Below, one piece after another: positions 1 to 64,000 of a stretch of 64,000 nucleotides of DNA. The DNA is taken from contig SVAG01000004.1 of NCBI GenBank assembly GCA_015059545.1, positions 1 through 64,000 of the forward strand, given 5' to 3'. A program made the translations under genes and the position numbers. The stretch's first letter is position 1. Each line of letters begins with the position of its first letter. Source of the DNA: Lactobacillales bacterium. GTDB lineage: Bacteria > Bacillota_I > Bacilli_A > RF39 > UBA660. The notes under the pieces were generated by a model, which saw nothing but the letters and a program-made list of their open reading frames with translations, had not been told where the DNA came from and searched no databases.

Positions 1-346
<346 letters not shown>

Positions 347-418
347 ATAATTGATTTCTTATAAATTTGATACGATACACATTATCTTAGTTTTCAGAGA
401 ATTATTTCTCTATAATTT

Positions 419-525
419 TATTGGTGACGATAGCAAAGTGGATACACCTGTTCCCATCTCGAACACAGCAGTTAAGCACTTTTACGCCGACGATAGTGTA
501 AGCGAAAATAGGAAGTTGCCAATAA
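419..525 (+). rRNA. 5S ribosomal RNA
   Basis: About 106 nt. The 5' strand ATTGGTGAC and the 3' strand GTTGCCAAT form the closing helix. The central block CCTGTTCCCATCTCGAACAC (449-468) is the conserved 5S loop sequence. A run of T follows directly (525-535), so the gene appears to be the end of the rRNA operon, with no trailing tRNA cluster. Ends are accurate to a few bases. Confidence 0.93.
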
Positions 526-548
526 TTTTTTTTTTGTCTAAAATAGTA

Positions 549-578
549 TTGTATAAATACTTTTTTTTTTGCTATAAT
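549..578 (+). promoter_or_regulatory. Putative sigma-A promoter of the tsaE operon
   Basis: A -10 box TATAAT lies at 573-578 and a weak -35 (TTGTAT) at 549-554, spacer 18. The spacer contains a run of T (561-570). The start codon of tsaE follows 15 bases after the -10, so the leader is very short. Confidence 0.55.
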
Positions 579-593
579 TAAATAGGTGATAGT

Positions 594-1043
594 ATGGAAT
601 TTAAAGTTACAACAAGAAGTGAAATGGAAACAATCGAAATAGCACAAAATTTCGAATCAGAAAAATTTCCTAATATGATTATCTGTTTAGATGGAGAATT
701 AGGAAGTGGAAAAACAATGTTTACAAAAGGGATAGCTAATGCATTAGGTATTAAAGAAAGCATTACATCTCCTACATTTTCTATTATTAAAGAATATGAA
801 GGTGAACTTCCTTTATATCATATGGATGTATATAAATTAGATGGTAATACAGAAGGTGTTGGAATAGAAGAATATTTCACAAAAGGTGGAGTAGTAGTTA
901 TAGAATGGGCTGATTCTATTAAAGACATCTTACCAGAAGAAAGACTACATATAAAATTTAAAGTAATTGATGAAAATAAGAGAGTTTTAATTTTAACTCC
1001 TTATGGTAAACAATATGAGGAATTATGTGAGGCTGTTCTATGA
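594..1043 (+). CDS. tsaE: tRNA t6A biosynthesis ATPase TsaE
   Basis: TsaE is the small ATPase that drives the TsaB-TsaD-TsaE machinery making N6-threonylcarbamoyladenosine at position 37 of ANN-decoding tRNAs in the cytoplasm. The 149-residue protein is of normal length. It has a Walker A loop GELGSGKT (34-41), the family motif SPTF (59-62), HMDVYKL (76-82) and the hydrophobic VVIEWAD segment (101-107). The start is preceded by AGGTGATAGTATG, the ribosome-binding pattern used by many genes here. Its TGA stop overlaps the tsaB start as ATGA, so translation is probably coupled. It heads an operon holding tsaB, rimI and tsaD. Confidence 0.96.
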   Translation: MEFKVTTRSEMETIEIAQNFESEKFPNMIICLDGELGSGKTMFTKGIANALGIKESITSPTFSIIKEYEGELPLYHMDVYKLDGNTEGVGIEEYFTKGGVVVIEWADSIKDILPEERLHIKFKVIDENKRVLILTPYGKQYEELCEAVL

Positions 1044-1672
1044 TTTCTCTTTTTTTAGATACATGTAGTCAAATTATAAGATTAGGAGTACTTTCAGATA
1101 GTAAATTAATAGATTACACAGAATTTACTAATGATAATAAATTATCTGAAAAATTATTACCTGCTATGAAAGAAATGTTAGAAAAAAATAAATATAGAGT
1201 AAATGATCTAAATAGAATATATATATCAGTTGGACCAGGATCTTTTACTGGGATAAGAATTGGTGTTACAGTTGCTAAAGTAATTGCTTGGTCACTTAAC
1301 ATTGATATTATTCCTATTTCTTCATTAGAAGTAATGGCATCTTACGATACGGATAAAAAATATATTTGCTCATTTATGGATGCTAGAAGAGGATTTGTTT
1401 TTGCAGGAATCTATGATAACGAATTAAATACATATATAGAAGATAAATATATATTATTTGATCAATTATTAGAAGAAATGAAAGATATTAAAGATAATAC
1501 ATTATTTGTTAGTAATGATGATAATTATATATCATGTGTAGAATCTAAAATAAATGTAGAAAGAATAGTATTAAAACATATTAATGATAAGTCAGTTAAT
1601 CCTCATAATGTTAATCCTATTTATTTAAAACTAACAGAAGCAGAGGAAAAATTAAATGATAAAAATAATTAG
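1040..1672 (+). CDS. tsaB: tRNA t6A biosynthesis protein TsaB
   Basis: TsaB (YeaZ) is the inactive ASKHA-fold partner that binds TsaD and TsaE in the t6A complex. The 210-residue protein starts with the family strand MISLFLDTCS and carries GPGSFTG at 65-71 followed by IRIGVTVAK. The C-terminal half is diverged and rich in Asp, Asn and Lys, as is usual in this genome. It overlaps tsaE by 4 bases and rimI by 17, which supports a tightly coupled operon. Confidence 0.94.
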   Translation: MISLFLDTCSQIIRLGVLSDSKLIDYTEFTNDNKLSEKLLPAMKEMLEKNKYRVNDLNRIYISVGPGSFTGIRIGVTVAKVIAWSLNIDIIPISSLEVMASYDTDKKYICSFMDARRGFVFAGIYDNELNTYIEDKYILFDQLLEEMKDIKDNTLFVSNDDNYISCVESKINVERIVLKHINDKSVNPHNVNPIYLKLTEAEEKLNDKNN

Positions 1673-2051
1673 TGATGTAAATATAATTAATGATATAGCT
1701 AATAATATATTTAATTTTGATATTAAAATAACAACATATTCTAAAATCATTGGGTATGAAATTGATAATAAAATAATAGGTTTCTTAGTATACGATTTAA
1801 TATACGAAAGATGTGAAATTGAATATATAGCTGTATTAAATGAATATAGAAATAAAAAAATAGCAAGTAAATTATTAGAATATGCTATAAATGATTGTAA
1901 AAATAATCATATAATTAATATAAGTTTAGAAGTAAATGTTAATAATATTAGTGCGATTAATTTATATAAAAAATATAATTTTAAAATAGAAGCAATAAGA
2001 GAAAAATATTTTAATAATGATGATGCTTATTTAATGGTAAAAGAGGTGTAG
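1656..2051 (+). CDS. rimI: GNAT acetyltransferase, RimI-like
   Basis: A 131-residue GNAT-fold acetyltransferase. By its position between tsaB and tsaD it is the protein annotated as RimI (N-alpha-acetylation of ribosomal protein S18 in Escherichia coli). The acetyl-CoA loop is at 64-71 (YRNKKIAS); the usual second glycine of the RxxGxG/A motif is replaced, leaving RNKKIA. The [14 protein letters not shown] block (96-109) is typical of the family. It lies 17 bases inside the end of tsaB, with GAGG 8 to 9 bases before its ATG. The true substrate in this organism cannot be read from sequence. Confidence 0.85.
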
Positions 2052-2052
2052 T

Positions 2053-3057
2053 ATGAAAGATACATATATATTAGCAATTGAATCAAGTTGTGATGAAACA
2101 AGTATAGCTATTATAAAAAATGGACATAAAGAAATATCTAATATTGTATTATCACAAATGGATACTCATTCTAATTATGGTGGAGTTGTTCCTGAAATAG
2201 CAAGTCGTATGCATATTGAAAATATTACAATAGTATTAGAACAAGCATTAAAGGAAGCTAATTTAACTATGGAAGATATAGATGCGATTGCAGTTACATA
2301 TGGACCAGGATTAGTAGGGTCATTACTTATTGGATTACAAGCAGCTAAAACACTTTCATATGTATATAATAAACCTTTAGTACCAGTTCATCATATTGCA
2401 GGTCATATATATGCTAATAACTTAGAAAAATCAATGGAATTCCCATTAATTGCATTAGTTATTAGTGGAGGACATACTGAACTTGTATATATGAAAGAAG
2501 ACTATAGTTTTGAAGTAATAGGATCAACATTAGATGATGCTGTAGGTGAAGCATATGATAAAGTAGCCAGAGTTATGAATTTATCATATCCAGGTGGACC
2601 TAAAGTAGATAAATTGGCTCATGAAGGTACTGATACATATGATTTACCATTACCACTAGATGATGACTCTTATAACTTTAGTTTTAGTGGTATTAAGAGT
2701 GCTGTAATTAATTTAAGACATAATGAAGAACAAAGAGGTAATCAACTTAATTTACCTAATTTAGCTACTTCATTTCAAAATAGAGTAGTAGAAATATTAA
2801 CTAAAAAAACTATGAAAGCTTTAAAAGAATATAAAGTTAAAAACTTAATAATTGCTGGTGGAGTATCTGCTAATAAAGGTATTAGAGAAAGATTTAGTGA
2901 ATTATGTGTACAAGAAAATATTAATTTAACAATACCTAAATTAGAATATTGTACAGACAATGCAGCAATGATAGGAGCTGCTGGATATTATGCTTATAAA
3001 TTAGGTAGAAGAGCAGATCTTGATTTAAATGTAAAAGCAACAGATAAGTTAAATTAA
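2053..3057 (+). CDS. tsaD: tRNA N6-adenosine threonylcarbamoyltransferase TsaD
   Basis: TsaD (Kae1/Gcp family) transfers the threonylcarbamoyl group to A37 of tRNA. It is 334 residues, normal length. Visible motifs are [11 protein letters not shown] near the N-terminus, [11 protein letters not shown] (84-94), the metal-binding histidines of HHIAGH (H114 and H118), and the ASKHA phosphate motifs ISGGHTE and AGGVSAN. It begins 1 base after the rimI stop. Together with tsaE and tsaB all Bacillus-type dedicated partners except tsaC are in this operon; tsaC is not in the window. Confidence 0.97.
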
Positions 3058-3070
3058 CTAGGAGAATATT

Positions 3071-4429
3071 ATGAATAATTATGAAAAATTTTTAAATTAT
3101 AGAAAACAATATGATACATTTATATATGAAAAATATGAAATAATAGATAATCCTGATAATTATGAAATTATCTATTATTTTTCTATACCTAATTTAACAG
3201 AATTTACACCTAAAATAAGTATTGATAAAACTAATTTAATAAATGAAAATATTAATAAAGATTTTATTAATTATTTAGTTTTTAATATAGGTATGATTGA
3301 AGTAATAAGTTATGTTAAATGTACATGTAGTAAAAATATAATAGTAAAAGCAGGACATTTAGATGATGAACAAATTAAATGGTTTAAAAAATTATATTAT
3401 AATGGATTAGGAGAATTTTTATATGTAAATAATATCAAAGTAGAAGAAGATGAATTATTTACTATAACTTCATTAGGAGATAAAATTGATTTTGATGTAA
3501 CCTATAAAGGTATTGGTAATTTAATTCCTATAGGTGGAGGAAAAGATTCAAATGTAACATTAGAATTATTAAAAGATGATTATGAAAATAATACATGCTT
3601 TATAATTAATCCTAAAGAAGCTAATGTAGAATGCGCTAAAGTAGCAAATTATCAAGATAAATCTATTAATATTAAAAGAATAATAGATAAAAGACTAATT
3701 GATTTAAATAATGAAGGGTATTTAAATGGACATACACCATTTAGTGCTGTAGTAGCGTTTATCTCTTATTTATGTGCTTATTTATCAAATAAAGAATATA
3801 TAGTGCTTTCAAATGAAGATAGTGCTAATGAAAGTACAGTTTTAGGTACTAATATAAATCATCAATATTCAAAAACTTATGAATTTGAAAATGATTTTAA
3901 TAATTACACAAAGAAATATTTTAAAATTAATATTAAGTACTTTAGTTTACTTAGACCATTAACAGAATTTCAAATAGGTATGTTATTTTCAAATTATAAA
4001 AAATACCATAAAATATTTAAAAGTTGTAATGTAGGAAGTAAAGAAAAAAATTGGAATTGGTGTAATCATTGTCCTAAATGTTTATTTGTATATATTATAT
4101 TAAGTCCATTTTTATATAAAGAAGAATTAGTAAATATATTTGGAAAAGATTTATATGATGATGAAAGTTTATTAGATACATTTAAAGAATTATTAGGATA
4201 TGCAGAAACTAAACCATTTGAATGTGTAGGAACATATGAAGAAGTAAGATATTCAGTAAGCTTATTAATAGATAAGTTACAAGATAATCTTCCATATTTA
4301 TTAAATTATTATAAAGAAAATTATCCATTATATTTAGAACAAAATTATAAGATTAAATATAATAAAAATAATAATTTAGATGAAAAATTTGAAAACATAA
4401 TAAAGGAAGAATTAAATAAATATGTATAA
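3071..4429 (+). CDS. murL: MurL-like UDP-MurNAc-L-Ala-L-Glu epimerase
   Basis: Proposed to invert the terminal L-Glu of UDP-MurNAc-L-Ala-L-Glu to D-Glu. This is the MurL step known from Xanthomonas, where it substitutes for glutamate racemase. The 452-residue protein has an ATP-pyrophosphatase-type loop IPIGGGKDS at 152-160 and, near residues 331-337, a CxxCxxC cluster (C331, C334, C337) followed by LFVYIILSPF, both features I associate with MurL. The next gene, overlapping by 8 bases, is a MurD-type ligase, which is the pairing described for MurL and MurD2. Start chosen by TAGGAG 6 bases upstream. The function rests on motif memory plus neighbourhood, not a search. Confidence 0.78.
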   Translation: MNNYEKFLNYRKQYDTFIYEKYEIIDNPDNYEIIYYFSIPNLTEFTPKISIDKTNLINENINKDFINYLVFNIGMIEVISYVKCTCSKNIIVKAGHLDDEQIKWFKKLYYNGLGEFLYVNNIKVEEDELFTITSLGDKIDFDVTYKGIGNLIPIGGGKDSNVTLELLKDDYENNTCFIINPKEANVECAKVANYQDKSINIKRIIDKRLIDLNNEGYLNGHTPFSAVVAFISYLCAYLSNKEYIVLSNEDSANESTVLGTNINHQYSKTYEFENDFNNYTKKYFKINIKYFSLLRPLTEFQIGMLFSNYKKYHKIFKSCNVGSKEKNWNWCNHCPKCLFVYIILSPFLYKEELVNIFGKDLYDDESLLDTFKELLGYAETKPFECVGTYEEVRYSVSLLIDKLQDNLPYLLNYYKENYPLYLEQNYKIKYNKNNNLDEKFENIIKEELNKYV

Positions 4430-5795
4430 TAAAATAGTAGAAAAGTTAAAAAATAAAAATATTGCAATACTAGGATTTGGTAAAGAAGGAAAATCAACTT
4501 ATAATTTTATAAGAAAACATTTACCTAATCAAAAAATAACAATATTAGATAAAAATGATATTTTAAAAAATAATGATTATTTAAAAAATGATAATAATTT
4601 GGAAATAATTGTAGGTGAAAATTATTTAAGTAATTTAGAAATTTATGATTTAATAATTAAATCCCCAGGTATAAGTTTTTATAATATTGATATAACAAAA
4701 ATAAAAGATAAAATATCATCACAATTAGAACTATTATTAGAAATCAATAATAAGAATATTATTGGTATTACAGGAACTAAAGGAAAAAGTACAACATCTT
4801 CATTAATATACAATATGATAAAAGATCAAACAGATAATGTATTTTTATTAGGAAATATAGGTAATCCAATATTTGATTATATTGATGAATTTAATGATGA
4901 AACATTATTAGTAATTGAAATGTCTAGTCATCAATTAGAATATATAAATTATAGTCCTCATATAGGTATTATACTTAATTTATTCCAAGATCATTTAGAT
5001 CATGCTGGAACTGTAGAAAACTATCATAATGCTAAAATGAATATGTTTAAATATCAAACTGAAAGTGATATAGCAATATATGATGGGCAAAATGATAATT
5101 TAAATAATTTAATAAAAATTAATAATTATAAATCAAATATGTATAATTTTAAATTAGAAGATAAAGATTCATATATCTATTCAATGAATAATTTAGTTTA
5201 TTTTAATAATGAAATAATTTATGATGGAAATAAACCAAGAAGTTTAATTGGAAGTCATAATTTAAAAAATATTATGGTTTGTTTATTAATATGTAAAATA
5301 TTAAATTTAGATATTAATAAAGCAATCAAATCAATTAATGAATTTAAACCTTTAGAACATAGACTTGAATTAGTAGGTACTTATAATAATATTACTTATT
5401 TTAATGATACAATAGCAACTATACCAGAAGCTACTATTAATGGTATAAATGGCTTAAAATGCGTTGATACATTAATATTTGGTGGAATGGATAGAAAGAT
5501 TGATTACAATGAATTTATAGATTATTTATATAGTTCTAATATTTCTAATTTAATAGGAATGCCAGAAACAGGATATACAATATGTAATATATTAAAAGAT
5601 AAAAATTCAGATAAAAATATATTTTTAGTAAGTACTTTAGATGAAGCAGTTGATATAGCAGATAAATATACAAAAAAAGATCATATTTGCTTATTATCTC
5701 CAGCAGCATCAAGTTATAATGAATTTAAAAATTATGAAGAAAAAGGTATGTATTATAAACAAATTATAAAGAAAAAATATAATAAAAAAGACTAA
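4422..5795 (+). CDS. murD2: MurD-family ligase, probably MurD2 (L-Glu adding)
   Basis: A cytoplasmic Mur ligase adding glutamate to UDP-MurNAc-L-Ala. The 457-residue protein has an N-terminal Rossmann segment (NIAILGFGKEGKST, 13-26), the ATP loop GTKGKSTT (118-125), the central QDHLDHAG motif, and the C-terminal FNDT and SPAASS motifs of MurD. It overlaps the murL-like gene by 8 bases. If the partner is MurL, this enzyme is expected to prefer L-Glu rather than D-Glu (inference). The stop codon lies inside a bidirectional terminator hairpin. Ordinary MurD remains the alternative if another D-Glu source exists in the genome. Confidence 0.85.
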   Translation: MYNKIVEKLKNKNIAILGFGKEGKSTYNFIRKHLPNQKITILDKNDILKNNDYLKNDNNLEIIVGENYLSNLEIYDLIIKSPGISFYNIDITKIKDKISSQLELLLEINNKNIIGITGTKGKSTTSSLIYNMIKDQTDNVFLLGNIGNPIFDYIDEFNDETLLVIEMSSHQLEYINYSPHIGIILNLFQDHLDHAGTVENYHNAKMNMFKYQTESDIAIYDGQNDNLNNLIKINNYKSNMYNFKLEDKDSYIYSMNNLVYFNNEIIYDGNKPRSLIGSHNLKNIMVCLLICKILNLDINKAIKSINEFKPLEHRLELVGTYNNITYFNDTIATIPEATINGINGLKCVDTLIFGGMDRKIDYNEFIDYLYSSNISNLIGMPETGYTICNILKDKNSDKNIFLVSTLDEAVDIADKYTKKDHICLLSPAASSYNEFKNYEEKGMYYKQIIKKKYNKKD

Positions 5796-5812
5796 TTAGT
5801 TAGTCTTTTTTC
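5784..5812. terminator. Bidirectional terminator between murD2 and the ABC permease
   Basis: AAAAAGACTAA at 5785-5795 pairs with TTAGTCTTTTT at 5800-5810, with A-tract and T-tract on the two sides, so it can end transcription from both strands. The stop codons of both convergent genes lie inside the stem and overlap by 4 bases. Confidence 0.88.
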
Positions 5813-6577
5813 TATGTATGAAACAGAATAATACATAATAATAGAAACAATTGCTAGTAATACAACACCTGTCATTACTAAACTTAAATTAAATACTTGT
5901 GAACCATATATGATTAAGTATCCAATACCTTTTTTGGAAACAAGAAATTCTCCCATAATAACACCTATTAAGGACATACTTATATTTATTTTTAAAGCAC
6001 TTATTATTGTTTTATAATTATGAGGTAATATTAATTTAAAAAATATTTGACTTTTAGTAGCTTTAAATGATTTTAGTAATTTAATCTTATTAGCATCAGT
6101 TTTATTAAATCCATCAGCAACATTAATAATAGTAATTATCAATGATATAAGTAATGACATTATAATAATAGATTTTATGCCTGCACCAAACCATATAATT
6201 ATAATAGGACCTAGTGCTACTTTAGGTAAACTGTTTAATACAGTTAAAAAAGGATCTACTATTTTAGCTATAAATTTATTCCACCATAATATACTTGCTA
6301 TTACACATCCAAGTAATGTTCCTAAGGCAAAACTTATTAAAGTTTCATATATTGTTGTCCATATATGTTGATATAAATTATTAGTTTTATGTAAATTAAT
6401 AAGTGTTTCTATGATTTCTTTAGGACTTGATGTTATAAAAGTATTAATAAGTTCTTTATCAGCTAAAAATTGCCATAATAAAATAATAAATATAAGTAAA
6501 AATATTTGAAAAAATTTAACTAGAAAATTATTTTTTCTTATTTTTCTTAAATATAATTTATGTTCTAAACTATACAT
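5792..6577 (-). CDS. ABC transporter permease, SsuC/TauC/ThiX-like
   Basis: Membrane subunit of an importer of the nitrate/sulfonate/taurine/thiamine-precursor group. The 261-residue protein begins with a basic cytoplasmic stretch, then has about six hydrophobic helices. The coupling-helix (EAA-type) segment sits around SFKATKSQIFFKLILPHN, followed by the usual ALKINISMSLIGVIMGEFL. It overlaps the upstream ATPase gene by 8 bases. Together with that ATPase and the binding protein further upstream it forms a complete three-gene importer. The ligand cannot be assigned from the permease. Confidence 0.9.
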   Translation of the reverse strand: MYSLEHKLYLRKIRKNNFLVKFFQIFLLIFIILLWQFLADKELINTFITSSPKEIIETLINLHKTNNLYQHIWTTIYETLISFALGTLLGCVIASILWWNKFIAKIVDPFLTVLNSLPKVALGPIIIIWFGAGIKSIIIMSLLISLIITIINVADGFNKTDANKIKLLKSFKATKSQIFFKLILPHNYKTIISALKINISMSLIGVIMGEFLVSKKGIGYLIIYGSQVFNLSLVMTGVVLLAIVSIIMYYSVSYIEKRLTN

Positions 6578-7316
6578 GGAAATCTATATCCTTCCAAATA
6601 GTATCGTAGTAATAACTAAATTTACTATCTTTTCTATTGTTTATAGGTGTAGATTTATTTTCTAGTTTAATTTCATATATATTTTTAATCTTGCTTGGTC
6701 TACCAGTTAAAACAATAATTCTATCTGACATTGATACTGCTTCTGCAATATCGTGTGTTACCATAATCGCACTCTTTTTTTCATTTTTAATAATTTTATA
6801 TACATCATCTGATACAGCAAGTCTAGTTTGATAATCTAAAGCACTAAATGGTTCATCTAAAAGTAATATATCAGGATTAGTAGCAAGTGTTCTAATTAAA
6901 GCAACTCTTTGTCTCATACCACCAGATAAATTATCTGGATATTTATTTTTAAATTCATAAAGACCGTAGTCTTTTAATAATTTTTCTACATAACTTTTTG
7001 TTTCATCATTTAAATTTTTATTAATTTCTAGTCCTATTAAACAATTATTTAATATGTTTCTAAAATCAAATAAGCTATCTTCTTGTAACATATACCCGAT
7101 TTTAGAATCATTATTAAATTTTATTTCACCATCACTATAATCAATAAGATCACATAATATTGATAAAATAGTACTTTTACCACATCCACTAGGACCAACT
7201 ATTGAAACAAATTCACCTTCATATAAATCAAAAGAAAAATCATCAACAGCTAATATTTCATCTTTTTTAGTGTGATAAATTTTTCTTAAATTTTTAATTT
7301 CTAATATCTTATTCAT
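6570..7316 (-). CDS. ABC transporter ATP-binding protein, SsuB/TauB/ThiZ-like
   Basis: The 248-residue nucleotide-binding subunit of the same importer. It has Walker A GPSGCGKST (41-49), the Q-loop in MLQEDSLF, signature LSGGMRQR, Walker B ILLLDEPFSALD and the switch histidine in MVTHDIAEA. All catalytic residues are intact. It overlaps the permease gene by 8 bases and the binding-protein gene by 1 base, so the three are co-translated. It sits at the cytoplasmic face and energises uptake. Confidence 0.93.
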   Translation of the reverse strand: MNKILEIKNLRKIYHTKKDEILAVDDFSFDLYEGEFVSIVGPSGCGKSTILSILCDLIDYSDGEIKFNNDSKIGYMLQEDSLFDFRNILNNCLIGLEINKNLNDETKSYVEKLLKDYGLYEFKNKYPDNLSGGMRQRVALIRTLATNPDILLLDEPFSALDYQTRLAVSDDVYKIIKNEKKSAIMVTHDIAEAVSMSDRIIVLTGRPSKIKNIYEIKLENKSTPINNRKDSKFSYYYDTIWKDIDFHV

Positions 7317-8305
7317 TATTTAGAAAAAGAATTATCTACTAATTTATTGAAAGGTGCTTTTTTATCAAGTTCATTATCATTTTTGATTATTTCTTGTATA
7401 TGATCAAAATCTTTTTCATTTATTTCTGTTGTATCATACCAAGAATCTATATCTTTATATTTTTGTATTGAATTAACTAATTCATTATATGATACATCAG
7501 GAAAGTAAGAAGTTATTACATCTGCGATTTCTTCAGCAGTATGATTATGAACATAGTCAAGTCCTTTTTGTGTTGCCTTAGTAAATCCTTCTATAACGTC
7601 TTTATTTTTGTTTATATAGCTTTTTCTAGCACTATAAGTTGTATATGGAACATTACCACCTAATTCTCCGATTGATCCTACAATGTGTCCATATCCTTGT
7701 TTAACAAGTTGTGAAGCAGCTGGTTCAAATGCTGTAACATAGTCACCAGTTCCTCCTATAAAAGCTCCATTCATAGATGCAAATGCTATACTAGTATCAA
7801 AATTTAAATCTTTATCAGTATCAATACCATTTTGATTTAATGCCCATTTTAAAGTCATTGAAGGCATTCCACCTTTTCTACCAGCAATTATGTGACTACT
7901 TTTTAAATCTGTAACTTTAAAATTTTTGTTTTCATTTCTTGCTATTAAGAAACTTCCATCTTTTTTAGTAAGCGCAGAAAAATTAACTAAATAATCTTTT
8001 TCACCTTGGTTATAGATATATATTGTTTGTTCACTCCCACAGAAACCTATTTGTACATCACCAGATAATACAGCAGCAGCAACTGCATCAGCACCTGATG
8101 TTAAAATGATTTCTACATCTAATCCTTCATCTTCATAGTAACCTAGTGCATGTGCTGCATATTGTGGTGCATAGAATACAGAATGTGTTACTTCTGCAAC
8201 TTTTATTTTCTTTAAATTTGAATCTTTTTTATTATTTAAGAATATAATTGTTATAGATACAATTATTATAATTAAACCAATTATTGAAAATAAAATTTTT
8301 TTCAA
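7316..8305 (-). CDS. NMT1/THI5-like ABC substrate-binding protein
   Basis: Extracytoplasmic binding protein of 329 residues. The mature part has the NMT1/THI5 pattern: HSVFYAPQYAAHALGYYEDE, then GLDVEI, and later GGNVPYTTYSARKSYI. Known ligands in the family are pyrimidine (HMP/formylaminopyrimidine), riboflavin, nitrate, or sulfonates. A thiamine- or flavin-type precursor is plausible, but no thiamine riboswitch is visible upstream. The N-terminus is a basic start plus a long hydrophobic helix (about residues 4-25) with no cysteine, so there is no lipobox. The protein is probably held by an uncleaved membrane anchor. A strong AAGGAGGG ribosome-binding site precedes the start. Confidence 0.88.
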   Translation of the reverse strand: MKKILFSIIGLIIIIVSITIIFLNNKKDSNLKKIKVAEVTHSVFYAPQYAAHALGYYEDEGLDVEIILTSGADAVAAAVLSGDVQIGFCGSEQTIYIYNQGEKDYLVNFSALTKKDGSFLIARNENKNFKVTDLKSSHIIAGRKGGMPSMTLKWALNQNGIDTDKDLNFDTSIAFASMNGAFIGGTGDYVTAFEPAASQLVKQGYGHIVGSIGELGGNVPYTTYSARKSYINKNKDVIEGFTKATQKGLDYVHNHTAEEIADVITSYFPDVSYNELVNSIQKYKDIDSWYDTTEINEKDFDHIQEIIKNDNELDKKAPFNKLVDNSFSK

Positions 8306-8346
8306 AAAATATCCCTCCTTATTTTTCTAATTTATTATATGAAAAA

Positions 8347-8370
8347 ACTAAAATATGTTACTATTTTAGT
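8347..8370 (-). promoter_or_regulatory. Perfect inverted repeat in the leader of the ABC importer operon
   Basis: ACTAAAATA (8347-8355) and TATTTTAGT (8362-8370) are perfect 9-base arms around a 6-base loop. On the minus strand the hairpin is followed by five T, so it can read as a small intrinsic terminator (attenuator) upstream of the binding-protein gene. It can equally be a repressor operator close to the promoter. The sequence does not decide between them. Confidence 0.6.
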
Positions 8371-8399
8371 CTATTTATAACATTTTTTATAAAAAAATA

Positions 8400-8429
8400 T
8401 TGACAATAATTTATTTAGTATGATATAAT
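8400..8429 (+). promoter_or_regulatory. Consensus promoter of tRNA-Ala
   Basis: TTGACA (8400-8405) and TATAAT (8424-8429) with an 18-base spacer, both perfect sigma-A consensus. The tRNA starts 14 bases after the -10. Confidence 0.9.
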
Positions 8430-8442
8430 TTTAACGTTGTAT

Positions 8443-8519
8443 GGGGAATTAGCTCAGTTGGCTAGAGCGCCACGCTTGCACCGTGGAGGTCAAGGGTTCG
8501 AATCCCTTATTCTCCACCA
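8443..8519 (+). tRNA. tRNA-Ala (anticodon TGC)
   Basis: 77 nt including an encoded CCA. The acceptor stem GGGGAAT/ATTCTCC contains the G3-U70 pair that identifies alanine tRNAs. The anticodon stem CCACG/CGTGG holds the 7-base loop with TGC at 8477-8479. The T-arm has GGTTCGAATCC. It is a single isolated gene with its own promoter and terminator. Confidence 0.98.
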
Positions 8520-8529
8520 TATGATATTT

Positions 8530-8560
8530 AACCGTTGAATTTCAACGGTTTTTATTTTTT
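8530..8560 (+). terminator. Intrinsic terminator of tRNA-Ala
   Basis: AACCGTTGAA (8530-8539) pairs with TTCAACGGTT (8541-8550), followed by a long T-rich tract. The rest of the interval to 8634 is AT-rich, and I see no gene in it. Confidence 0.9.
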
Positions 8561-8633
8561 TTGTCTTGATTTTGGTCTTGTTTTCCTCTTTAAAACTTGT
8601 TAATTATATTAAATTATCTTATAAAAAATAAAT

Positions 8634-8661
8634 AAAAAAAGCATTATTTTTAATAATGCTT
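8634..8661 (-). terminator. Terminator of the zinc-ribbon gene
   Basis: Reading the minus strand, the stem AAGCATTATT/AATAATGCTT is followed by seven T (complement of the A run at 8634-8640). It sits directly after the stop codon of the zinc-ribbon protein. Confidence 0.85.
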
Positions 8662-9076
8662 AATATGTAATAACATAAATGAATTGAATTGCAATCATTG
8701 CAAATGAAGCTATTGATAACCAAAAACCACTTGCATTAAATCCATTTTTTTGTTGTTTTCTTTCAGATACTGCTAAACATATTCCTATTATTGCTAATAT
8801 TGATTGAATTAATACAAATCCAATTGCAAATCCAAATTTTCCAGAACTTGAATCCATATATGGATATAATGCATTATCTATTTCTTCAAATGCTGCAAAT
8901 GCAGATAAACAATAAAATACTGCAATAATACCTAAAACCATACTTGCAATACCTTTTCCTTTTTTAGGTTTGTTGCTTATTTGTAAATTATTATAATTGT
9001 TATTAATTGGAACTCCACATCCTACACATACAACTGCTTTTTCATTTACTTCTTTACCACAATTTGGACAATACAT
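8660..9076 (-). CDS. Zinc-ribbon membrane protein (DUF4190-like)
   Basis: A 138-residue protein of unknown function. It begins with a zinc ribbon: MYCPNCGKEV, then CVGCG, giving CxxC pairs at residues 3/6 and 17/20. A short polar linker with KPKKGKG follows, then three hydrophobic segments (about 42-63, 81-104 and 117-137), as in the many small zinc-ribbon/DUF4190 membrane proteins of Bacillota. GGAGG precedes the ATG. It is transcribed alone, with its own terminator. Confidence 0.8.
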   Translation of the reverse strand: MYCPNCGKEVNEKAVVCVGCGVPINNNYNNLQISNKPKKGKGIASMVLGIIAVFYCLSAFAAFEEIDNALYPYMDSSSGKFGFAIGFVLIQSILAIIGICLAVSERKQQKNGFNASGFWLSIASFAMIAIQFIYVITY

Positions 9077-9126
9077 AACTTACCTCCTATCATTTTAATT
9101 ATATATTATTTTATTGTTTTATGCAA

Positions 9127-10008
9127 TTATTTATTTGTTAATCTATATAAATTGAATGAAGGTCTATTGAATAATCTAAAGTTAATTGTAGATGTTCCTA
9201 TGCCATTTGATATATATAAATCTGTATTTTTAACTTTATAATATGTATCATAATATTTTCTAGAACCTTTTGGTAATGTTGATTTTAATGCTCCTATAAA
9301 TGGTATTCTTATTTGACCGTTATGTGAATGACCGGATAATACTAAATTATAATCCTTTAAATTGATATCATCTATATAATCAGGTTCATGCATTAATAAT
9401 ATTGAATATATTGGTTTTTCATTATCTTTTTTACTTTTCAAGAATTCAGTTGATTCTTTTAATTTTTCATTGATAGTAGTTTTTCCGTATGAATTAGTAC
9501 TCATACCACTTAATAATATATATCTATCTTTTTCTAAATAGATAGTTTCAATTTTATTGTTCAAGTTAGTGAAATCTGAATTTTCAATAACTAGATCCCA
9601 GTCTTCATAGTAGAAATCATGATTACCATTAATCGCATATTTGCCAATTCTTGCTTCTAATTTAGATAGAATAGATGCTACTTTATCAGCTTTTTCATTT
9701 GTCATTTTTGTATCTTGATCTACTAGGTCACCAGTAAATACAATAATATCTGGTTTTGTTTTGTTAACTTTTTTTACAAGTTCATTTAATTCATTTTCAA
9801 ATGTAATTCTTCCGTAATGAATATCAGATATATGAACTATTTTAAGTCCATAATATTCATTTGTAAAATTTTTGTTTTCAATTTTATATTCATGTACTTG
9901 TATATTTTTAGTGGCTATAAATCTACTATATAATAATATACAAATTATTGTTAAAGTTAGAATTACAAAAAAGATAATTATATTTCTAACTGTATGTTTT
10001 TCTTTCAT
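9127..10008 (-). CDS. Membrane-anchored metallophosphoesterase (YkuE/YaeI-like)
   Basis: A calcineurin-like phosphoesterase of 293 residues. One N-terminal transmembrane helix (about 10-30) anchors it, and the catalytic domain follows with all five metal motifs: SDIHYG, GDLVDQ, GNHDF, MHEPD and GHSHNG. Relatives include UDP-2,3-diacylglucosamine pyrophosphatase-like enzymes and YkuE; the substrate here is unknown. A 297-residue reading from 10020 is possible. I chose the inner ATG at 10008 because GGTGATA sits at the right distance before it. It is in the same direction as the CPBP gene 15 bases upstream, probably the same transcript. Confidence 0.88.
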   Translation of the reverse strand: MKEKHTVRNIIIFFVILTLTIICILLYSRFIATKNIQVHEYKIENKNFTNEYYGLKIVHISDIHYGRITFENELNELVKKVNKTKPDIIVFTGDLVDQDTKMTNEKADKVASILSKLEARIGKYAINGNHDFYYEDWDLVIENSDFTNLNNKIETIYLEKDRYILLSGMSTNSYGKTTINEKLKESTEFLKSKKDNEKPIYSILLMHEPDYIDDINLKDYNLVLSGHSHNGQIRIPFIGALKSTLPKGSRKYYDTYYKVKNTDLYISNGIGTSTINFRLFNRPSFNLYRLTNK

Positions 10009-10023
10009 ATTATCACCCATCTA

Positions 10024-10740
10024 TTATGAAAATATTAATAAAATAAATTGTAATGCAATTAAGATACCATTGTGCATAAAGTGTAGAGATATTGGTATAA
10101 AAATATTATCTGAATCTGCAAGTATGTATGCAAATGCAAATCCAGGAGCACAATAAGGTATTAAATAAAGTAAGTCAATTGGTCCTGAAAAACCTGTAAT
10201 TACATGAAGTCCACCAAATATAATTCCTGATATTATTATAAATAAAATTTTGTTAGGAAAAATATTTTTTAAACTTTGTCTAAATACTAATTCTTCTACT
10301 AAAGGAGCATATATAACTGATGAGAAGAATACATATAATGGACTTATTTTAAATGTATCTCTTAATGTTTGTTCATTTGCAGCTATTCCATCAGTTATTA
10401 TAGTATTTATAATTAAATTACTTAGCATCATGACAGCAACTGATATAAGCCAAAATTTAAAGTATTTTTTATAGTATTCTTTGTGATTTTTTTTAATATT
10501 ATTGAAATCTCTTGCGATTTTTTTATTTAATATTCCTATTATTATACATATAGTTAAAATTTCCCAAATTATTAAATAAATTACTTTAATTATGGTAGGC
10601 ATTTCACTATAATTTACATTAAATAAACTTAATAATTCTAACTCAATATCAGGTATTACAAAATATAAAATTAAACATGCAAATCCTAATGCTGCGTTTT
10701 TAATGTAATTGATTATTTTGCTATTTTTTTTGTTTTCCAT
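10024..10740 (-). CDS. CPBP-family intramembrane metalloprotease
   Basis: A 238-residue polytopic membrane protein of the CPBP (CAAX protease/bacteriocin-processing, Abi) family. The catalytic motifs are visible: EELVFR (EExxxR), FGGLHV (FxxxH), and HFMHN (HxxxN). About six to seven hydrophobic helices surround them. Family members cleave within the membrane and are linked to bacteriocin immunity or surface protein processing; no substrate gene is adjacent. The start is preceded by GGTGATAATATG. Confidence 0.88.
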   Translation of the reverse strand: MENKKNSKIINYIKNAALGFACLILYFVIPDIELELLSLFNVNYSEMPTIIKVIYLIIWEILTICIIIGILNKKIARDFNNIKKNHKEYYKKYFKFWLISVAVMMLSNLIINTIITDGIAANEQTLRDTFKISPLYVFFSSVIYAPLVEELVFRQSLKNIFPNKILFIIISGIIFGGLHVITGFSGPIDLLYLIPYCAPGFAFAYILADSDNIFIPISLHFMHNGILIALQFILLIFS

Positions 10741-10843
10741 ATTATCACCATAATAATTATATCATGTAAAATAATAAAATGTTAAAAATTTATAAAAAAA
10801 GGTTTTAAAAATTATTTTTTATGATATAATTATATTAACAAAA

Positions 10844-10868
10844 AAAGAGTGGGTGGTCCCCACTCTTT
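10844..10868 (+). promoter_or_regulatory. Hairpin in the rimP-nusA leader
   Basis: AAAGAGTGGG (10844-10853) and CCCACTCTTT (10859-10868) form a perfect 10-base stem, GC-rich for this genome. It lies between a -10 box (TATAAT, 10825-10830) and the rimP ribosome-binding site. No T run follows, so it is not an intrinsic terminator. It may be a 5' mRNA stabiliser or a control element of the nusA operon. Confidence 0.6.
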
Positions 10869-10887
10869 AGTATAGTATGGAGGTATT

Positions 10888-11151
10888 ATGGGTATAGAAG
10901 TAAAAATTAAAAATCTAATTGAAGAAGTTATAACTAACAATGGTTATATCTTAGATGAAGTTATCTATGAAAAAGAAGGAAGTATCTATTTTCTTAGAGT
11001 TGTGATTGACAAAGAAGGAATTATGGATGTAGAAGATTGTGTTACAGTATCTAATTTAATTAATCCAATATTAGATGAAGCAGATCCTATAGAAGATAAT
11101 TACATATTAGATGTATGTTCAAAAGAGAAAGGTAGTGAAGAAGATGAATAG
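10888..11151 (+). CDS. rimP: Ribosome maturation factor RimP, N-terminal domain only
   Basis: RimP assists assembly of the 30S subunit. This copy has only 87 residues against about 150 in typical bacteria. It contains the alpha/beta N-terminal domain (FLRVVIDKEG, DVEDCVTVSNLINPILDEAD, YILDV). It stops just where the family motif SSPGLDRPL and the C-terminal SH3-like domain would begin. The next gene, nusA, starts inside the last codons, so no remnant of the missing domain is left in another frame. Gene order rimP-nusA-rnpM-infB supports the identity. GGAGG precedes the ATG. Confidence 0.85.
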   Translation: MGIEVKIKNLIEEVITNNGYILDEVIYEKEGSIYFLRVVIDKEGIMDVEDCVTVSNLINPILDEADPIEDNYILDVCSKEKGSEEDE

Positions 11152-12307
11152 TAAAGAATTTAAAAAAGCAGTTGATTTACTTGTAAAAGAAAAAGGTATA
11201 GATCCTGAAGTTATATATGAAGCTATGGAACTTGCTTTAACTTCAGCATATAAAAAGAATTATAATTCACTTTCAAATGTTAGAGTAGACATTAATAGAG
11301 ATACTGGAGATATTAAAGTATATTCATTTAAAACAGTAGTTGATAGAGCAGAAGAAGATAAATATAAGAATTTTGCTGATATCGATTTTTCAACTATTAA
11401 TGAAGATGATGAAGAAGCAGAAGATGAACCAGTATTACCATTTGTATATGATGAAAAAATACATTTAACATTAGAAGAGGCACAAAAAATAGTTCCAGAT
11501 ATTAAAATAGGAGAAACTATTGAAGAAGAAGTAACTCCAAAAGATTTTGGTAGAGTTGCAGCTTCTACTGCAAAACAAGTAGTAGTTCAAAAAATAAGGG
11601 AAGCAGAAAGAAATGTTATTATTGAAGAATTTGCTGATAAACAAGATGAACTTGCTACAGGAATTGTAGAAATGGAAGATGAAAGAAATTATTACATTAA
11701 TTTAGGTAGAACACAAGGTATCCTTTCTAAATCAGAAATAATACCAGGTGAACAAATTAAAATGGGATCTTCTATAAAAGTATATATTACTAAAGTAGAA
11801 AACAATTCTAAAGGACCTCTAATCCTTTTATCAAGAACTCATTATGGATTTGTTAAAAGATTATTTGAACTTGAAATACCTGAAATAAATGAAGGAATTA
11901 TTCTTGTATATAGTGTAGCTCGTGATGCAGGAAATAGAACAAAAATAGCTGTTTATTCAGAAGATCCAAACGTAGATCCAGTTGGTTCATGTATTGGTGA
12001 AAGAGGAACAAGAATAGCTAATATTTTAAATGAATTAGGTGGAGAAAAAGTAGATATCATTCCATATGATAAAGATGCTACTAAATTTGTAGAAAATGCT
12101 TTAAGTCCAGCTAAAAATTTACATGTATTTATAACAAATGAAGAAAAGAAAGAAGCATATGTTATAGTAGATGATGAAAATCTTTCATTAGCAATCGGTA
12201 AAAAAGGATTAAATGTTAGATTAGCTGCTAGATTAACTCATTATAAAATTGATGTTAAAAGTTATGATCAAGCAAGAGCTGATGGAATTAACATTTTAGG
12301 TGATTAG
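11144..12307 (+). CDS. nusA: Transcription termination/antitermination protein NusA
   Basis: NusA binds RNA polymerase and modulates pausing and termination. The 387-residue form has the N-terminal RNA-polymerase-binding domain (FKKAVDLLVKEKGIDPEVIY), an S1 domain (GIVEMEDERNYYINLG...TQGILSKSEIIPGE), then KH1 and KH2 with GSCIGERGTRI and LAIGKKGLNVRLAARL. It lacks the acidic C-terminal repeats of Escherichia coli, as in other Gram-positives. The ATG at 11144, overlapping the end of rimP by 8 bases, gives the conserved start MNSKEF. A longer reading from 11111 would add 11 unrelated residues. Confidence 0.97.
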   Translation: MNSKEFKKAVDLLVKEKGIDPEVIYEAMELALTSAYKKNYNSLSNVRVDINRDTGDIKVYSFKTVVDRAEEDKYKNFADIDFSTINEDDEEAEDEPVLPFVYDEKIHLTLEEAQKIVPDIKIGETIEEEVTPKDFGRVAASTAKQVVVQKIREAERNVIIEEFADKQDELATGIVEMEDERNYYINLGRTQGILSKSEIIPGEQIKMGSSIKVYITKVENNSKGPLILLSRTHYGFVKRLFELEIPEINEGIILVYSVARDAGNRTKIAVYSEDPNVDPVGSCIGERGTRIANILNELGGEKVDIIPYDKDATKFVENALSPAKNLHVFITNEEKKEAYVIVDDENLSLAIGKKGLNVRLAARLTHYKIDVKSYDQARADGINILGD

Positions 12308-12565
12308 ATGAAACAAAAAAAAATTCCAATGAGATCTTGTGTTATTACAAAAGAAAAATGTCCTAAAATGGATTTGATTAGAGTTGTAAGAACACCAGAA
12401 GGTGAAGTTATTGTTGATATTACAGGTAAAGCTAATGGAAGAGGAGCTTATTTAAAAAAAGATTTAGAAGTTATTAATAAAGCACAAAAAAGTAAACAAT
12501 TAAATCGTCATTTAGAAACAGAAGTAAGTGATTCAATATATGATGAATTAAGAAGCTATCTATAA
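12308..12565 (+). CDS. rnpM: RNase P modulator RnpM (YlxR)
   Basis: A small RNA-binding protein of the YlxR family, reported in Bacillus subtilis to bind RNase P RNA. The 85-residue protein has the family pattern PMRSCVITKEK near the N-terminus and the GRGAYL loop (44-49). It starts on the base after the nusA stop. The L7Ae-like gene ylxQ, usually next, is absent; a 73-base gap leads to infB. Confidence 0.94.
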   Translation: MKQKKIPMRSCVITKEKCPKMDLIRVVRTPEGEVIVDITGKANGRGAYLKKDLEVINKAQKSKQLNRHLETEVSDSIYDELRSYL

Positions 12566-12638
12566 TTTATTTTAATAGAATATATATCATATTCTCAATT
12601 ATTAGAATAAAGATAAATAATAAGAAAGAGGTGATATT

Positions 12639-14732
12639 ATGATGTCAGTTATGGAATATGCAGAAGATGTAGGAAAAAAAGTAGGAGAAATTCTAAAAAA
12701 ATGTAAAGAATTAGGAATCAATGTAAATAGTGAAGAAGATTTACTTGAAGAAGAAGATATAATTGAACTTGATAATGTTATAGACGAAGTAATAGATGAA
12801 GAAGAAATAGAAGAATTAGCTGAAATAGTTGCTAAAAAAGAAGATATTAGATTAGATGAAACAATTTCTAAACAAAAGGTAAAACCTAAAAAAGTAGTAC
12901 CTAAAGTATCTAAAAAGGAATTAGCTACTAAGAAAAAAGAAATGTATAAAAACAAAGAAAAATTACAGTCAAATACTGAACAAGATGAAAATGTTGTAAT
13001 TTATACAGAAGGTATGCGTGTTGGAGAAATTGCTAATAAATTAAATGTACCTGCTACAGAATTAATTAAAAAATTATTTATGTTAGGTATAATGGCAAAT
13101 GTTAATAATAGCTTAGATTTTGATAATACAGAAATACTTGTTTCAGAATATGGAAAAGAATTAAAAAGAGAAGAAACAGTAGATGTTGCTAACTTTGAAG
13201 AATTCGTTGTTAATGATAAAGCAGAAGACTTAGTAAAAAGAGCTCCTGTAGTAACTATTATGGGACATGTAGATCATGGTAAAACAACACTTCTTGATAC
13301 AATTAGAAAAACAAGTGTAGCATTAGGAGAAGCTGGTGGAATTACACAAGCTATTAGCGCTTACCAAGTTGAACATAATGGAGAAAAAATAACATTTATT
13401 GATACTCCAGGACATGCTGCATTTACAGAAATGAGAGCTCGTGGAGCTAGTATTACAGATATCGTAATTATAATTGTAGCTGCAGATGATGGTGTAATGC
13501 CTCAAACAAAAGAAGCTATAGATCATGCTAAAGCTGCTAATGTACCAATATTAGTAGCAATTAATAAAATAGATAAACCAGAAGCTAATATTGAAAGAGT
13601 TATGACTGAGCTTGCTGAATATGGTTTAACTCCAGAAGCATGGGGTGGAGATACAATATTTACAAATATTTCAGCTAAAGCAGGAACAGGTATTGATGAA
13701 CTACTTGAAAATATCTTATTAGTTGCTGAAATGGAAGAATATAAAGCTAATCCAAATAGATATGCAATTGGAACAGTTATTGAATCAAGACTTGATAAGC
13801 AAGTTGGTACAATTGCTACAGTTTTAATTCAAAATGGTACTTTAAGACTTGGAGATCCAATTGTTGTTGGAACAAGTTATGGTAAAGTTAGAACTTTAAA
13901 AAATGATCAAGGAAAAGAAATAACTGAAGCTGCTCCATCAAGACCAGTTGAAATAACAGGACTTTCTGATGTTCCAGAAGCTGGAGATAGATTTATGGCT
14001 TTTGAAACAGAAAAAGAAGCTCATAATATTAGTGATCAAAGAAAAGTTGCTCAAAAACTAAAAGAAAATAAAGCTAGTGAAGCAGTAACACTTGATGACT
14101 TATTTAATAGAATTGGAGAAGGTTTAAAAGAAATTAATGTTATTATTAAGGCTGATGTTCATGGTTCTAGTGAAGCAGTTAAAAACTCATTAGAAAAAAT
14201 TGAAGTTGAAGATGTAAGAGTTAAAGTTATTAGAAGTAGTGTAGGTTCTATTACTGAAAGTGATATAGTACTTGCTAAGGCGTCAAATGCTATTATTATA
14301 GGATTTAATGTTAGACCTTCAAATGCTATTAGAGATAATGCAAAAGAAAATAATGTTGAAATAAGATTATATGATATTATTTATAAAGCTGTTGAAGAAA
14401 TAGAAGCAGCTATGAAAGGTATGCTAGAACCAATTTATGAAGAAAAAATACTTGGTACTGCAGAAGTAAGACAATTATTTAAATTCTCTAAAGTTGGTAC
14501 AATTGCTGGATCTTATGTAACTGATGGATTAATTAAAAGAGATTCTAAAGCTAGAGTTATAAGAGATGGTGTTGTAGTATATGATGGTAATATAGGTTCT
14601 ATCCAAAGAGAAAAAGATACTGTCAAAGAAGTTAAAAAAGGATTAGAATGTGGTATAACTATTGAAAACTTTAATGATATTAAAGTTGGAGATACTGTAG
14701 AAGCATACGAAATGGTAGAAATAGAAAGATAA
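12639..14732 (+). CDS. infB: Translation initiation factor IF-2
   Basis: GTPase that places initiator tRNA on the 30S subunit. It has 697 residues with a short acidic/lysine-rich N-terminal part, an IF2N domain ([16 protein letters not shown] region), then the G domain: G1 GHVDHGKTT (209-217), G3 DTPGH and G4 NKID. Domains II to IV follow to the end. The start is the first of two adjacent ATG codons, placed correctly after GAGGTGATATT. A strong terminator follows, so rbfA is uncoupled from it. Confidence 0.98.
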
Positions 14733-14736
14733 AATT

Positions 14737-14770
14737 AAAACTATTAACAAAATTGTTAATAGTTTTTTAT
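14737..14770 (+). terminator. Terminator after infB
   Basis: AAAACTATTAAC (14737-14748) pairs with GTTAATAGTTTT (14755-14766) and runs into T residues. Confidence 0.92.
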
Positions 14771-14824
14771 TGAAAAATTATTTAAATATATGATAATATA
14801 TTGTATATGATAGGGTGATAGTAA

Positions 14825-17311
14825 ATGAAAAAAATTATTGATTTTATTATAGAAAATACGGTTTTCATTTTAGTTGCTATTATCGTTGTAATTATAATTA
14901 TTGGTTATAACACATTTAATACTGTCAAACGTTATAATAAATTAGATGTTAACTTAGATAGTAAATTGTCAAATTATAATTCTAATAAATTAAAATTAAA
15001 ATATAATGATAATGGAGAAATAGATAGAGTTGTGGTTAGTTTTGATAACAATGAAATGATTGTAAAAAATAATTCAGAAATAGAGCTAAGGCCAACTTTA
15101 GATGGATCACTACATGAATTAAAAATTTTTGTATATTACAAAGATGGTGAAATTGAAACATTTACAAAAAAATATAGAATTTATGAAGAATGTAAAAAAG
15201 AAACAGTAGAAAGTAAAGAAGAAACTGGATGTAATAACGGTGAAAATAAATATTCTGTAAAGACTGTTATTTCGGATAAGAAGACTGGAAAAAAATGTTC
15301 AGAAAAAGTAAAAGAATATTATTGTTCAGAAAAAGAAATTCTTGAAATGACAAATACTTCAAATAAAAATAATAGTTCAAATAAGAATAATAATTCAAGT
15401 AGCAATAGTTCAAATAAGAATAATAATACAAGTAGTAATAGTTCAAATAAAAACAATAATTCAAATAATAACAGTTCAAATAAGAATAATAATTCAAGTA
15501 GTAATAGTTCAAATAAGAATAATAATACAAGTAGTAATAGTTCAAATAAGAATAATAATACAAGTAGTAATAGTTCAAATAAGAATAATAATACAAGTAT
15601 TAATAATTCAAATAAAGACAATAACTCAAATAGTAATAATTCAAGTAGTAACAGTTCAAATAAAAACAATAATTTAAGTAGTAATAGTTCAAACAAGAAT
15701 AATAGTTCGAGTAGTAATATTTCAAACAAGAATAATAGTTCGAGTAGTAGTACTACAAATAATAGAGGATGTAAAATTAAAGTTACTAACGGTACATTAG
15801 GAAATAATAATTGGTATATTTCAAAGGTAAAATTATCTATGGAAATTACTGGGTCAAAAGTTTCTACATATGGACTTACAACTTCTAGTTCAACTTCTTA
15901 TAATAAGAAAAAACAATTAAGTATAACTAGTAGTCATAATCAAAAAAAATATTATGGATATGTTAAATATACTGATGGTAAAGTTTATAAGTGTAGTATT
16001 TCACTTAAAGTTGATATAGGAAACCCAACCGTTCCAACATCTGAAATAAAAAAATATAATTCAAATGGTGAAAAAATTTCAAATACAAAATCATACAGAA
16101 ATTATAAAGTATGGTGGGGAAATTATAAAGCAACTGATAATTATTCAGGTGTAGATCATTATGAATATTCTGCAAATTGTACTGGAAAGAAAACGAATAA
16201 TATAAGAAATACAGGATATTATTATCCATCAGGAAACCAAACTAGTTATAAAGGAACTTTTTGTATCAGATCAGTAGATAAAGCTGGAAACAAAAGTGAT
16301 TGGTCTAATCCATACTATTTTAATGTAGATCGCATTAAACCTAGTTGTTCAGTTAAAATGACTTTAGGAAGTGATAAAGATACATTAACGGTTACTTCAA
16401 ATGATTCCTTATCTGGAATTTATGGTTATTCATATAATAATTCAAAATATTATTCAGGAAATGTTTATAATATTAAAAGAGGTACTAAAGTAACTGTAGC
16501 TGTAAAGGATAAAGCCGGAAATGTTGCAACATGTACAAATTATAAAACAGCTTTAATTTTACTTGGTGATTCTAGAACTTATCAATTACAAAGACATGTA
16601 GGTGGGGAAAAAATATTACCTAAATATGATGATATATATCATATAGAAAGTTATGGAAATAAAGAGGTTTATGCAGTTGCAAAATCTGGAGCTAGTAAAG
16701 ACTGGCTAGTTGGTAAAGTAGGAAGAGATTTTGATTCTGGAGCTTATCAAGTTCATTATTTAATTAATAATTTATCTAGAAAAAACATTTATTATGATGT
16801 AAAAATAGCTACTAATTTGGGTGTCAATGATTTAAATTATGATTCAGCTGATCAAGCTTCTGCAAAATATATTAATATTTATAATAATTTATTAAAATCA
16901 AACCAAAAGGTAATTGTTGATTCAAAATCCACAACAAGTTATTGGAAAAAAGGTGGTAGTATTATAAGTCTTAATTTATATTTTATCTCCGGTAATCCAA
17001 TAAATGAGGGACTTCTTAATGTTTATTCAAGTTCTATAAATAAAACTAATAAGAGAACTAATGCTTCTATAAATAGTTATAATAGATATATGAAACAACA
17101 TTTTGGTAATAAATATATAGATTCTCATTCTCAATTTAATACTTGGTTTAAAGCTGCTGATGCAGCAGGACAGCCTAGGTTTGTAATAACTTCTTATTGT
17201 AAAAACAGTTCAGGAAAATTTTATAATTGTGAAGATGGATTACATTATAGTTATTATTTAAATAAAAATTATATATATAATTTTTATAAGAGTAAACTTC
17301 TAGGAGGTTAA
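14825..17311 (+). CDS. Surface-anchored SGNH-hydrolase-like protein with Asn/Ser repeat linker
   Basis: An 828-residue protein with a single N-terminal transmembrane helix (about 13-31), so it is probably an anchored extracellular protein. Next come a cysteine-containing beta-rich domain (about 45-175), a low-complexity Asn/Ser/Lys linker (176-314), and Ig/Y_Y_Y-like beta repeats with DNYSGVDHYEYS and VDKAGNKSDW. The C-terminal domain has SGNH/GDSL hydrolase landmarks: GDSR (581-584), GVND (666-669) and DGLH (D804, H807). A role such as esterase or deacetylase on wall or host glycans is inference. It has its own GGGTGATAG ribosome site and lies between two terminators inside the normally continuous infB-rbfA operon. 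Confidence 0.75.
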   Translation: MKKIIDFIIENTVFILVAIIVVIIIIGYNTFNTVKRYNKLDVNLDSKLSNYNSNKLKLKYNDNGEIDRVVVSFDNNEMIVKNNSEIELRPTLDGSLHELKIFVYYKDGEIETFTKKYRIYEECKKETVESKEETGCNNGENKYSVKTVISDKKTGKKCSEKVKEYYCSEKEILEMTNTSNKNNSSNKNNNSSSNSSNKNNNTSSNSSNKNNNSNNNSSNKNNNSSSNSSNKNNNTSSNSSNKNNNTSSNSSNKNNNTSINNSNKDNNSNSNNSSSNSSNKNNNLSSNSSNKNNSSSSNISNKNNSSSSSTTNNRGCKIKVTNGTLGNNNWYISKVKLSMEITGSKVSTYGLTTSSSTSYNKKKQLSITSSHNQKKYYGYVKYTDGKVYKCSISLKVDIGNPTVPTSEIKKYNSNGEKISNTKSYRNYKVWWGNYKATDNYSGVDHYEYSANCTGKKTNNIRNTGYYYPSGNQTSYKGTFCIRSVDKAGNKSDWSNPYYFNVDRIKPSCSVKMTLGSDKDTLTVTSNDSLSGIYGYSYNNSKYYSGNVYNIKRGTKVTVAVKDKAGNVATCTNYKTALILLGDSRTYQLQRHVGGEKILPKYDDIYHIESYGNKEVYAVAKSGASKDWLVGKVGRDFDSGAYQVHYLINNLSRKNIYYDVKIATNLGVNDLNYDSADQASAKYINIYNNLLKSNQKVIVDSKSTTSYWKKGGSIISLNLYFISGNPINEGLLNVYSSSINKTNKRTNASINSYNRYMKQHFGNKYIDSHSQFNTWFKAADAAGQPRFVITSYCKNSSGKFYNCEDGLHYSYYLNKNYIYNFYKSKLLGG
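15361..15750 (+). repeat. 33-base coding tandem repeats (Asn/Ser linker)
   Basis: In-frame repeats encode variants of SSNKNNNTSSN, eleven residues or 33 bases, with some shortened units. The length is likely to vary between strains by slippage. The stretch is coding, not CRISPR: units abut with no unique spacers. Confidence 0.85.
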
Positions 17312-17326
17312 AAATAAATGTAGATA

Positions 17327-17355
17327 AAAAGACTATTATATTAATAGTCTTTTGT
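17327..17355 (+). terminator. Terminator after the SGNH-like gene
   Basis: AAAAGACTATTA (17327-17338) pairs with TAATAGTCTTTT (17342-17353), loop of three. Confidence 0.9.
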
Positions 17356-17403
17356 TGTAAAAAACAAATTATTATTATATAATAATTGTACAGAGGTGAT
17401 AAT

Positions 17404-17754
17404 ATGAGTGTTAAAATAGATAGAATAGCAAGTAATCTTGTGAAAGAAATAAGTTATATACTTGCGAATGAAGTAAAAGATCAAGATATCAAATTTGTAA
17501 CAGTAACAGATTGTCATGTAACAAATGATTTAAGTTTTGCTAAAGTATATTATACTGTATTAGATGATTCAAAAAAAGAATCAACAAAAAAAGCTTTAAA
17601 AAATGCTGCAGGATTTATTAGAAGAGAATTAATGGATAGAGTAGAAATAAGACATACTCCAGAACTTGAATTTGTATATGATGAATCAATAGATTATGGT
17701 AAAAAAATAGAAAATATAATTGAAGAAATTCATAAAGAAGATATTGAAAAATAA
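17404..17754 (+). CDS. rbfA: Ribosome-binding factor A
   Basis: RbfA helps 16S rRNA processing and 30S assembly. It has 116 residues, normal length. The KH-like fold is recognisable: RIASNLVKEISYILANEVKD, VTVTDCHVTNDLSFAKVYYT, and RHTPELEFVYDESIDYG. I start at ATG 17404, where GAGGTGATAAT sits directly upstream. An upstream TTG at 17386 would translate the ribosome-binding site itself. The gene is separated from infB by the SGNH-like gene and by two terminators. Confidence 0.95.
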   Translation: MSVKIDRIASNLVKEISYILANEVKDQDIKFVTVTDCHVTNDLSFAKVYYTVLDDSKKESTKKALKNAAGFIRRELMDRVEIRHTPELEFVYDESIDYGKKIENIIEEIHKEDIEK

Positions 17755-17772
17755 TAAGAAAAATATTATAAT
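17744..17772 (+). promoter_or_regulatory. Promoter of the tyrS T-box operon
   Basis: TTGAAA (17744-17749) and TATAAT (17767-17772), spacer 17. The -35 lies inside the end of rbfA. Confidence 0.65.
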
Positions 17773-17774
17773 AT

Positions 17775-17980
17775 TAGTAATTAATTGAGATAAATATGAA
17801 GTAATTATTTTATTAGTAATTAGAAAATTAACGGGTGATGAAAGTTAATCAAGATAAGATAATGAATTACGTATTTTGAATTAAATCGGATAATTCCGTT
17901 ATAAATTAAAGTGCATAATCATTATGAAATAAGGTGGTACCGCGATTAATTCGTCCTTATATTTATAGTGATTTTTTTAT
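17775..17980 (+). promoter_or_regulatory. T-box leader, probably tRNA-Tyr responsive
   Basis: The conserved antiterminator AAGGTGGTACCGCG begins at 17931, and TCGTCCTTAT closes it. The competing terminator pairs 17917-17934 with 17955-17973 and ends in T residues. Stem I carries the apical hairpin with GGTGATGAAAG, and its specifier loop reads GAATTACG, giving TAC (Tyr) at 17868-17870. TTA (Leu) overlaps it and is the alternative. A small CGGA-TTCCG stem III is present. The bulge base of TGGT fits a tRNA with discriminator A. tyrS is the third gene downstream. Confidence 0.93.
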
Positions 17981-17991
17981 TAGGAGGTATT

Positions 17992-18624
17992 ATGATAAAA
18001 CGTTTAGTTATAGATGTAGATAATACAATTATTTTATGGAAAGAAGAATATACAATTGCTTTAAAAAAAGTTATGAAAGAATATAATTTAAATGTAGATT
18101 ATAAAATTATTGATAATATTATTGAAGTGCAAGAAAAAGTATATAATAGAATGGATAAAAATCATTTATTAAATGATATAAATAAAGAATGTAATTTAAA
18201 TTTAAATATTGATTTTATTGATAAATTGTTAGAATATCAAAAAGAAATAGCTCCAGAAAAAGATGAAAAATTTATTGGGTTATTTAAATATTTAAGTAGC
18301 AAATATGAATTAGTTATGTTAACAAATTATTATGTAGAACCTCAAATTGGGAGATTAAAAAAATTAGGTATAGATATTTATTTTAAAGAATTTTATGGTG
18401 GAGATATAGTTCCTTTAAAACCATCTAGTGAAGCTTTTTATAAAGCAATTGGAAGTCATAAACCAGAAGAATGTATTATGATAGGAGATAGTATTCCATA
18501 TGATATAGAAGGTGCTTTAAATATAGGAATGAATGTTATTCTAGTTGATTTACTAGATAAAATAAAAGAAGAAAAAGAATATAAAATTATAAATAATTTA
18601 TATGAACTTAAAAATATATTATAG
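17992..18624 (+). CDS. HAD-superfamily phosphatase
   Basis: A 210-residue haloacid-dehalogenase-type hydrolase. Motif I is DVDNT near the N-terminus, motif II the threonine in MLTNYY, motif III the lysine in PLKPSS, and motif IV GDSIPYD. An inserted helical cap follows motif I. Substrate is unknown; the next gene is deoC, so a sugar phosphate or nucleotide phosphate is possible. The ATG at 17992 follows TAGGAGG; an upstream in-frame ATG at 17968 lies inside the T-box terminator. It is the first gene under T-box control. Confidence 0.85.
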   Translation: MIKRLVIDVDNTIILWKEEYTIALKKVMKEYNLNVDYKIIDNIIEVQEKVYNRMDKNHLLNDINKECNLNLNIDFIDKLLEYQKEIAPEKDEKFIGLFKYLSSKYELVMLTNYYVEPQIGRLKKLGIDIYFKEFYGGDIVPLKPSSEAFYKAIGSHKPEECIMIGDSIPYDIEGALNIGMNVILVDLLDKIKEEKEYKIINNLYELKNIL

Positions 18625-18633
18625 GAGGTATTT

Positions 18634-19281
18634 ATGGAATTAAATAGTTATATAGATCATACAAATTTAAAAGTGGTATCTACTTTAAAAGATATAGAAA
18701 AATTATGTGATGAAGCGGTTAATTATCATTTTGCTTCAGTATGTGTTGCACCTTATTATGTAAGTTTAGCTAAAAATTTACTAAAGGATTCTACTGTATC
18801 TGTATGTACAGTAATAGGATTTCCAAATGGATATAGTACAAAAGAAACAAAAGTATTTGAAGCTATAAATGCTATTGAAAATGGTGCAGATGAAATAGAT
18901 ATGGTAATAAATATATCAGCTTTAAAAAATAAAGATTATGATTATATTAAAGAAGAAATAGAAGAAATAAGAGATTCTATAGATGGACATATCTTAAAAG
19001 TTATAATCGAAACATGTTATTTAGAAGAAGATGAAATAATAAAAATGACAGAAATATGTAATGAAACATTTGTAAATTTTATTAAAACATCTACAGGATT
19101 TGGAACTAGAGGAGCTAGTTTAAGAGATGTAGAAATTATGAATGAACATAAAAGTGAAGTGTTAGAAATAAAAGCTAGCGGAGGTATCAAAACATTCGAA
19201 GATGCCAATGCTATGATTAATGAAGGTGCTACAAGACTAGGAACTAGTAATGGTGTAGAAATAATGAAGGGAGAAGAATAA
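18634..19281 (+). CDS. deoC: Deoxyribose-phosphate aldolase
   Basis: DeoC splits 2-deoxyribose 5-phosphate into acetaldehyde and glyceraldehyde 3-phosphate in deoxynucleoside breakdown. The 215-residue protein has the Schiff-base lysine in FIKTSTGFG (K151), the proton-relay lysine in IKASGGI (K180) and the aspartate of EIDMVI (D89). AGGAGG precedes its ATG. It lies between the HAD gene and tyrS and is read from the same T-box-controlled transcript, an unusual location. Confidence 0.96.
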   Translation: MELNSYIDHTNLKVVSTLKDIEKLCDEAVNYHFASVCVAPYYVSLAKNLLKDSTVSVCTVIGFPNGYSTKETKVFEAINAIENGADEIDMVINISALKNKDYDYIKEEIEEIRDSIDGHILKVIIETCYLEEDEIIKMTEICNETFVNFIKTSTGFGTRGASLRDVEIMNEHKSEVLEIKASGGIKTFEDANAMINEGATRLGTSNGVEIMKGEE

Positions 19282-19282
19282 T

Positions 19283-20509
19283 ATGACATTATTTGAAGAA
19301 TTAAAATGGAGAGGACTTATTAAGGATATAACAAGTCCAGAATTAGAAGATAAATTAAACAATGAAAAATTAACTTTTTATATAGGAACAGATCCAACTG
19401 CTGATTCTATGCATTTAGGACATCTATCAAGTTTTTTAATATCAAAAAGACTTGCTGATGCAGGACATAAGCCAATTCTTTTAATAGGAGGAGCAACAGG
19501 GCGAATTGGAGATCCTAGACCTACTACTGAAAGAGAAATGAAAACTATTGAAGAAATAGAATTTAATATTAAAGGATTAACTAAACAAGCAGAAGATTTA
19601 TTTGGTTTTGAAGTAGTTAATAACTACGATTGGTCAAAAGATATTAATTTTATTGATTTCTTAAGAGATTATGGTAAATTCTTTAATATCAATTATATGT
19701 TAGATAAAGATATTATAAGAAGAAGATTAGAAACAGGAATAACATATACAGAATTTTCTTATATGATAATGCAAGCATTAGATTTCTTACATTTATATGA
19801 AACAAAAAACTGTACTTTACAAGTTGCAGGTTCAGATCAATGGGGAAATATTACTGCAGGTGTAGATTTAATTAGAAAGAAAACAGGTAATGAAGCATAT
19901 GCATTTACAATGCCATTAGTTACTGATTCATCTGGTAAAAAATTTGGTAAATCAGAAGGTAATGCTTTATGGTTAGATAAAAATAAAACTTCAGGATATG
20001 AATTATATCAATTTTTAATAAATGCTGAAGATGAAAAAATAATAGATTACTTAAAAGTATTTACTTTCTTATCAAAAGAAGAAATAGAAACTATTGAAAA
20101 AGAACATAACGAAAAGCCAGAACTTAGAATGGCTCAAAAGAAACTTGCTGAATGTGTTATTACATTCTTACATGGAAAAGAAGAATACGATAAAGCATTA
20201 AAAATAAGTGAAGCTTTATTTAGTGGAAATATAAAAGAATTAAAATTAGATGAAATAGAAAGTGCATTTAAAGATATTCCAAGTTTTAAAATAGATAATG
20301 AATATACTTTAATAGATTTACTTGTTAATAATGGTATTGCATCAAGTAGAAGAGAAGCAAGAGAATTTATTAGTGCTGGATCTATTTTAATAAATGGAGA
20401 TAAAGTAACAGATGAAAATGAAATTATTTCTAAAGATAAAGCTATAGAAGGTAAAGCTATAGTTGTAAGAAGAGGTAAGAAAAAATACTATATGGGTATG
20501 TTTGAATAA
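19283..20509 (+). CDS. tyrS: Tyrosyl-tRNA synthetase
   Basis: Class I synthetase charging tRNA-Tyr. The 408-residue protein has HLGH (44-47) as the HIGH motif, KFGKS (220-224) as the KMSKS motif, and a C-terminal S4 RNA-binding domain (SSRREAREFISAGSILINGD). It begins 1 base after the deoC stop, with GGGAGAAGAAT upstream. Expression should respond to uncharged tRNA-Tyr through the T-box about 1.3 kb upstream. A terminator follows immediately. Confidence 0.98.
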   Translation: MTLFEELKWRGLIKDITSPELEDKLNNEKLTFYIGTDPTADSMHLGHLSSFLISKRLADAGHKPILLIGGATGRIGDPRPTTEREMKTIEEIEFNIKGLTKQAEDLFGFEVVNNYDWSKDINFIDFLRDYGKFFNINYMLDKDIIRRRLETGITYTEFSYMIMQALDFLHLYETKNCTLQVAGSDQWGNITAGVDLIRKKTGNEAYAFTMPLVTDSSGKKFGKSEGNALWLDKNKTSGYELYQFLINAEDEKIIDYLKVFTFLSKEEIETIEKEHNEKPELRMAQKKLAECVITFLHGKEEYDKALKISEALFSGNIKELKLDEIESAFKDIPSFKIDNEYTLIDLLVNNGIASSRREAREFISAGSILINGDKVTDENEIISKDKAIEGKAIVVRRGKKKYYMGMFE

Positions 20510-20534
20510 CTGATTTTATCAGTTATTTTTTTTG
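20505..20534 (+). terminator. Terminator after tyrS
   Basis: AATAACTGAT (20505-20514) pairs with ATCAGTTATT (20518-20527), followed by T residues. The stem includes the end of the coding sequence. Confidence 0.9.
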
Positions 20535-20587
20535 TATAAAAAGGGTTTTATAAATTTATCTAGTAAGATAATAATAAGGAGGTAATT

Positions 20588-21469
20588 ATGAATTACTACG
20601 ATAATATAAAACAAGAACTTATAAATAACGAAATATATAAGAAAGTAAAAGATTATAGTAAAAATAGAAATGATTTAGAAACATATTATAAAGTTGGTAA
20701 AATCCTTTTTGATGCAGGTAAACATTATGGAGATTCCATAATAAAAGAGTATTCTAAAAGATTGACAGAAGAGTTAGGAAAAGGATATTCAACTACAAAT
20801 CTTAAATATATGAGGCAATTTTATTTATTAATTGAAAAAGGTCAACCGATGGTTGACCAATTGACATGGAGTCATTATACAATATTGTTATCCATAAAAG
20901 ATGAAAATAAAAGAAATTATTATATAAATGAATGTATTAAAAATAATTTGAGTAAAAGAATTTTAATACAAAAAATTAAATTAAATGAATATGAAAGATT
21001 AGATGAAAATACTAAATTAAAATTGAATAATAAAGAGGAAATAAATATAGAAGATTTAATTAAAAATCCAATAATTATTAAGAATAAAGGATATGAAATA
21101 ATAAGTGAAAAAATATTAAAACAATTAATATTAGAAGATTTAGATAATTTTTTAACTGAATTAGGAGATAATTTTACATATGTCGGTAATGAATATAAAA
21201 TAAAAATAGGAGATAGATATAATTATATAGATTTACTTTTATTTAATATAGAGTTTAATTGTTATGTAGTTATAGAACTTAAAATAACAGAATTAAAAGC
21301 TGAATATATAGGTCAAATAAAAAAATATATGAATTATATAGATAAAAATATAAGAAAGATAAATATGAATCAAACAATAGGAATTATTATATGTAAAAAA
21401 GAAAATGATTTTGTAATGGAATACTGTAGTGATGATAGAATATTTTCATCAAAATATATATTAATTTAA
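20588..21469 (+). CDS. YhcG/DUF1016-type PD-(D/E)XK nuclease, copy 1
   Basis: A 293-residue protein. The N-terminal helical DUF1016 domain is at about 1-150 (ELGKGYSTTNLKYMRQFY, WSHYTILLSI). The C-terminal nuclease domain has IDLLLFN followed by YVVIELKI, the D...ExK signature, then IGQIKKYMNYID. Family members have been linked to mobile elements, restriction-like loci and recombination, but no function is settled. A close paralogue lies at 45990. A perfect inverted repeat is embedded at codons 85-91. It stands alone between a terminator and an ABC exporter; GGAGG precedes the ATG. Confidence 0.88.
   Translation: MNYYDNIKQELINNEIYKKVKDYSKNRNDLETYYKVGKILFDAGKHYGDSIIKEYSKRLTEELGKGYSTTNLKYMRQFYLLIEKGQPMVDQLTWSHYTILLSIKDENKRNYYINECIKNNLSKRILIQKIKLNEYERLDENTKLKLNNKEEINIEDLIKNPIIIKNKGYEIISEKILKQLILEDLDNFLTELGDNFTYVGNEYKIKIGDRYNYIDLLLFNIEFNCYVVIELKITELKAEYIGQIKKYMNYIDKNIRKINMNQTIGIIICKKENDFVMEYCSDDRIFSSKYILI
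20840..20858 (+). repeat. Embedded inverted repeat in DUF1016 copy 1
   Basis: GGTCAACC-GAT-GGTTGACC: perfect 8-base arms, 3-base loop, in frame as codons 85-91 (GQPMVDQ). The same position in the paralogue carries a different but equally perfect repeat at 46258-46274. Confidence 0.95.
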
Positions 21470-21479
21470 AATAAAATTA

Positions 21480-21508
21480 TTGACTTTGAAAAAATAATAG
21501 TTTACTAT
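21480..21508 (+). promoter_or_regulatory. Promoter and possible operator of the ABC exporter
   Basis: TTGACT (21480-21485) and TACTAT (21503-21508), spacer 17. The -10 lies in a small palindrome AATAG-TTTA-CTATT, which could be an operator for a local repressor. No regulator gene is adjacent. Confidence 0.5.
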
Positions 21509-21542
21509 TTAATAAAGTAGTACCCTAAAGGAAGTGTTGAAG

Positions 21543-23234
21543 TTGAAAAGAAATAGAATAATTTCATTTCTTAGGCAGTACAAATTCTTAATATTTATAT
21601 GTGTAGTATGTGTAATACTAGAAATAATATCAGATTTATTATCACCAATTATATTGTCGGATACCATTAATGTGGGAATTTTAAATAGTGATATAAACTA
21701 TATTATTAAAAACATAATAATAATGCTTATTATATTATTAATTGGAATAATTGGTAGTATTGTAAGTACTTTTTTAGCGTCTAAAATTAGTAATAATGTT
21801 GGATATCATATAAGAGATAAAATAGTAAAAAAAATATTAAATATTGAATATAAAGAAGTAGATAAATTAAATATAGGACACGTTATAACACTCCTAACAA
21901 ATGATATATCTGCTATTGAAAATATTATATTTTTAGTATTAAAATTATTAGTAAAAGTTCCTTTAATTATAATAGGAAGTATTTTCTTATGTTTAACTAT
22001 TAGTATTAAAATGTCATCTATCTTACTTATAATAATACCAATAATAATTATTATAAGTGTTATATTTGTAAGAAAAACATTTCCTTATTTTAATTTAACT
22101 AATGAAACATTAGATGATATAAATAGTAATATAAGAGAAAATATAAATAATATAAAATTGGTAAAATCAGAATCAAATGAAAAATACGAAATGAATAAAT
22201 TTGATAAGAAAAATAAAAAATTTAAAGATATAAATAAAAAAGCTTTACTAACACTTTCTTTAATGATGCCTATAATAATATTTATAATAAATATAACAAC
22301 TATTATAATATTAATAATGTCTAAAATAGAAATAGAAAATGGTAATTTTTTAATAGGAAATGTAACTGCTTTTATAGAATATATTAATTTATTGTTACAA
22401 TCTATAATATCAACCTCTATGATTTTCTTACTTGTTATTGAAAGTAGCGTATCAATTAAAAGAATAAATAAACTGTTAAATATAAAAGAAGAATATAGAA
22501 ATAATGGAATAAAAAGTAAAATAAAAGGTGATATAGAATTTAAAGATGTATACTTTTCATATAATGAAAAGTATAATTTAGAAAATATAAATTTAAATAT
22601 AAAAGCAAAAGAAAAAGTTGCGATTATAGGAGAAAGTGGTAGTGGTAAATCTACATTAATAAATTTACTTAATAGAAATTATGAAATATTAAAAGGAGAA
22701 ATATTAATAGACTCTATTAGTATAAAAGATTATGATTTAAATTATTTAAAAGAAAAAGTATTAATTATAAATCAAAAATCTAATGTATTTAAAGATACAA
22801 TAATAAATAATATAACTTTTAAAAAGAAAAAAGATGTTTCTAGATATACAAAAATAACCTTATTTGATAAAGTTATAAATAAAAAAGAAAATAATTTAAA
22901 ATTTAAAGTAGAACAAAATGGAAAAAATTTAAGTGGTGGAGAAAAACAAAGATTAATACTTACAAGAAGTATAATTAATGATTTTGATATATTAGTATTA
23001 GATGATTCTATGAGTGCTCTGGATTTGAAAACAGAGAATAAAGTTATAGATAATTTATTAAAAGAATATAAAGATAAAACAATTATATATGTTACTAATA
23101 GAATTTCTAGTATTAAAGATTTTGATAAAATAATATTACTTAATAATGGAAAAATAGAACAAATAGGTAAACATGAAGATTTATTAAATAACCAAACTTA
23201 TATAGAATTATCTAATATAGGGGAGGTATTATAA
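21543..23234 (+). CDS. ABC exporter half-transporter A (degenerate ATP site)
   Basis: A fused permease-ATPase of about 563 residues: six transmembrane helices in the first 300, then a nucleotide-binding domain. Walker A is GESGSGKS (about 363-370) and the signature is LSGGEKQR. Walker B reads VLDDS, so Asp replaces the catalytic Glu. The switch histidine is replaced by Asn (VTNRISSI). This is the non-catalytic half of a heterodimeric type IV exporter, as in BmrC or TM287. There is no ATG start: TTG 21543 is best spaced from AAAGGAAG, with TTG 21537 and GTG 21534 as alternatives. Likely drug or peptide export; substrate unknown. Confidence 0.88.
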   Translation: MKRNRIISFLRQYKFLIFICVVCVILEIISDLLSPIILSDTINVGILNSDINYIIKNIIIMLIILLIGIIGSIVSTFLASKISNNVGYHIRDKIVKKILNIEYKEVDKLNIGHVITLLTNDISAIENIIFLVLKLLVKVPLIIIGSIFLCLTISIKMSSILLIIIPIIIIISVIFVRKTFPYFNLTNETLDDINSNIRENINNIKLVKSESNEKYEMNKFDKKNKKFKDINKKALLTLSLMMPIIIFIINITTIIILIMSKIEIENGNFLIGNVTAFIEYINLLLQSIISTSMIFLLVIESSVSIKRINKLLNIKEEYRNNGIKSKIKGDIEFKDVYFSYNEKYNLENINLNIKAKEKVAIIGESGSGKSTLINLLNRNYEILKGEILIDSISIKDYDLNYLKEKVLIINQKSNVFKDTIINNITFKKKKDVSRYTKITLFDKVINKKENNLKFKVEQNGKNLSGGEKQRLILTRSIINDFDILVLDDSMSALDLKTENKVIDNLLKEYKDKTIIYVTNRISSIKDFDKIILLNNGKIEQIGKHEDLLNNQTYIELSNIGEVL

Positions 23235-24904
23235 TGAATAAACTATTTTCATATTTAAATAAAAAAGTAATTATATTAATTAGTATATTAACTTTATTTA
23301 GTACAATTATAAGTGTTATTATACCTTATATTATAGGTTATATAATAGATCATATAAATAAAAAAATAATATATTTAATTATCTTTTTATTAGTTATTTA
23401 TATTATTAATTTCATATTAAATATAATACTTAATCGCATAATCATTAATAATGTAGAAGATATTATTTATAAAATAAGAAAAGATACATTTAATCATTTA
23501 GAAAAATTACCTGTTAGTTATTTTGATAAAAATGATAAAGGTAATATGATGAGTATTTTAACAAATGATATAGATAAAATAAATGAATGTTTACAAGAAG
23601 TAATAACAACTATAATAAGTAGTGTTATAACGCTTATAGGAGTAACATTTATAATGTTTTATATGAATATTACACTATCTATTATAGTAGTATTATCAGT
23701 ACCATTATTCTTTATAATAGTTATGAAAATGAGTAAAAAAATGAATGAATATTTTAATAAATTACAAGAAACATTAGGAGAATTAACGAGTGATTCAGAA
23801 GAAATAGTAAGTAGTATAAAAACAATTAAATCACTAGAAAAACAACAATATTTTATAAATAAATTTGATAAAACAAATAAAAAATATAGAGATATCTCTA
23901 TAAAATCAAGTATATATTCTTATTTAATATTACCTATAAATTTAATTATTAATAATTTAAGTAATATATTAATTATAGGTGTAGGTGCTATACTTGTTTT
24001 AAAAAATAATACTACTATAGGAGAAATAGTAGCTTTCTTATCATACGCTTCTATGTTTAGAAGTCCTATAAATGATATATCTTCTTTAATTGGAACAATA
24101 GGCGAAGCAATGGCAGGTTTAAAAAGAATTGATAACATTTTAGAAGAAAAAATAGAAAATAATGGAAAGATAAAATTAGATATAAAAGGAAACATTGAAT
24201 TTAAAAATATATATTTCAAATATGATAAAAAAGATATATTAAAAAATATTAGCTTTAAAATAAATAAAGGTGAAAAACTTGCTATTGTAGGAGAAACAGG
24301 TAGTGGAAAAACAACAATAATAAGTTTAATAGAAAAATTTTATGATATATATAAAGGAAATATATTAATTGATAATATTAATATAAATGATATAGATAAA
24401 AAAAAAATTAGAGATAATATTGGCTTAGTTCTTCAAGATACTTATCTTTTTAAAGGTACAATAATGGAAAATATAAAATATGGAAGAACTATAGATGATA
24501 AAAAAGTAATCAAAATATGTGAAGATATAGGAGTTTCTAAATTTATAGAAAAATTACCTAATGGTTATTATACTGAAATAGAGAATGATGCAAATAATTT
24601 ATCTATTGGAGAAAAACAATTATTATCGATAGTAAGATGTATAATAAAAAATCCTAAAATAATAATTTTAGATGAAGCAACAAGTGGTGTTGATATAAAA
24701 ACAGAAAAAGATATATATAATGGAATTCAAAAATTACTAAAAAATAAGACATCTATTGTTATTGCACATAGACTTTCAACTATTAAAAATTCAGATAAAA
24801 TATTAGTTTTAGATAATGGAAAAATAAAAGAAATAGGAAATCATAATGAACTTATTAATAAAAAAGGTACATATTTTAATATGTATATGAAACAATTTAA
24901 ATAA
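23234..24904 (+). CDS. ABC exporter half-transporter B (catalytic)
   Basis: The 556-residue partner of the preceding gene, overlapping it by one base. It has six transmembrane helices and an ATPase domain with Walker A GETGSGKT, Walker B ILDEATSGVD (Glu about 481 intact) and the switch histidine in VIAHRLSTI. Its signature is LSIGEKQ rather than LSGGE. In heterodimeric exporters the degenerate site combines the altered Walker B of one half with the altered signature of the other, exactly the pattern here. Efflux of drugs, lipids or peptides is likely. Confidence 0.92.
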   Translation: MNKLFSYLNKKVIILISILTLFSTIISVIIPYIIGYIIDHINKKIIYLIIFLLVIYIINFILNIILNRIIINNVEDIIYKIRKDTFNHLEKLPVSYFDKNDKGNMMSILTNDIDKINECLQEVITTIISSVITLIGVTFIMFYMNITLSIIVVLSVPLFFIIVMKMSKKMNEYFNKLQETLGELTSDSEEIVSSIKTIKSLEKQQYFINKFDKTNKKYRDISIKSSIYSYLILPINLIINNLSNILIIGVGAILVLKNNTTIGEIVAFLSYASMFRSPINDISSLIGTIGEAMAGLKRIDNILEEKIENNGKIKLDIKGNIEFKNIYFKYDKKDILKNISFKINKGEKLAIVGETGSGKTTIISLIEKFYDIYKGNILIDNININDIDKKKIRDNIGLVLQDTYLFKGTIMENIKYGRTIDDKKVIKICEDIGVSKFIEKLPNGYYTEIENDANNLSIGEKQLLSIVRCIIKNPKIIILDEATSGVDIKTEKDIYNGIQKLLKNKTSIVIAHRLSTIKNSDKILVLDNGKIKEIGNHNELINKKGTYFNMYMKQFK

Positions 24905-24972
24905 AAAAGCTTTTACTTTTTAGAAAAATTTGGTATACTAATTAATAGATATAATAAAGAGAGGTTGATAGT

Positions 24973-25713
24973 ATGAACGAAAATAATAATGGAAATAATA
25001 TGAATGTAATGAATTTTAACAATAATCAAAATCAAGTTAATAATGATCAAAATATGTATCAACAAACTCAAATGAATCAAGTACCAAATCAATTTGTTAT
25101 GACAGATGATGATAATTTTGCACCAATGCCAACATATAATGAAGTATCTCAATCACAATCAATGCCAGCATATAACGAAGTACCACAAGTACAACCAGAA
25201 ATGCCAGCGTATAACGAAGTACCTCAAGTGCAACCAGAAATGCCAGCGTATAACGAAGTACCTCAAGTGCAATCAATGCCAGTATACAATGAAGTACCAC
25301 AAGTACAACCAGAAATACCAGCATACAATGAAGTACCACAAGTACAACCAATGTCAGCATACAATGAAGTACCACAAGTACAATCAGAAATGCCAGCATA
25401 CAATGAAGCACCTCAAATGCAACCGGATATAAATGCTGTACCAGTACTTGATATAGAAGAAGATGAAGTCGTTCAAACACCATCAGATGTGTTTGGAGTA
25501 AATGTTCCAGAAGAACAAATGCAACAAGCACAACCAATACCAGGTATGCCAATGCAACAAGTAGAAGAAGAAAAACCAAAATATGGGTATGCTAGTAATG
25601 AAAAAGCGGATTTAAATGCAGATGAAAATGCTAATATTAAGTTTATTATATTTTTAGCAGTATTAATGTTAATATTTATATTCTTATTACCATATTTATC
25701 AGATTTAATGTAA
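24973..25713 (+). CDS. Tail-anchored protein with 12-13-residue repeats
   Basis: A 246-residue protein of unknown function. The first 50 residues are Asn/Gln-rich. Eight repeats of the type MPAYNEVPQVQPE follow (residues 52-152), then an acidic/Gln-Pro segment. A single C-terminal hydrophobic helix (about 222-243) is followed by only a few residues. With no signal peptide and a C-terminal helix it should be tail-anchored, with the repeats in the cytoplasm (inference). It has its own promoter (TATAAT 24950-24955) and terminator. The repeats suggest a scaffold or multivalent binding protein. Confidence 0.7.
   Translation: MNENNNGNNMNVMNFNNNQNQVNNDQNMYQQTQMNQVPNQFVMTDDDNFAPMPTYNEVSQSQSMPAYNEVPQVQPEMPAYNEVPQVQPEMPAYNEVPQVQSMPVYNEVPQVQPEIPAYNEVPQVQPMSAYNEVPQVQSEMPAYNEAPQMQPDINAVPVLDIEEDEVVQTPSDVFGVNVPEEQMQQAQPIPGMPMQQVEEEKPKYGYASNEKADLNADENANIKFIIFLAVLMLIFIFLLPYLSDLM
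25126..25428 (+). repeat. Coding tandem repeat, eight units of 36 or 39 bases
   Basis: The units encode MPTYNEVSQSQS, MPAYNEVPQVQPE (twice), MPAYNEVPQVQS, MPVYNEVPQVQPE, IPAYNEVPQVQP, MSAYNEVPQVQSE and MPAYNEAPQMQPD. Two adjacent units are nearly identical in DNA, pointing to recent duplication. Confidence 0.92.
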
Positions 25714-25738
25714 AAAACTCTTATTTGAGTTTTTTTTA
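25713..25738 (+). terminator. Terminator after the tail-anchored repeat gene
   Basis: AAAACTC and GAGTTTT around TTATTT, followed by a T run. Confidence 0.85.
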
Positions 25739-25771
25739 TTATTTATGATATAATTAAATAGTGGTGATATT

Positions 25772-26491
25772 ATGGATTATAAAGTTACTATAAATGATTT
25801 TGAAGGTCCTATGGATTTACTTCTTCATTTAATAAAAAAAGAAGATGTAGATATTAGAGATATAAGTATAGAAGAAATAACAAAACAATATCTTGAGTTT
25901 ATAAATCAAATGGAAGAAATGAATTTAAATGTTGCTAGTGAATATTTAATTATGGCAGCAGAACTTCTTGAAATAAAATCAGCTATATTACTTCCGAGAA
26001 AAGAAGTAGATTTAGAAGAGGAAGAAGATCCGAGAGAAACTTTAATTAATAGATTAATTGAATATAAAAGATATAAAGAAGTAACAGGAGAATTTAAAGA
26101 ATTAGAAGAAAATAGAAAAAATTATTTTACTAAGAGTGTAGAAGATTTAAGTTCTTATAGAAGTGAAGATGAAGAATTAGATTTAGGAGATGTAGATTTA
26201 GATAAATTATTAGATGCATTCTCAAAATTTTTAGCAAGAAAACAAGAAGAAAAACCTTTAAATACAAAAATAAGTACAAAAGAATATTCAGTTAAAGAAC
26301 GTAGTGATGAAATAAGAACTATATTAAGAAAAAAGAAAAATATTAATTTTGAAGAATTATTTGAAGTATATAAAAAAGATTATGTAGTAGTAACTTTCTT
26401 ATCAATCCTTAATTTAGCAAGAAAACAAGAATTAGAAATAAAACAAGAAGATAATTTTGATAAAATTTATCTTTCATATAGAGGTGAATAA
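25772..26491 (+). CDS. scpA: Segregation and condensation protein A
   Basis: The kleisin subunit of the bacterial SMC-ScpA-ScpB condensin that organises and segregates chromosomes. The 239-residue protein has the N-terminal family pattern FEGPMDLLLHLIKKEDVDIRD (SMC neck binding) and the AAELLEIKSAILLP stretch. The C-terminal winged helix ends in VVTFLSILNLARKQ. The start follows GGTGATATT. scpB begins 1 base after the stop. Confidence 0.97.
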   Translation: MDYKVTINDFEGPMDLLLHLIKKEDVDIRDISIEEITKQYLEFINQMEEMNLNVASEYLIMAAELLEIKSAILLPRKEVDLEEEEDPRETLINRLIEYKRYKEVTGEFKELEENRKNYFTKSVEDLSSYRSEDEELDLGDVDLDKLLDAFSKFLARKQEEKPLNTKISTKEYSVKERSDEIRTILRKKKNINFEELFEVYKKDYVVVTFLSILNLARKQELEIKQEDNFDKIYLSYRGE

Positions 26492-26492
26492 A

Positions 26493-27053
26493 ATGAATTT
26501 AACAGGAGTATTAGAAGGACTTTTATTTGTAGTAGGAGAAGATGGAATATCTATAAATCAAATAAAAGAATTATTAGAAATAGATGATAATAAATTAAAA
26601 GAATTAGTTGCAGACTTAACTTTACTATATACTGAAGCTAATAGAGGTATAACTTTAAAAGTACTAGGTAATAAATTAAAACTAACTACTAAAGAAGAAC
26701 ATAAAAATTATTATGAAAAACTAGTAGAAATAGAAGATACAGAACTTAGTCAAGCTGCCTTAGAAACACTTGCTATAATAGCTTATAATGAGCCTATTAC
26801 AAGAGTAACTGTAGATGAAATAAGAGGAATCAGTAGTAGTCATATGATTAGAAAATTAGCTTCAAGAGATTTAATTGAAGAAAAGGGTAGAAGTGAAGCT
26901 CCAGGTAGACCTATATTATATGGTGTAACTGATAAATTTTTAGATTACTTTGGATTATCAAGTACAAGTGAACTTCCTAAATTAGAAGAAGTAGAAATAA
27001 CAGAAGAAGAAAAAGATTTATTTGAATCAAAGTATAAAGAAATAGTTGAATAA
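26493..27053 (+). CDS. scpB: Segregation and condensation protein B
   Basis: Winged-helix partner of ScpA in the condensin complex. It has 186 residues, normal length. Family stretches include LEGLLFVVGEDGIS, TLAIIAYNEPITR, VDEIRGISSSHMIRKL and GRPILYGVTDKFLDYFGL. The ATG at 26493 follows GAGGTGAATAAA. An earlier start at 26457 would overlap scpA and add 12 unrelated residues. Confidence 0.97.
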   Translation: MNLTGVLEGLLFVVGEDGISINQIKELLEIDDNKLKELVADLTLLYTEANRGITLKVLGNKLKLTTKEEHKNYYEKLVEIEDTELSQAALETLAIIAYNEPITRVTVDEIRGISSSHMIRKLASRDLIEEKGRSEAPGRPILYGVTDKFLDYFGLSSTSELPKLEEVEITEEEKDLFESKYKEIVE

Positions 27054-27096
27054 ACTATTTTTTTATTATATAATTTTCTAGAATAGGAGAGGTATC

Positions 27097-28824
27097 ATGA
27101 AAAATAAAAAAGGTTTTACACTTATTGAATTATTAGCAGTAATAGTAATACTAGCAATAATAGCATTAATCGCAACACCAATCATATTAAATATGATAAA
27201 TGATGCAAGAAAGAGTGCAGCAGTAGACTCAGCATACGGATATATAGAAGCAATAGATTATAATAATTCAATGGCACAATTAAATAATAAATATGATAGA
27301 ATAACTTCAGATTCAGTAACAAAAATAAATAGTGCTGTAAAGGTAAAAGGAACGAAACCAACAAGTGGAAATGTTAAAGTTGATGCATCAGGAAGAGTAA
27401 TAGAAGCAGACTTATGTATAGATGGTTTTAATATTGTATATTACGGAAATGAAGCAGAAGCAACTGAGAGTGATAAATGTAGAAAAAGTGATACAGAAAA
27501 AGAATCGCTTAAAGGGACTCCGATATTAGATAGAGCAAAATCTTTAGTATATACAGATGGTGTCTGTAAAACAGATGGAACGACATATCAATATATGGGA
27601 GGATGCTATATAAAAGGGACAAGTACAAATAATTATATATGGTATAACGGATTTATGTGGAGAATCATGGGAATAAATAGTGATAACACAGTAAGGTTAA
27701 TAACAGATGAAAGTGTAACATCTATAGCATATGGAGAAGGAGGAACTGGTCTCACATATTCAACTAATAAGGGATATATTAATGAATGGTTGAATGATTA
27801 TTTTTATGAAAATTTAAGTGATATAAAAGGAATAATAAGTAATGGGACATATTTTTGTAGTGAAACAACAAATGATATTTCATTAACAATAGATACAGCA
27901 AGAACAACATGTAAAAGTGGACAAAATATAACAGCAAAAGTAGGAACAATTTCGATAGATGAATATTTATTATCAAACTCTTCGAATTCTTATTTAAATA
28001 TAAAACAATCTTTCTGGACAATGACACCTTATAATGCATCTCTTGCATGGTATATTAATTATAATGGCAGTACTGATATTCTAGGAGTATCTAATGCTGC
28101 CTATGGAGTTCGTCCAATTATAAATGTTGTCTCTACATCTGTCATTACAAAAGGAAGTGGAACTTCATTAGATTATTTTGTACTTTCTGAAAATAAAAGT
28201 ACTGATATAACTGGGACAATAGGAACAAATGCAACGAGTGGAGAATATGTAAATTTAGAAGGAAAAACATATAGAGTTGTGAGTAAAGAAAGTGATAAAT
28301 TAAAATTAATATTAGATGGTTATTATGAAGAAACAATAGGAAAATCATATACAATGAGTTATGGAAGTAATTATACTTTTACATTAGATTCAGGAATAGG
28401 TAAAAAACTAAACGAAGATGTTTTAGTATCATTAGGTCTTTCTGATTCAGATAAAATATTAGAAACAATATGGTATCAAGGAGATGCAATGGATCATGTT
28501 AAATATACATATGCATTAGAACAAACCGATGGAGTATCAGCTAAAGTAGGATTAATAAGAGCAGGAGAAATGCTATCAAATCAGTCTTCAACAATATTAA
28601 CAAAAAATTATACTACTGAAAGTACTTTTGTTAATGCGACTACATATTGGACAATGAGTAAATATATTTATAATTCACGTGCTTGGTATGTATACAGTCT
28701 GGGTAACGCTACTGATTATGGTGGTGTATCTAAGAGTTTGGGTCTCCGTCCAGTGATTGTAGTAAAATCTAAATTACCAATTTTAGGTGGAAATGGGACA
28801 CCAAGTAATCCATATCAAATATAA
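27097..28824 (+). CDS. Prepilin-like protein with two lectin-like variable cassettes
   Basis: A 575-residue protein. The N-terminus MKNKKGFTLIELLAV is a type III signal/type IV prepilin motif: cleavage expected between G6 and F7, Glu at mature position 5, then a hydrophobic helix. The large remainder is extracellular and contains two related modules ending in WTM...AWY...GVRP (W307 to P340) and WTM...AWY...GLRP (W518 to P552). This WTM-to-RP pattern resembles C-type-lectin/FGE-fold modules, including targets of diversity-generating retroelements. Arginine codons inside the cassettes are CGT (3 of 3), while the other ten in the gene are AGA or AGG. No pilus assembly genes are near. GGAGAGG precedes the ATG. 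Confidence 0.78.
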   Translation: MKNKKGFTLIELLAVIVILAIIALIATPIILNMINDARKSAAVDSAYGYIEAIDYNNSMAQLNNKYDRITSDSVTKINSAVKVKGTKPTSGNVKVDASGRVIEADLCIDGFNIVYYGNEAEATESDKCRKSDTEKESLKGTPILDRAKSLVYTDGVCKTDGTTYQYMGGCYIKGTSTNNYIWYNGFMWRIMGINSDNTVRLITDESVTSIAYGEGGTGLTYSTNKGYINEWLNDYFYENLSDIKGIISNGTYFCSETTNDISLTIDTARTTCKSGQNITAKVGTISIDEYLLSNSSNSYLNIKQSFWTMTPYNASLAWYINYNGSTDILGVSNAAYGVRPIINVVSTSVITKGSGTSLDYFVLSENKSTDITGTIGTNATSGEYVNLEGKTYRVVSKESDKLKLILDGYYEETIGKSYTMSYGSNYTFTLDSGIGKKLNEDVLVSLGLSDSDKILETIWYQGDAMDHVKYTYALEQTDGVSAKVGLIRAGEMLSNQSSTILTKNYTTESTFVNATTYWTMSKYIYNSRAWYVYSLGNATDYGGVSKSLGLRPVIVVKSKLPILGGNGTPSNPYQI

Positions 28825-28850
28825 AGAAATAGCAGAATAGCTATTTCTTT
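28823..28850. terminator. Bidirectional terminator between the prepilin-like gene and cysE
   Basis: AAAGAAATAGC (28823-28833) pairs with GCTATTTCTTT (28840-28850); T-rich on both strands. The cysE stop codon lies in the stem. Confidence 0.85.
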
Positions 28851-29374
28851 TGTTTGCACTCTTTCCCTTTTAAACAATTCGCATAATTACCCATAATAGT
28901 AGTATTATCTTCTACATCTTTAACAACAACACTTCCAGCTCCAATTTTAACATTGTTTCCTATTTTAATAGGACCTAATATTTTAGAACCAGCTCCTATC
29001 ATAACATTATCTCCAACATCAGGATGTCTTTTATATTTATCCTTACCAGTTCCTCCTAATGTTACAGAGTGATATATAGTACAATTATTTCCTATAGTGC
29101 ATGTTTCTCCAATAACAATACCACATCCGTGATCAATAAATAAATTTTTACCGATAATAGCTCCTGGATGTATTTCAATTAAAGTTAAAAATCTAGATAT
29201 TTGTGATATTAATCTAGCTATAAAAAAGAATTTATATTTATAAAAAAAGTGAGCTATTCTATGGAAAAATAAGGCATGAAAACCAGGATATAATAATATG
29301 ACTTCTAAAATATTTCTACAAGCAGGATCTTTATCTTTAATATTTAAAGCATCATTATATAAGTTTTTAAACAT
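28841..29374 (-). CDS. cysE: Serine O-acetyltransferase
   Basis: CysE makes O-acetylserine for cysteine synthesis. The 177-residue protein is of the short type lacking the long N-terminal domain. It has the DPACRN and FHRIAHF helices, then left-handed beta-helix hexapeptide repeats with [27 protein letters not shown] and [14 protein letters not shown], which include the catalytic His-Asp region. It is a single gene with a divergent neighbour (pcrA) upstream and a shared terminator downstream. Confidence 0.95.
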
Positions 29375-29459
29375 ATAATCACCTACTATAATATAAAATA
29401 ATTTTTTATTAAAGTGTGTATTAATAACTAAAATATGATAAAATAAGATAGGTGGTAGA

Positions 29460-31541
29460 ATGAACTTAGATACATTAAATAAAGAACAAAAAGAAGCAGT
29501 AATAAATACAGAAGGGCCACTTCTAGTTTTAGCGGGTGCAGGTTCAGGGAAAACTCGCGTTTTAACAACTAGAATAGCTTATTTAATAAAGGAATTAAAA
29601 GTAGATGCAGAAAACATTCTAGCAATCACATTTACTAATAAAGCAGCACGTGAAATGAAAGAAAGAATAATTGGTATGTTAGGGTATGACTATTATGGAA
29701 TGCAAATATCAACATTCCATTCATTTGGACTATCAATACTTAGAAAGCATTATAACTTATTAGGTTATAAATCTAATTTCACTATAATAGATAGTGATGA
29801 CTCATTAACTATTATTAAAAAGATAAGTAAAGAATTAGATTTAGATCCTAAAAACTATAATCCAAAAGCTATAAAAAATAGAATAAGTGGAGCTAAAAAT
29901 GAATTATTAGATCCAGATAGTTATAGTAGATATGCTAATACAGATTTTGAAGAAAAAGTATTAGAAGTATATAGAAGATACGAGGAGAGATTAATAAATA
30001 GTAATTCACTTGATTTTGATGATTTACTTATATTACCTATTAAATTATTTAGAGAAAATCCTAGTGTATTAAAAGAATATCAAGAAAGATTTAAATATGT
30101 ATTGGTAGATGAATATCAAGATACAAATGAAGCACAATATATATTAGTTAAAATGATAAGTGCTAAATATAAAAATATATGTGTAGTAGGTGATGAATCA
30201 CAATCAATATATTCATTTAGAGGTGCTAATTATAGAAATATTTTAAATTTTGAAAAAGATTATAAAGATACAAAAATAGTATTATTAGAAGAAAATTATA
30301 GATCAACTAAATATATACTTAATGTTGCTAATGATATTATTAAAAATAATGTTAATAGAAAAGATAAAAATTTATGGACACAAAATGAAGAAGGTTCAAA
30401 AGTAAAATATTATAAATCACAAAATGAAAAAGATGAAGCATATCATGTTGTAAATGAAATAAAGAATCTACTTGTAAATGGAATAAATAAATCTGATATA
30501 GCTGTATTATATAGAACTAATGCTCAATCTAGAAACATGGAAGAAGCATTATTAAAAGAAAATATTCCGTATAAAGTAGTAGGAAGTTTCTTCTTTTATA
30601 AAAGAAAAGAAATTAAAGATTTAATAGCATATTTAAAATTAATTTATAATAATGATGATGATACAAGTTTACTTAGAGTAATAAATGTCCCTAAAAGAGG
30701 AATCGGTGCTAAAACAATAGAAAATTTAGAAATAATGGCTCGCTCTAATAACACTAGTTTATATGATGCTATTAATGGTGGTAAAGAATTAGAATTTAAA
30801 AAACTAATAGAAGAAATAAAAGAATTAGAAAAAGATTCATCATTAACAGAATTGATAGACGTAATACTAGATAAAACAGGTATTAAATTAGAATTAGAAA
30901 GTGAAAAAACATTAGAAGCAGATATAAGATTAGAAAACTTAGAAGAATTTAAATCAATTACTAAGAACTTTGAAGAAAAATATGGTATAATATCATTACA
31001 AGCATTCCTAGAAGAGATAAGTCTAGTTGCTGATATGGAAGAACATAATGAAAATACAGATTTAGTAACTTTAATGACAGTGCATTCAGCTAAGGGATTA
31101 GAATTTGATAATGTCTTTATAATAGGACTTGAAGAAGGAATATTTCCACATACTAATTCTTTAATGAGTCATGAAGAAATAGAAGAAGAGAGAAGACTTT
31201 TCTATGTAGCAGTTACTAGAGCTAGAAAAAGATTAGAACTTGTAAATGCTAAAAGAAGAATGCTTTATGGTAATGAAAATAGTAATTTACCAAGCAGATT
31301 TATTAATGAAATAAATAAAGAAAATTTAGAAGAAGAAAAAGGTGTAACTGATAAGATAGTTAAAGAAGACTATGTAGATGAAAACTTAGAATATACTTTA
31401 GGTGAAAAAGTAGAACATGATATTTATGGAATAGGTGTTATTGTAGGTATAAAAGATAAAACACTTGATGTCGCATTTAGTCATGAATATGGAATAAAAA
31501 CATTTATAAAAGGTCATAAAGTAATTAGAAAGGTAGGATAA
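29460..31541 (+). CDS. pcrA: ATP-dependent DNA helicase PcrA (UvrD/Rep family)
   Basis: Superfamily 1A helicase acting in repair and rolling-circle replication. The 693-residue protein has Walker A GAGSGKT (26-32), motif II DEYQDT, motif [17 protein letters not shown], motif [16 protein letters not shown] and motif [12 protein letters not shown]. The C-terminal tail has the PcrA Tudor-like stretch around [18 protein letters not shown]. The start follows TAGGTGGTAGA. A small membrane-protein gene begins 1 base after its stop. Confidence 0.97.
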
Positions 31542-31542
31542 T

Positions 31543-31701
31543 ATGGTTTTAAGTTTATGGGAAAGTTTAGAAAAAATAAGTGATAATTTTAGAGATTGGA
31601 TAATTAATAATAGTAGTCCAGCACTAATGATTGGATTATTCTTAGGTGGACTATTAGTATTTAGTTTAACTTGGAAAGCATTACATAAACACGATCAATA
31701 G
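31543..31701 (+). CDS. Small single-span membrane protein (52 aa)
   Basis: ATG at 31543 opens a 52-codon frame ending TAG at 31699-31701. The N-terminal half is amphipathic (SLWESLEKISDNFRDWI). Residues about 27-46 form one hydrophobic helix (ALMIGLFLGGLLVFSLTW), followed by a basic KALHKHDQ tail. It is placed 1 base after the pcrA stop (AGGTAGGATA as ribosome site) and 9 bases before the next gene, so it fills the gap exactly. Unknown function. Confidence 0.72.
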   Translation: MVLSLWESLEKISDNFRDWIINNSSPALMIGLFLGGLLVFSLTWKALHKHDQ

Positions 31702-31710
31702 GAGGATTTT

Positions 31711-32640
31711 ATGAATAAAGATATAACACTTGTAATTTTAGCTGCCGGTATGGGTAGTAGATTTGGAGGACTTAAACAAATTGCTCCAATGGGACCAAAT
31801 GATGAATTTATAATTGATTATTCAGTATATGATGCTGTAAAAGCAGGTTTTAATAAAATAGTATTTTTAATAAAAGAAGAAAACTATGAAGTATTTAAAG
31901 AAACAATAGGTGCTAGGGTAGAACCACATGTAAAAGTAGAATATTGTTTCCAAAAAAATGACAATGTACCTGTAGAAATACCTGCAACTAGAGAAAAACC
32001 ATTTGGTACAGCGCATGCTATACTTTGTTGCAAAGACAAAGTTAATGAACCATTTATGATAATAAATGCAGATGATTTCTATGGAAGAGATGCATTTGTT
32101 AAATCAGCTAATTTTTTAAAAAGTTTAGATGCTGATAATAAATATGGAATGGTTGGATATTTAGTAAAAAACACTATTACAGAAAATGGTTCTGTAAAAA
32201 GAGGTGTTTGTGAAGTAGAAGGAAATAATTTAGTTAAAATAACAGAAAGTATTGTAGAAAAAACAGAAGATGGTATAGTAGCAACTCCTTTAAATGGAAG
32301 TGATGCATTTATGGTTAGTGAAGATACAACAGTTTCTATGAATATGTTATTATTTACACCAAGTATATTTAAATATATTGAAGATAAATTTCCAAAATTC
32401 TTAGAAGAAAATAAGAATGATTTAGAAAAATGTGAATTCTTAATACCAGATGTATTATTGGATGCTATTAATGAAGGATTTGCTAGTACAGATGTACTTA
32501 AAACAACTGCAACTTGGTATGGAGTTACATATAAAGAAGATACTGAAAATGTAAGAAATTCATTAAGAAAATTAGTTGAAGATGGTGAGTATCCAAATAA
32601 TCTTTGGGAAGACACAAATATAAAACAAAAAATGTTATAA
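31711..32640 (+). CDS. Sugar-phosphate nucleotidyltransferase family protein
   Basis: A 309-residue NTP-transferase. The nucleotide-binding loop LAAGMGSRFGGLKQ is at the N-terminus. INADDFYG supplies the metal-binding aspartates and VYDAVKAGFNKIVFL the following helix. It resembles GalU/RmlA-type pyrophosphorylases but belongs to a less characterised group, so the sugar cannot be named. AGGAGG precedes the ATG. It follows the small membrane-protein gene closely and ends at a terminator. Confidence 0.82.
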   Translation: MNKDITLVILAAGMGSRFGGLKQIAPMGPNDEFIIDYSVYDAVKAGFNKIVFLIKEENYEVFKETIGARVEPHVKVEYCFQKNDNVPVEIPATREKPFGTAHAILCCKDKVNEPFMIINADDFYGRDAFVKSANFLKSLDADNKYGMVGYLVKNTITENGSVKRGVCEVEGNNLVKITESIVEKTEDGIVATPLNGSDAFMVSEDTTVSMNMLLFTPSIFKYIEDKFPKFLEENKNDLEKCEFLIPDVLLDAINEGFASTDVLKTTATWYGVTYKEDTENVRNSLRKLVEDGEYPNNLWEDTNIKQKML

Positions 32641-32664
32641 AGAGTTTTAAAACTCTTTTTTTTT
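32639..32664 (+). terminator. Terminator after the nucleotidyltransferase
   Basis: AAAGAGTTTT and AAAACTCTTT adjoin as a perfect inverted repeat followed by a T run. Confidence 0.88.
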
Positions 32665-32707
32665 ATAGTATATATATGTTATAATATCTAGTATGGAGGG
32701 TTCAAAT

Positions 32708-33229
32708 ATGGAGAAGTATTTACCAGATGTATATCAAGAAAATATATATAAAATTAACTATGATAAATTAAAAGAATTAGGAATAAAATGTCTTTTATTT
32801 GATTTAGATAATACAATTGTACCTTTTAAAGAAAAAGAACCAAGAATAGAAACAAAAGAACTTTTTTATAAATTAAAACAAAAAGGATTTAAAATAATAA
32901 TTTTTTCAAATAGTCCAAAAATGCGCTTAAAAAAATTTAAGGAAGAGTTAAATGTAGATATATTTGGTAGTGCTAGAAAACCTAAAGTAAAAAATTTCTT
33001 AAAAGTGTTAAAAATGTATAAATTAGATGAAAATGAAGTTGCTATTATAGGAGATCAAATATTAACTGATATTTTAGGTGGTAATAGGGCTGGTATAACA
33101 ACTATTTTAACAACACCACTTGAACCTACAGATCCATTCTTTACTAAACCAAATCGTTTTAGAGAAAGAAGAATAATGCAAAAATTAAGAGATAATAATT
33201 TATTTAAAAAAGGAAAATATTATGAATAA
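32708..33229 (+). CDS. yqeG: YqeG-family HAD-IIIA phosphatase
   Basis: A 173-residue HAD phosphatase of the YqeG family. Motif I is FDLDNTIVPF, motif II IIFSNSPK, and motif IV GDQILTDILGGNRAG. In Bacillus it precedes yqeH, as here. The ATG at 32708 is preferred because GGAGGGTTCAAAT lies directly before it; the in-frame ATG at 32693 overlaps that site. It overlaps yqeH by 8 bases. A phosphatidylglycerophosphate phosphatase-like role is known for some relatives, unproven here. Confidence 0.9.
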   Translation: MEKYLPDVYQENIYKINYDKLKELGIKCLLFDLDNTIVPFKEKEPRIETKELFYKLKQKGFKIIIFSNSPKMRLKKFKEELNVDIFGSARKPKVKNFLKVLKMYKLDENEVAIIGDQILTDILGGNRAGITTILTTPLEPTDPFFTKPNRFRERRIMQKLRDNNLFKKGKYYE

Positions 33230-34205
33230 ATGTATTGGTTGTGGAGCAAATTTACAAAATGAATTTAAAGATAAAGTAGGTTATACTAGAAATTTAGATT
33301 CTAAATATTGTGAAAGATGTTTTAGAATAAAAAATTATAATGATTATAAATTAGTAGATAAAACTAATGAAGATTATATTCCAATATTAGAAAACATTTC
33401 AAAAACTGATAGTTTAGTTGTATTAGTAGTAGATTTATTTAATATATCTAAAGATTTAGAATTAATAAGTAAATATTTAAATAATAAAGTATTATTAGTA
33501 TTAACTAAAAGAGATATATTACCTTTATCTGTATATGATAAAAATATAAATGAATATTTTAATAATTATAAATTAAATGTTATAGATAAAGTAATAATAA
33601 GCAGTAAAAATAATTATAATTTTGATTTACTTTATTCTAAAATAAAAAAATATAAAACAGATAATGTATATGTAATAGGATTTACTAATGCAGGTAAATC
33701 ATCTATGATAAATAAACTTATATATAATTATTCTAATAAAGAATCAAATATAACAACAAGTTTCTTACCTTCGACAACATTAAATACAATAGAAATTGAG
33801 TTAGATGATTTTAAATTAATAGATACACCTGGATTATTAGATGAAGGTAATATTATAGACTATGTAGAAGTAAATAGATTAAAAAAAATAATACCTAGTA
33901 ATGAAATAAAACCAAAAACATATCAAATAAAAACAAAACAATCTATTATAATAGAAGATTTACTTAGAGTAGATGTAGAAGAAAAAAATAGTTTAACATT
34001 TTATGTATCAAATAATTTAGAATTTTTAAGAATATATAAAGAAAGTGATAAACTAACTAATTTAAAAAAACATATCATTGATGTAGAAGATGATAATGAT
34101 ATAGTTATAAATGGATTAGGTTTTATAAAAGTAGTAAAAAAAACACAAATAATAATTTATACATTAGATAATGTGGATGTTTATACAAGAAAAAGTTTAA
34201 TATAG
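33222..34205 (+). CDS. yqeH: Ribosome biogenesis GTPase YqeH
   Basis: A circularly permuted GTPase required for 30S assembly in Bacillus. The 327-residue protein starts with a zinc finger (C4, C7, C30, C33). The G motifs come in permuted order: G4 TKRD (95-98), G1 GFTNAGKS (153-160), then G3 DTPG. It is somewhat shorter than Bacillus YqeH. The usual followers (aroE, yhbY, nadD) are missing; a short terminator and a HerA-like gene follow instead. Confidence 0.94.
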   Translation: MNKCIGCGANLQNEFKDKVGYTRNLDSKYCERCFRIKNYNDYKLVDKTNEDYIPILENISKTDSLVVLVVDLFNISKDLELISKYLNNKVLLVLTKRDILPLSVYDKNINEYFNNYKLNVIDKVIISSKNNYNFDLLYSKIKKYKTDNVYVIGFTNAGKSSMINKLIYNYSNKESNITTSFLPSTTLNTIEIELDDFKLIDTPGLLDEGNIIDYVEVNRLKKIIPSNEIKPKTYQIKTKQSIIIEDLLRVDVEEKNSLTFYVSNNLEFLRIYKESDKLTNLKKHIIDVEDDNDIVINGLGFIKVVKKTQIIIYTLDNVDVYTRKSLI

Positions 34206-34217
34206 ACTTTTTTTTTT
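34191..34217 (+). terminator. Weak terminator after yqeH
   Basis: AAAAGT and ACTTTT around the yqeH stop region, followed by a run of T. Confidence 0.6.
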
Positions 34218-34252
34218 ATCTAAAAAAGGTTATAATTATAATAGGTGATAGT

Positions 34253-36025
34253 ATGCTAGGAAAAATAATCTCTATAGAAGAAAATGTAGTTACAATTAAA
34301 TTAGAAGTAGAAGTAGATAAATTTCAAAGTTTATCAAATTTACTTGTAAGTATGCAAGATGTTAATAATAACTATATTGGTGAAATTACAAATGTAAAAA
34401 AAGATACTGCAGATATTAATTTATTAGGTGAAATAATCAATGATAAATTTGTATTTGGTGTTATTAGAAAACCATCATTTGGATCGGTAATAAAATTAGT
34501 TTCAAAAGAAAAAGTAAAAAGTATGATCAGTGTTGGAGATTACATAGAAAATAAACACTTATATATAGGTAAAAGTACTATATATGATGGTGTAGATGTA
34601 TGTGTAGATATAAATGATTTTTTTAGTGAACATTTTGCTATATTTGGTTCAACTGGTAGTGGAAAATCAAGTAGTGTTTCAAGAATAATTCAAAATTTAT
34701 TTTCAAAGGAAAGACATGTACCATACAAATCAAGTATTTTTATGTTTGATGCATATGGAGAATATCATAGTGCATTTACTAAGTTAAATGAAAAAGTTCC
34801 TGAAATTAGCTTTAAAGCATATACAACAAACCCAAATGCTACAGATGGAGATTTTTTAAGAATCCCAATATGGCTTCTTAGTGTAGATGATATTGCGTTG
34901 CTTTTAGGTGCTACTAAACATTCTCAACTTCCAATAATAGAAAAAGCTTTAAAATTAGTTACAATATTTGGTAGAGAAGAAGAAGAAGTTTTAAAAATAA
35001 AAAATGATATTATAGCTAGAGCTATCCTTGATATTTTATCAAGTGGTAGAGAATCTTCTCAAATAAGAGATCAAATATTCTCAGTGCTTTCTTATTATAA
35101 TACTAGTGAACTTAATTTAAGTACAATAGTAGAACAACCTGGTTATAGTAGAGAATTAAATAAATGTTTCAATTTAGATGCTAGTGGTAAAATTAGAGAA
35201 ATAGAACTTATAATGAAATTTTTCCAAAATTATTTAACAGATGATTATGAACTTAAATTACCAGATGGAAGTTTTAAATATACTTTAAGAGATTTAACAG
35301 ATGCATTTGATTTTGCTTTAATTTCTGAAGGTATTTTAAAAAGTGATAAAATATTTGATGAAACTAATATTTTAAAAGTTAGATTGCATTCATTAGTAAA
35401 TAGTGATGAATCTTTATATTTTGATTATCCAGAACATATAACAAAACGTGATTATATTAGAAAACTTTTGACTGCACCAAATGGAAGAAAAGCACAAATT
35501 ATTAATTTTAATATAAATTATATTGATGATAGATTAGCAAAAACGATAACAAAAATATATTCAAAAATGTTATTTGATTATGCTAAAGAATTAGATGTGA
35601 GAGGTTCACTTCCATTTCATATTATACTTGAAGAAGCACATAGATATGTTCAAAATGATAATGATGTGTTCTTGCTTGGATATAATATCTTTGAACGTAT
35701 TACAAAAGAAGGAAGAAAATATGGAGTTCTTATGGGATTCATTTCTCAAAGACCTAGTGAACTATCTGAAACAGCTATATCACAATGTAGTAATTTCTTA
35801 ATCTTTAAGATGCTACATCCTAAAGATGTTCATTATATTAAAGAAATGTTACCTAATATTACAAATGAAATAATTAAAAGACTTAGAATATTACAACCTG
35901 GTAATTGCGTAGCATTTGGTAGTGCATTTAAAATACCGGTTTTAATTAAATTAGATATGCCAGATCCTGCACCATCAAGTAGTAGTTGTGATTTAATTAA
36001 TACTTGGTTTATAGAAAAGCGTTAA
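34253..36025 (+). CDS. HerA/DUF87-like ATPase, copy 1
   Basis: A 590-residue P-loop ATPase of the HerA-FtsK superfamily. A beta-barrel-like N-terminal domain (about 1-120) carries IGEI...LLGEI and GVIRKPSFGS. Walker A GSTGSGKS is at 132-139 and Walker B HIILEEAHRY has Glu 460-461. SQRPSELSETAISQCSNFLIFK is the conserved sensor/arginine region. HerA proteins act as hexameric DNA translocases in archaeal end resection with NurA and in several bacterial defence systems. No NurA is adjacent. A full-length paralogue lies at 48509. Start after AGGTGATAGT. Confidence 0.85.
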   Translation: MLGKIISIEENVVTIKLEVEVDKFQSLSNLLVSMQDVNNNYIGEITNVKKDTADINLLGEIINDKFVFGVIRKPSFGSVIKLVSKEKVKSMISVGDYIENKHLYIGKSTIYDGVDVCVDINDFFSEHFAIFGSTGSGKSSSVSRIIQNLFSKERHVPYKSSIFMFDAYGEYHSAFTKLNEKVPEISFKAYTTNPNATDGDFLRIPIWLLSVDDIALLLGATKHSQLPIIEKALKLVTIFGREEEEVLKIKNDIIARAILDILSSGRESSQIRDQIFSVLSYYNTSELNLSTIVEQPGYSRELNKCFNLDASGKIREIELIMKFFQNYLTDDYELKLPDGSFKYTLRDLTDAFDFALISEGILKSDKIFDETNILKVRLHSLVNSDESLYFDYPEHITKRDYIRKLLTAPNGRKAQIINFNINYIDDRLAKTITKIYSKMLFDYAKELDVRGSLPFHIILEEAHRYVQNDNDVFLLGYNIFERITKEGRKYGVLMGFISQRPSELSETAISQCSNFLIFKMLHPKDVHYIKEMLPNITNEIIKRLRILQPGNCVAFGSAFKIPVLIKLDMPDPAPSSSSCDLINTWFIEKR

Positions 36026-36035
36026 GCTTTTTTTT
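36015..36035 (+). terminator. Terminator after HerA-like copy 1
   Basis: AAAAGC-GTTAA-GCTTTT followed by T residues; it overlaps the stop codon. Confidence 0.75.
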
Positions 36036-36040
36036 ATACA

Positions 36041-36066
36041 AAAAAAATAAGAGCTAAGCTCTTATC
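36041..36066 (-). terminator. Terminator of rpsD
   Basis: On the minus strand the palindrome ATAAGAGCTTAGCTCTTAT is followed by T residues (complement of the A run at 36041-36046). Confidence 0.88.
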
Positions 36067-36664
36067 TGTTGTAGAATTCAACGATTAATGATTCATTAAT
36101 ATCAGCATTTAATTCGCTTCTTTCTGGCATTCTTACATAAGTACCAACTTTTTTCTTGTCATCAAATGTAACAAATTCAACACGATTATTAATGCTTTCT
36201 AATGAAGCAACTACTGCTGGATGATTCATTGATTGTTCTTTTAATGTAATAACATCTCCTGGTTTAACTCTGTATGATGGAATATCAACTTTTTTACCAT
36301 TAACAGTGATATGTCCGTGGTTAACAAGTTGTCTTGCTGCTCTTCTTGTATTAGCAAATCCCATACGATATACTAAGTTATCTAAACGACTTTCTAATAA
36401 TTTTAAGAAGTTTTCACCATGAACACCTTTCATTTTACCAGCATCGTTAAATATTTTTTTGAATTGTTTTTCATTTACTCCGTACATGAATCTAACTTTT
36501 TGTTTTTCTTGTAATTGAACACCATAGTTAGATAATTTTTTACGACGATCATTTCCGTGTTGTCCTGGAGCATATGGTTTTTTTGCAAGTTCTTTACCAT
36601 TTTCTAAAATAGAGAATCCTAAACGACGAGATTGTCTATATGTAGAACCAGTGTATCTTGACAT
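36062..36664 (-). CDS. rpsD: 30S ribosomal protein S4
   Basis: Primary 16S-binding protein and, in Bacillus, an autoregulator of its own mRNA. The 200-residue protein begins [18 protein letters not shown]. It has the [16 protein letters not shown] stretch and an S4 RNA-binding domain ([30 protein letters not shown]). No zinc cysteines are present near the N-terminus. GGAGGAAG precedes the ATG. It is a single gene with its own promoter, leader and terminator. Confidence 0.98.
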
Positions 36665-36822
36665 ATTTCTTCCTCCTTCTATATTTCATATACATCAGAG
36701 TATTCTTTGTCAGATTATAGGGTGTTTATTTAAATATCTTCGCTTTGCAGCTAAAGTTACTAATAACCAATTTGTAATAAACACGTTATAAAATTCAAAG
36801 AAAGCTGCTAGATGAATACGCA
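36665..36822 (-). promoter_or_regulatory. Structured leader RNA of rpsD (S4 autoregulatory type)
   Basis: The 158-base leader can fold around GTGTTTATT and AATAAACAC, a perfect 9-base pairing. An outer CAGCTTTCTTTG stretch can pair with CAAAGCGAAG inside that loop, giving a pseudoknot-like arrangement. A pseudoknot of this kind is known in the Bacillus S4 leader. Assignment rests on position plus pairing, not on a covariance model. Confidence 0.7.
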
Positions 36823-36828
36823 TATATA

Positions 36829-36857
36829 ATTATATGCTTTTTTATTATATAAGTCAA
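36829..36857 (-). promoter_or_regulatory. Promoter of rpsD
   Basis: On the minus strand, TTGACT (36852-36857) and TATAAT (36829-36834), spacer 17. Confidence 0.85.
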
Positions 36858-36865
36858 GCATTAAT

Positions 36866-37435
36866 CTATAATATTTCATCAATTAATCCATAGTCTAAAG
36901 CTTCTTTAGCACTCATAAAATAATCTCTTTCTGTATCCTTCTCAATTCTCTTGATATTTTGTTTAGTATTTTCTGCTAGCATCTTATTTAATTTTTCTCT
37001 TAATTTTAATATTCTTTCAGCTGCTATTTTGATTTCAGTAGCTTGACCTTGAGCTCCACCTAATGGTTGATGAATCATAACTTCACTATTTGGAAGACAA
37101 TATCTTTTTCCTTTTGTACCACTTGAAAGTAAGAATGCAGCCATAGATGCGGCCATCCCAACACATATAGTAGAAACATCACTTTTAATAAAATTTATAG
37201 TATCGTATATAGCCATTCCTGCAGTAACACTTCCACCAGGTGAATTAATATAAATACTTATATCATCATTATTTATAGAATCCAAATATAAAAGTTCAGC
37301 AATTACAATATTAGAATTAACATCAGTTATTTCGTCATTTAAAATAATAATTCTATCTTTTAAAAGTCTAGAATATATATCATAACTTCTTTCTCCATTA
37401 CTACTTTTTTCTATTACTGTAGGTATTAAATTCAT
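36866..37435 (-). CDS. clpP: ATP-dependent Clp protease proteolytic subunit
   Basis: Serine protease subunit that forms the degradation chamber with ClpX or ClpC. The 189-residue protein has the catalytic triad Ser97 (GMAASMAAF), His122 (MIHQP) and Asp171 (ERDYFMS). The N-terminus [20 protein letters not shown] is typical. GAGAGGAT precedes the ATG. It is upstream of rpsD on the same strand, and the rpsD promoter begins at its 3' end. Confidence 0.97.
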
Positions 37436-37554
37436 TTAATCATCCTCTCTATATTTATAATAGTAAAAAATATATATAATTATTCAACAAAATATGTGAC
37501 AAAATAATATTTTATTGGTATAATTAATATAATACTAAGAATAGAGGGATTTAT

Positions 37555-39222
37555 ATGGGTAAAACAATAAAAATTAATTTTAGAGATATTGAAGAAAGAG
37601 AATTTCCAACAGGAATAACATTAAAAGAAATAAGTGAAGCCTTTTCTCATTATTTTAATTATCCAATACTAATAGGTAAAGTTGATAATGATATTGTTGA
37701 ATTAGATGAATCAATTAATCGCAGTTATAAAATTGAATTATATGATAGAACTACTAATTTAGGAAGTACTATATATGGTAGAACTTGTCAATTTTTACTT
37801 GTAGTAGCAGTAAAAAAATTATTAGGAAATGATGTAGAAGTAATTATTCAACATTCTATAGATAAAGGTTTTTACTGTGAATTAGAAGGTTGTGACTTAG
37901 ATAAGCCAATAGTAGATAGAATTGCTGAAAAAATGAGAGAAATATCAGCAATGGATCTTAGAATTCAAAAAATGAGTGTATCTAGATTTGATGCAATTAA
38001 ATACTTTGAAAAAAGAAAACAATTTGATAAGGTTCATGCTTTAAAATATATTAGTAATACATATGTTAATTTATATCGTATAGATGATATATATGATTAT
38101 TTCTATGGGAAACTTGCTTATACAACTAAAGATATAAATGATTTTAAATTAACTTATATTAAAGACAATGGATTTGTTTTAAACTATCCAACAACATATA
38201 CTCCTGATTTTACTTTGGATTATGTTCATCATGAAAAATTGTTTGATAAGTATTTAAGTTTTACTAGATGGGGTAATACTATAGGTGTTACAAATGCAGC
38301 AGAATTAAATGAATTGGTTTCTAAAAACAAATATGACGAATTAGTAAGATTATCAGAAGTTTATTATAATAATCAATTAGTAGAAGTAGCTGATAAAATA
38401 TATGAAGATAGAAAAAATATAAAATTAGTGTTAATAGCTGGTCCTTCTTCAGCAGGTAAAACAACAACATCTAAAAAATTACAAGTTTATCTACAAAGTA
38501 AAGGTATAAAACCACATCAAATATCAATAGATGATTATTTCTTTGATAGGGATAAAACAAAAGTATTACCAAATGGAGAATTAGATACAGAATCATTAAA
38601 TGCTGTTGATGTAACTTTATTTAATAAACATTTAACTAAACTATTAGATGGTGAAAAAGTAGAATTACCAGAATATAACTTTGTACTTGGAAAAAGAGAA
38701 TATAAAGGAAAATACTTACAAGTTGGTAAAGATGATATGATTATTATCGAAGGATTACATGGAATTAATGATGATCTTACAATGTCAATTGATAGACGAT
38801 TAAAATATAAAATATATATAAGCCCATTAACTCAACTTAATATAGATAATCATAACAGAATTCATACTAGTGATACTAGAAAATTAAGAAGAATAGTAAG
38901 AGATAGTAAGTTTAGAGGAAAATCTGCAACTGATACACTTCATATGTGGAAAGCTATAAGAGAAGGTGAAGAAAAATATATATTCCCATACCAAGATGGA
39001 GCAGACTATATAATAAATTCAGCTTTAGTATATGAAATAGGAGTATTAAAAGTATATGCTGAACCATTACTTTTTAACGTAAGTGAAAACGATGAAAGTT
39101 ATCCAGAAGCATTAAGATTAATAAATTTACTTAGAAATTTCTTACCTATACCAAATGATTCAATACCAAATGATTCGGTTTTAAGAGAATTTATTGGTGG
39201 AAGTAGTTTTAATAAAGAATAA
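37555..39222 (+). CDS. TGS-domain uridine-kinase-like nucleoside kinase
   Basis: A 555-residue protein. An N-terminal TGS-like domain (1-65) and a ThrRS-editing-like second domain (about 70-200, with [13 protein letters not shown]) precede a uridine-kinase/phosphoribulokinase P-loop domain. That domain has GPSSAGKTT at 296-304, [10 protein letters not shown], and [10 protein letters not shown]. This architecture is common in Bacteroidetes and Bacillota and is annotated as nucleoside kinase. The N-terminal part may be regulatory. It has its own -10 box (TATAAT about 37520). gap follows 35 bases later and may be co-transcribed. Confidence 0.88.
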
Positions 39223-39257
39223 TTGGGTATATTAAAATTAGAAAAGAGGAACAAAAT

Positions 39258-40268
39258 ATGATAAAAGTAGCAATAAATGGTTTTGGAAGAATTGGAAGAT
39301 TAGCTTTTAGACAAATGTTTGGAAGAGAAGGATATGATATAGTAGCAATCAATGATTTAACAAGTCCAGATATGTTGGCTCATTTACTAAAATATGATTC
39401 AGCTCAAAAAAGATATGAAGGACATGATATAAAAGCAACAGAAAATTCAATTATAGTAGATAATGAAGAAATTATTGTTTATAAAGAACCAGATCCAAAT
39501 AACTTACCATGGAAAGAATTAGGTGTAGATGTAGTATTTGAATGTACTGGATTCTTTAACAAAAAAGATAAAGCAATAGCACATATTGAAGCAGGAGCTA
39601 AAAAAGTTATTATAAGTGCTCCAGCAGGTGATGATGTAAAAACTATCGTATATGGTGTTAATGAAGATATATTAAATAGTGAAGATGTAATTATAAGTGC
39701 TGCATCTTGTACTACAAACTGTTTAGCACCTATGGCAAATAATTTAAATAAATTTGCTCCTATAGTAAGTGGTATAATGACAACAGTTCATGCTTATACA
39801 GGAGATCAAATGATTCTTGATGGACCACATAGAAAAGGTGATTTAAGAAGAGCAAGAGCAGGTGCTGTTAATATAGTTCCAAATTCAACAGGAGCAGCTA
39901 AAGCAATTGGTCTTGTTATCCCAGAACTTAAAGGAAAACTAATTGGTTCAGCACAAAGAGTACCAGTTCCAACAGGATCTACAACTATTTTAGTAGCAGT
40001 AGTAAAAGGAACTGATATTACAAAAGAAAAAATTAATGAATTTATGAAATCACAAGTTAATGATTCATTTGGATATACAGAAGAACCATTAGTATCATCT
40101 GATATTATTGGAATAACAGAAGGATCATTATTTGATGCAACTCAAACAATGGTAACACAAATTAGTGAAGATTTATATCAAGTACAAGTAGTTGCTTGGT
40201 ACGATAATGAAAATAGTTATACTTCACAAATGGTAAGAACTGCGTTATATTTAGAAAAATATATGTAA
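39258..40268 (+). CDS. gap: Glyceraldehyde-3-phosphate dehydrogenase
   Basis: NAD-dependent glycolytic enzyme. The 336-residue protein has the Rossmann start [10 protein letters not shown], the catalytic Cys151 in [10 protein letters not shown], the conserved His in [10 protein letters not shown], and [20 protein letters not shown]. All active-site residues are present. Ribosome site AGAGGAA. Standing downstream of a nucleoside kinase and followed by a terminator, it is not clustered with pgk or tpi. Confidence 0.98.
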
Positions 40269-40272
40269 AACT

Positions 40273-40305
40273 AAACAGAAATTTTAATATTTCTGTTTTT
40301 CTTTT
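40273..40305 (+). terminator. Terminator after gap
   Basis: AAACAGAAAT (40273-40282) pairs with ATTTCTGTTT (40289-40298), then a T-rich tail. Confidence 0.9.
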
Positions 40306-40390
40306 GTTATAAATTTTATAAAAATGCTATTTGTTTTTATAAAAAATATATGTTATTTTAAATAGGAAAAGAAGACTAGAAAGGAGAATT

Positions 40391-40663
40391 ATGCTAGATG
40401 AATTAGAAGTCTGGGAACATATCTTTTTGGAAAAAGATGATGATAGATTAGGTTATTTAATTAGAATGGTAGTAACTGATGAATGTGCTAGAGAATATGT
40501 TTTGGATAAACTAATAGAATTAAAAAATAAGCCAACTGAAAAGATAGAAATAAATATTGATATAGATAAAAGTTTAAAAGGTTATCCAATTGATTTATTA
40601 GCTGAAAAAATAGCAGAAGATATAATTAATAAAATAAAAAAAGATATTAAGACTATCTCTTAA
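40391..40663 (+). CDS. Small acidic protein of unknown function
   Basis: A 90-residue protein not recognised. It starts MLDELEVWEHIFLEKDDDRL, is acidic and helical at the N-terminus, and has an amphipathic C-terminal half (IDLLAEKIAEDIINKIKKD). It has no signal peptide and no cysteine cluster. AAGGAG is well placed before the ATG. Its end overlaps the end of the convergent RNase J gene by 11 bases, with no terminator between. A partner of RNase J or a stand-alone regulator are guesses only. Confidence 0.65.
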   Translation: MLDELEVWEHIFLEKDDDRLGYLIRMVVTDECAREYVLDKLIELKNKPTEKIEINIDIDKSLKGYPIDLLAEKIAEDIINKIKKDIKTIS

Positions 40664-42323
40664 TATCCATTATAACAGGTAGAATAATAGGTTTTCTTCC
40701 TGTTTTTTGATATGTATAATTTGATAATTCATTTATTATTTCAGATTTAATTTCAGTATAATTAATTGGTCTATCTAACATAGAATTAATTGCTTTTTTA
40801 GATACATTTTCTAGATTTTTAAGTAATTCTTCATTTTCATTTACTAATACAAAACCTCTTGTAGTTATATTTGGATTTCCTAATAATTTCTTTTCTTTAG
40901 TATCTATATTAGCAACTACTATTATAATTCCATCATTAGCCATTAATTTTCTATCTTTGATAACAGCGTTAGAAACATCTCCAATTCTATTACCATCAAC
41001 ATATACGTCATCTGCTTGAATAAATCCTTCTTTTTTGATTTTACCTTTATACATAGATAAAACTTCACCATTTGAAAGTACAAAATTATTTTCTTTAGGT
41101 ATACCACATACTACACCAATATCAGCATGTTTTTTAAGCATTCTATATTCTCCATGAAATGGTGCGAAGTATGTAGGATTAATTAATCTTATCATCCATT
41201 TTAATTCTTCTTCACTAGCATGTCCACTAGCATGTATATCATTTAAAGATGTATTAGTATATACTTTAACACCTTTTAAATATAATTTATTAATTGTTCT
41301 AGCTATACTAGCAGCATTACCTGGTATAGCACTTGATGAGAAGATTACTATATCATTTGGTTGTAATTTAATTTGCTTATGAACACCATCAGCTATTCTT
41401 GATAAAGCAGCTAATGGTTCACCTTGACTTCCTGTACAAAGTAAACATACTTTGCTAGGGTCTAATTTATTTGCTTCTTCTGGAGTAATAAAAATACCTT
41501 TATTAGTTATATATCCACCCTTAACAGATATTTCTATATTATTTTCCATACTTCTTCCAAATATAGCAATTTTTCTTCCGTTTCTTCTACAATTATCAAC
41601 TATATGTTTAAGTCTATATACATTAGAAGCAAATGTAGCAATTATAATTCTACCATTTTCTCTTCTAAATATTTCACTTAAAGCATCATCAACTTTAGAT
41701 TCACTTTTACTTACACCTTCAGTTAAGGCATTAGTACTATCACTTAATAATAATGTAACACCACGACTTCCAATTTCAGCCATTTTATGAATGTTAGCTG
41801 CTGGGCCAATTGGTGTTAAATCAAATTTAAAATCTCCTGTTGTTACAACTATACCATTGGGAGTTGTGATACATATACCATGAGAATCAGGTATTGAGTG
41901 AGTTGTTCTAAAGAATTCAACTTCCATAGTTTTAAATTTTACTTTTGTAGTTTCATCATAAACAACTAAGTTTTTATATAAAATATTTCTATCTTCTAAT
42001 TTTTTTCTTATTAATCCAACCGCATGATTTGGTGCATATATAATAGGAATATTTACTGATTGTAATAAAAATGGAATACCTCCTATATGATCTTCATGCC
42101 CGTGAGTTATAAATAATGCTTTTACTTTATCTTCGTTTTTCTTTAAAAATGAAAAATCTGGTATAACATAATCAACACCCATTAATTCATCTTCTGGCAT
42201 AAGCATTCCGGCATCTGTTATGATTATTTCATCACCTGTCATAACACAATACATGTTTTTTCCTACTTCACCAAGTCCACCTAAAGCGAATATTTTTGTA
42301 TCATCGCTTTTCATTAATTTCAC
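40653..42323 (-). CDS. rnjA: Ribonuclease J
   Basis: 5'-3' exonuclease and endonuclease of the metallo-beta-lactamase/beta-CASP group, central to mRNA decay and rRNA maturation in Bacillota. The 556-residue protein starts (GTG read as Met)KLMKSDDTKIFALGGLGEVG, matching Bacillus RNase J1 MKFVKNDQ. The metal motif is THGHEDHIGG; later motifs are HSIPDSHG, SDSTNA and HASGHA. The GTG at 42323 is preceded by AAAGGAG; an upstream ATG at 42360-42362 would make the ribosome site coding. Length matches the family. Confidence 0.95.
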   Translation of the reverse strand: MKLMKSDDTKIFALGGLGEVGKNMYCVMTGDEIIITDAGMLMPEDELMGVDYVIPDFSFLKKNEDKVKALFITHGHEDHIGGIPFLLQSVNIPIIYAPNHAVGLIRKKLEDRNILYKNLVVYDETTKVKFKTMEVEFFRTTHSIPDSHGICITTPNGIVVTTGDFKFDLTPIGPAANIHKMAEIGSRGVTLLLSDSTNALTEGVSKSESKVDDALSEIFRRENGRIIIATFASNVYRLKHIVDNCRRNGRKIAIFGRSMENNIEISVKGGYITNKGIFITPEEANKLDPSKVCLLCTGSQGEPLAALSRIADGVHKQIKLQPNDIVIFSSSAIPGNAASIARTINKLYLKGVKVYTNTSLNDIHASGHASEEELKWMIRLINPTYFAPFHGEYRMLKKHADIGVVCGIPKENNFVLSNGEVLSMYKGKIKKEGFIQADDVYVDGNRIGDVSNAVIKDRKLMANDGIIIVVANIDTKEKKLLGNPNITTRGFVLVNENEELLKNLENVSKKAINSMLDRPINYTEIKSEIINELSNYTYQKTGRKPIILPVIMDIKR

Positions 42324-42507
42324 TTTGTAACTCCTTTCTTTTAATTTGAAATCCAACTTCATTAATTATATACTTTTTTTTAATATTTGTCTAGTTTAGA
42401 TAAAATATAAAAGTTACTTAAAAAATTTTTCTTGTAATTTTAATGAATAAATATTATAATTATATTAGTAAATATAATTTACTAAAAAAAGTTAATGGAG
42501 GTATAAT

Positions 42508-44061
42508 ATGGACAATATATTTTTCTCCATTTTACTAGTTTTAATTGGACTTTTTGTTGGAATAATTGCAATGATTATTTTTAATTATATTAAGAATTCT
42601 AATACAGAATCAAAAGCAGAAAAAATGATAGCTAATGCAAAAAAAGAAGCAGATAAAGCTAAAAGAGATGGAATAATAGAATTAAAAGAAGAATCTCATA
42701 GAATTAAATTAGAGACTGATGAATATGTAAAAGAAAAGAAATTAGAAATAAAAGAATCAGAAGAAAGATTGTTAGCACGTGAAAATAGTATTGATAGAAG
42801 AGATCAAACTATGCAAAGTCGTGAACAATTATTAGATGAAAAAGAAAATAATTTAATTAATAAACAAAAAGAAATTCAAAATGAGCAAGTAAAAGTGGAA
42901 GAAATCAAAAAACAACAAATAGACGAATTAGAAAAAATAGCGGGATTATCTAAATCAGAAGCTAAAGATAAAATACTTAAAAAAGTAGAAGAAATGATGA
43001 ACTTAGAAATAGCTAGTTATATCAAAGAAAGAGAATCAGAAGCTAAATTAGAAGCAGATAAAAAAGCAAAAACTATGTTAGTATCATGCATGCAAAAATA
43101 TGCAAGTGATGTAGCAAATGAACAAACAGTTACAGTAGTAGCGCTACCTAACGATGAAATGAAAGGTAGAATAATAGGTAGAGAAGGAAGAAATATTAGA
43201 ACAATAGAAGCTGTTACAGGAGTAGATTTAATTATAGATGATACACCTGAAGCAATAGTATTATCTTCATTTGATCCTTTAAGAAGAGAAATTGCAAGAG
43301 TAACAATTGAAACATTAATAAAAGATGGAAGAATTCATCCAACAAGAATAGAAGAATTATATGATAAAGTAAGCAAAGAAATGAATGTTAAAATCATGGA
43401 ATATGGTGAAGCAGCATTATTTGATTTAGGACTTACTAAGATGGATTCAGAATTAGTAGAACTAGTTGGTAAACTTCATTTTAGAACAAGTTTTGGTCAA
43501 AATGCATTAATGCATTCTATGGAAGTAGCACATATTTCAGGATTAATTGCAGCAGAACTTGGTGAAAATGTAACACTTGCTAAAAGAGCTGGTTTATTAC
43601 ATGATATTGGAAAAGCAATTGATCATGAATTAGAAGGAAGCCATGTTACAATAGGTAGTGAAATTGCTAAAAAATATAAAGAAAATGAAATTGTTATAAA
43701 TGCTATAGAATCACATCATGGTGATACAGAAGCAACTCATACAATATCTGTAATAATAGCAATTGCTGATGCTTTATCAGCATCTCGTCCAGGAGCTAGA
43801 AGTGATTCATTAGAAAATTATGTAAAAAGATTAGAAGAATTAGAAAATATCGCATCTAGTATAGAAGGTGTAGAAAAATCATATGCTGTTCAAGCAGGGC
43901 GTGAAGTTAGAGTTATTGTAAAACCTGAAGAAATAGATGATTTAGGAAGCTATAAAGTAGCTCGTGATATTAAAACAAGAATTGAAAATGAACTTCAATA
44001 TCCTGGTACTATTAAAGTAACAGTTGTTAGAGAAACAAGAGCAATAGAAGAAGCAAAATAA
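42508..44061 (+). CDS. rny: Ribonuclease Y
   Basis: Membrane-anchored endoribonuclease that starts mRNA decay. The 517-residue protein has an N-terminal helix (about 4-28), a long coiled coil (about 35-200), a KH domain ([17 protein letters not shown]) and an HD domain with [12 protein letters not shown] (H365, D366). GGAGG precedes the ATG. Together with RNase J close by, this region carries both main degradation enzymes of Gram-positive type. Confidence 0.98.
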
Positions 44062-44073
44062 TGCTTCTTTTTT
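44048..44073 (+). terminator. Terminator after rny
   Basis: AAGAAGCA (44048-44055) pairs with TGCTTCTT (44062-44069), the loop containing the stop codon, then T residues. Confidence 0.88.
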
Positions 44074-44144
44074 CTCATATTTTAACCATTGACAAAGTAT
44101 AATTTTATATGATAAAATGTTGTGGTTTTGAGAGGAAGTGTAGT

Positions 44145-45548
44145 ATGAAAAAAACAAAAATAATAACAAGTATAGGACCTGCTAGTAACACACCAGATGT
44201 ATTTGAAAAAATGGTAAATGCAGGAGCAAACTGTGCTCGTATAAATTTTTCACATGCAACAGCAGAAGAAAAAATTCAAGTAGTAGAAACAGTTAAAGAA
44301 GTAAGAAAAAGAACAGGTAAAAATATAGGAATTTTATATGATACAAAAGGACCAGAATTTAGAAATGGCATGTTAGAAAATGATGAAATTACTTTAGTAG
44401 AAGGAAAAACAATTAGAGTAGTAAAAGAAGAAGTACTAGGTAATGAAGAAAGATTTTCAGTAAATCATCCAAGTGCAATTGATTCATTAGAAGTAGGAAA
44501 TGTTATCTTACTAGAAAATGGATTAATGAAAATGGAAGTTATTTCTAAAGAAAATGATGGTGTAACTTGTAAAATAATAAATGGTGGAGTATTAGGAAAT
44601 AAAAAAAGTTTAAGTGCCCCAGGCGTTAAATTAGATATACCTTTTATTAGTGAACAAGATAGAGAAGATATTATATACGCATGTAATCATGATGGTAACT
44701 TTATAGCATTATCATTTGTATCAAGTGTAGAAGATGTATTAGAAGCTAAAAAAATAATTAAAGAACAAAACAGAGAAGATATGCAAATAATATCTAAAAT
44801 AGAAAGTATGACAGGTATTGAAAATTTAGATGCTATCGTAGAAGAATCAGATGGTATCATGGTAGCAAGAGGAGATCTTGGAGTAGAAGTTCCAATGACT
44901 ATGCTTCCAATATACCAAAAACAAATAATTAAAGCTTGTCGTGAAAAAGGTAAAGTATGTATAGTAGCTACTGAAATGTTAGAATCAATGAAAAAATCAG
45001 CTCGTCCAACACGTGCAGAAGTATCAGATGTAGCTAATGCAGTTCTTGATGGAACAGATGCTGTTATGTTATCAGGAGAAACTACAACAGGAAAATTCCC
45101 AGTAGAAACTGTAACATTTATGGCTAATATATGTGAAGATGTAGAAAAATGTTATACAAATCATTTTGATTACAAGAAAAAAATAGGAATAACAGAAACT
45201 ATAGCTGCAAGTGTAATTGAAGCTACAAATGATTTAGATATTAAAACAATAGTAGCTTCTACAGTAAGTGGTTATTGTGCTAAAAAAATAAGTAACTTAA
45301 AACCAAAAAGTACTATTTTAGCAACTTGTACAAGTGAAGAAGTTGCTTGTTCACTTGCTTTAAATTATGGTGTACAAACTTGTATAGTACCAATATGTAA
45401 TAGTACAGATGAAGTAGTAGAACTTGGAAAAGAAAAAGCCAAAGAAATGTTTAATTTAAAAGAAGAAGATAAAATTATTATTACTGGAGGATTCCCTAAT
45501 AATACTGAAAAAAGAGTTACAAACTTTATGAAAATTGAAGAAATATAA
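44145..45548 (+). CDS. pyk: Pyruvate kinase
   Basis: Glycolytic enzyme converting phosphoenolpyruvate and ADP to pyruvate and ATP. The 467-residue protein begins MKKTKIITSIGPAS. It has the substrate/metal segment ISKIESMTGIENLD, VARGDLGVEVP, and MLSGETTTGKFPVE. It lacks the extra C-terminal PEP-utiliser domain found in Bacillus, as in most bacteria. The ATG at 44145 follows AGAGGAAGTGTAGT; an upstream start at 44109 would add 12 unrelated residues. Followed by an EIIB-like gene. Confidence 0.97.
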   Translation: MKKTKIITSIGPASNTPDVFEKMVNAGANCARINFSHATAEEKIQVVETVKEVRKRTGKNIGILYDTKGPEFRNGMLENDEITLVEGKTIRVVKEEVLGNEERFSVNHPSAIDSLEVGNVILLENGLMKMEVISKENDGVTCKIINGGVLGNKKSLSAPGVKLDIPFISEQDREDIIYACNHDGNFIALSFVSSVEDVLEAKKIIKEQNREDMQIISKIESMTGIENLDAIVEESDGIMVARGDLGVEVPMTMLPIYQKQIIKACREKGKVCIVATEMLESMKKSARPTRAEVSDVANAVLDGTDAVMLSGETTTGKFPVETVTFMANICEDVEKCYTNHFDYKKKIGITETIAASVIEATNDLDIKTIVASTVSGYCAKKISNLKPKSTILATCTSEEVACSLALNYGVQTCIVPICNSTDEVVELGKEKAKEMFNLKEEDKIIITGGFPNNTEKRVTNFMKIEEI

Positions 45549-45600
45549 TTTATATATTTTAAATTTATTAAATTTGTAGTATAATTAAATAGGTGATAAT

Positions 45601-45921
45601 ATGGATCAAATTGTACAATATGTAATTATAGTAGTAGTACTAATTATAGTGGCAATCTCAATTATGAGATCTAAGAAAAAAGATTTTAAAATTGAAATAA
45701 ATAAATTAGTTTCTTATTTAGGTGGTAAAGACAATATTATTGATTATGAAGCAAATAAATCTAGATTTGTTGTTACATTAAAAGATGTTAGTCTTGTAAA
45801 TAAAGAAGGAATTCAAAAAATGGGAGCACGTGGTATTGTTGAAATTGATAATCAATTAAAAATAGTACTAAGTGAAAATGCTAACCAATTAAAAAAACAT
45901 ATTGATGAATTAAAGCGATAA
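45601..45921 (+). CDS. Membrane-anchored EIIB-like domain without active cysteine
   Basis: A 106-residue protein with one N-terminal helix (about 5-22) and a soluble domain. The domain follows the glucose-family PTS EIIB pattern: LVSYLGGKDNI, SRFVVTLKDVSLVNKEGIQ, then MGARGIVEI and LKIVLSEN. The phosphorylated cysteine of EIIB (normally followed by xTRLR) is replaced by Asn52 in EANKSRFV. It therefore cannot carry phosphate in the usual way and may be a sensor or structural relative. It follows pyk, has its own -10 region and AGGTGATAAT ribosome site, and ends at a terminator. Confidence 0.78.
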   Translation: MDQIVQYVIIVVVLIIVAISIMRSKKKDFKIEINKLVSYLGGKDNIIDYEANKSRFVVTLKDVSLVNKEGIQKMGARGIVEIDNQLKIVLSENANQLKKHIDELKR

Positions 45922-45936
45922 TATCGCTTTTTTTAT
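45912..45936 (+). terminator. Terminator after the EIIB-like gene
   Basis: AAAGCGA and TCGCTTT with a 5-base loop and a T run. Confidence 0.88.
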
Positions 45937-45989
45937 TGTTTAAAAGGATTATCATAATTTATATCGTATGATATAGATGAGGTGATAAA

Positions 45990-46898
45990 ATGGATTACTA
46001 TAGTAATATAAAGCAAGAATTAATAAATAATCAAATATATAAGAAAGTAAAAGATTATAGTAAAAATAGAAATGATTTAGAAACGTATTATAAAGTAGGT
46101 AAATTAATAGTAGAAGCGCAAGGTGGAGAGTCAAGAGCTAAATATGGAGATAATTTAATAAAAGATTATTCTAAAAGATTAACAAATGAACTTGGAAGAG
46201 GTTACAGTGTTACTAATTTAAAAAGAATGAGACAATTTTATTTAATTTGTGAAAAAAGTCCGACAATGTCGGACCAATTCAATTATAACATAACAATTTC
46301 GCATTTGGATTTATTATTATCTATAAGAGATGAATCCAAAAGAAATTATTATTTAAACTATTGCATTAAAAACAATTTATCAGTAAGAGAATTAAAAAAT
46401 AAAATAAAATTAAATGAATATGAAAGATTAGATAATAAAACAAAAGAAAAATTAATTAATAATCAAGAAAATAAAATAGAAGATTTTATAAAGAATCCTA
46501 TAATTATAAAAAATAGAGGATATCAAATAATAAGCGAGAAATTATTAAAATATTTAATATTAGAAGATATAGAAAATTTTTTAAAAGAGTTAGGTGATGG
46601 ATTTTGTTTTATAGGAAGTGAATATAAAATAAAAATAGGGGATAGATATAACTATATAGATTTACTTCTTTTTAATATAGAATTTAATTGTTATGTAGTA
46701 ATTGAATTAAAAATAACAGAATTAAAAAAAGAACATATAGGACAAATAAAAACTTATATGAATTATATAGATAAGAATATTAAAAAAATAAATATGGATA
46801 AAACAATAGGAATAATAATAGTCAAAAAAGAAAATAAATTTATTTTAGAATATGTCAGTGATAATAAAATATTTGTATCTAGATATATTACTATATAA
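45990..46898 (+). CDS. YhcG/DUF1016-type PD-(D/E)XK nuclease, copy 2
   Basis: A 302-residue paralogue of the protein at 20588. It shares most of the N-terminal domain (QELINNQIYKKVKDYSKNR, TNLKRMRQFYL) and the nuclease domain (YKIKIGDRYNYIDLLLFNIE, YVVIELKITELK). There is a short extra segment near residues 43-50 (AQGGESRA), and FNYNITISHLDLL replaces LTWSHYTILL after the embedded hairpin. The D...ExK catalytic signature is intact. The start follows GAGGTGATAAA. It lies alone between a terminator and ftsY. Its role is unknown; DNA cleavage or DNA-end processing is implied by the fold. Confidence 0.88.
   Translation: MDYYSNIKQELINNQIYKKVKDYSKNRNDLETYYKVGKLIVEAQGGESRAKYGDNLIKDYSKRLTNELGRGYSVTNLKRMRQFYLICEKSPTMSDQFNYNITISHLDLLLSIRDESKRNYYLNYCIKNNLSVRELKNKIKLNEYERLDNKTKEKLINNQENKIEDFIKNPIIIKNRGYQIISEKLLKYLILEDIENFLKELGDGFCFIGSEYKIKIGDRYNYIDLLLFNIEFNCYVVIELKITELKKEHIGQIKTYMNYIDKNIKKINMDKTIGIIIVKKENKFILEYVSDNKIFVSRYITI
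46257..46275 (+). repeat. Embedded inverted repeat in DUF1016 copy 2
   Basis: GTCCGAC-AAT-GTCGGAC at 46258-46274: perfect 7-base arms and a 3-base loop, in frame as codons 90-96 (SPTMSDQ). It occupies exactly the alignment position of the repeat at 20840-20858 and has the same total length of 19 in context. Confidence 0.95.
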
Positions 46899-46954
46899 AA
46901 CATTGTAATTATTTAAAAAATATAGTAAAATTAATAATGGATAGGAATGATGAT

Positions 46955-47923
46955 ATGGGACTATTTAATTTTAAAAATATATTTAAAAAAGATAAAAAAG
47001 AAGTAGAAAGTTATGAAAAAGGGTTAGAAAAGACAAGAAAAGAATTTACATCAAAATTAAATTTATTAACTTTAAAACATAATAAAATAAATGAAGAATA
47101 TTTTGAAGAATTAGAAGAAATATTAATAAGTGCTGATATAGGTGTAAATACAGTAATGGATTTTATAGATAAGCTAAAAAAACGTATTAAACATGAAAAT
47201 ATCATGAATGCTAATGAATTAAAAGAAATTATTGTAGATGAAATGTTCATTATATACGTTGGTAATGAAATTATCGTTAATAAAATAAATTATGCAGAAA
47301 ATGGTCCTACAGTATTATTATTTGTAGGAGTAAATGGAGTAGGAAAAACAACTACAATTGGTAAAATTGCTTACAAATTAAAAAATGAAGGTAAAAAAGT
47401 TCTTTTAGTTGCAGGAGATACATTTAGAGCAGGTGCTGTAGAACAATTAAATGAATGGGGAGAAAGATTAAATTGTGATACAGTTTATAAAGAAAATGCG
47501 GATCCAGCAAGTGTTATCTTTGATGGTCTTACAAAAGCTAAGAATGAAAACTACGATGTTGTTTTAATAGATACAGCTGGACGTTTACAAAATAAAGATA
47601 ACTTAATGAAAGAATTAGAAAAAATAAATAAAGTAATTGGAAATATTATTCCTAATGCTCCTCATGAAACATTACTTGTAATAGATGCTACAACTGGTCA
47701 AAATGGTATAAGTCAAGCTAAAAGTTTTAAAGAAATAACTAATATTACAGGTATAGTTCTTACTAAATTAGATGGTACTGCCAAAGGTGGAATAGTACTT
47801 GCTATAAAAGAAAGTGTTGGAATACCAGTTAAATATATAGGACTTGGAGAAGGAAAAGAAGACTTAAAAGTGTTTGATATAGAAAACTACATATATGGAT
47901 TATTTAAGGAGATGGATGAATAA
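46955..47923 (+). CDS. ftsY: Signal recognition particle receptor FtsY
   Basis: SRP GTPase at the membrane that receives ribosome-nascent chains. The 322-residue protein has a short N-terminal basic region (MGLFNFKNIFKKDKK), the four-helix N domain, and the G domain with GVNGVGKTT (125-133), DTFRAGAVEQL, DTAGRLQNKDNLM and TKLDGTAKGG. The acidic A domain is minimal. The ATG at 46955 is chosen because AGGAATGATGAT precedes it; 46937 is an upstream in-frame ATG. A membrane protein and ylxM follow in the same operon. Confidence 0.96.
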   Translation: MGLFNFKNIFKKDKKEVESYEKGLEKTRKEFTSKLNLLTLKHNKINEEYFEELEEILISADIGVNTVMDFIDKLKKRIKHENIMNANELKEIIVDEMFIIYVGNEIIVNKINYAENGPTVLLFVGVNGVGKTTTIGKIAYKLKNEGKKVLLVAGDTFRAGAVEQLNEWGERLNCDTVYKENADPASVIFDGLTKAKNENYDVVLIDTAGRLQNKDNLMKELEKINKVIGNIIPNAPHETLLVIDATTGQNGISQAKSFKEITNITGIVLTKLDGTAKGGIVLAIKESVGIPVKYIGLGEGKEDLKVFDIENYIYGLFKEMDE

Positions 47924-48204
47924 TGAGTAGTAAAAAAGAAATCCAAAAAGAAGAAAATATGATGAAAAAACAAATAAATCAAATTGGATTATTTGTTCAA
48001 ATAATATTATTAGTTATATTAGTATATTTCTTAACATTACTTATTTTTATGCCAGAATTTAGAAATGTAGTTGATTATATATTATCTTTTCTTCTAATAA
48101 TTATGGCAGTTAATAATTATAAAATATATAAAAGGAAAAAAATGACTATTATATATGGTGTTATAGGAATTATATTATTAGTTTTAACAATATTAGGTGT
48201 ATAA
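47923..48204 (+). CDS. Small membrane protein, three predicted helices
   Basis: A 93-residue protein of unknown function. The polar N-terminus (MSSKKEIQKEENMMKKQ) is followed by hydrophobic segments at about 22-45, 50-65 and 75-92. Its ATG overlaps the ftsY stop (TAATG) and its stop is followed immediately by ylxM, so all three are translationally linked. The link to ftsY suggests a membrane-insertion context, but nothing in the sequence proves it. Confidence 0.75.
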   Translation: MSSKKEIQKEENMMKKQINQIGLFVQIILLVILVYFLTLLIFMPEFRNVVDYILSFLLIIMAVNNYKIYKRKKMTIIYGVIGIILLVLTILGV

Positions 48205-48507
48205 ATGGATAAGAATGTTTATTTAATAAATTTGTATGACATATATGGTTCTTTATTAACTGAAAAACAACAAAATTATTTTGAAGAATATTATTTTGAA
48301 AATTTGTCGTTAAAAGAAATAAGTGAAAATTATGATGTAACTAGAAATGCAATATTCAATGTATTAAAAGAAACAGAAGATAAATTAAATTATTATGAAG
48401 AAAAATTAAATATATATGAAAAGAATAAAAAAATAAAAGAAATATTAGAATCAAAAGATAAAAATTTAAAGAAAAAAATAGAAGAAGTAATAGAAAAGGG
48501 TTGGTAA
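48205..48507 (+). CDS. ylxM: YlxM-like helix-turn-helix protein (UPF0122)
   Basis: A 100-residue protein of the YlxM family. YLINLYDIYGSLLTEKQQNY is followed by a sigma-70 region-4-like helix-turn-helix (LSLKEISENYDVTRNAIFNVL), then a lysine/glutamate-rich helix. YlxM is normally encoded with ffh and is implicated as an SRP accessory factor. Here it follows ftsY and a membrane protein, and ffh is not in the window. It is 1 base from the HerA-like gene downstream. Confidence 0.9.
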   Translation: MDKNVYLINLYDIYGSLLTEKQQNYFEEYYFENLSLKEISENYDVTRNAIFNVLKETEDKLNYYEEKLNIYEKNKKIKEILESKDKNLKKKIEEVIEKGW

Positions 48508-48508
48508 A

Positions 48509-50263
48509 ATGTTTGGAAAAATAATATATATAAATGATAACCTTGCACATGTAGAAGTAAAAGATGGTGTGCCAGTAAATGAAGATTTAATGAATATGCA
48601 TGTTATATTTGAAGATGAAAAGAAAAAAATATTAGGTGAAGTAGCAGATATAACAAAAGAACTTATAAAAATAAGATTTTTAGGTGAAATAGTAAATGGT
48701 AAATTTATAGGTGGTGTTATTAGAAAACCTAATTTATCATCAGCTATAAGAGTAATAACAAAAGATGAATTTAAACTTATAACAGGTGAAAATAATGAAT
48801 CAAGTATGATGCTTGGAATGTCACCATTATACGATGATTGCCCTATTTATGTTAATGTAAATGATTTATTCTCAAATCATATGGCTATATTTGGTAATAC
48901 AGGAAGTGGTAAATCTTGGGGACTTGCTAGATTACTTCAAAATGTATTTGAAAATAAAAATATAGTACCATTTAGATCTAATTTCTTAATATTTGATGCA
49001 TATGGAGAATATCATACTGCTTTTAAGGAAATAAATAAAATAAATCCAAATTTTAATTTTAAATATTTTACAACTAATGTAAATGATAAAGAAGGTACAT
49101 TACTTAAGATGCCAATATTCTTATTTAATGTTGATGATTTAGCACTTTTCTTAAATGCAACAGAACATTCACAACTTCCAATAATAGAAAAAATGTTAAA
49201 ATTAGTTAAAATATTTGCTGAAGATACAGAAACAAGTGAAGACTATAAAAATCATTTAATTGCAAAAGCAATGATGAATATTTTATATACAAATCAAACA
49301 TCAACTAGTAAAAGAAATGATATATTTGCTATTTTAAATGATTGTAGTACAGAAAAATTTAATTTAGAAGCTCCAGTACAAGGACTTGGGTATGTTAGAA
49401 AATTTAGAGATTGTTTTATAATAGATAAAGAAGGTAATTTTACAGAAAGTATTTTAGTAACAGATTATATTTCATCATTTATTAATCCTGATTTAGATCA
49501 ATATGAATCAAGAACTAATAATTACTATACATTAAAGGATTTAGAAAAAGCTCTTGACTTTACTTTAATAAGTGAAGGAATGCTTAAAAATGAAAAAACT
49601 TATAGTGATGCGATTTCATTAAAAGTTAAATTACATTCAATTATTATAAGTGAAGCATCTAGATATTTCGAATATCCAAATTATATAGATTTGAATAATT
49701 ATATAGCTTCATTAGTTACATGTAAAACAGGTCATAAAGCTCAAATTATAAATTTTAACTTAGAAGATATTGAAGATTCTATGGCAAAAGTAATAACAAA
49801 AGTATATACACGAATGTTATTTGAATTTACTAAAAAATTACCTGATAGAGCTTCTATACCATTCCATGTATTCTTAGAAGAAGCACATAGATATGTTCAA
49901 AATGATAATGATAAATATTTATTAGGATATAATATATTTGATAGAGTAGCAAAAGAAGGTAGAAAATATGGACTTATATTTAATCTTATAAGTCAAAGAC
50001 CAGTAGAAATATCAGAAACAGTTATATCACAATGTAGTAGTTTCTTAATATTTAAAATGAATCATCCAAGAGATTTAGAATATATTAAGAAAATGCTTCC
50101 TAATATAAATCAAGAAATAATAGAAAAACAAAAAAGTTTACAACCAGGTACTTGTGTAGCATTTGGTAAAGCATTTAAAATTCCTATAATTATTAAGATG
50201 ACTCCACCAGATCCAGCACCATATAGTAGTAACTGTGATGTAGAAAATAGATGGAAAGCTTAA
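48509..50263 (+). CDS. HerA/DUF87-like ATPase, copy 2
   Basis: A 584-residue paralogue of the protein at 34253, alignable throughout. The N-terminal barrel ends in GVIRKPNLSSAI. Walker A GNTGSGKS is at 129-136, Walker B has HVFLEEAHRYVQNDND, and SQRPVEISETVISQCSSFLIFK follows. All ATPase residues are present. It is the last gene of the ftsY-ylxM operon, starting 1 base after ylxM. Two intact copies may form a hetero-oligomer or serve different nuclease partners. No partner nuclease is adjacent, though the DUF1016 copy 2 nuclease is just upstream of ftsY. Confidence 0.85.
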   Translation: MFGKIIYINDNLAHVEVKDGVPVNEDLMNMHVIFEDEKKKILGEVADITKELIKIRFLGEIVNGKFIGGVIRKPNLSSAIRVITKDEFKLITGENNESSMMLGMSPLYDDCPIYVNVNDLFSNHMAIFGNTGSGKSWGLARLLQNVFENKNIVPFRSNFLIFDAYGEYHTAFKEINKINPNFNFKYFTTNVNDKEGTLLKMPIFLFNVDDLALFLNATEHSQLPIIEKMLKLVKIFAEDTETSEDYKNHLIAKAMMNILYTNQTSTSKRNDIFAILNDCSTEKFNLEAPVQGLGYVRKFRDCFIIDKEGNFTESILVTDYISSFINPDLDQYESRTNNYYTLKDLEKALDFTLISEGMLKNEKTYSDAISLKVKLHSIIISEASRYFEYPNYIDLNNYIASLVTCKTGHKAQIINFNLEDIEDSMAKVITKVYTRMLFEFTKKLPDRASIPFHVFLEEAHRYVQNDNDKYLLGYNIFDRVAKEGRKYGLIFNLISQRPVEISETVISQCSSFLIFKMNHPRDLEYIKKMLPNINQEIIEKQKSLQPGTCVAFGKAFKIPIIIKMTPPDPAPYSSNCDVENRWKA

Positions 50264-50277
50264 ACTTTCCATTTTAT
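50251..50277 (+). terminator. Terminator after HerA-like copy 2
   Basis: ATGGAAAG (50251-50258) pairs with CTTTCCAT (50265-50272), followed by a short T-rich tail; moderate strength. Confidence 0.65.
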
Positions 50278-50308
50278 TGAACGAATTAATTTAAGAAAGG
50301 AAAATAAA

Positions 50309-51280
50309 ATGAGAGTAGGAATTATAGGAACAGGAGCATATGGTTTAGCTTTAGCGAATACTATTCATAATAATAACCATGATATTATTATGTGGACAAA
50401 ATTTGTTGAAGAAAAAGAAATGTTAGATAAAAAAAGAATACATGAAAAAGTATTACCAAATGTTAAAATATCAGATGAAATAAAATTTACTTGTGATTTA
50501 AAAGAAGTATTGGTAAATTCTAATTTAATTATATTAGCTGTACCAGCTCCTTTTATAGGTGAAATATCTAGAAATATAAAAGATTATATTACTTATCAAC
50601 ACATAGTAATAGCAGCTAAAGGAATAGAAAATGAGACATGTCTGTTTTTAAATGATGTAGTAGAAAAATTCATTAAAACAGATAAATTAGCTGTTTTATC
50701 AGGGCCATCATTCGCAGTAGATATTTTTGATAAAATGCCAATAGGTTTAACAATTGCATCACATAATCAAGATACAATTAATATAACAAAAAAAGCATTA
50801 TCTAATGATTATTTTAAATTAAGAGAAACAAATGATGTTATTGGAACAGAAGTATGTGGTTCTATTAAAAATGTAATTGCTATTGCTTCTGGTATGTTAG
50901 ATGCTTTAGGTGCGAATGAATCAACAAAAGCAATGTTTATTACAGAGTCTCTTCATGATATAAAAGAAATAATAGCTGTTTTAGGTGGAGATGAGAAAAC
51001 AATTCTTTCATTTGCAGGAATTGGAGATTTACTTTTAACTTGTACTACACCTAAAAGTAGAAATTATTCTTTTGGATATACATTAGTAAATAATACAAAA
51101 AAGGAAATCGATGAATATATTAAAAATCATACAATAGAAGGTTTATACACTTTAAAATCAATTCATCAATTATTAGAAAGTAAAAATGTTTCTATTCCAA
51201 TTATTGATTTGATTTATGATATTGTATTCAAACATGAAGATGCAAAAGAATTATTAAGATTTTTGATTGAAAAGTCTTAA
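50309..51280 (+). CDS. gpsA: Glycerol-3-phosphate dehydrogenase (NAD(P)+)
   Basis: Makes sn-glycerol-3-phosphate from dihydroxyacetone phosphate, the precursor of phospholipids and, through TagD, of CDP-glycerol. The 323-residue protein has the Rossmann loop GTGAYG (7-12), LSGPSFAVDI, and the catalytic KNVIAIASG stretch. AAAGGAAA precedes the ATG. It stands just before the teichoic-acid cluster, but a strong promoter lies between. Confidence 0.97.
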   Translation: MRVGIIGTGAYGLALANTIHNNNHDIIMWTKFVEEKEMLDKKRIHEKVLPNVKISDEIKFTCDLKEVLVNSNLIILAVPAPFIGEISRNIKDYITYQHIVIAAKGIENETCLFLNDVVEKFIKTDKLAVLSGPSFAVDIFDKMPIGLTIASHNQDTINITKKALSNDYFKLRETNDVIGTEVCGSIKNVIAIASGMLDALGANESTKAMFITESLHDIKEIIAVLGGDEKTILSFAGIGDLLLTCTTPKSRNYSFGYTLVNNTKKEIDEYIKNHTIEGLYTLKSIHQLLESKNVSIPIIDLIYDIVFKHEDAKELLRFLIEKS

Positions 51281-51296
51281 TAGTATTTTTAATTTA

Positions 51297-51325
51297 TTGA
51301 AACCAGAATGTATAAATGATATAAT
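51297..51325 (+). promoter_or_regulatory. Promoter of the teichoic-acid gene cluster
   Basis: TTGAAA (51297-51302) and TATAAT (51320-51325), spacer 17, 31 bases before the first start codon. Confidence 0.85.
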
Positions 51326-51355
51326 AACAATATAAATCGAGAAAAAGGTGAGCTT

Positions 51356-53611
51356 ATGAAAAATAAATATATTTGGCTTTTTGGCGAGAATAATGGAAAT
51401 ACAATGAATAACAATTCATATTATTTTTGGAAACAAGCTGTTAATAAACAAGATGAAATAGAAAAATATTATGTAGTTAAAAAAACGAAAAAAAATAAAA
51501 AGATTTATAATAAATTAACTAAAGAAGAAAAAAAATTTTTAATATGGCAAAATAGTTTTAAACATTGGAAAATATATAAAAAAGCAAATTTACTTTTTGT
51601 ATCGCTTAGTTTTAAAGATGTTATGCCTAATAAATTATTATTAAAAAAGTGTAAGATGAGAGTAAAAAAACCAATAATATATTTACAACATGGTACACTT
51701 GGTATGAAAAAATTAGGATATGATGGTACAAGTTATAATAATAACATGTTTAAATTTATTATTTATAACAAAACTATTTTAGATCAATTTAGTGAAGAAA
51801 ATGATTTTAAAAAATATCAATTATATTATAGTCCATATCATCCAAGATATATGGAACTTGTAAATAAAAAAGAAAGTTTAAAAGAAGAAAATCAAATTTT
51901 ATGGTTTATTACTTGGAGAGAAGTTTTTGATAAAGGTTATGAAACAAAAAAATTATTAAAAGACATTAGAAAAGTAATAGAAGATAAAAAATTAAAAGAA
52001 TTTCAAAATAAAAATAATTTAAAAATAAAGATTTGTTTGCATTCTTTATTTACTGAAAAACAAATAAAATATTTAACTAAAAATTTAGATAATAAAACAG
52101 AAGTAATTTATGCTTCTAAGGTTGATGTAATGGATGAAATTGCAAAAAGTAAATTACTTATTACAGATTATTCATCATTAGGTTTTGATTTCACATTTTT
52201 AAATAAGCCGGTATTATTATTTCAACCAGATTTAGAAAGTTATTTAGCTAATAGAGAAATATATTGTACAGTTAAAGAATTAAATAAATATAGCTATAAA
52301 ACATCAGAAGAATTAGTAAATCAAATAATAAGTAATAAATATAAAATTAATGATTTCTTTAAAAAGAGATTGCCAGATAAAATTGATTATGAATATGTAA
52401 AAACTGGAAAACATATTGATAAAATGTATGATGATTTTAAAAATATGCAGTTAAATAGTGTTGCTTTTATAGGTTATAATTTCTTTGGTAGAGGTGGAAC
52501 AATATCAGCTACATATGCATTAGCAGAAGGATTATTAGAAAAAGGATATTTAGTTTATATGATGTCTTTAAAACAAACATGTCCTTTATCACAAATAACA
52601 ATTCCATATGGATTGAATATTGATTCAATTTATAAAGCAAATCCAAAAAGAAAGATAGAACGATTAAAAAGATTTTTTATTAGTAAAAGACATTATTCAT
52701 ATTTAAAATATGATTCAAATTTAAAATATCTAATACCATATTCAGGTTATGGGCTTAAAAGATATTTAAAAAATATTAAAGTAAATACAATGGTTTCTAC
52801 AAGAGAAACATTCCATTTATTTTTAAGAAATGTAGAAAATAAAAATATTAATAATAAAGTTTATTTCTTTCATACAGATGGTGATTTAGTAGATAATATA
52901 TTCCCAGGTGTTATTAAAATGCTTAATGAACAGGGTCTTTCTAAATGTGCATTTGTAACAGAAATGAATAGACAAAGATATATAGATAAATTAGGTTTTA
53001 CAAATTATGAAGAACATATGATAGTTGGAAATTCATTAACTAAAAATTCAATTATAACAAAAGATGAAATACATGCTGTAGAAAAAAAGAAAGTTTATAG
53101 AGGTATTTATTTAACAAGAATTTCTAAAGATAGAATGAATGATTTAAATAATGCAATTGAATTTGCTAAATATTTAAAAGAAAATAAAATTGATAATATA
53201 AAAATAGATGTTTTTGGAGCTGGAGATTATGTTGACAAATTTGAGAATATCTTATACAATAATGGACTAGATAAGTACTTTGTATATAAAGGATTAACTA
53301 CAAATCCTCATGAAGAATTAATTACTCATGATTTCTTAGTTGATTTTTCATTAAATCAATCATTTGGAATGACATATATAGAAGGTATATTAAACGGTTT
53401 AAAAGTTTTTGCATATGAAAACTTTGGTTCAAAAGAAGTATTAAAAGGAATAAAAGATAGTTTTATTTCTAGCAATGAAGATTTAGTTAAAAAAATAAAT
53501 AATCTTCCAAAAATTAAAAAAGAAGAATTAGTAAAAAATTATGAATTAATTTCTAAAAAATATTCGAGTGAAGTAGTTGCAAATAAATTTATAGATTTAG
53601 TAAGAAAGTAG
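51356..53611 (+). CDS. Bifunctional CDP-glycerol glycerophosphotransferase / GT4-like glycosyltransferase
   Basis: A 751-residue fusion. Residues about 1-365 are a TagF-type polyol-phosphate transferase: YLQHGTLGMKKLG (H112 region), YSPYHPRY, LLITDYSSLGFDF and LLFQPD. From about 369 a second GT-B glycosyltransferase begins (FIGYNFFGRGGTIS), ending in NQSFGMTYIEGILNGLKVFAYE, the nucleotide-sugar binding pattern of GT4 enzymes. A chain-extending and chain-glycosylating enzyme for teichoic acid is the likely sense (inference). It probably acts at the inner membrane face. AAAAGGTGAGCTT precedes the ATG. Confidence 0.85.
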   Translation: MKNKYIWLFGENNGNTMNNNSYYFWKQAVNKQDEIEKYYVVKKTKKNKKIYNKLTKEEKKFLIWQNSFKHWKIYKKANLLFVSLSFKDVMPNKLLLKKCKMRVKKPIIYLQHGTLGMKKLGYDGTSYNNNMFKFIIYNKTILDQFSEENDFKKYQLYYSPYHPRYMELVNKKESLKEENQILWFITWREVFDKGYETKKLLKDIRKVIEDKKLKEFQNKNNLKIKICLHSLFTEKQIKYLTKNLDNKTEVIYASKVDVMDEIAKSKLLITDYSSLGFDFTFLNKPVLLFQPDLESYLANREIYCTVKELNKYSYKTSEELVNQIISNKYKINDFFKKRLPDKIDYEYVKTGKHIDKMYDDFKNMQLNSVAFIGYNFFGRGGTISATYALAEGLLEKGYLVYMMSLKQTCPLSQITIPYGLNIDSIYKANPKRKIERLKRFFISKRHYSYLKYDSNLKYLIPYSGYGLKRYLKNIKVNTMVSTRETFHLFLRNVENKNINNKVYFFHTDGDLVDNIFPGVIKMLNEQGLSKCAFVTEMNRQRYIDKLGFTNYEEHMIVGNSLTKNSIITKDEIHAVEKKKVYRGIYLTRISKDRMNDLNNAIEFAKYLKENKIDNIKIDVFGAGDYVDKFENILYNNGLDKYFVYKGLTTNPHEELITHDFLVDFSLNQSFGMTYIEGILNGLKVFAYENFGSKEVLKGIKDSFISSNEDLVKKINNLPKIKKEELVKNYELISKKYSSEVVANKFIDLVRK

Positions 53612-53619
53612 GAAGCAGT

Positions 53620-54729
53620 ATGAAAAAGGTATTAAAAAATAGATTTCAAAAATTTGAATTTGTATTGTTTTTAATACTTTTTTTTAGTTTCTGCTTTTTT
53701 ATAAATAAATCTGTAGAAGCTAAAAAGAATTTTGTTGATAGTGAACGTTCTATTTCTTACAATATAAAAAAAGGTGATAAAATAGAAAAAGTAGTAGGTA
53801 AGAATAGTAAATTATCTGATTTTTATTTGAAACTAGAAAATGTTCATGGAGAAGATCAAATAACACATCCAAAAGTAATAAGTTTTAAGAAAAAATGGAA
53901 TGGTTATAAATATTGGATGGCATATACACCATATCCGTATGCTGAACAAGCTCATGAAAATCCACATATTATGGCAAGTAATGATTTAATAACATGGCAT
54001 ACTAAAAAATATTTTGAAAATCCATTAGATTCAGTAGATGAAAAAAATGCATTAAAAATATATAACTCAGATACACATTTATTATATAATCCAGATACTG
54101 ATAGAATAGAATGCTATTGGAGATATGTGGATGATATAAAAGGTGAAGTTATAATTTATAAAAGAACAACTAGAGATGGAATTAAATGGACAGAAAAAGA
54201 AGAATTTTTAAAGGCAAAAAGAAATCAAACTGATTATCTTAGTCCAGTTGTAATGTATGAAAATAAGAAATATTTAGTTTGGTATGTTGATAGAGATAAA
54301 ACAGTTAAATATATTGAATATGATAAAAATGAAAAAAAATGGACAGCACCTAGATTAATTGATATAAAATATGATTTACCACTTTTATCTTGGCATTTAG
54401 ATGTTATAAAAACAGATAAAGGTTATGAAGCAATATTAGTAGCTTTTGATAGTTGGAAAAATCGTGGAAAAATGAAATTGTATTATGCAAGTTCTGAAGA
54501 TAATATTAAGTGGACAAAAGCTAAACAAATTTTATCAACTAAAAATGGTGGATTGTATAGAAGCTCAATTTTATATTTAAATAATACTTATTACATATTT
54601 TATTCAGAAATAACTAGAGATAATAAAAGAGGTGTTGGTATGGTTTATGGTACTAATATCAACAAATTAAATGGACTTAAATTTAATGATATAGAAAAGT
54701 TTAAAGAATTTATAAAAAAGAATGGCTAA
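53620..54729 (+). CDS. Secreted beta-propeller protein, GH43/GH117-like
   Basis: A 369-residue exported protein. The signal sequence has a basic start, a hydrophobic core (about 14-31) and a likely cleavage after SVEA. The mature part has repeated five-bladed propeller motifs: THPKVISF, HIMASNDLITW, DTHLLYNPDTDRIECYWRY, YLSPVVMYENKKYLVWYVD and YRSSILYLNNTYYIFYSE. This is typical of the GH43/GH32/GH117 fold. Catalytic residues cannot be assigned with certainty. It lies 8 bases after the fusion transferase, so a role in modifying the same surface polymer is plausible. Confidence 0.75.
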   Translation: MKKVLKNRFQKFEFVLFLILFFSFCFFINKSVEAKKNFVDSERSISYNIKKGDKIEKVVGKNSKLSDFYLKLENVHGEDQITHPKVISFKKKWNGYKYWMAYTPYPYAEQAHENPHIMASNDLITWHTKKYFENPLDSVDEKNALKIYNSDTHLLYNPDTDRIECYWRYVDDIKGEVIIYKRTTRDGIKWTEKEEFLKAKRNQTDYLSPVVMYENKKYLVWYVDRDKTVKYIEYDKNEKKWTAPRLIDIKYDLPLLSWHLDVIKTDKGYEAILVAFDSWKNRGKMKLYYASSEDNIKWTKAKQILSTKNGGLYRSSILYLNNTYYIFYSEITRDNKRGVGMVYGTNINKLNGLKFNDIEKFKEFIKKNG

Positions 54730-54741
54730 CATTCTTTTTAT
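54715..54741 (+). terminator. Terminator after the beta-propeller gene
   Basis: AAAAAGAATG (54715-54724) pairs with CATTCTTTTT (54730-54739); the stop codon is in the loop. Confidence 0.85.
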
Positions 54742-54792
54742 TATATAGAAAATTAGTATTAAATATGATATAATTTTTTTAGGAGGATTCTT

Positions 54793-55884
54793 ATGTTTAT
54801 TTATAAAATTTATACATTAGGATTAAATTTTATTTATATGTTTATTAAAATTTTTAAGACGAATAATAAAAAAATATTTTTTTTAAGTAGACAATCAAAT
54901 GAAATGTCTTTGGATTATCGTATGTTGGTAAATTATATAAATAAAAATTACCCAGAATATAAAATAGTTGTTATGACTAATATGATTGGTAAGAAATTAA
55001 AAGATAAAATTAAATATATAAGAATAATGATTGTTCAAATGTATCATTTAGCTACTTCTAAAACATGTGTTATAGATGGATATAATATAACAGTTAGTGT
55101 TTTAAAACATAAAAAGAAGTTAAAAATAATTCAAATTTGGCATTCACTTGGAGCTATTAAAAAATTTGGTTATCAAACACTTGATAAAGAAAATGGGAAT
55201 AGTAGTAAAATGGCTAAAGTAATGAAAATGCATAAAAATTATGATTTGATAGTAACTGGTTCAAATGCGATGATTCCATATTTCAGTAAAGCATTTAATA
55301 ATCCAGAAGAAAAATTTATAAATTGTGGATTACCTAGAATAGATTATTTAATTAAAGAATCAGAAAATAATAAAAAAATGATATTAAAAAAATATAAAGA
55401 ATTAAAAAATAAAAAGATAATTTTATATGTTCCAACTTTTAGAAAAGGTAAAAATTATTATATAGAAAATTTAATTAATGCCGTTGATAATGATAAATAT
55501 GAATTAATAATAAAAGGACATCCTTTAAAGAAAATTAAAAATCAAAAGTATAGTGATGATTTTACATCATTAGAACTTTTATCAATTGCTGATTATGTAA
55601 TAACTGATTATTCAGCTATTTCAATAGAAGCCGCTGTATTAAATAAACCAATTTATTTTTACTTATATGATTTAGAAGAATATAATAAATCTGTTGGTAT
55701 TAATATAGATTTAGAAAAAGAAATGCCTAAATCGACATTTAAAAAAGCTAAAACATTAATTAAAAATATAGAAAATAATAAATATTCATATAAAGAATTA
55801 GAAAAATTTAGAAGTAAATATTTAGATAATTTAGAAGGTAATGCTACAGAAAAATTAGCTAAATATATAGTAGGTGAGTTATGA
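54793..55884 (+). CDS. CDP-glycerol glycerophosphotransferase (TagB/TagF-like)
   Basis: A 363-residue transferase of the teichoic-acid family. Motifs in order are IQIWHSLGAIKKFGYQ (catalytic His), GLPRIDYL, LYVPTFRKGKNYY, LIIKGHPLK, and YVITDYSAISIEAAVLNKP. The N-terminus has a hydrophobic segment that can lie on the membrane. Its own -10 (TATAAT 54769-54774) and AGGAGG are present. TGA stop overlaps the next start by 4 bases. Priming or chain growth on a lipid carrier is expected; the exact step is not decided by sequence. Confidence 0.9.
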   Translation: MFIYKIYTLGLNFIYMFIKIFKTNNKKIFFLSRQSNEMSLDYRMLVNYINKNYPEYKIVVMTNMIGKKLKDKIKYIRIMIVQMYHLATSKTCVIDGYNITVSVLKHKKKLKIIQIWHSLGAIKKFGYQTLDKENGNSSKMAKVMKMHKNYDLIVTGSNAMIPYFSKAFNNPEEKFINCGLPRIDYLIKESENNKKMILKKYKELKNKKIILYVPTFRKGKNYYIENLINAVDNDKYELIIKGHPLKKIKNQKYSDDFTSLELLSIADYVITDYSAISIEAAVLNKPIYFYLYDLEEYNKSVGINIDLEKEMPKSTFKKAKTLIKNIENNKYSYKELEKFRSKYLDNLEGNATEKLAKYIVGEL

Positions 55885-57122
55885 AAAAAGTAAAAAAAAT
55901 AATAATAGATATATCTAAAAAAAATAAATTATTTAGAAAGTTTTTTAAAAAATTAAGAATATTAGTAGATAAATGTAGATACAATAAATATAAATATACA
56001 ACAAAAGTAGATGATAAAACTATATTATTTGAAGCCTATCAAGGTAGAAATTATGCATGTAGTCCAAAAGAAATATATCTACAAATGTTAAAAGATTCAA
56101 GATTTAAAGACTACAATTTTATATGGTGCTTTAAAGATATAGATAGAAATTTTGAAGATAAAAGAACTACTTTAGTTAAAAGAGGTACAAAAGAATATTA
56201 TAAAGCATATGCAAAATCTAAATATTGGATAGTTAATTCTTTAGTACATGAATCGTTTGTTCCTAAGAAGAAACAAGTATTTGTACAATGTTGGCATGGG
56301 ACACCACTTAAAAAATTAAGATGTGATATAGAATTTGATAGTCTATTAAACGATGTTAAAGATATAAGAAAAAGAAATGATATAGATGCAAGAAGATTTG
56401 ATTATTTCATATCACCATCTAAATTTTGTACTGAAAAATTTACATCGAGTTTTAATCTAAAAAAACTAAAAAAAGAAAATATTATGATTGAAGAAGGATA
56501 TCCAAGAAATGATTTCTTATTTAGTTATACTGAAAAAGATGTAAAAAAATTAAAACAAGAATTAAATTTACCAAATGATAAAAAAGTAATATTATATGCT
56601 CCAACATTTAGAGATAATCAACATAAATCAGGTGTTGGATATACATATGAATTAGGAATAGATTTAGATAAATTACAAGATAAAATAAGTGATGAATATA
56701 TTATATTATTTAGAACTCATTATTTTGTTGCTAATAGTATAGATTTAGAAAAATATAAAGGATTTATATATGATGTTTCAAAATATGATGATATAAGCAG
56801 ATTATATGTAATAAGTGATTTATTAATTACTGACTATTCAAGTGTATTCTTTGATTTTGCTAATTTAAAAAGACCTATGTTATTTTATATGTATGATTTA
56901 GATGAGTATAAAAATCAATTAAGAGATTTCTATATTGATATAGAAGAATTACCAGGTCCAATAATTGATAAAGAAGAAGATTTAATTAATGAAATTAAAA
57001 ATATAAAAAATTATGAAAAAACTTATAAAGATAAATATAAAAAATTTAATGAGAAATTTAATTATTTAGATGATAAAAATAGTAGTAAAAGAGTAATTGA
57101 TAAAATATTTGAAAATTTGTAA
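55881..57122 (+). CDS. CDP-glycerol glycerophosphotransferase (TagF-like)
   Basis: A 413-residue transferase. A basic N-terminus (KKVKKIIIDISKKNKLFRK) suits membrane attachment. Motifs are FVQCWHGTPLKKLRCDI (catalytic His), GYPRNDFLF, ILYAPTFRDNQHK, LFRTHYF and LLITDYSSVFFDFANLKRPM. It overlaps the preceding transferase by 4 bases, so both are made together. With the fusion protein upstream it makes three polyol-phosphate transferase domains, consistent with primer, elongation and a further modification (inference). Confidence 0.92.
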   Translation: MKKVKKIIIDISKKNKLFRKFFKKLRILVDKCRYNKYKYTTKVDDKTILFEAYQGRNYACSPKEIYLQMLKDSRFKDYNFIWCFKDIDRNFEDKRTTLVKRGTKEYYKAYAKSKYWIVNSLVHESFVPKKKQVFVQCWHGTPLKKLRCDIEFDSLLNDVKDIRKRNDIDARRFDYFISPSKFCTEKFTSSFNLKKLKKENIMIEEGYPRNDFLFSYTEKDVKKLKQELNLPNDKKVILYAPTFRDNQHKSGVGYTYELGIDLDKLQDKISDEYIILFRTHYFVANSIDLEKYKGFIYDVSKYDDISRLYVISDLLITDYSSVFFDFANLKRPMLFYMYDLDEYKNQLRDFYIDIEELPGPIIDKEEDLINEIKNIKNYEKTYKDKYKKFNEKFNYLDDKNSSKRVIDKIFENL

Positions 57123-57169
57123 AAAACTCTATTTTATGATATAATGTTGTTGTTTAGGGGGAAAATATT

Positions 57170-57631
57170 ATGAAAAGAGTATTAACATATGGGACATTTG
57201 ATTTATTACATTATGGACATATCGAAATATTAAGAAGAGCAAAAGCTTTAGGTGATTATTTAGTAGTTGCTGTTTCAACAGATGAATTTAATGATCTTAA
57301 AGGAAAAAAAGCTTATCATGATTATGAAACAAGAAAAAAAATGTTGGAAGCAATAAGATATGTCGATTTAGTAATTCCAGAAGAAAATTGGGAACAAAAA
57401 ATTTCTGATGTTCAAGATTATAAAATTGATGTAGTTGTTATGGGTAGTGATTGGGCAGATAGTGACCGTTTTGATTACTTAAAAGAATATTGTGAATTAA
57501 CATTCTTGCCAAGAACTGAAGGAATATCAACAACAAAAATTAAGGAAGATTTAGGATTACAAGAACCAAATAATGATATAAATCAAATACCAGAACCAAA
57601 AAAAATGGTAAAATCAAAATTTAATAAATAA
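57170..57631 (+). CDS. tagD: Glycerol-3-phosphate cytidylyltransferase
   Basis: Makes CDP-glycerol from CTP and glycerol-3-phosphate for wall teichoic acid. The 153-residue protein has the HxGH motif LLHYGH (H14, H17), VAVSTDEFN, VVVMGSDW and the signature RTEGISTTKI. It is about 20 residues longer than Bacillus TagD; the extra Asn/Pro/Lys tail lies where the next T-box begins. It has its own -10 (TATAAT 57140-57145). Confidence 0.97.
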   Translation: MKRVLTYGTFDLLHYGHIEILRRAKALGDYLVVAVSTDEFNDLKGKKAYHDYETRKKMLEAIRYVDLVIPEENWEQKISDVQDYKIDVVVMGSDWADSDRFDYLKEYCELTFLPRTEGISTTKIKEDLGLQEPNNDINQIPEPKKMVKSKFNK

Positions 57632-57743
57632 ATGTGATGACTGGGTTGGAATCCACGAGCAATATGACTAAAAGAGATTCTATTAGAATAAATAAGGTGG
57701 AACCGCGGGTGATACTCGTCCTTATAACTAATAGAGTCTTTTT
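57632..57743 (+). promoter_or_regulatory. Short T-box leader, tRNA-Gly type
   Basis: The antiterminator AAGGTGGAACCGCGGG starts at 57693, and CTCGTCCTTAT (57715-57725) closes it. The terminator pairs AAAAGA...CTATTAG with CTAATAGAGTCTTTT and ends in T. The bulge is TGGA, matching the U discriminator of tRNA-Gly, whereas the other two T-boxes here have TGGT. Only about 60 bases separate the tagD stop from the antiterminator, so a full Stem I is not evident. The specifier cannot be fixed (GGT or GGA near 57646 are candidates), and Stem I may begin inside tagD. Confidence 0.88.
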
Positions 57744-57764
57744 ATTTTTAGAAAGAGGGATACT

Positions 57765-59144
57765 ATGGAAAAAATGACAATGGAAAAAATGGTTAATTTA
57801 TGTAAACAATATGGTTTTATTTTTAGTGGTAGTGAAATATATGGAGGACTTGCAAATACTTGGGATTATGGTCCATTAGGAGCAGAACTTAAAAATAATG
57901 TAAAAAAAACATGGATTAAAAGATTTATTCAAGAAAATAGATATAATGTAGGGATGGATAGTGCAATTTTAATGAATCCTAAAACTTGGGAAGCAAGTGG
58001 ACATTTATCAACATTCTCAGATCCTTTAATTGATTGTAAAGATTGTAAATCAAGATTTCGTGCTGATAAATTAGTTGAAGATTTTACTGAAGGTAAAGAA
58101 ACTGGTGATGGATGGTCTAATGAAAAACTAGTTGAATTTATAAATGATAATAAAATTGTATGTCCAAAATGTGGAAAGTTAAATTATACAGATATAAGAC
58201 AATTTAATTTAATGTTTAAAACATTCCAAGGAGTAACAGAAGATAGTAAAAATACAATTTATTTAAGACCAGAAACAGCTCAAGGGATATTTGTTAACTT
58301 TTTAAATGTTCAAAGAAGTATGCGTTTAAAATTACCATTTGGTATAGGTCAAGTTGGAAAAAGCTTTAGAAATGAAATTACACCTGGTAATTTTACTTTC
58401 AGAACACGTGAATTTGAACAAATGGAATTAGAATTTTTCTGTAAACCTGGTACAGAATTAGAATGGTTTAAATATTGGAAAGAATATTGTCATAAATGGT
58501 TATTAGATTTAGGTATAAAAGAAGAAAACTTACGTTTACGTGATCACTCACCAGAAGAATTAAGTTTTTATAGTAATGCTACAACTGATTTTGAATATAA
58601 ATTTCCATTTGGATGGGGAGAACTTTGGGGAATAGCAAGTAGAACTAATTATGATTTATCCAGACATATGGAAGTTTCAAAACAAAGTATGGAATATTTA
58701 GATCCTGAAACTAATGAAAAGTATATTCCATATGTAATAGAACCAAGTTTGGGTTGTGATCGTATGGTATTAGTAACTTTATGTAATGCGTATGATGCTG
58801 AAGAATTAGAAAATGGTGAAATAAGAGAAGTAATGCATTTTCATCCAGCATTAGCTCCTTATAAAGTAGCAGTTTTACCATTAATTAAAAAATATCATAA
58901 TGAAAAAGCAGAAGAAATTTATAGAGAATTATCTAAACATTTTATGACTACTTATGATGATGCAGGAAATATAGGTAAACGATATAGAAGACAAGATGTA
59001 GTTGGAACACCATATTGTATTACAATCGATGATAATACATTAAATGATAATACAGTTACTATAAGAGATAGAGATACTATGGAACAAATTACTTTAAAAC
59101 TAGACGAAGTAGTAGATTATATCAAAGAAAAAATAGTATTTTAA
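57765..59144 (+). CDS. glyQS: Glycyl-tRNA synthetase, single-chain type
   Basis: Class II alpha2-type synthetase charging tRNA-Gly. The 459-residue protein starts near [20 protein letters not shown]. It contains the zinc-like CxxC pairs (DCKDCKSRF and CPKCGK), motif 2 [20 protein letters not shown], and a C-terminal anticodon domain ([11 protein letters not shown]). Ribosome site AGAGGGA. Its leader is the T-box directly upstream. Length and domains match Bacillota enzymes of this type. Confidence 0.97.
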
Positions 59145-59179
59145 AAATAATTATGTTATAATATAATTGGAGTGATGAT

Positions 59180-59914
59180 ATGAAGAAGAAAATATCTTAT
59201 ATAATATTATTATTTATAATGTTATTGCCTATTACATCAGTATTAGCGGATGGTTTTTCATCTAGTACAACTATTAAAGCGTGTGGGTTTGATTATATGC
59301 CAAGCAAACTACCAAATTTTACAAGTGGAATATATAATATTTTAAAATTGTTAATTCCTGTTATATTAATTGTTATGGGGATGATTGATTTTACTCAAGC
59401 TATGATGAGTAGTGAAGAAAAGAAGATGAAAGATTCTCAAAAAAAATTTATAAATCGATTAATAGCTGGAGTTGTTATATTCTTAATAATGGCTGTTGTA
59501 CAATTCGTATTTAGAAAAATCGGGACAACTACAAGTTATAAAAATGGTTTTGTTAATTGTATTGACTGTGTTTTAAATGGAAGTACAGGAGCTTGTGGTG
59601 GTGGCACAAATGATCTTAGAAAAGCATGTAGTGATTATAATTATACTTCATGTAAACCAAAGGATGATTATGGACATAGTTGTATCACTATAAAAGATAA
59701 TAATGGTTCATTAGTATGTGTTGTAAAAGGTGAAAGATGTTCTGACTTTTCAGCCAGCGATTGTCCATCAACAACATCAACAGGTACACATTATTGTGAA
59801 GTATTAAATGGAACATGTACAGAGTCTTGTAAAGGTCGATCTATTAGTACGTGTACAGGCCGTTGTAAGTGGACTGGTGGAGATCCAAGTTCTGGAACAT
59901 GCGTAGAAAAATAG
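59180..59914 (+). CDS. VirB2/Mbov_0395-like membrane protein with Cys-rich C-terminus
   Basis: A 244-residue protein. A signal peptide (hydrophobic 5-20, cleavage near VLAD) is followed by two helices: LKLLIPVILIVMGMIDF and RLIAGVVIFLIMAVVQFVF, joined by a charged loop with SSEEKKMKDSQKK. This is the TrbC/VirB2 (Mbov_0395) pilin-like pattern of type IV secretion. The remaining about 120 residues form an extracellular Cys-rich region with short repeats (CSDYNYTSCK, CSDFSASDCP, CKGRSISTCTGRC). No other secretion genes are near. It has its own promoter and GGAGTGATGAT ribosome site. Confidence 0.75.
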   Translation: MKKKISYIILLFIMLLPITSVLADGFSSSTTIKACGFDYMPSKLPNFTSGIYNILKLLIPVILIVMGMIDFTQAMMSSEEKKMKDSQKKFINRLIAGVVIFLIMAVVQFVFRKIGTTTSYKNGFVNCIDCVLNGSTGACGGGTNDLRKACSDYNYTSCKPKDDYGHSCITIKDNNGSLVCVVKGERCSDFSASDCPSTTSTGTHYCEVLNGTCTESCKGRSISTCTGRCKWTGGDPSSGTCVEK

Positions 59915-59926
59915 TATATTTAAATA

Positions 59927-59967
59927 AATAGAATTTTAACAAATTTTTAAAATTCTATTTTCTTTTA
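59927..59967 (+). terminator. Terminator after the VirB2-like gene
   Basis: AATAGAATTTT (59927-59937) pairs with AAAATTCTATT (59949-59959), then a T-rich tail. Confidence 0.88.
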
Positions 59968-60022
59968 TACAAATATATGCTAAAATTAAATATAGTTATA
60001 GAGTAGATTAGGAGGAATAGAA

Positions 60023-60433
60023 GTGGGATTTCTAAAAAATTGGATAAATAAAGAAGAAGATGTTTTTTCTGAAGATGTTACTGGTGATGAATACTATGAA
60101 CTAAGTGCAGAAGAAGCATTACAAGAAAATGATGGTAATAGTAAAATGATTTTATTAGAACCAAGAGCTTATTCAGAGTCACAACAAATTGCAGATCATT
60201 TAAAAGCAAGAAATACTGTTGTAGTAAATTTAAAAAGAGTAACTAGTGATCAAGCTAAAAGAATTATTGATTTCTTAGCTGGTACAATATATGCTATAGG
60301 TGGAGATTTACAAAAAATTGGTGGAGGAATATTTTTATGTACTCCTAATAATGTAAATATTCAAGGTAAAATAACTGATGATAAAGAGGGAAAAGATATA
60401 CACGATAATAATGATATAAATATTGAGTGGTAA
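60023..60433 (+). CDS. sepF: Cell division protein SepF
   Basis: FtsZ-binding membrane anchor that aligns Z-ring filaments. The 136-residue protein starts (GTG)GFLKNWI, the amphipathic membrane helix. After an acidic linker it has the SepF core: [40 protein letters not shown], and [33 protein letters not shown] precedes the GTG start. divIVA follows after 21 bases, the usual Gram-positive order. Confidence 0.97.
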
Positions 60434-60454
60434 TAGTTTTTAAAAGGTGATAAT

Positions 60455-60913
60455 ATGGAAAAATTTAATAGAACGCTTCGAGGATATGATCCAGAAGAAG
60501 TAAATGCATTTTTAGATAAAATTATTAATCAAGTTGAAGGTATGGTTAATGAGATGAGAGAAAAGGATATAAAGATTTCAGAACTACAATCTTTAGAAGT
60601 AGAAAATAGAAATCTTAAAGAAAAATTAGCTCAATATCAAAGAATGGAATCAACATTAAATAAAACTATTATCATGGCACAAAAAACTAGTGAACAAGTA
60701 AAAATGGCAGCTCATCAAGAAAGTGAAACATTAATAGAAGATGCTAAAAATAATGCTAATAGAATTGTTAATGAAGCATTACTTAGAGCAGAAAAAACAG
60801 AAGAAGAAGCTGCATTATTAAGAAGAAATATTAGAATATTTAAAAAACGTGTAAGAGATATAATAGAAGCACAACTTGAAGTTGTGAGCGAATTTGATCA
60901 AGTAGAAATTTAG
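60455..60913 (+). CDS. divIVA: Cell division / polarity protein DivIVA
   Basis: Coiled-coil protein that binds negatively curved membrane at poles and septa. The 152-residue protein starts MEKFNRTLRGYDPEEVNAFL, the membrane-binding domain, followed by coiled coil (about 25-150). It lacks the usual FxxxLRGY phenylalanine-rich start but keeps RGYD.EEVNAFLD. It follows sepF and precedes the ileS T-box, as in many Bacillota. Start after AAGGTGATAAT. Confidence 0.95.
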   Translation: MEKFNRTLRGYDPEEVNAFLDKIINQVEGMVNEMREKDIKISELQSLEVENRNLKEKLAQYQRMESTLNKTIIMAQKTSEQVKMAAHQESETLIEDAKNNANRIVNEALLRAEKTEEEAALLRRNIRIFKKRVRDIIEAQLEVVSEFDQVEI

Positions 60914-60917
60914 AACA

Positions 60918-61116
60918 AATGATGGAGACGGTATATTAATGAATTAGTAGAGAGCTAGTGTTTGGTGAAAACTAGTATGAAGTTAATATATAGATCACTC
61001 TTGATGTTTTTATTTAAAAGATAAAACGGTAACGCGTTATAGTTATAAGTGCATAAATCTTTATGAATTAGGGTGGTACCGCGAAGAATCGTCCCTAAAT
61101 TGTAAAGATTTTTTAT
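60918..61116 (+). promoter_or_regulatory. T-box leader, tRNA-Ile responsive
   Basis: Antiterminator GGGTGGTACCGCG begins at 61071, closed by TCGTCCCTAA. The terminator pairs 61055-61073 with 61093-61111 and ends in T. Stem I has the apical hairpin around TTTGGTGAAAAC, and its 3' side gives ATC (Ile) at 60994-60996. The bulge base of TGGT fits discriminator A. Directly upstream of ileS. Confidence 0.94.
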
Positions 61117-61162
61117 TTTTTAGAGTATATTATGTTATAATATGTAACTATGGGAGGTTAAT

Positions 61163-64000
61163 ATGAAAAAGTTTTTAGAATTAGATAAAAGAGATATAAG
61201 TATAGTAGAACAAGAAAAATTAGAAAAATGGGAACAAGTAGATATTTTAAATAAAACAATTGAAAATAGAAAAGATTCAGAAAATTTCGTATTCCATGAT
61301 GGACCAGCAACAGCTAATGGAATGCCAGGGGTTCACCATATGCTTGCTAAAATAGTAAAAGATACATTCTGTAAATATAAAACAATGCAAGGATATAAAG
61401 TACTTCGTAAAGTAGGATGGGATACACATGGACTTCCAGTAGAATTACAAGTTGAAAAAAATTTAGGATTTACTGGTAAAGGTGACATTGAAAAATATGG
61501 TATAAAAGAATTCAATGAAAAATGTAAAGAATCAGTATTTGAAAATGAAGAAGCATTTGCAGATTTTACTCATAAAATGGGACAATTCATTGATCTTAAA
61601 AATCCATATATAACTTATGATAATGATTATATTGAAACAGAATGGTGGATACTTAAAAAGTATTTTGATGAAGGATTAGTATATGATGGTTTAAAAATAC
61701 TTCCATATTGTCCAAGATGTGGTACAGGACTAGCAAGTCATGAAGTAGCGCAAGGATATAAAGAAATAAGTGTTAATACAGTAACAGTACCATTTAAATT
61801 AAAAGATGAAGATGCTTATTTACTTGTATGGACAACAACTCCATGGACTTTAATGTCTAATGTAGCGGCTTGTGTTAATCCAAATGAAGAATATGTAAAA
61901 TGTGAATCAAAAGGATATAAATTTATTGTTGCTAAAAAATTAGCTAATAAAGTATTAGGAGAAGAATATGAAATCTTAGAAACATATAAAGGAAAAGATT
62001 TAGAATATAAAGAATATGAACAATTATTACCATTCTTAAGTGTTAATAAAAAAGCATTCTTTATAACATGTGCTGATTATGTAACAATGGAAGATGGTAC
62101 AGGTATCGTACATATTGCACCAGCATTTGGGCAAGATGACTATGAAGTTGGACTTAAATATGACTTACCAGTATTAAATCCAGTAGATGAAGCAGGATGT
62201 TATACTGATGGACCTTGGAAAGGTAGATTAGTTGTAGATTCTGAACTTGAAATAGATATAATTAAATATTTAGCAAGTGAAGATAAATTATTTAAAAAAC
62301 AAAAAATGGAACATAACTATCCACATTGTTGGAGATGTAAAACACCACTTGTTTATTATTCAAAACAAAGTCTTTATATAAAAACAACTGGTTATAAAGA
62401 TAAAATAATAGAAGCTAATAAAAAAGTTAATTGGTATCCATCTTATGTAGGAGAAAAAAGATTTGGAAACTGGTTAGAAAATATGAATGACTGGGCAATC
62501 AGTCGTAATAGATATTGGGGTACACCAATTCCATTATGGAGATGTGAATGTGGTCATGATATAATGGTTGGATCAAGAGAAGAATTAGTTGATTTAGCTA
62601 TTGAAGATATTGATACAAGTATCGAATTACATAGACCATTTGTTGATGATGTACATATTAAATGTTCTAAATGTGGTAAACATATGAATAGAGTACCAGA
62701 TGTACTTGATTGTTGGTTTGATAGTGGAGCAATGCCTTTTGCTCAATATCATTATCCATTTGAAAATAAAGAATTATTTGAATCACAATTCCCAGCTGAT
62801 TTTATCGCAGAAGGAATTGATCAAACAAGAGGATGGTTCTATACATTACTTGTTATTGGAACATTTGTTAAAGGATGTAGTCCATATAAAAATGTAGTAG
62901 TAAATGATTTAGTATTAGATAAATTTGGTGGAAAAATGCATAAATCAAGAGGTAATGCAGTTGCTCCAATGCCAATATTAGAAAAATATGGTGCAGATGC
63001 TACAAGATTCTTTATGCTTCATTCTTCACCAGTTTGGACACCATTAAAATTTGATGAAGATGGAATTAAAGAAATGTTATCTAAATTCTTTAATACTTTA
63101 AAAAATACTTATAATTTCTTCTCAATGTATGCTAATACAGATAATATAGATCCAACTACATATGAAGTAGCTTATGATGATTTAGAAGAAATAGATAAAT
63201 GGTTAATAAGTAAATATAATAAATTAGTTAAAAATGTAACTGAATCAATGGATGAATATGATTTAAATAAAGTTACAAAATATTTAGTAGAATTTGTGTC
63301 AGAAGATTTATCTAACTGGTATATTAGACGTAATAGAAAAAGATTCTGGGCTTCAGAACTTGATAATAGTAAAAAAGCTGTATACAAAACTACATATGAA
63401 GTACTTATTGGAGTATCAAAATTACTTGCTCCATTATGTCCATTCATAAGTGATGAAATTTATACTAAATTAACAGAAGAAGAATCAGTACATTTAGCTG
63501 ATTATCCTAAATATGATGAATCATTAATTAATTTAAATATTGAAAATCGTATGGATTTAGTAAGAGATTTAATATCTATGGGTAGAAATGCTAGAGAAGA
63601 TGTTAAAATCAAAGTTAGACAACCAATTAGTGAAGTATTACTAGATGGTAATAATGAAGAATTAATAAGTGATTTAGTACCTCTAATTAAAGAAGAATTA
63701 AATGTTAAAGAAGTAGTATTTATAACTAACTTAGATGAATACATGAACTTTAATGTTAAACCAAACTTTAAAGAAGTAGGTAAAGTATTTGGTCCTAAAA
63801 TAAAAGAATTTGGTAGTGTTCTTGAAAATTTATCAAAAGAAGAAATAAATAAACTTAATAATGATGAAGTAATCACTATAACTTTAGCAGGAGAAGAAGT
63901 AGAAGTTAATAAAAATATGACTGATATTAGAATAAGTGCTAAAGAAGGATTTGACGTAGTATATCAAAATAATAATTTCATTATCTTAAATACAAATTTA
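61163..64000 (+). CDS. ileS: Isoleucyl-tRNA synthetase (5' part, runs off the window)
   Basis: Class I synthetase charging tRNA-Ile; 946 codons are visible without a stop. The HIGH motif is GVHH (56-59) after DGPATANGMP. Editing-domain and zinc-like cysteines (CPRCGTG, CWRCKT) are seen, and the KMSKS motif reads KMHKS (591-595) followed by RGNA. The GPATANGMPG/WDTHGLPVE form and the length suggest the eukaryote-like IleS2 type, often less sensitive to mupirocin (family knowledge, not shown here). GGGAGG precedes the ATG. Controlled by the T-box upstream. Confidence 0.97.
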   Translation, partial: MKKFLELDKRDISIVEQEKLEKWEQVDILNKTIENRKDSENFVFHDGPATANGMPGVHHMLAKIVKDTFCKYKTMQGYKVLRKVGWDTHGLPVELQVEKNLGFTGKGDIEKYGIKEFNEKCKESVFENEEAFADFTHKMGQFIDLKNPYITYDNDYIETEWWILKKYFDEGLVYDGLKILPYCPRCGTGLASHEVAQGYKEISVNTVTVPFKLKDEDAYLLVWTTTPWTLMSNVAACVNPNEEYVKCESKGYKFIVAKKLANKVLGEEYEILETYKGKDLEYKEYEQLLPFLSVNKKAFFITCADYVTMEDGTGIVHIAPAFGQDDYEVGLKYDLPVLNPVDEAGCYTDGPWKGRLVVDSELEIDIIKYLASEDKLFKKQKMEHNYPHCWRCKTPLVYYSKQSLYIKTTGYKDKIIEANKKVNWYPSYVGEKRFGNWLENMNDWAISRNRYWGTPIPLWRCECGHDIMVGSREELVDLAIEDIDTSIELHRPFVDDVHIKCSKCGKHMNRVPDVLDCWFDSGAMPFAQYHYPFENKELFESQFPADFIAEGIDQTRGWFYTLLVIGTFVKGCSPYKNVVVNDLVLDKFGGKMHKSRGNAVAPMPILEKYGADATRFFMLHSSPVWTPLKFDEDGIKEMLSKFFNTLKNTYNFFSMYANTDNIDPTTYEVAYDDLEEIDKWLISKYNKLVKNVTESMDEYDLNKVTKYLVEFVSEDLSNWYIRRNRKRFWASELDNSKKAVYKTTYEVLIGVSKLLAPLCPFISDEIYTKLTEEESVHLADYPKYDESLINLNIENRMDLVRDLISMGRNAREDVKIKVRQPISEVLLDGNNEELISDLVPLIKEELNVKEVVFITNLDEYMNFNVKPNFKEVGKVFGPKIKEFGSVLENLSKEEINKLNNDEVITITLAGEEVEVNKNMTDIRISAKEGFDVVYQNNNFIILNTNL

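Follow-up and report, generated by a model that had tools for sequence, protein, structure and literature searches.

An in-gene palindrome is very probably the DNA site of the gene's own product in the DUF1016/YhcG family of predicted nucleases

The locus described here raises the question of why two paralogous genes for predicted nucleases should each carry, in the same place within the coding sequence, a perfect inverted repeat that is not the same in the two copies. The window, a stretch of 64,000 nucleotides from the genome of a Lactobacillales bacterium, contains both genes, and both belong to the DUF1016/YhcG family (PF17761 and PF06250; 105.8 and 120.3 bits for gene 1, 103.2 and 118.2 bits for gene 2, against Pfam cut-offs of 32.8 and 32.5 bits). 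The features are as follows, with the equivalent YhcG residues in brackets:

20588..21469, forward strand: DUF1016/YhcG gene 1, 293 aa (Pfam DUF1016_N E 2.4e-30, YhcG_C E 8.9e-35), with a predicted ParB/Noc-like DNA-binding domain and a predicted PD-(D/E)XK nuclease domain (AF2 model, pLDDT 95)
20792..20836, forward strand: gene 1 recognition-helix codons, residues 69-83, with T70, K73 and Y74 (85, 88, 89) as putative readers of offsets 5-9 (mutual information, structure model)
20840..20858, no strand: palindrome 1, GGTCAACC-GAT-GGTTGACC, in codons 85-91 of gene 1, centre 20849 at the first base of the Met88 codon; predicted own-product site
20859-20862: conserved AATT directly after the right arm of palindrome 1
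20867..20890, forward strand: gene 1 next-helix codons, residues 94-101, WSHYTILL, with S95 and T98 (142, 145) as putative readers of offsets 3 and 4 (mutual information, structure model)
20954..20980, forward strand: gene 1 helix 123-131 codons, with K123 and R124 (170, 171) as putative readers of offsets 3 and 2 (mutual information, structure model)
21098..21457, forward strand: gene 1 predicted PD-(D/E)XK nuclease domain, EndoMS/NucS-like, with E174, D215 and K232 conserved
45990..46898, forward strand: DUF1016/YhcG gene 2, the paralogue, 302 aa (Pfam DUF1016_N E 1.6e-29, YhcG_C E 4e-34)
46212..46226, forward strand: gene 2 recognition-helix codons with T75, K78 and R79 (85, 88, 89)
46258..46274, no strand: palindrome 2, GTCCGAC-AAT-GTCGGAC, centre 46266 at the first base of the Met93 codon, followed by CAATT
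46299..46310, forward strand: gene 2 codons S104 to D107 (142, 145)
46383..46388, forward strand: gene 2 codons V132 and R133 (170, 171)

A sequence-only reading of the window had drawn attention to the two repeats, and both proved to be real and to lie where it had placed them, each centred on a Met codon (M88, M93) and in the same alignment register. Its further statement that the sequence changes between the copies holds in part: the palindromes differ exactly at half-site offsets 3, 4 and 5, whereas offsets 2 and 6-9 are identical, and the change is thus not free. Each exact sequence is present once in the window, and the search for palindrome 1 elsewhere, which that reading had proposed, established that it is single-copy in the 1.19-Mb genome; its 17-bp core has no further genome match at one mismatch or fewer and one at two mismatches, and a loose site pattern was matched across this genome at a level near chance. 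The genome harbours five DUF1016/YhcG genes, each with its own version of the palindrome. On its contig C6 (260698-261926; L005/L006) two DUF1016 genes occur in tandem with different sites, their match to the recognition code described below being 8/8 and 6/8.

DUF1016 genes were gathered by homology from relatives, other phyla, plasmids, phages and E. coli, and 350 full-length DUF1016/YhcG genes of this uneven sample were used for statistics. The longest perfect arm with a loop of at least 3 was sought in the variable loop, whose alignment is fixed only at its two flanking anchors, FY and W. The mean arm was 8.4 bp, as compared to 4.2 bp in synonymous-codon shuffles and 4.2 bp in other intervals of the same genes (n=350), which upholds the proposal that selection acts on the palindrome as nucleic acid, and an arm of at least 7 bp was present in 264/350 genes as against 3.8% of shuffles. 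At the level of the family a chance origin of the palindrome is excluded. Of the 264 genes with such an arm, 257 have the midpoint of the repeat on codon position 1. With imperfect arms counted, an inverted repeat of gene-specific arm sequence is found in the same loop of 322/350 genes, and many of the 28 genes (of 350) without a clear repeat retain a decayed version in the same place; the repeat of E. coli K-12 yhcG has 15-bp arms. Position preferences are symmetric, with a CA-N-TG centre, mostly A/T at offset 5 and AATT at offsets 10-13, and the variable offsets of the half-site are 3, 4 and 6-9. To judge by these preferences, the profile is the picture of a DNA site for a dimeric protein in which some of the bases are specific to each gene.

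Variation in the arrangement of the sites was also observed. Proteobacterial DUF1016 genes (including L101 and L100) have an expanded loop with 2-4 tandem sites, mostly 39 nt (13 codons) apart, and E. coli O157 L228 is shorter by 78 nt, or two 39-nt units. E. coli yhcG is often disrupted by IS elements or deletions (L223, L224, L225, L226), the break lying within the third palindrome in E. coli B (L223) and F5656C1 (L224), and a 'chimera' of E. coli yhcG genes proposed from BLAST matches broken at the third palindrome was found, in the strains inspected, to represent truncations or deletions beside IS or transposase genes. The DUF1016 ORF of L051 carries, in addition to the usual site, a perfect palindrome with 19-bp arms, TCATTATCAGATTTTAATG-T-CATTAAAATCTGATAATGA, directly past the WSHY codons. 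In a subfamily of the QLVAQLPW type (L024, L026, L103, L104) the palindrome of some members is centred between two bases or is displaced, as in TTGTGCAAC-TG-GTTGCACAA, which suggests a different dimer spacing. The DUF1016 frames of G166 (L117) and G268 contain three in-frame TGA codons each, and these genomes perhaps read TGA as Trp.

What the variable bases follow was established by computing the mutual information of the bases in the half-site with every well-occupied column of the protein that lies outside the repeat, in YhcG numbering. Seven residues outside the repeat covary with the bases at offsets 2-9 in a regular order: offset 2 is coupled to residue 171, offset 3 to 170 and 142, offset 4 to 145, offsets 5 and 6 to 89, offset 7 to 85, and offsets 8 and 9 to 88, while for the conserved offsets 10-14 no comparable partner was found among the well-occupied columns. 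Contingency tables assigned G2 to Arg171; T3 to Val170, G3 to Arg/Lys170 and C3 to Thr170; G4 to Arg/Lys145, C4 to Val145 and T4 to Leu/Ile145; G5 to Arg/Lys89 and T5 to Tyr/Asn/Leu/Gln89; C7 to Arg85 and G7 to Gln/Lys85; and A8 to Trp/Tyr/Phe88, C8 to Lys88 and G8 to Glu88. Read as contacts, these pairings are chemically sensible: Arg and Lys go with G, Arg85 and Lys88 with C (a G on the opposite strand), Glu88 with G (a C on the opposite strand), the aromatic residues at 88 with A (a T on the opposite strand) and Val170 with T, so that in general terms the putative code is Arg-G, Glu-C and aliphatic or aromatic-T.

The coupling survived the controls applied to it. With bases permuted only inside clusters of 50% protein identity, z values of 5 to 17 remained, and held-out prediction, in which only training genes of at most 60% identity were used, reached an accuracy of 0.80-0.92 at offsets 3, 4, 5 and 7, much better than with random columns. 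These two results rule out that the code stems from common descent. At four-fold degenerate third codon positions, with the amino acid fixed, the base follows residues 88, 89, 85 and 145 (z 7.7, 14.8, 10.9 and 6.3), and selection on the loop at the protein level is therefore insufficient; this effect and the synonymous shuffles rule out a protein-level coincidence as the cause of the palindrome. The codon alignment of homologues that the sequence-only reading had asked for thus returned the covariation above protein-level expectation that it had envisaged, with bases and residues coupled even at synonymous positions. Of the functions it had listed, the nuclease's own recognition site is the one supported, as the base at each coupled half-site offset tracks residues of the gene's own protein that lie outside the repeat, and its self-versus-foreign mark stays in contention as a rival for the use made of the site.

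When 163 sites were ranked by the code for each gene, 82.5% of the genes had their own site among the best 5%. Trained without the genome of the window and without close relatives, the code predicted the half-site GGTTGACC for gene 1, correct at 8/8 offsets, and was correct at 7/8 for gene 2. The two window proteins differ at residues 170 (K123 vs V132), 145 (T98 vs D107) and 89 (Y74 vs R79), which are the putative readers of precisely the offsets, 3, 4 and 5, that distinguish the two palindromes. Residues 85 (T) and 88 (K) are shared by the proteins, as are offsets 7 and 8 by the sites. In E. coli, the first site changes from G7C8 to C7A8 between two yhcG alleles with K85/R88 and R85/W88, as the code predicts, the difference between these alleles being concentrated in one block with the helix and the sites. 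Some of the tandem sites of E. coli misfit the resident protein at offsets 7-9, and a Salmonella contig (L102) fits the code at offset 7 and misfits it at offset 8.

The position of the coupled residues in the protein is consistent with direct reading of the DNA. In AlphaFold2 models (pLDDT 95) the residues encoded by the palindrome lie in the loop that joins the recognition helix (69-83) to the helix 94-101. The 13 best PDB matches of the N-terminal model in Foldseek were all ParB or Noc, with weak E values of 0.39-4.4. The HTH_ParB profile matched 11/14 members (best E 2.3e-5) and 22/63 members (best E 1.1e-6), at scores below the curated cut-off where bits were given (16.8 and 13.6 vs 22.6), and PDB 6sdk (ParB/Spo0J) was matched by profile at E 0.0015, or 0.095 with the N-terminal profile. 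In co-crystals of ParB and Noc the recognition helix and two later helices contact the palindrome, position 1 being touched by the recognition-helix region and position 6 by one of the later helices (PMC7383237); the coupled residues of DUF1016 likewise lie on the recognition helix and the two helices that follow, and the order of contacts in ParB/Noc matches the order of offsets and residues in DUF1016. The N-terminal domain is thus well supported as a remote, ParB/Noc-like reading domain on the strength of these models, in a family whose 2005 description gave it neither a match nor an assigned role (PMC1189080). DUF1016 proteins are set apart from ParB proper, in that their sites differ from the parS consensus TGTTNCACGTGAAACA and from one another, and no Pfam match to the N-terminal CTP-binding ParB domain was obtained among the members scanned. 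For the C-terminal half EndoMS/NucS was the best PDB fold match (E 6e-6) and the catalytic E-D-(D/E)-K is kept in 344/350 genes; in residues and modelled fold DUF1016/YhcG thereby conforms to a PD-(D/E)XK enzyme and is a predicted nuclease. The family also matches profiles of PADLOC entry PDC-S02 (best E 3.3e-66), and is in that respect a candidate defence system.

The site, its code, its register and the domain family are well supported. Because of the code, the held-out prediction, the match of the window genes and the ParB/Noc-like domain, the palindrome is very probably a double-stranded DNA site for the gene's own DUF1016 product, and we infer that this product binds it in the cell. The protein would bind as a two-fold symmetric dimer, in which the outer part of the half-site (offsets 5-9) is read by the recognition helix through YhcG residues 85, 88 and 89, and the inner part (offsets 2-4) by two other helices through residues 142 and 145 and residues 170 and 171. 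The site itself lies in the codons of the loop that separates the recognition helix from the one after it. As the site lies in codons between the gene's own helices, reader and site would be inherited as one piece and change together. Taken as a whole this explanation is likely, with self-control, as the use of the site, its more tentative part. The protein, bound some 300 nt into its own ORF, would stall RNA polymerase and so cap the level of a dangerous nuclease; such self-limitation would be active from the gene's entry into a new host and would provide each paralogue with a separate address. The site lies at a median of 303 nt downstream of the start codon and is thus suited to a transcription roadblock, and the own site in the own ORF that a self-roadblock calls for is identified by the recognition code only. 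Negative self-control may quite possibly be the main use of the palindrome, although we propose this tentatively. None of 127 same-genome paralogue pairs shares a half-site where some 3 were expected, which is suggestive of insulation between paralogues. The remoteness of the ParB match, the genes with no clear repeat and the misfits to the code in E. coli and Salmonella count against the explanation, as does the scarcity of sites a short way upstream, where classical autoregulation would place them: a second upstream operator was not found as a general rule, as at least 13/16 matches occurred in 4/315 genes vs 10/3,150 control comparisons, and three of these 4 are convincing by eye (L041 at -44, L218 at -26, L345 at -64). 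At L288 three copies of the palindrome GCATCGTTGCARTGCAACGATGC occur approximately 680, 858 and 1023 nt upstream of the DUF1016 ORF.

The main rival to self-control is self-targeted cleavage, in which the protein would bind the palindrome so as to cut there or nearby, its targets being incoming copies, rival alleles or empty sites with the palindrome, and its outcome copy control, self-versus-foreign marking or homing-like spread. The retained catalytic residues, the EndoMS/NucS-like fold and the PADLOC listing are all in its favour, as is the yhcG locus of E. coli. In E. coli BCE049 (L420, 2501-2528) the gltD-nanQ gap contains AATTCGCCAGACAGTGTCTGGCGAATT, identical at 27/27 positions to the first in-gene yhcG site of other strains; it is also present in L421 and, with one change at the centre, in L422, all of these strains lacking yhcG, and where yhcG is present it directly adjoins the position of AATTCGCCAGACAGTGTCTGGCGAATT. 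In strains with yhcG a further palindrome of the same type, variable between strains, lies approximately 30 nt past the stop codon and before nanQ (L101, ~4969-4997, and L227-L230). However, a resident gene would cut itself unless protected, and a partner gene was not identified; beyond the gene itself such sites are scarce, the flanks around the loci (739 kb in all) containing 40 long palindromes of which few are site-like, and the site is unique in the genome of the window. We consider self-targeted cleavage unlikely, though it is a serious contender. That the in-gene site serves as a self-address, the nuclease cutting or excluding other DNA with the same address, is a little more doubtful again; the paralogue pairs without a shared half-site and the identical site retained by yhcG-less E. 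coli are consistent with it and are not proof. If it were true, address and reader would diversify fast as one cassette and DUF1016 would represent self-recognition among mobile genes.

It is improbable that the bound site is an antidote that keeps the nuclease inactive on its own gene, with loss of the gene freeing it to kill as a one-gene addiction module: this would account for a site inside the ORF, inseparable from the toxin, and for DUF1016 genes on plasmids and phages, but a single site per cell holds one dimer only. A regulatory hairpin in the mRNA, also among the functions first listed, has very little to commend it, for although the arms are complementary and vary together, the stems contain 32 G·T mismatches as against 50 of A·C, so that there is no sign of the G-U pairs that selection on RNA should strongly favour, and base identity is set by predicted DNA-contact residues. 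Equally far-fetched is a functionless likeness of the arms through arm-copying mutation or cruciform extrusion, since arm matches that often extend far past the conserved core, to as much as 16 bp, and the block replacement in E. coli alleles leave it a possible part in the simultaneous change of both arms, but the fixed codon register, the CANTG centre, the AATT boxes and bases dictated, synonymous positions included, by residues far outside the repeat are unaccounted for by structure or blind copying.

Own-product binding at an in-gene site can be set beside several known systems, and no description of own-site palindromes in DUF1016/YhcG genes was found in the open-access papers searched. 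The closest in mode of action is C.Kpn2I, a DNA-binding protein with a site inside its own ORF, for which an in-ORF transcription roadblock of its own gene has been measured and which guards the level of a nuclease system; it is, however, a stand-alone controller of a restriction-modification operon, whereas DUF1016 has a ParB-like domain fused to a nuclease, and the accessible part of that report describes no family-wide residue-base code (PMC6237814). ParB and Noc on parS and NBS likewise read a palindrome as a two-fold dimer with a helix-turn-helix and two helices, the recognition helix taking outer bases and a later helix an inner base, and few residues switch specificity (PMC7383237). They possess an N-terminal CTP-binding domain and near-constant sites, whereas DUF1016 has a nuclease in place of the former and a different site in most genes. 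In B. subtilis one parS lies inside the parB gene (spo0J). LacI at O3 similarly limits its own transcription by an operator roadblock but is, as far as the available extract of the report goes, a single non-nuclease gene with a fixed operator (PMC3711431). Perfect inverted repeats within coding sequence are also known from Nematomorpha mitochondria, in unrelated genes and, in the available section of that description, with no mention of a protein recognition code (PMC6649704).

Nearly every DUF1016/YhcG gene thus very probably carries the binding site of its own product within its coding sequence, in a family that is spread from E. coli K-12 to plasmids and phages and across phyla. The N-terminal domain thereby gains a role, and a DNA site can be predicted for every member. 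In this gene architecture the site is embedded among the codons of the very domain that is predicted to read it, which would make specificity swappable as a cassette. Hundreds of readers of the ParB-like fold, each paired with its site, would further constitute a natural library that is useful for learning protein-DNA recognition, and the function of a common defence candidate becomes directly testable in K-12.
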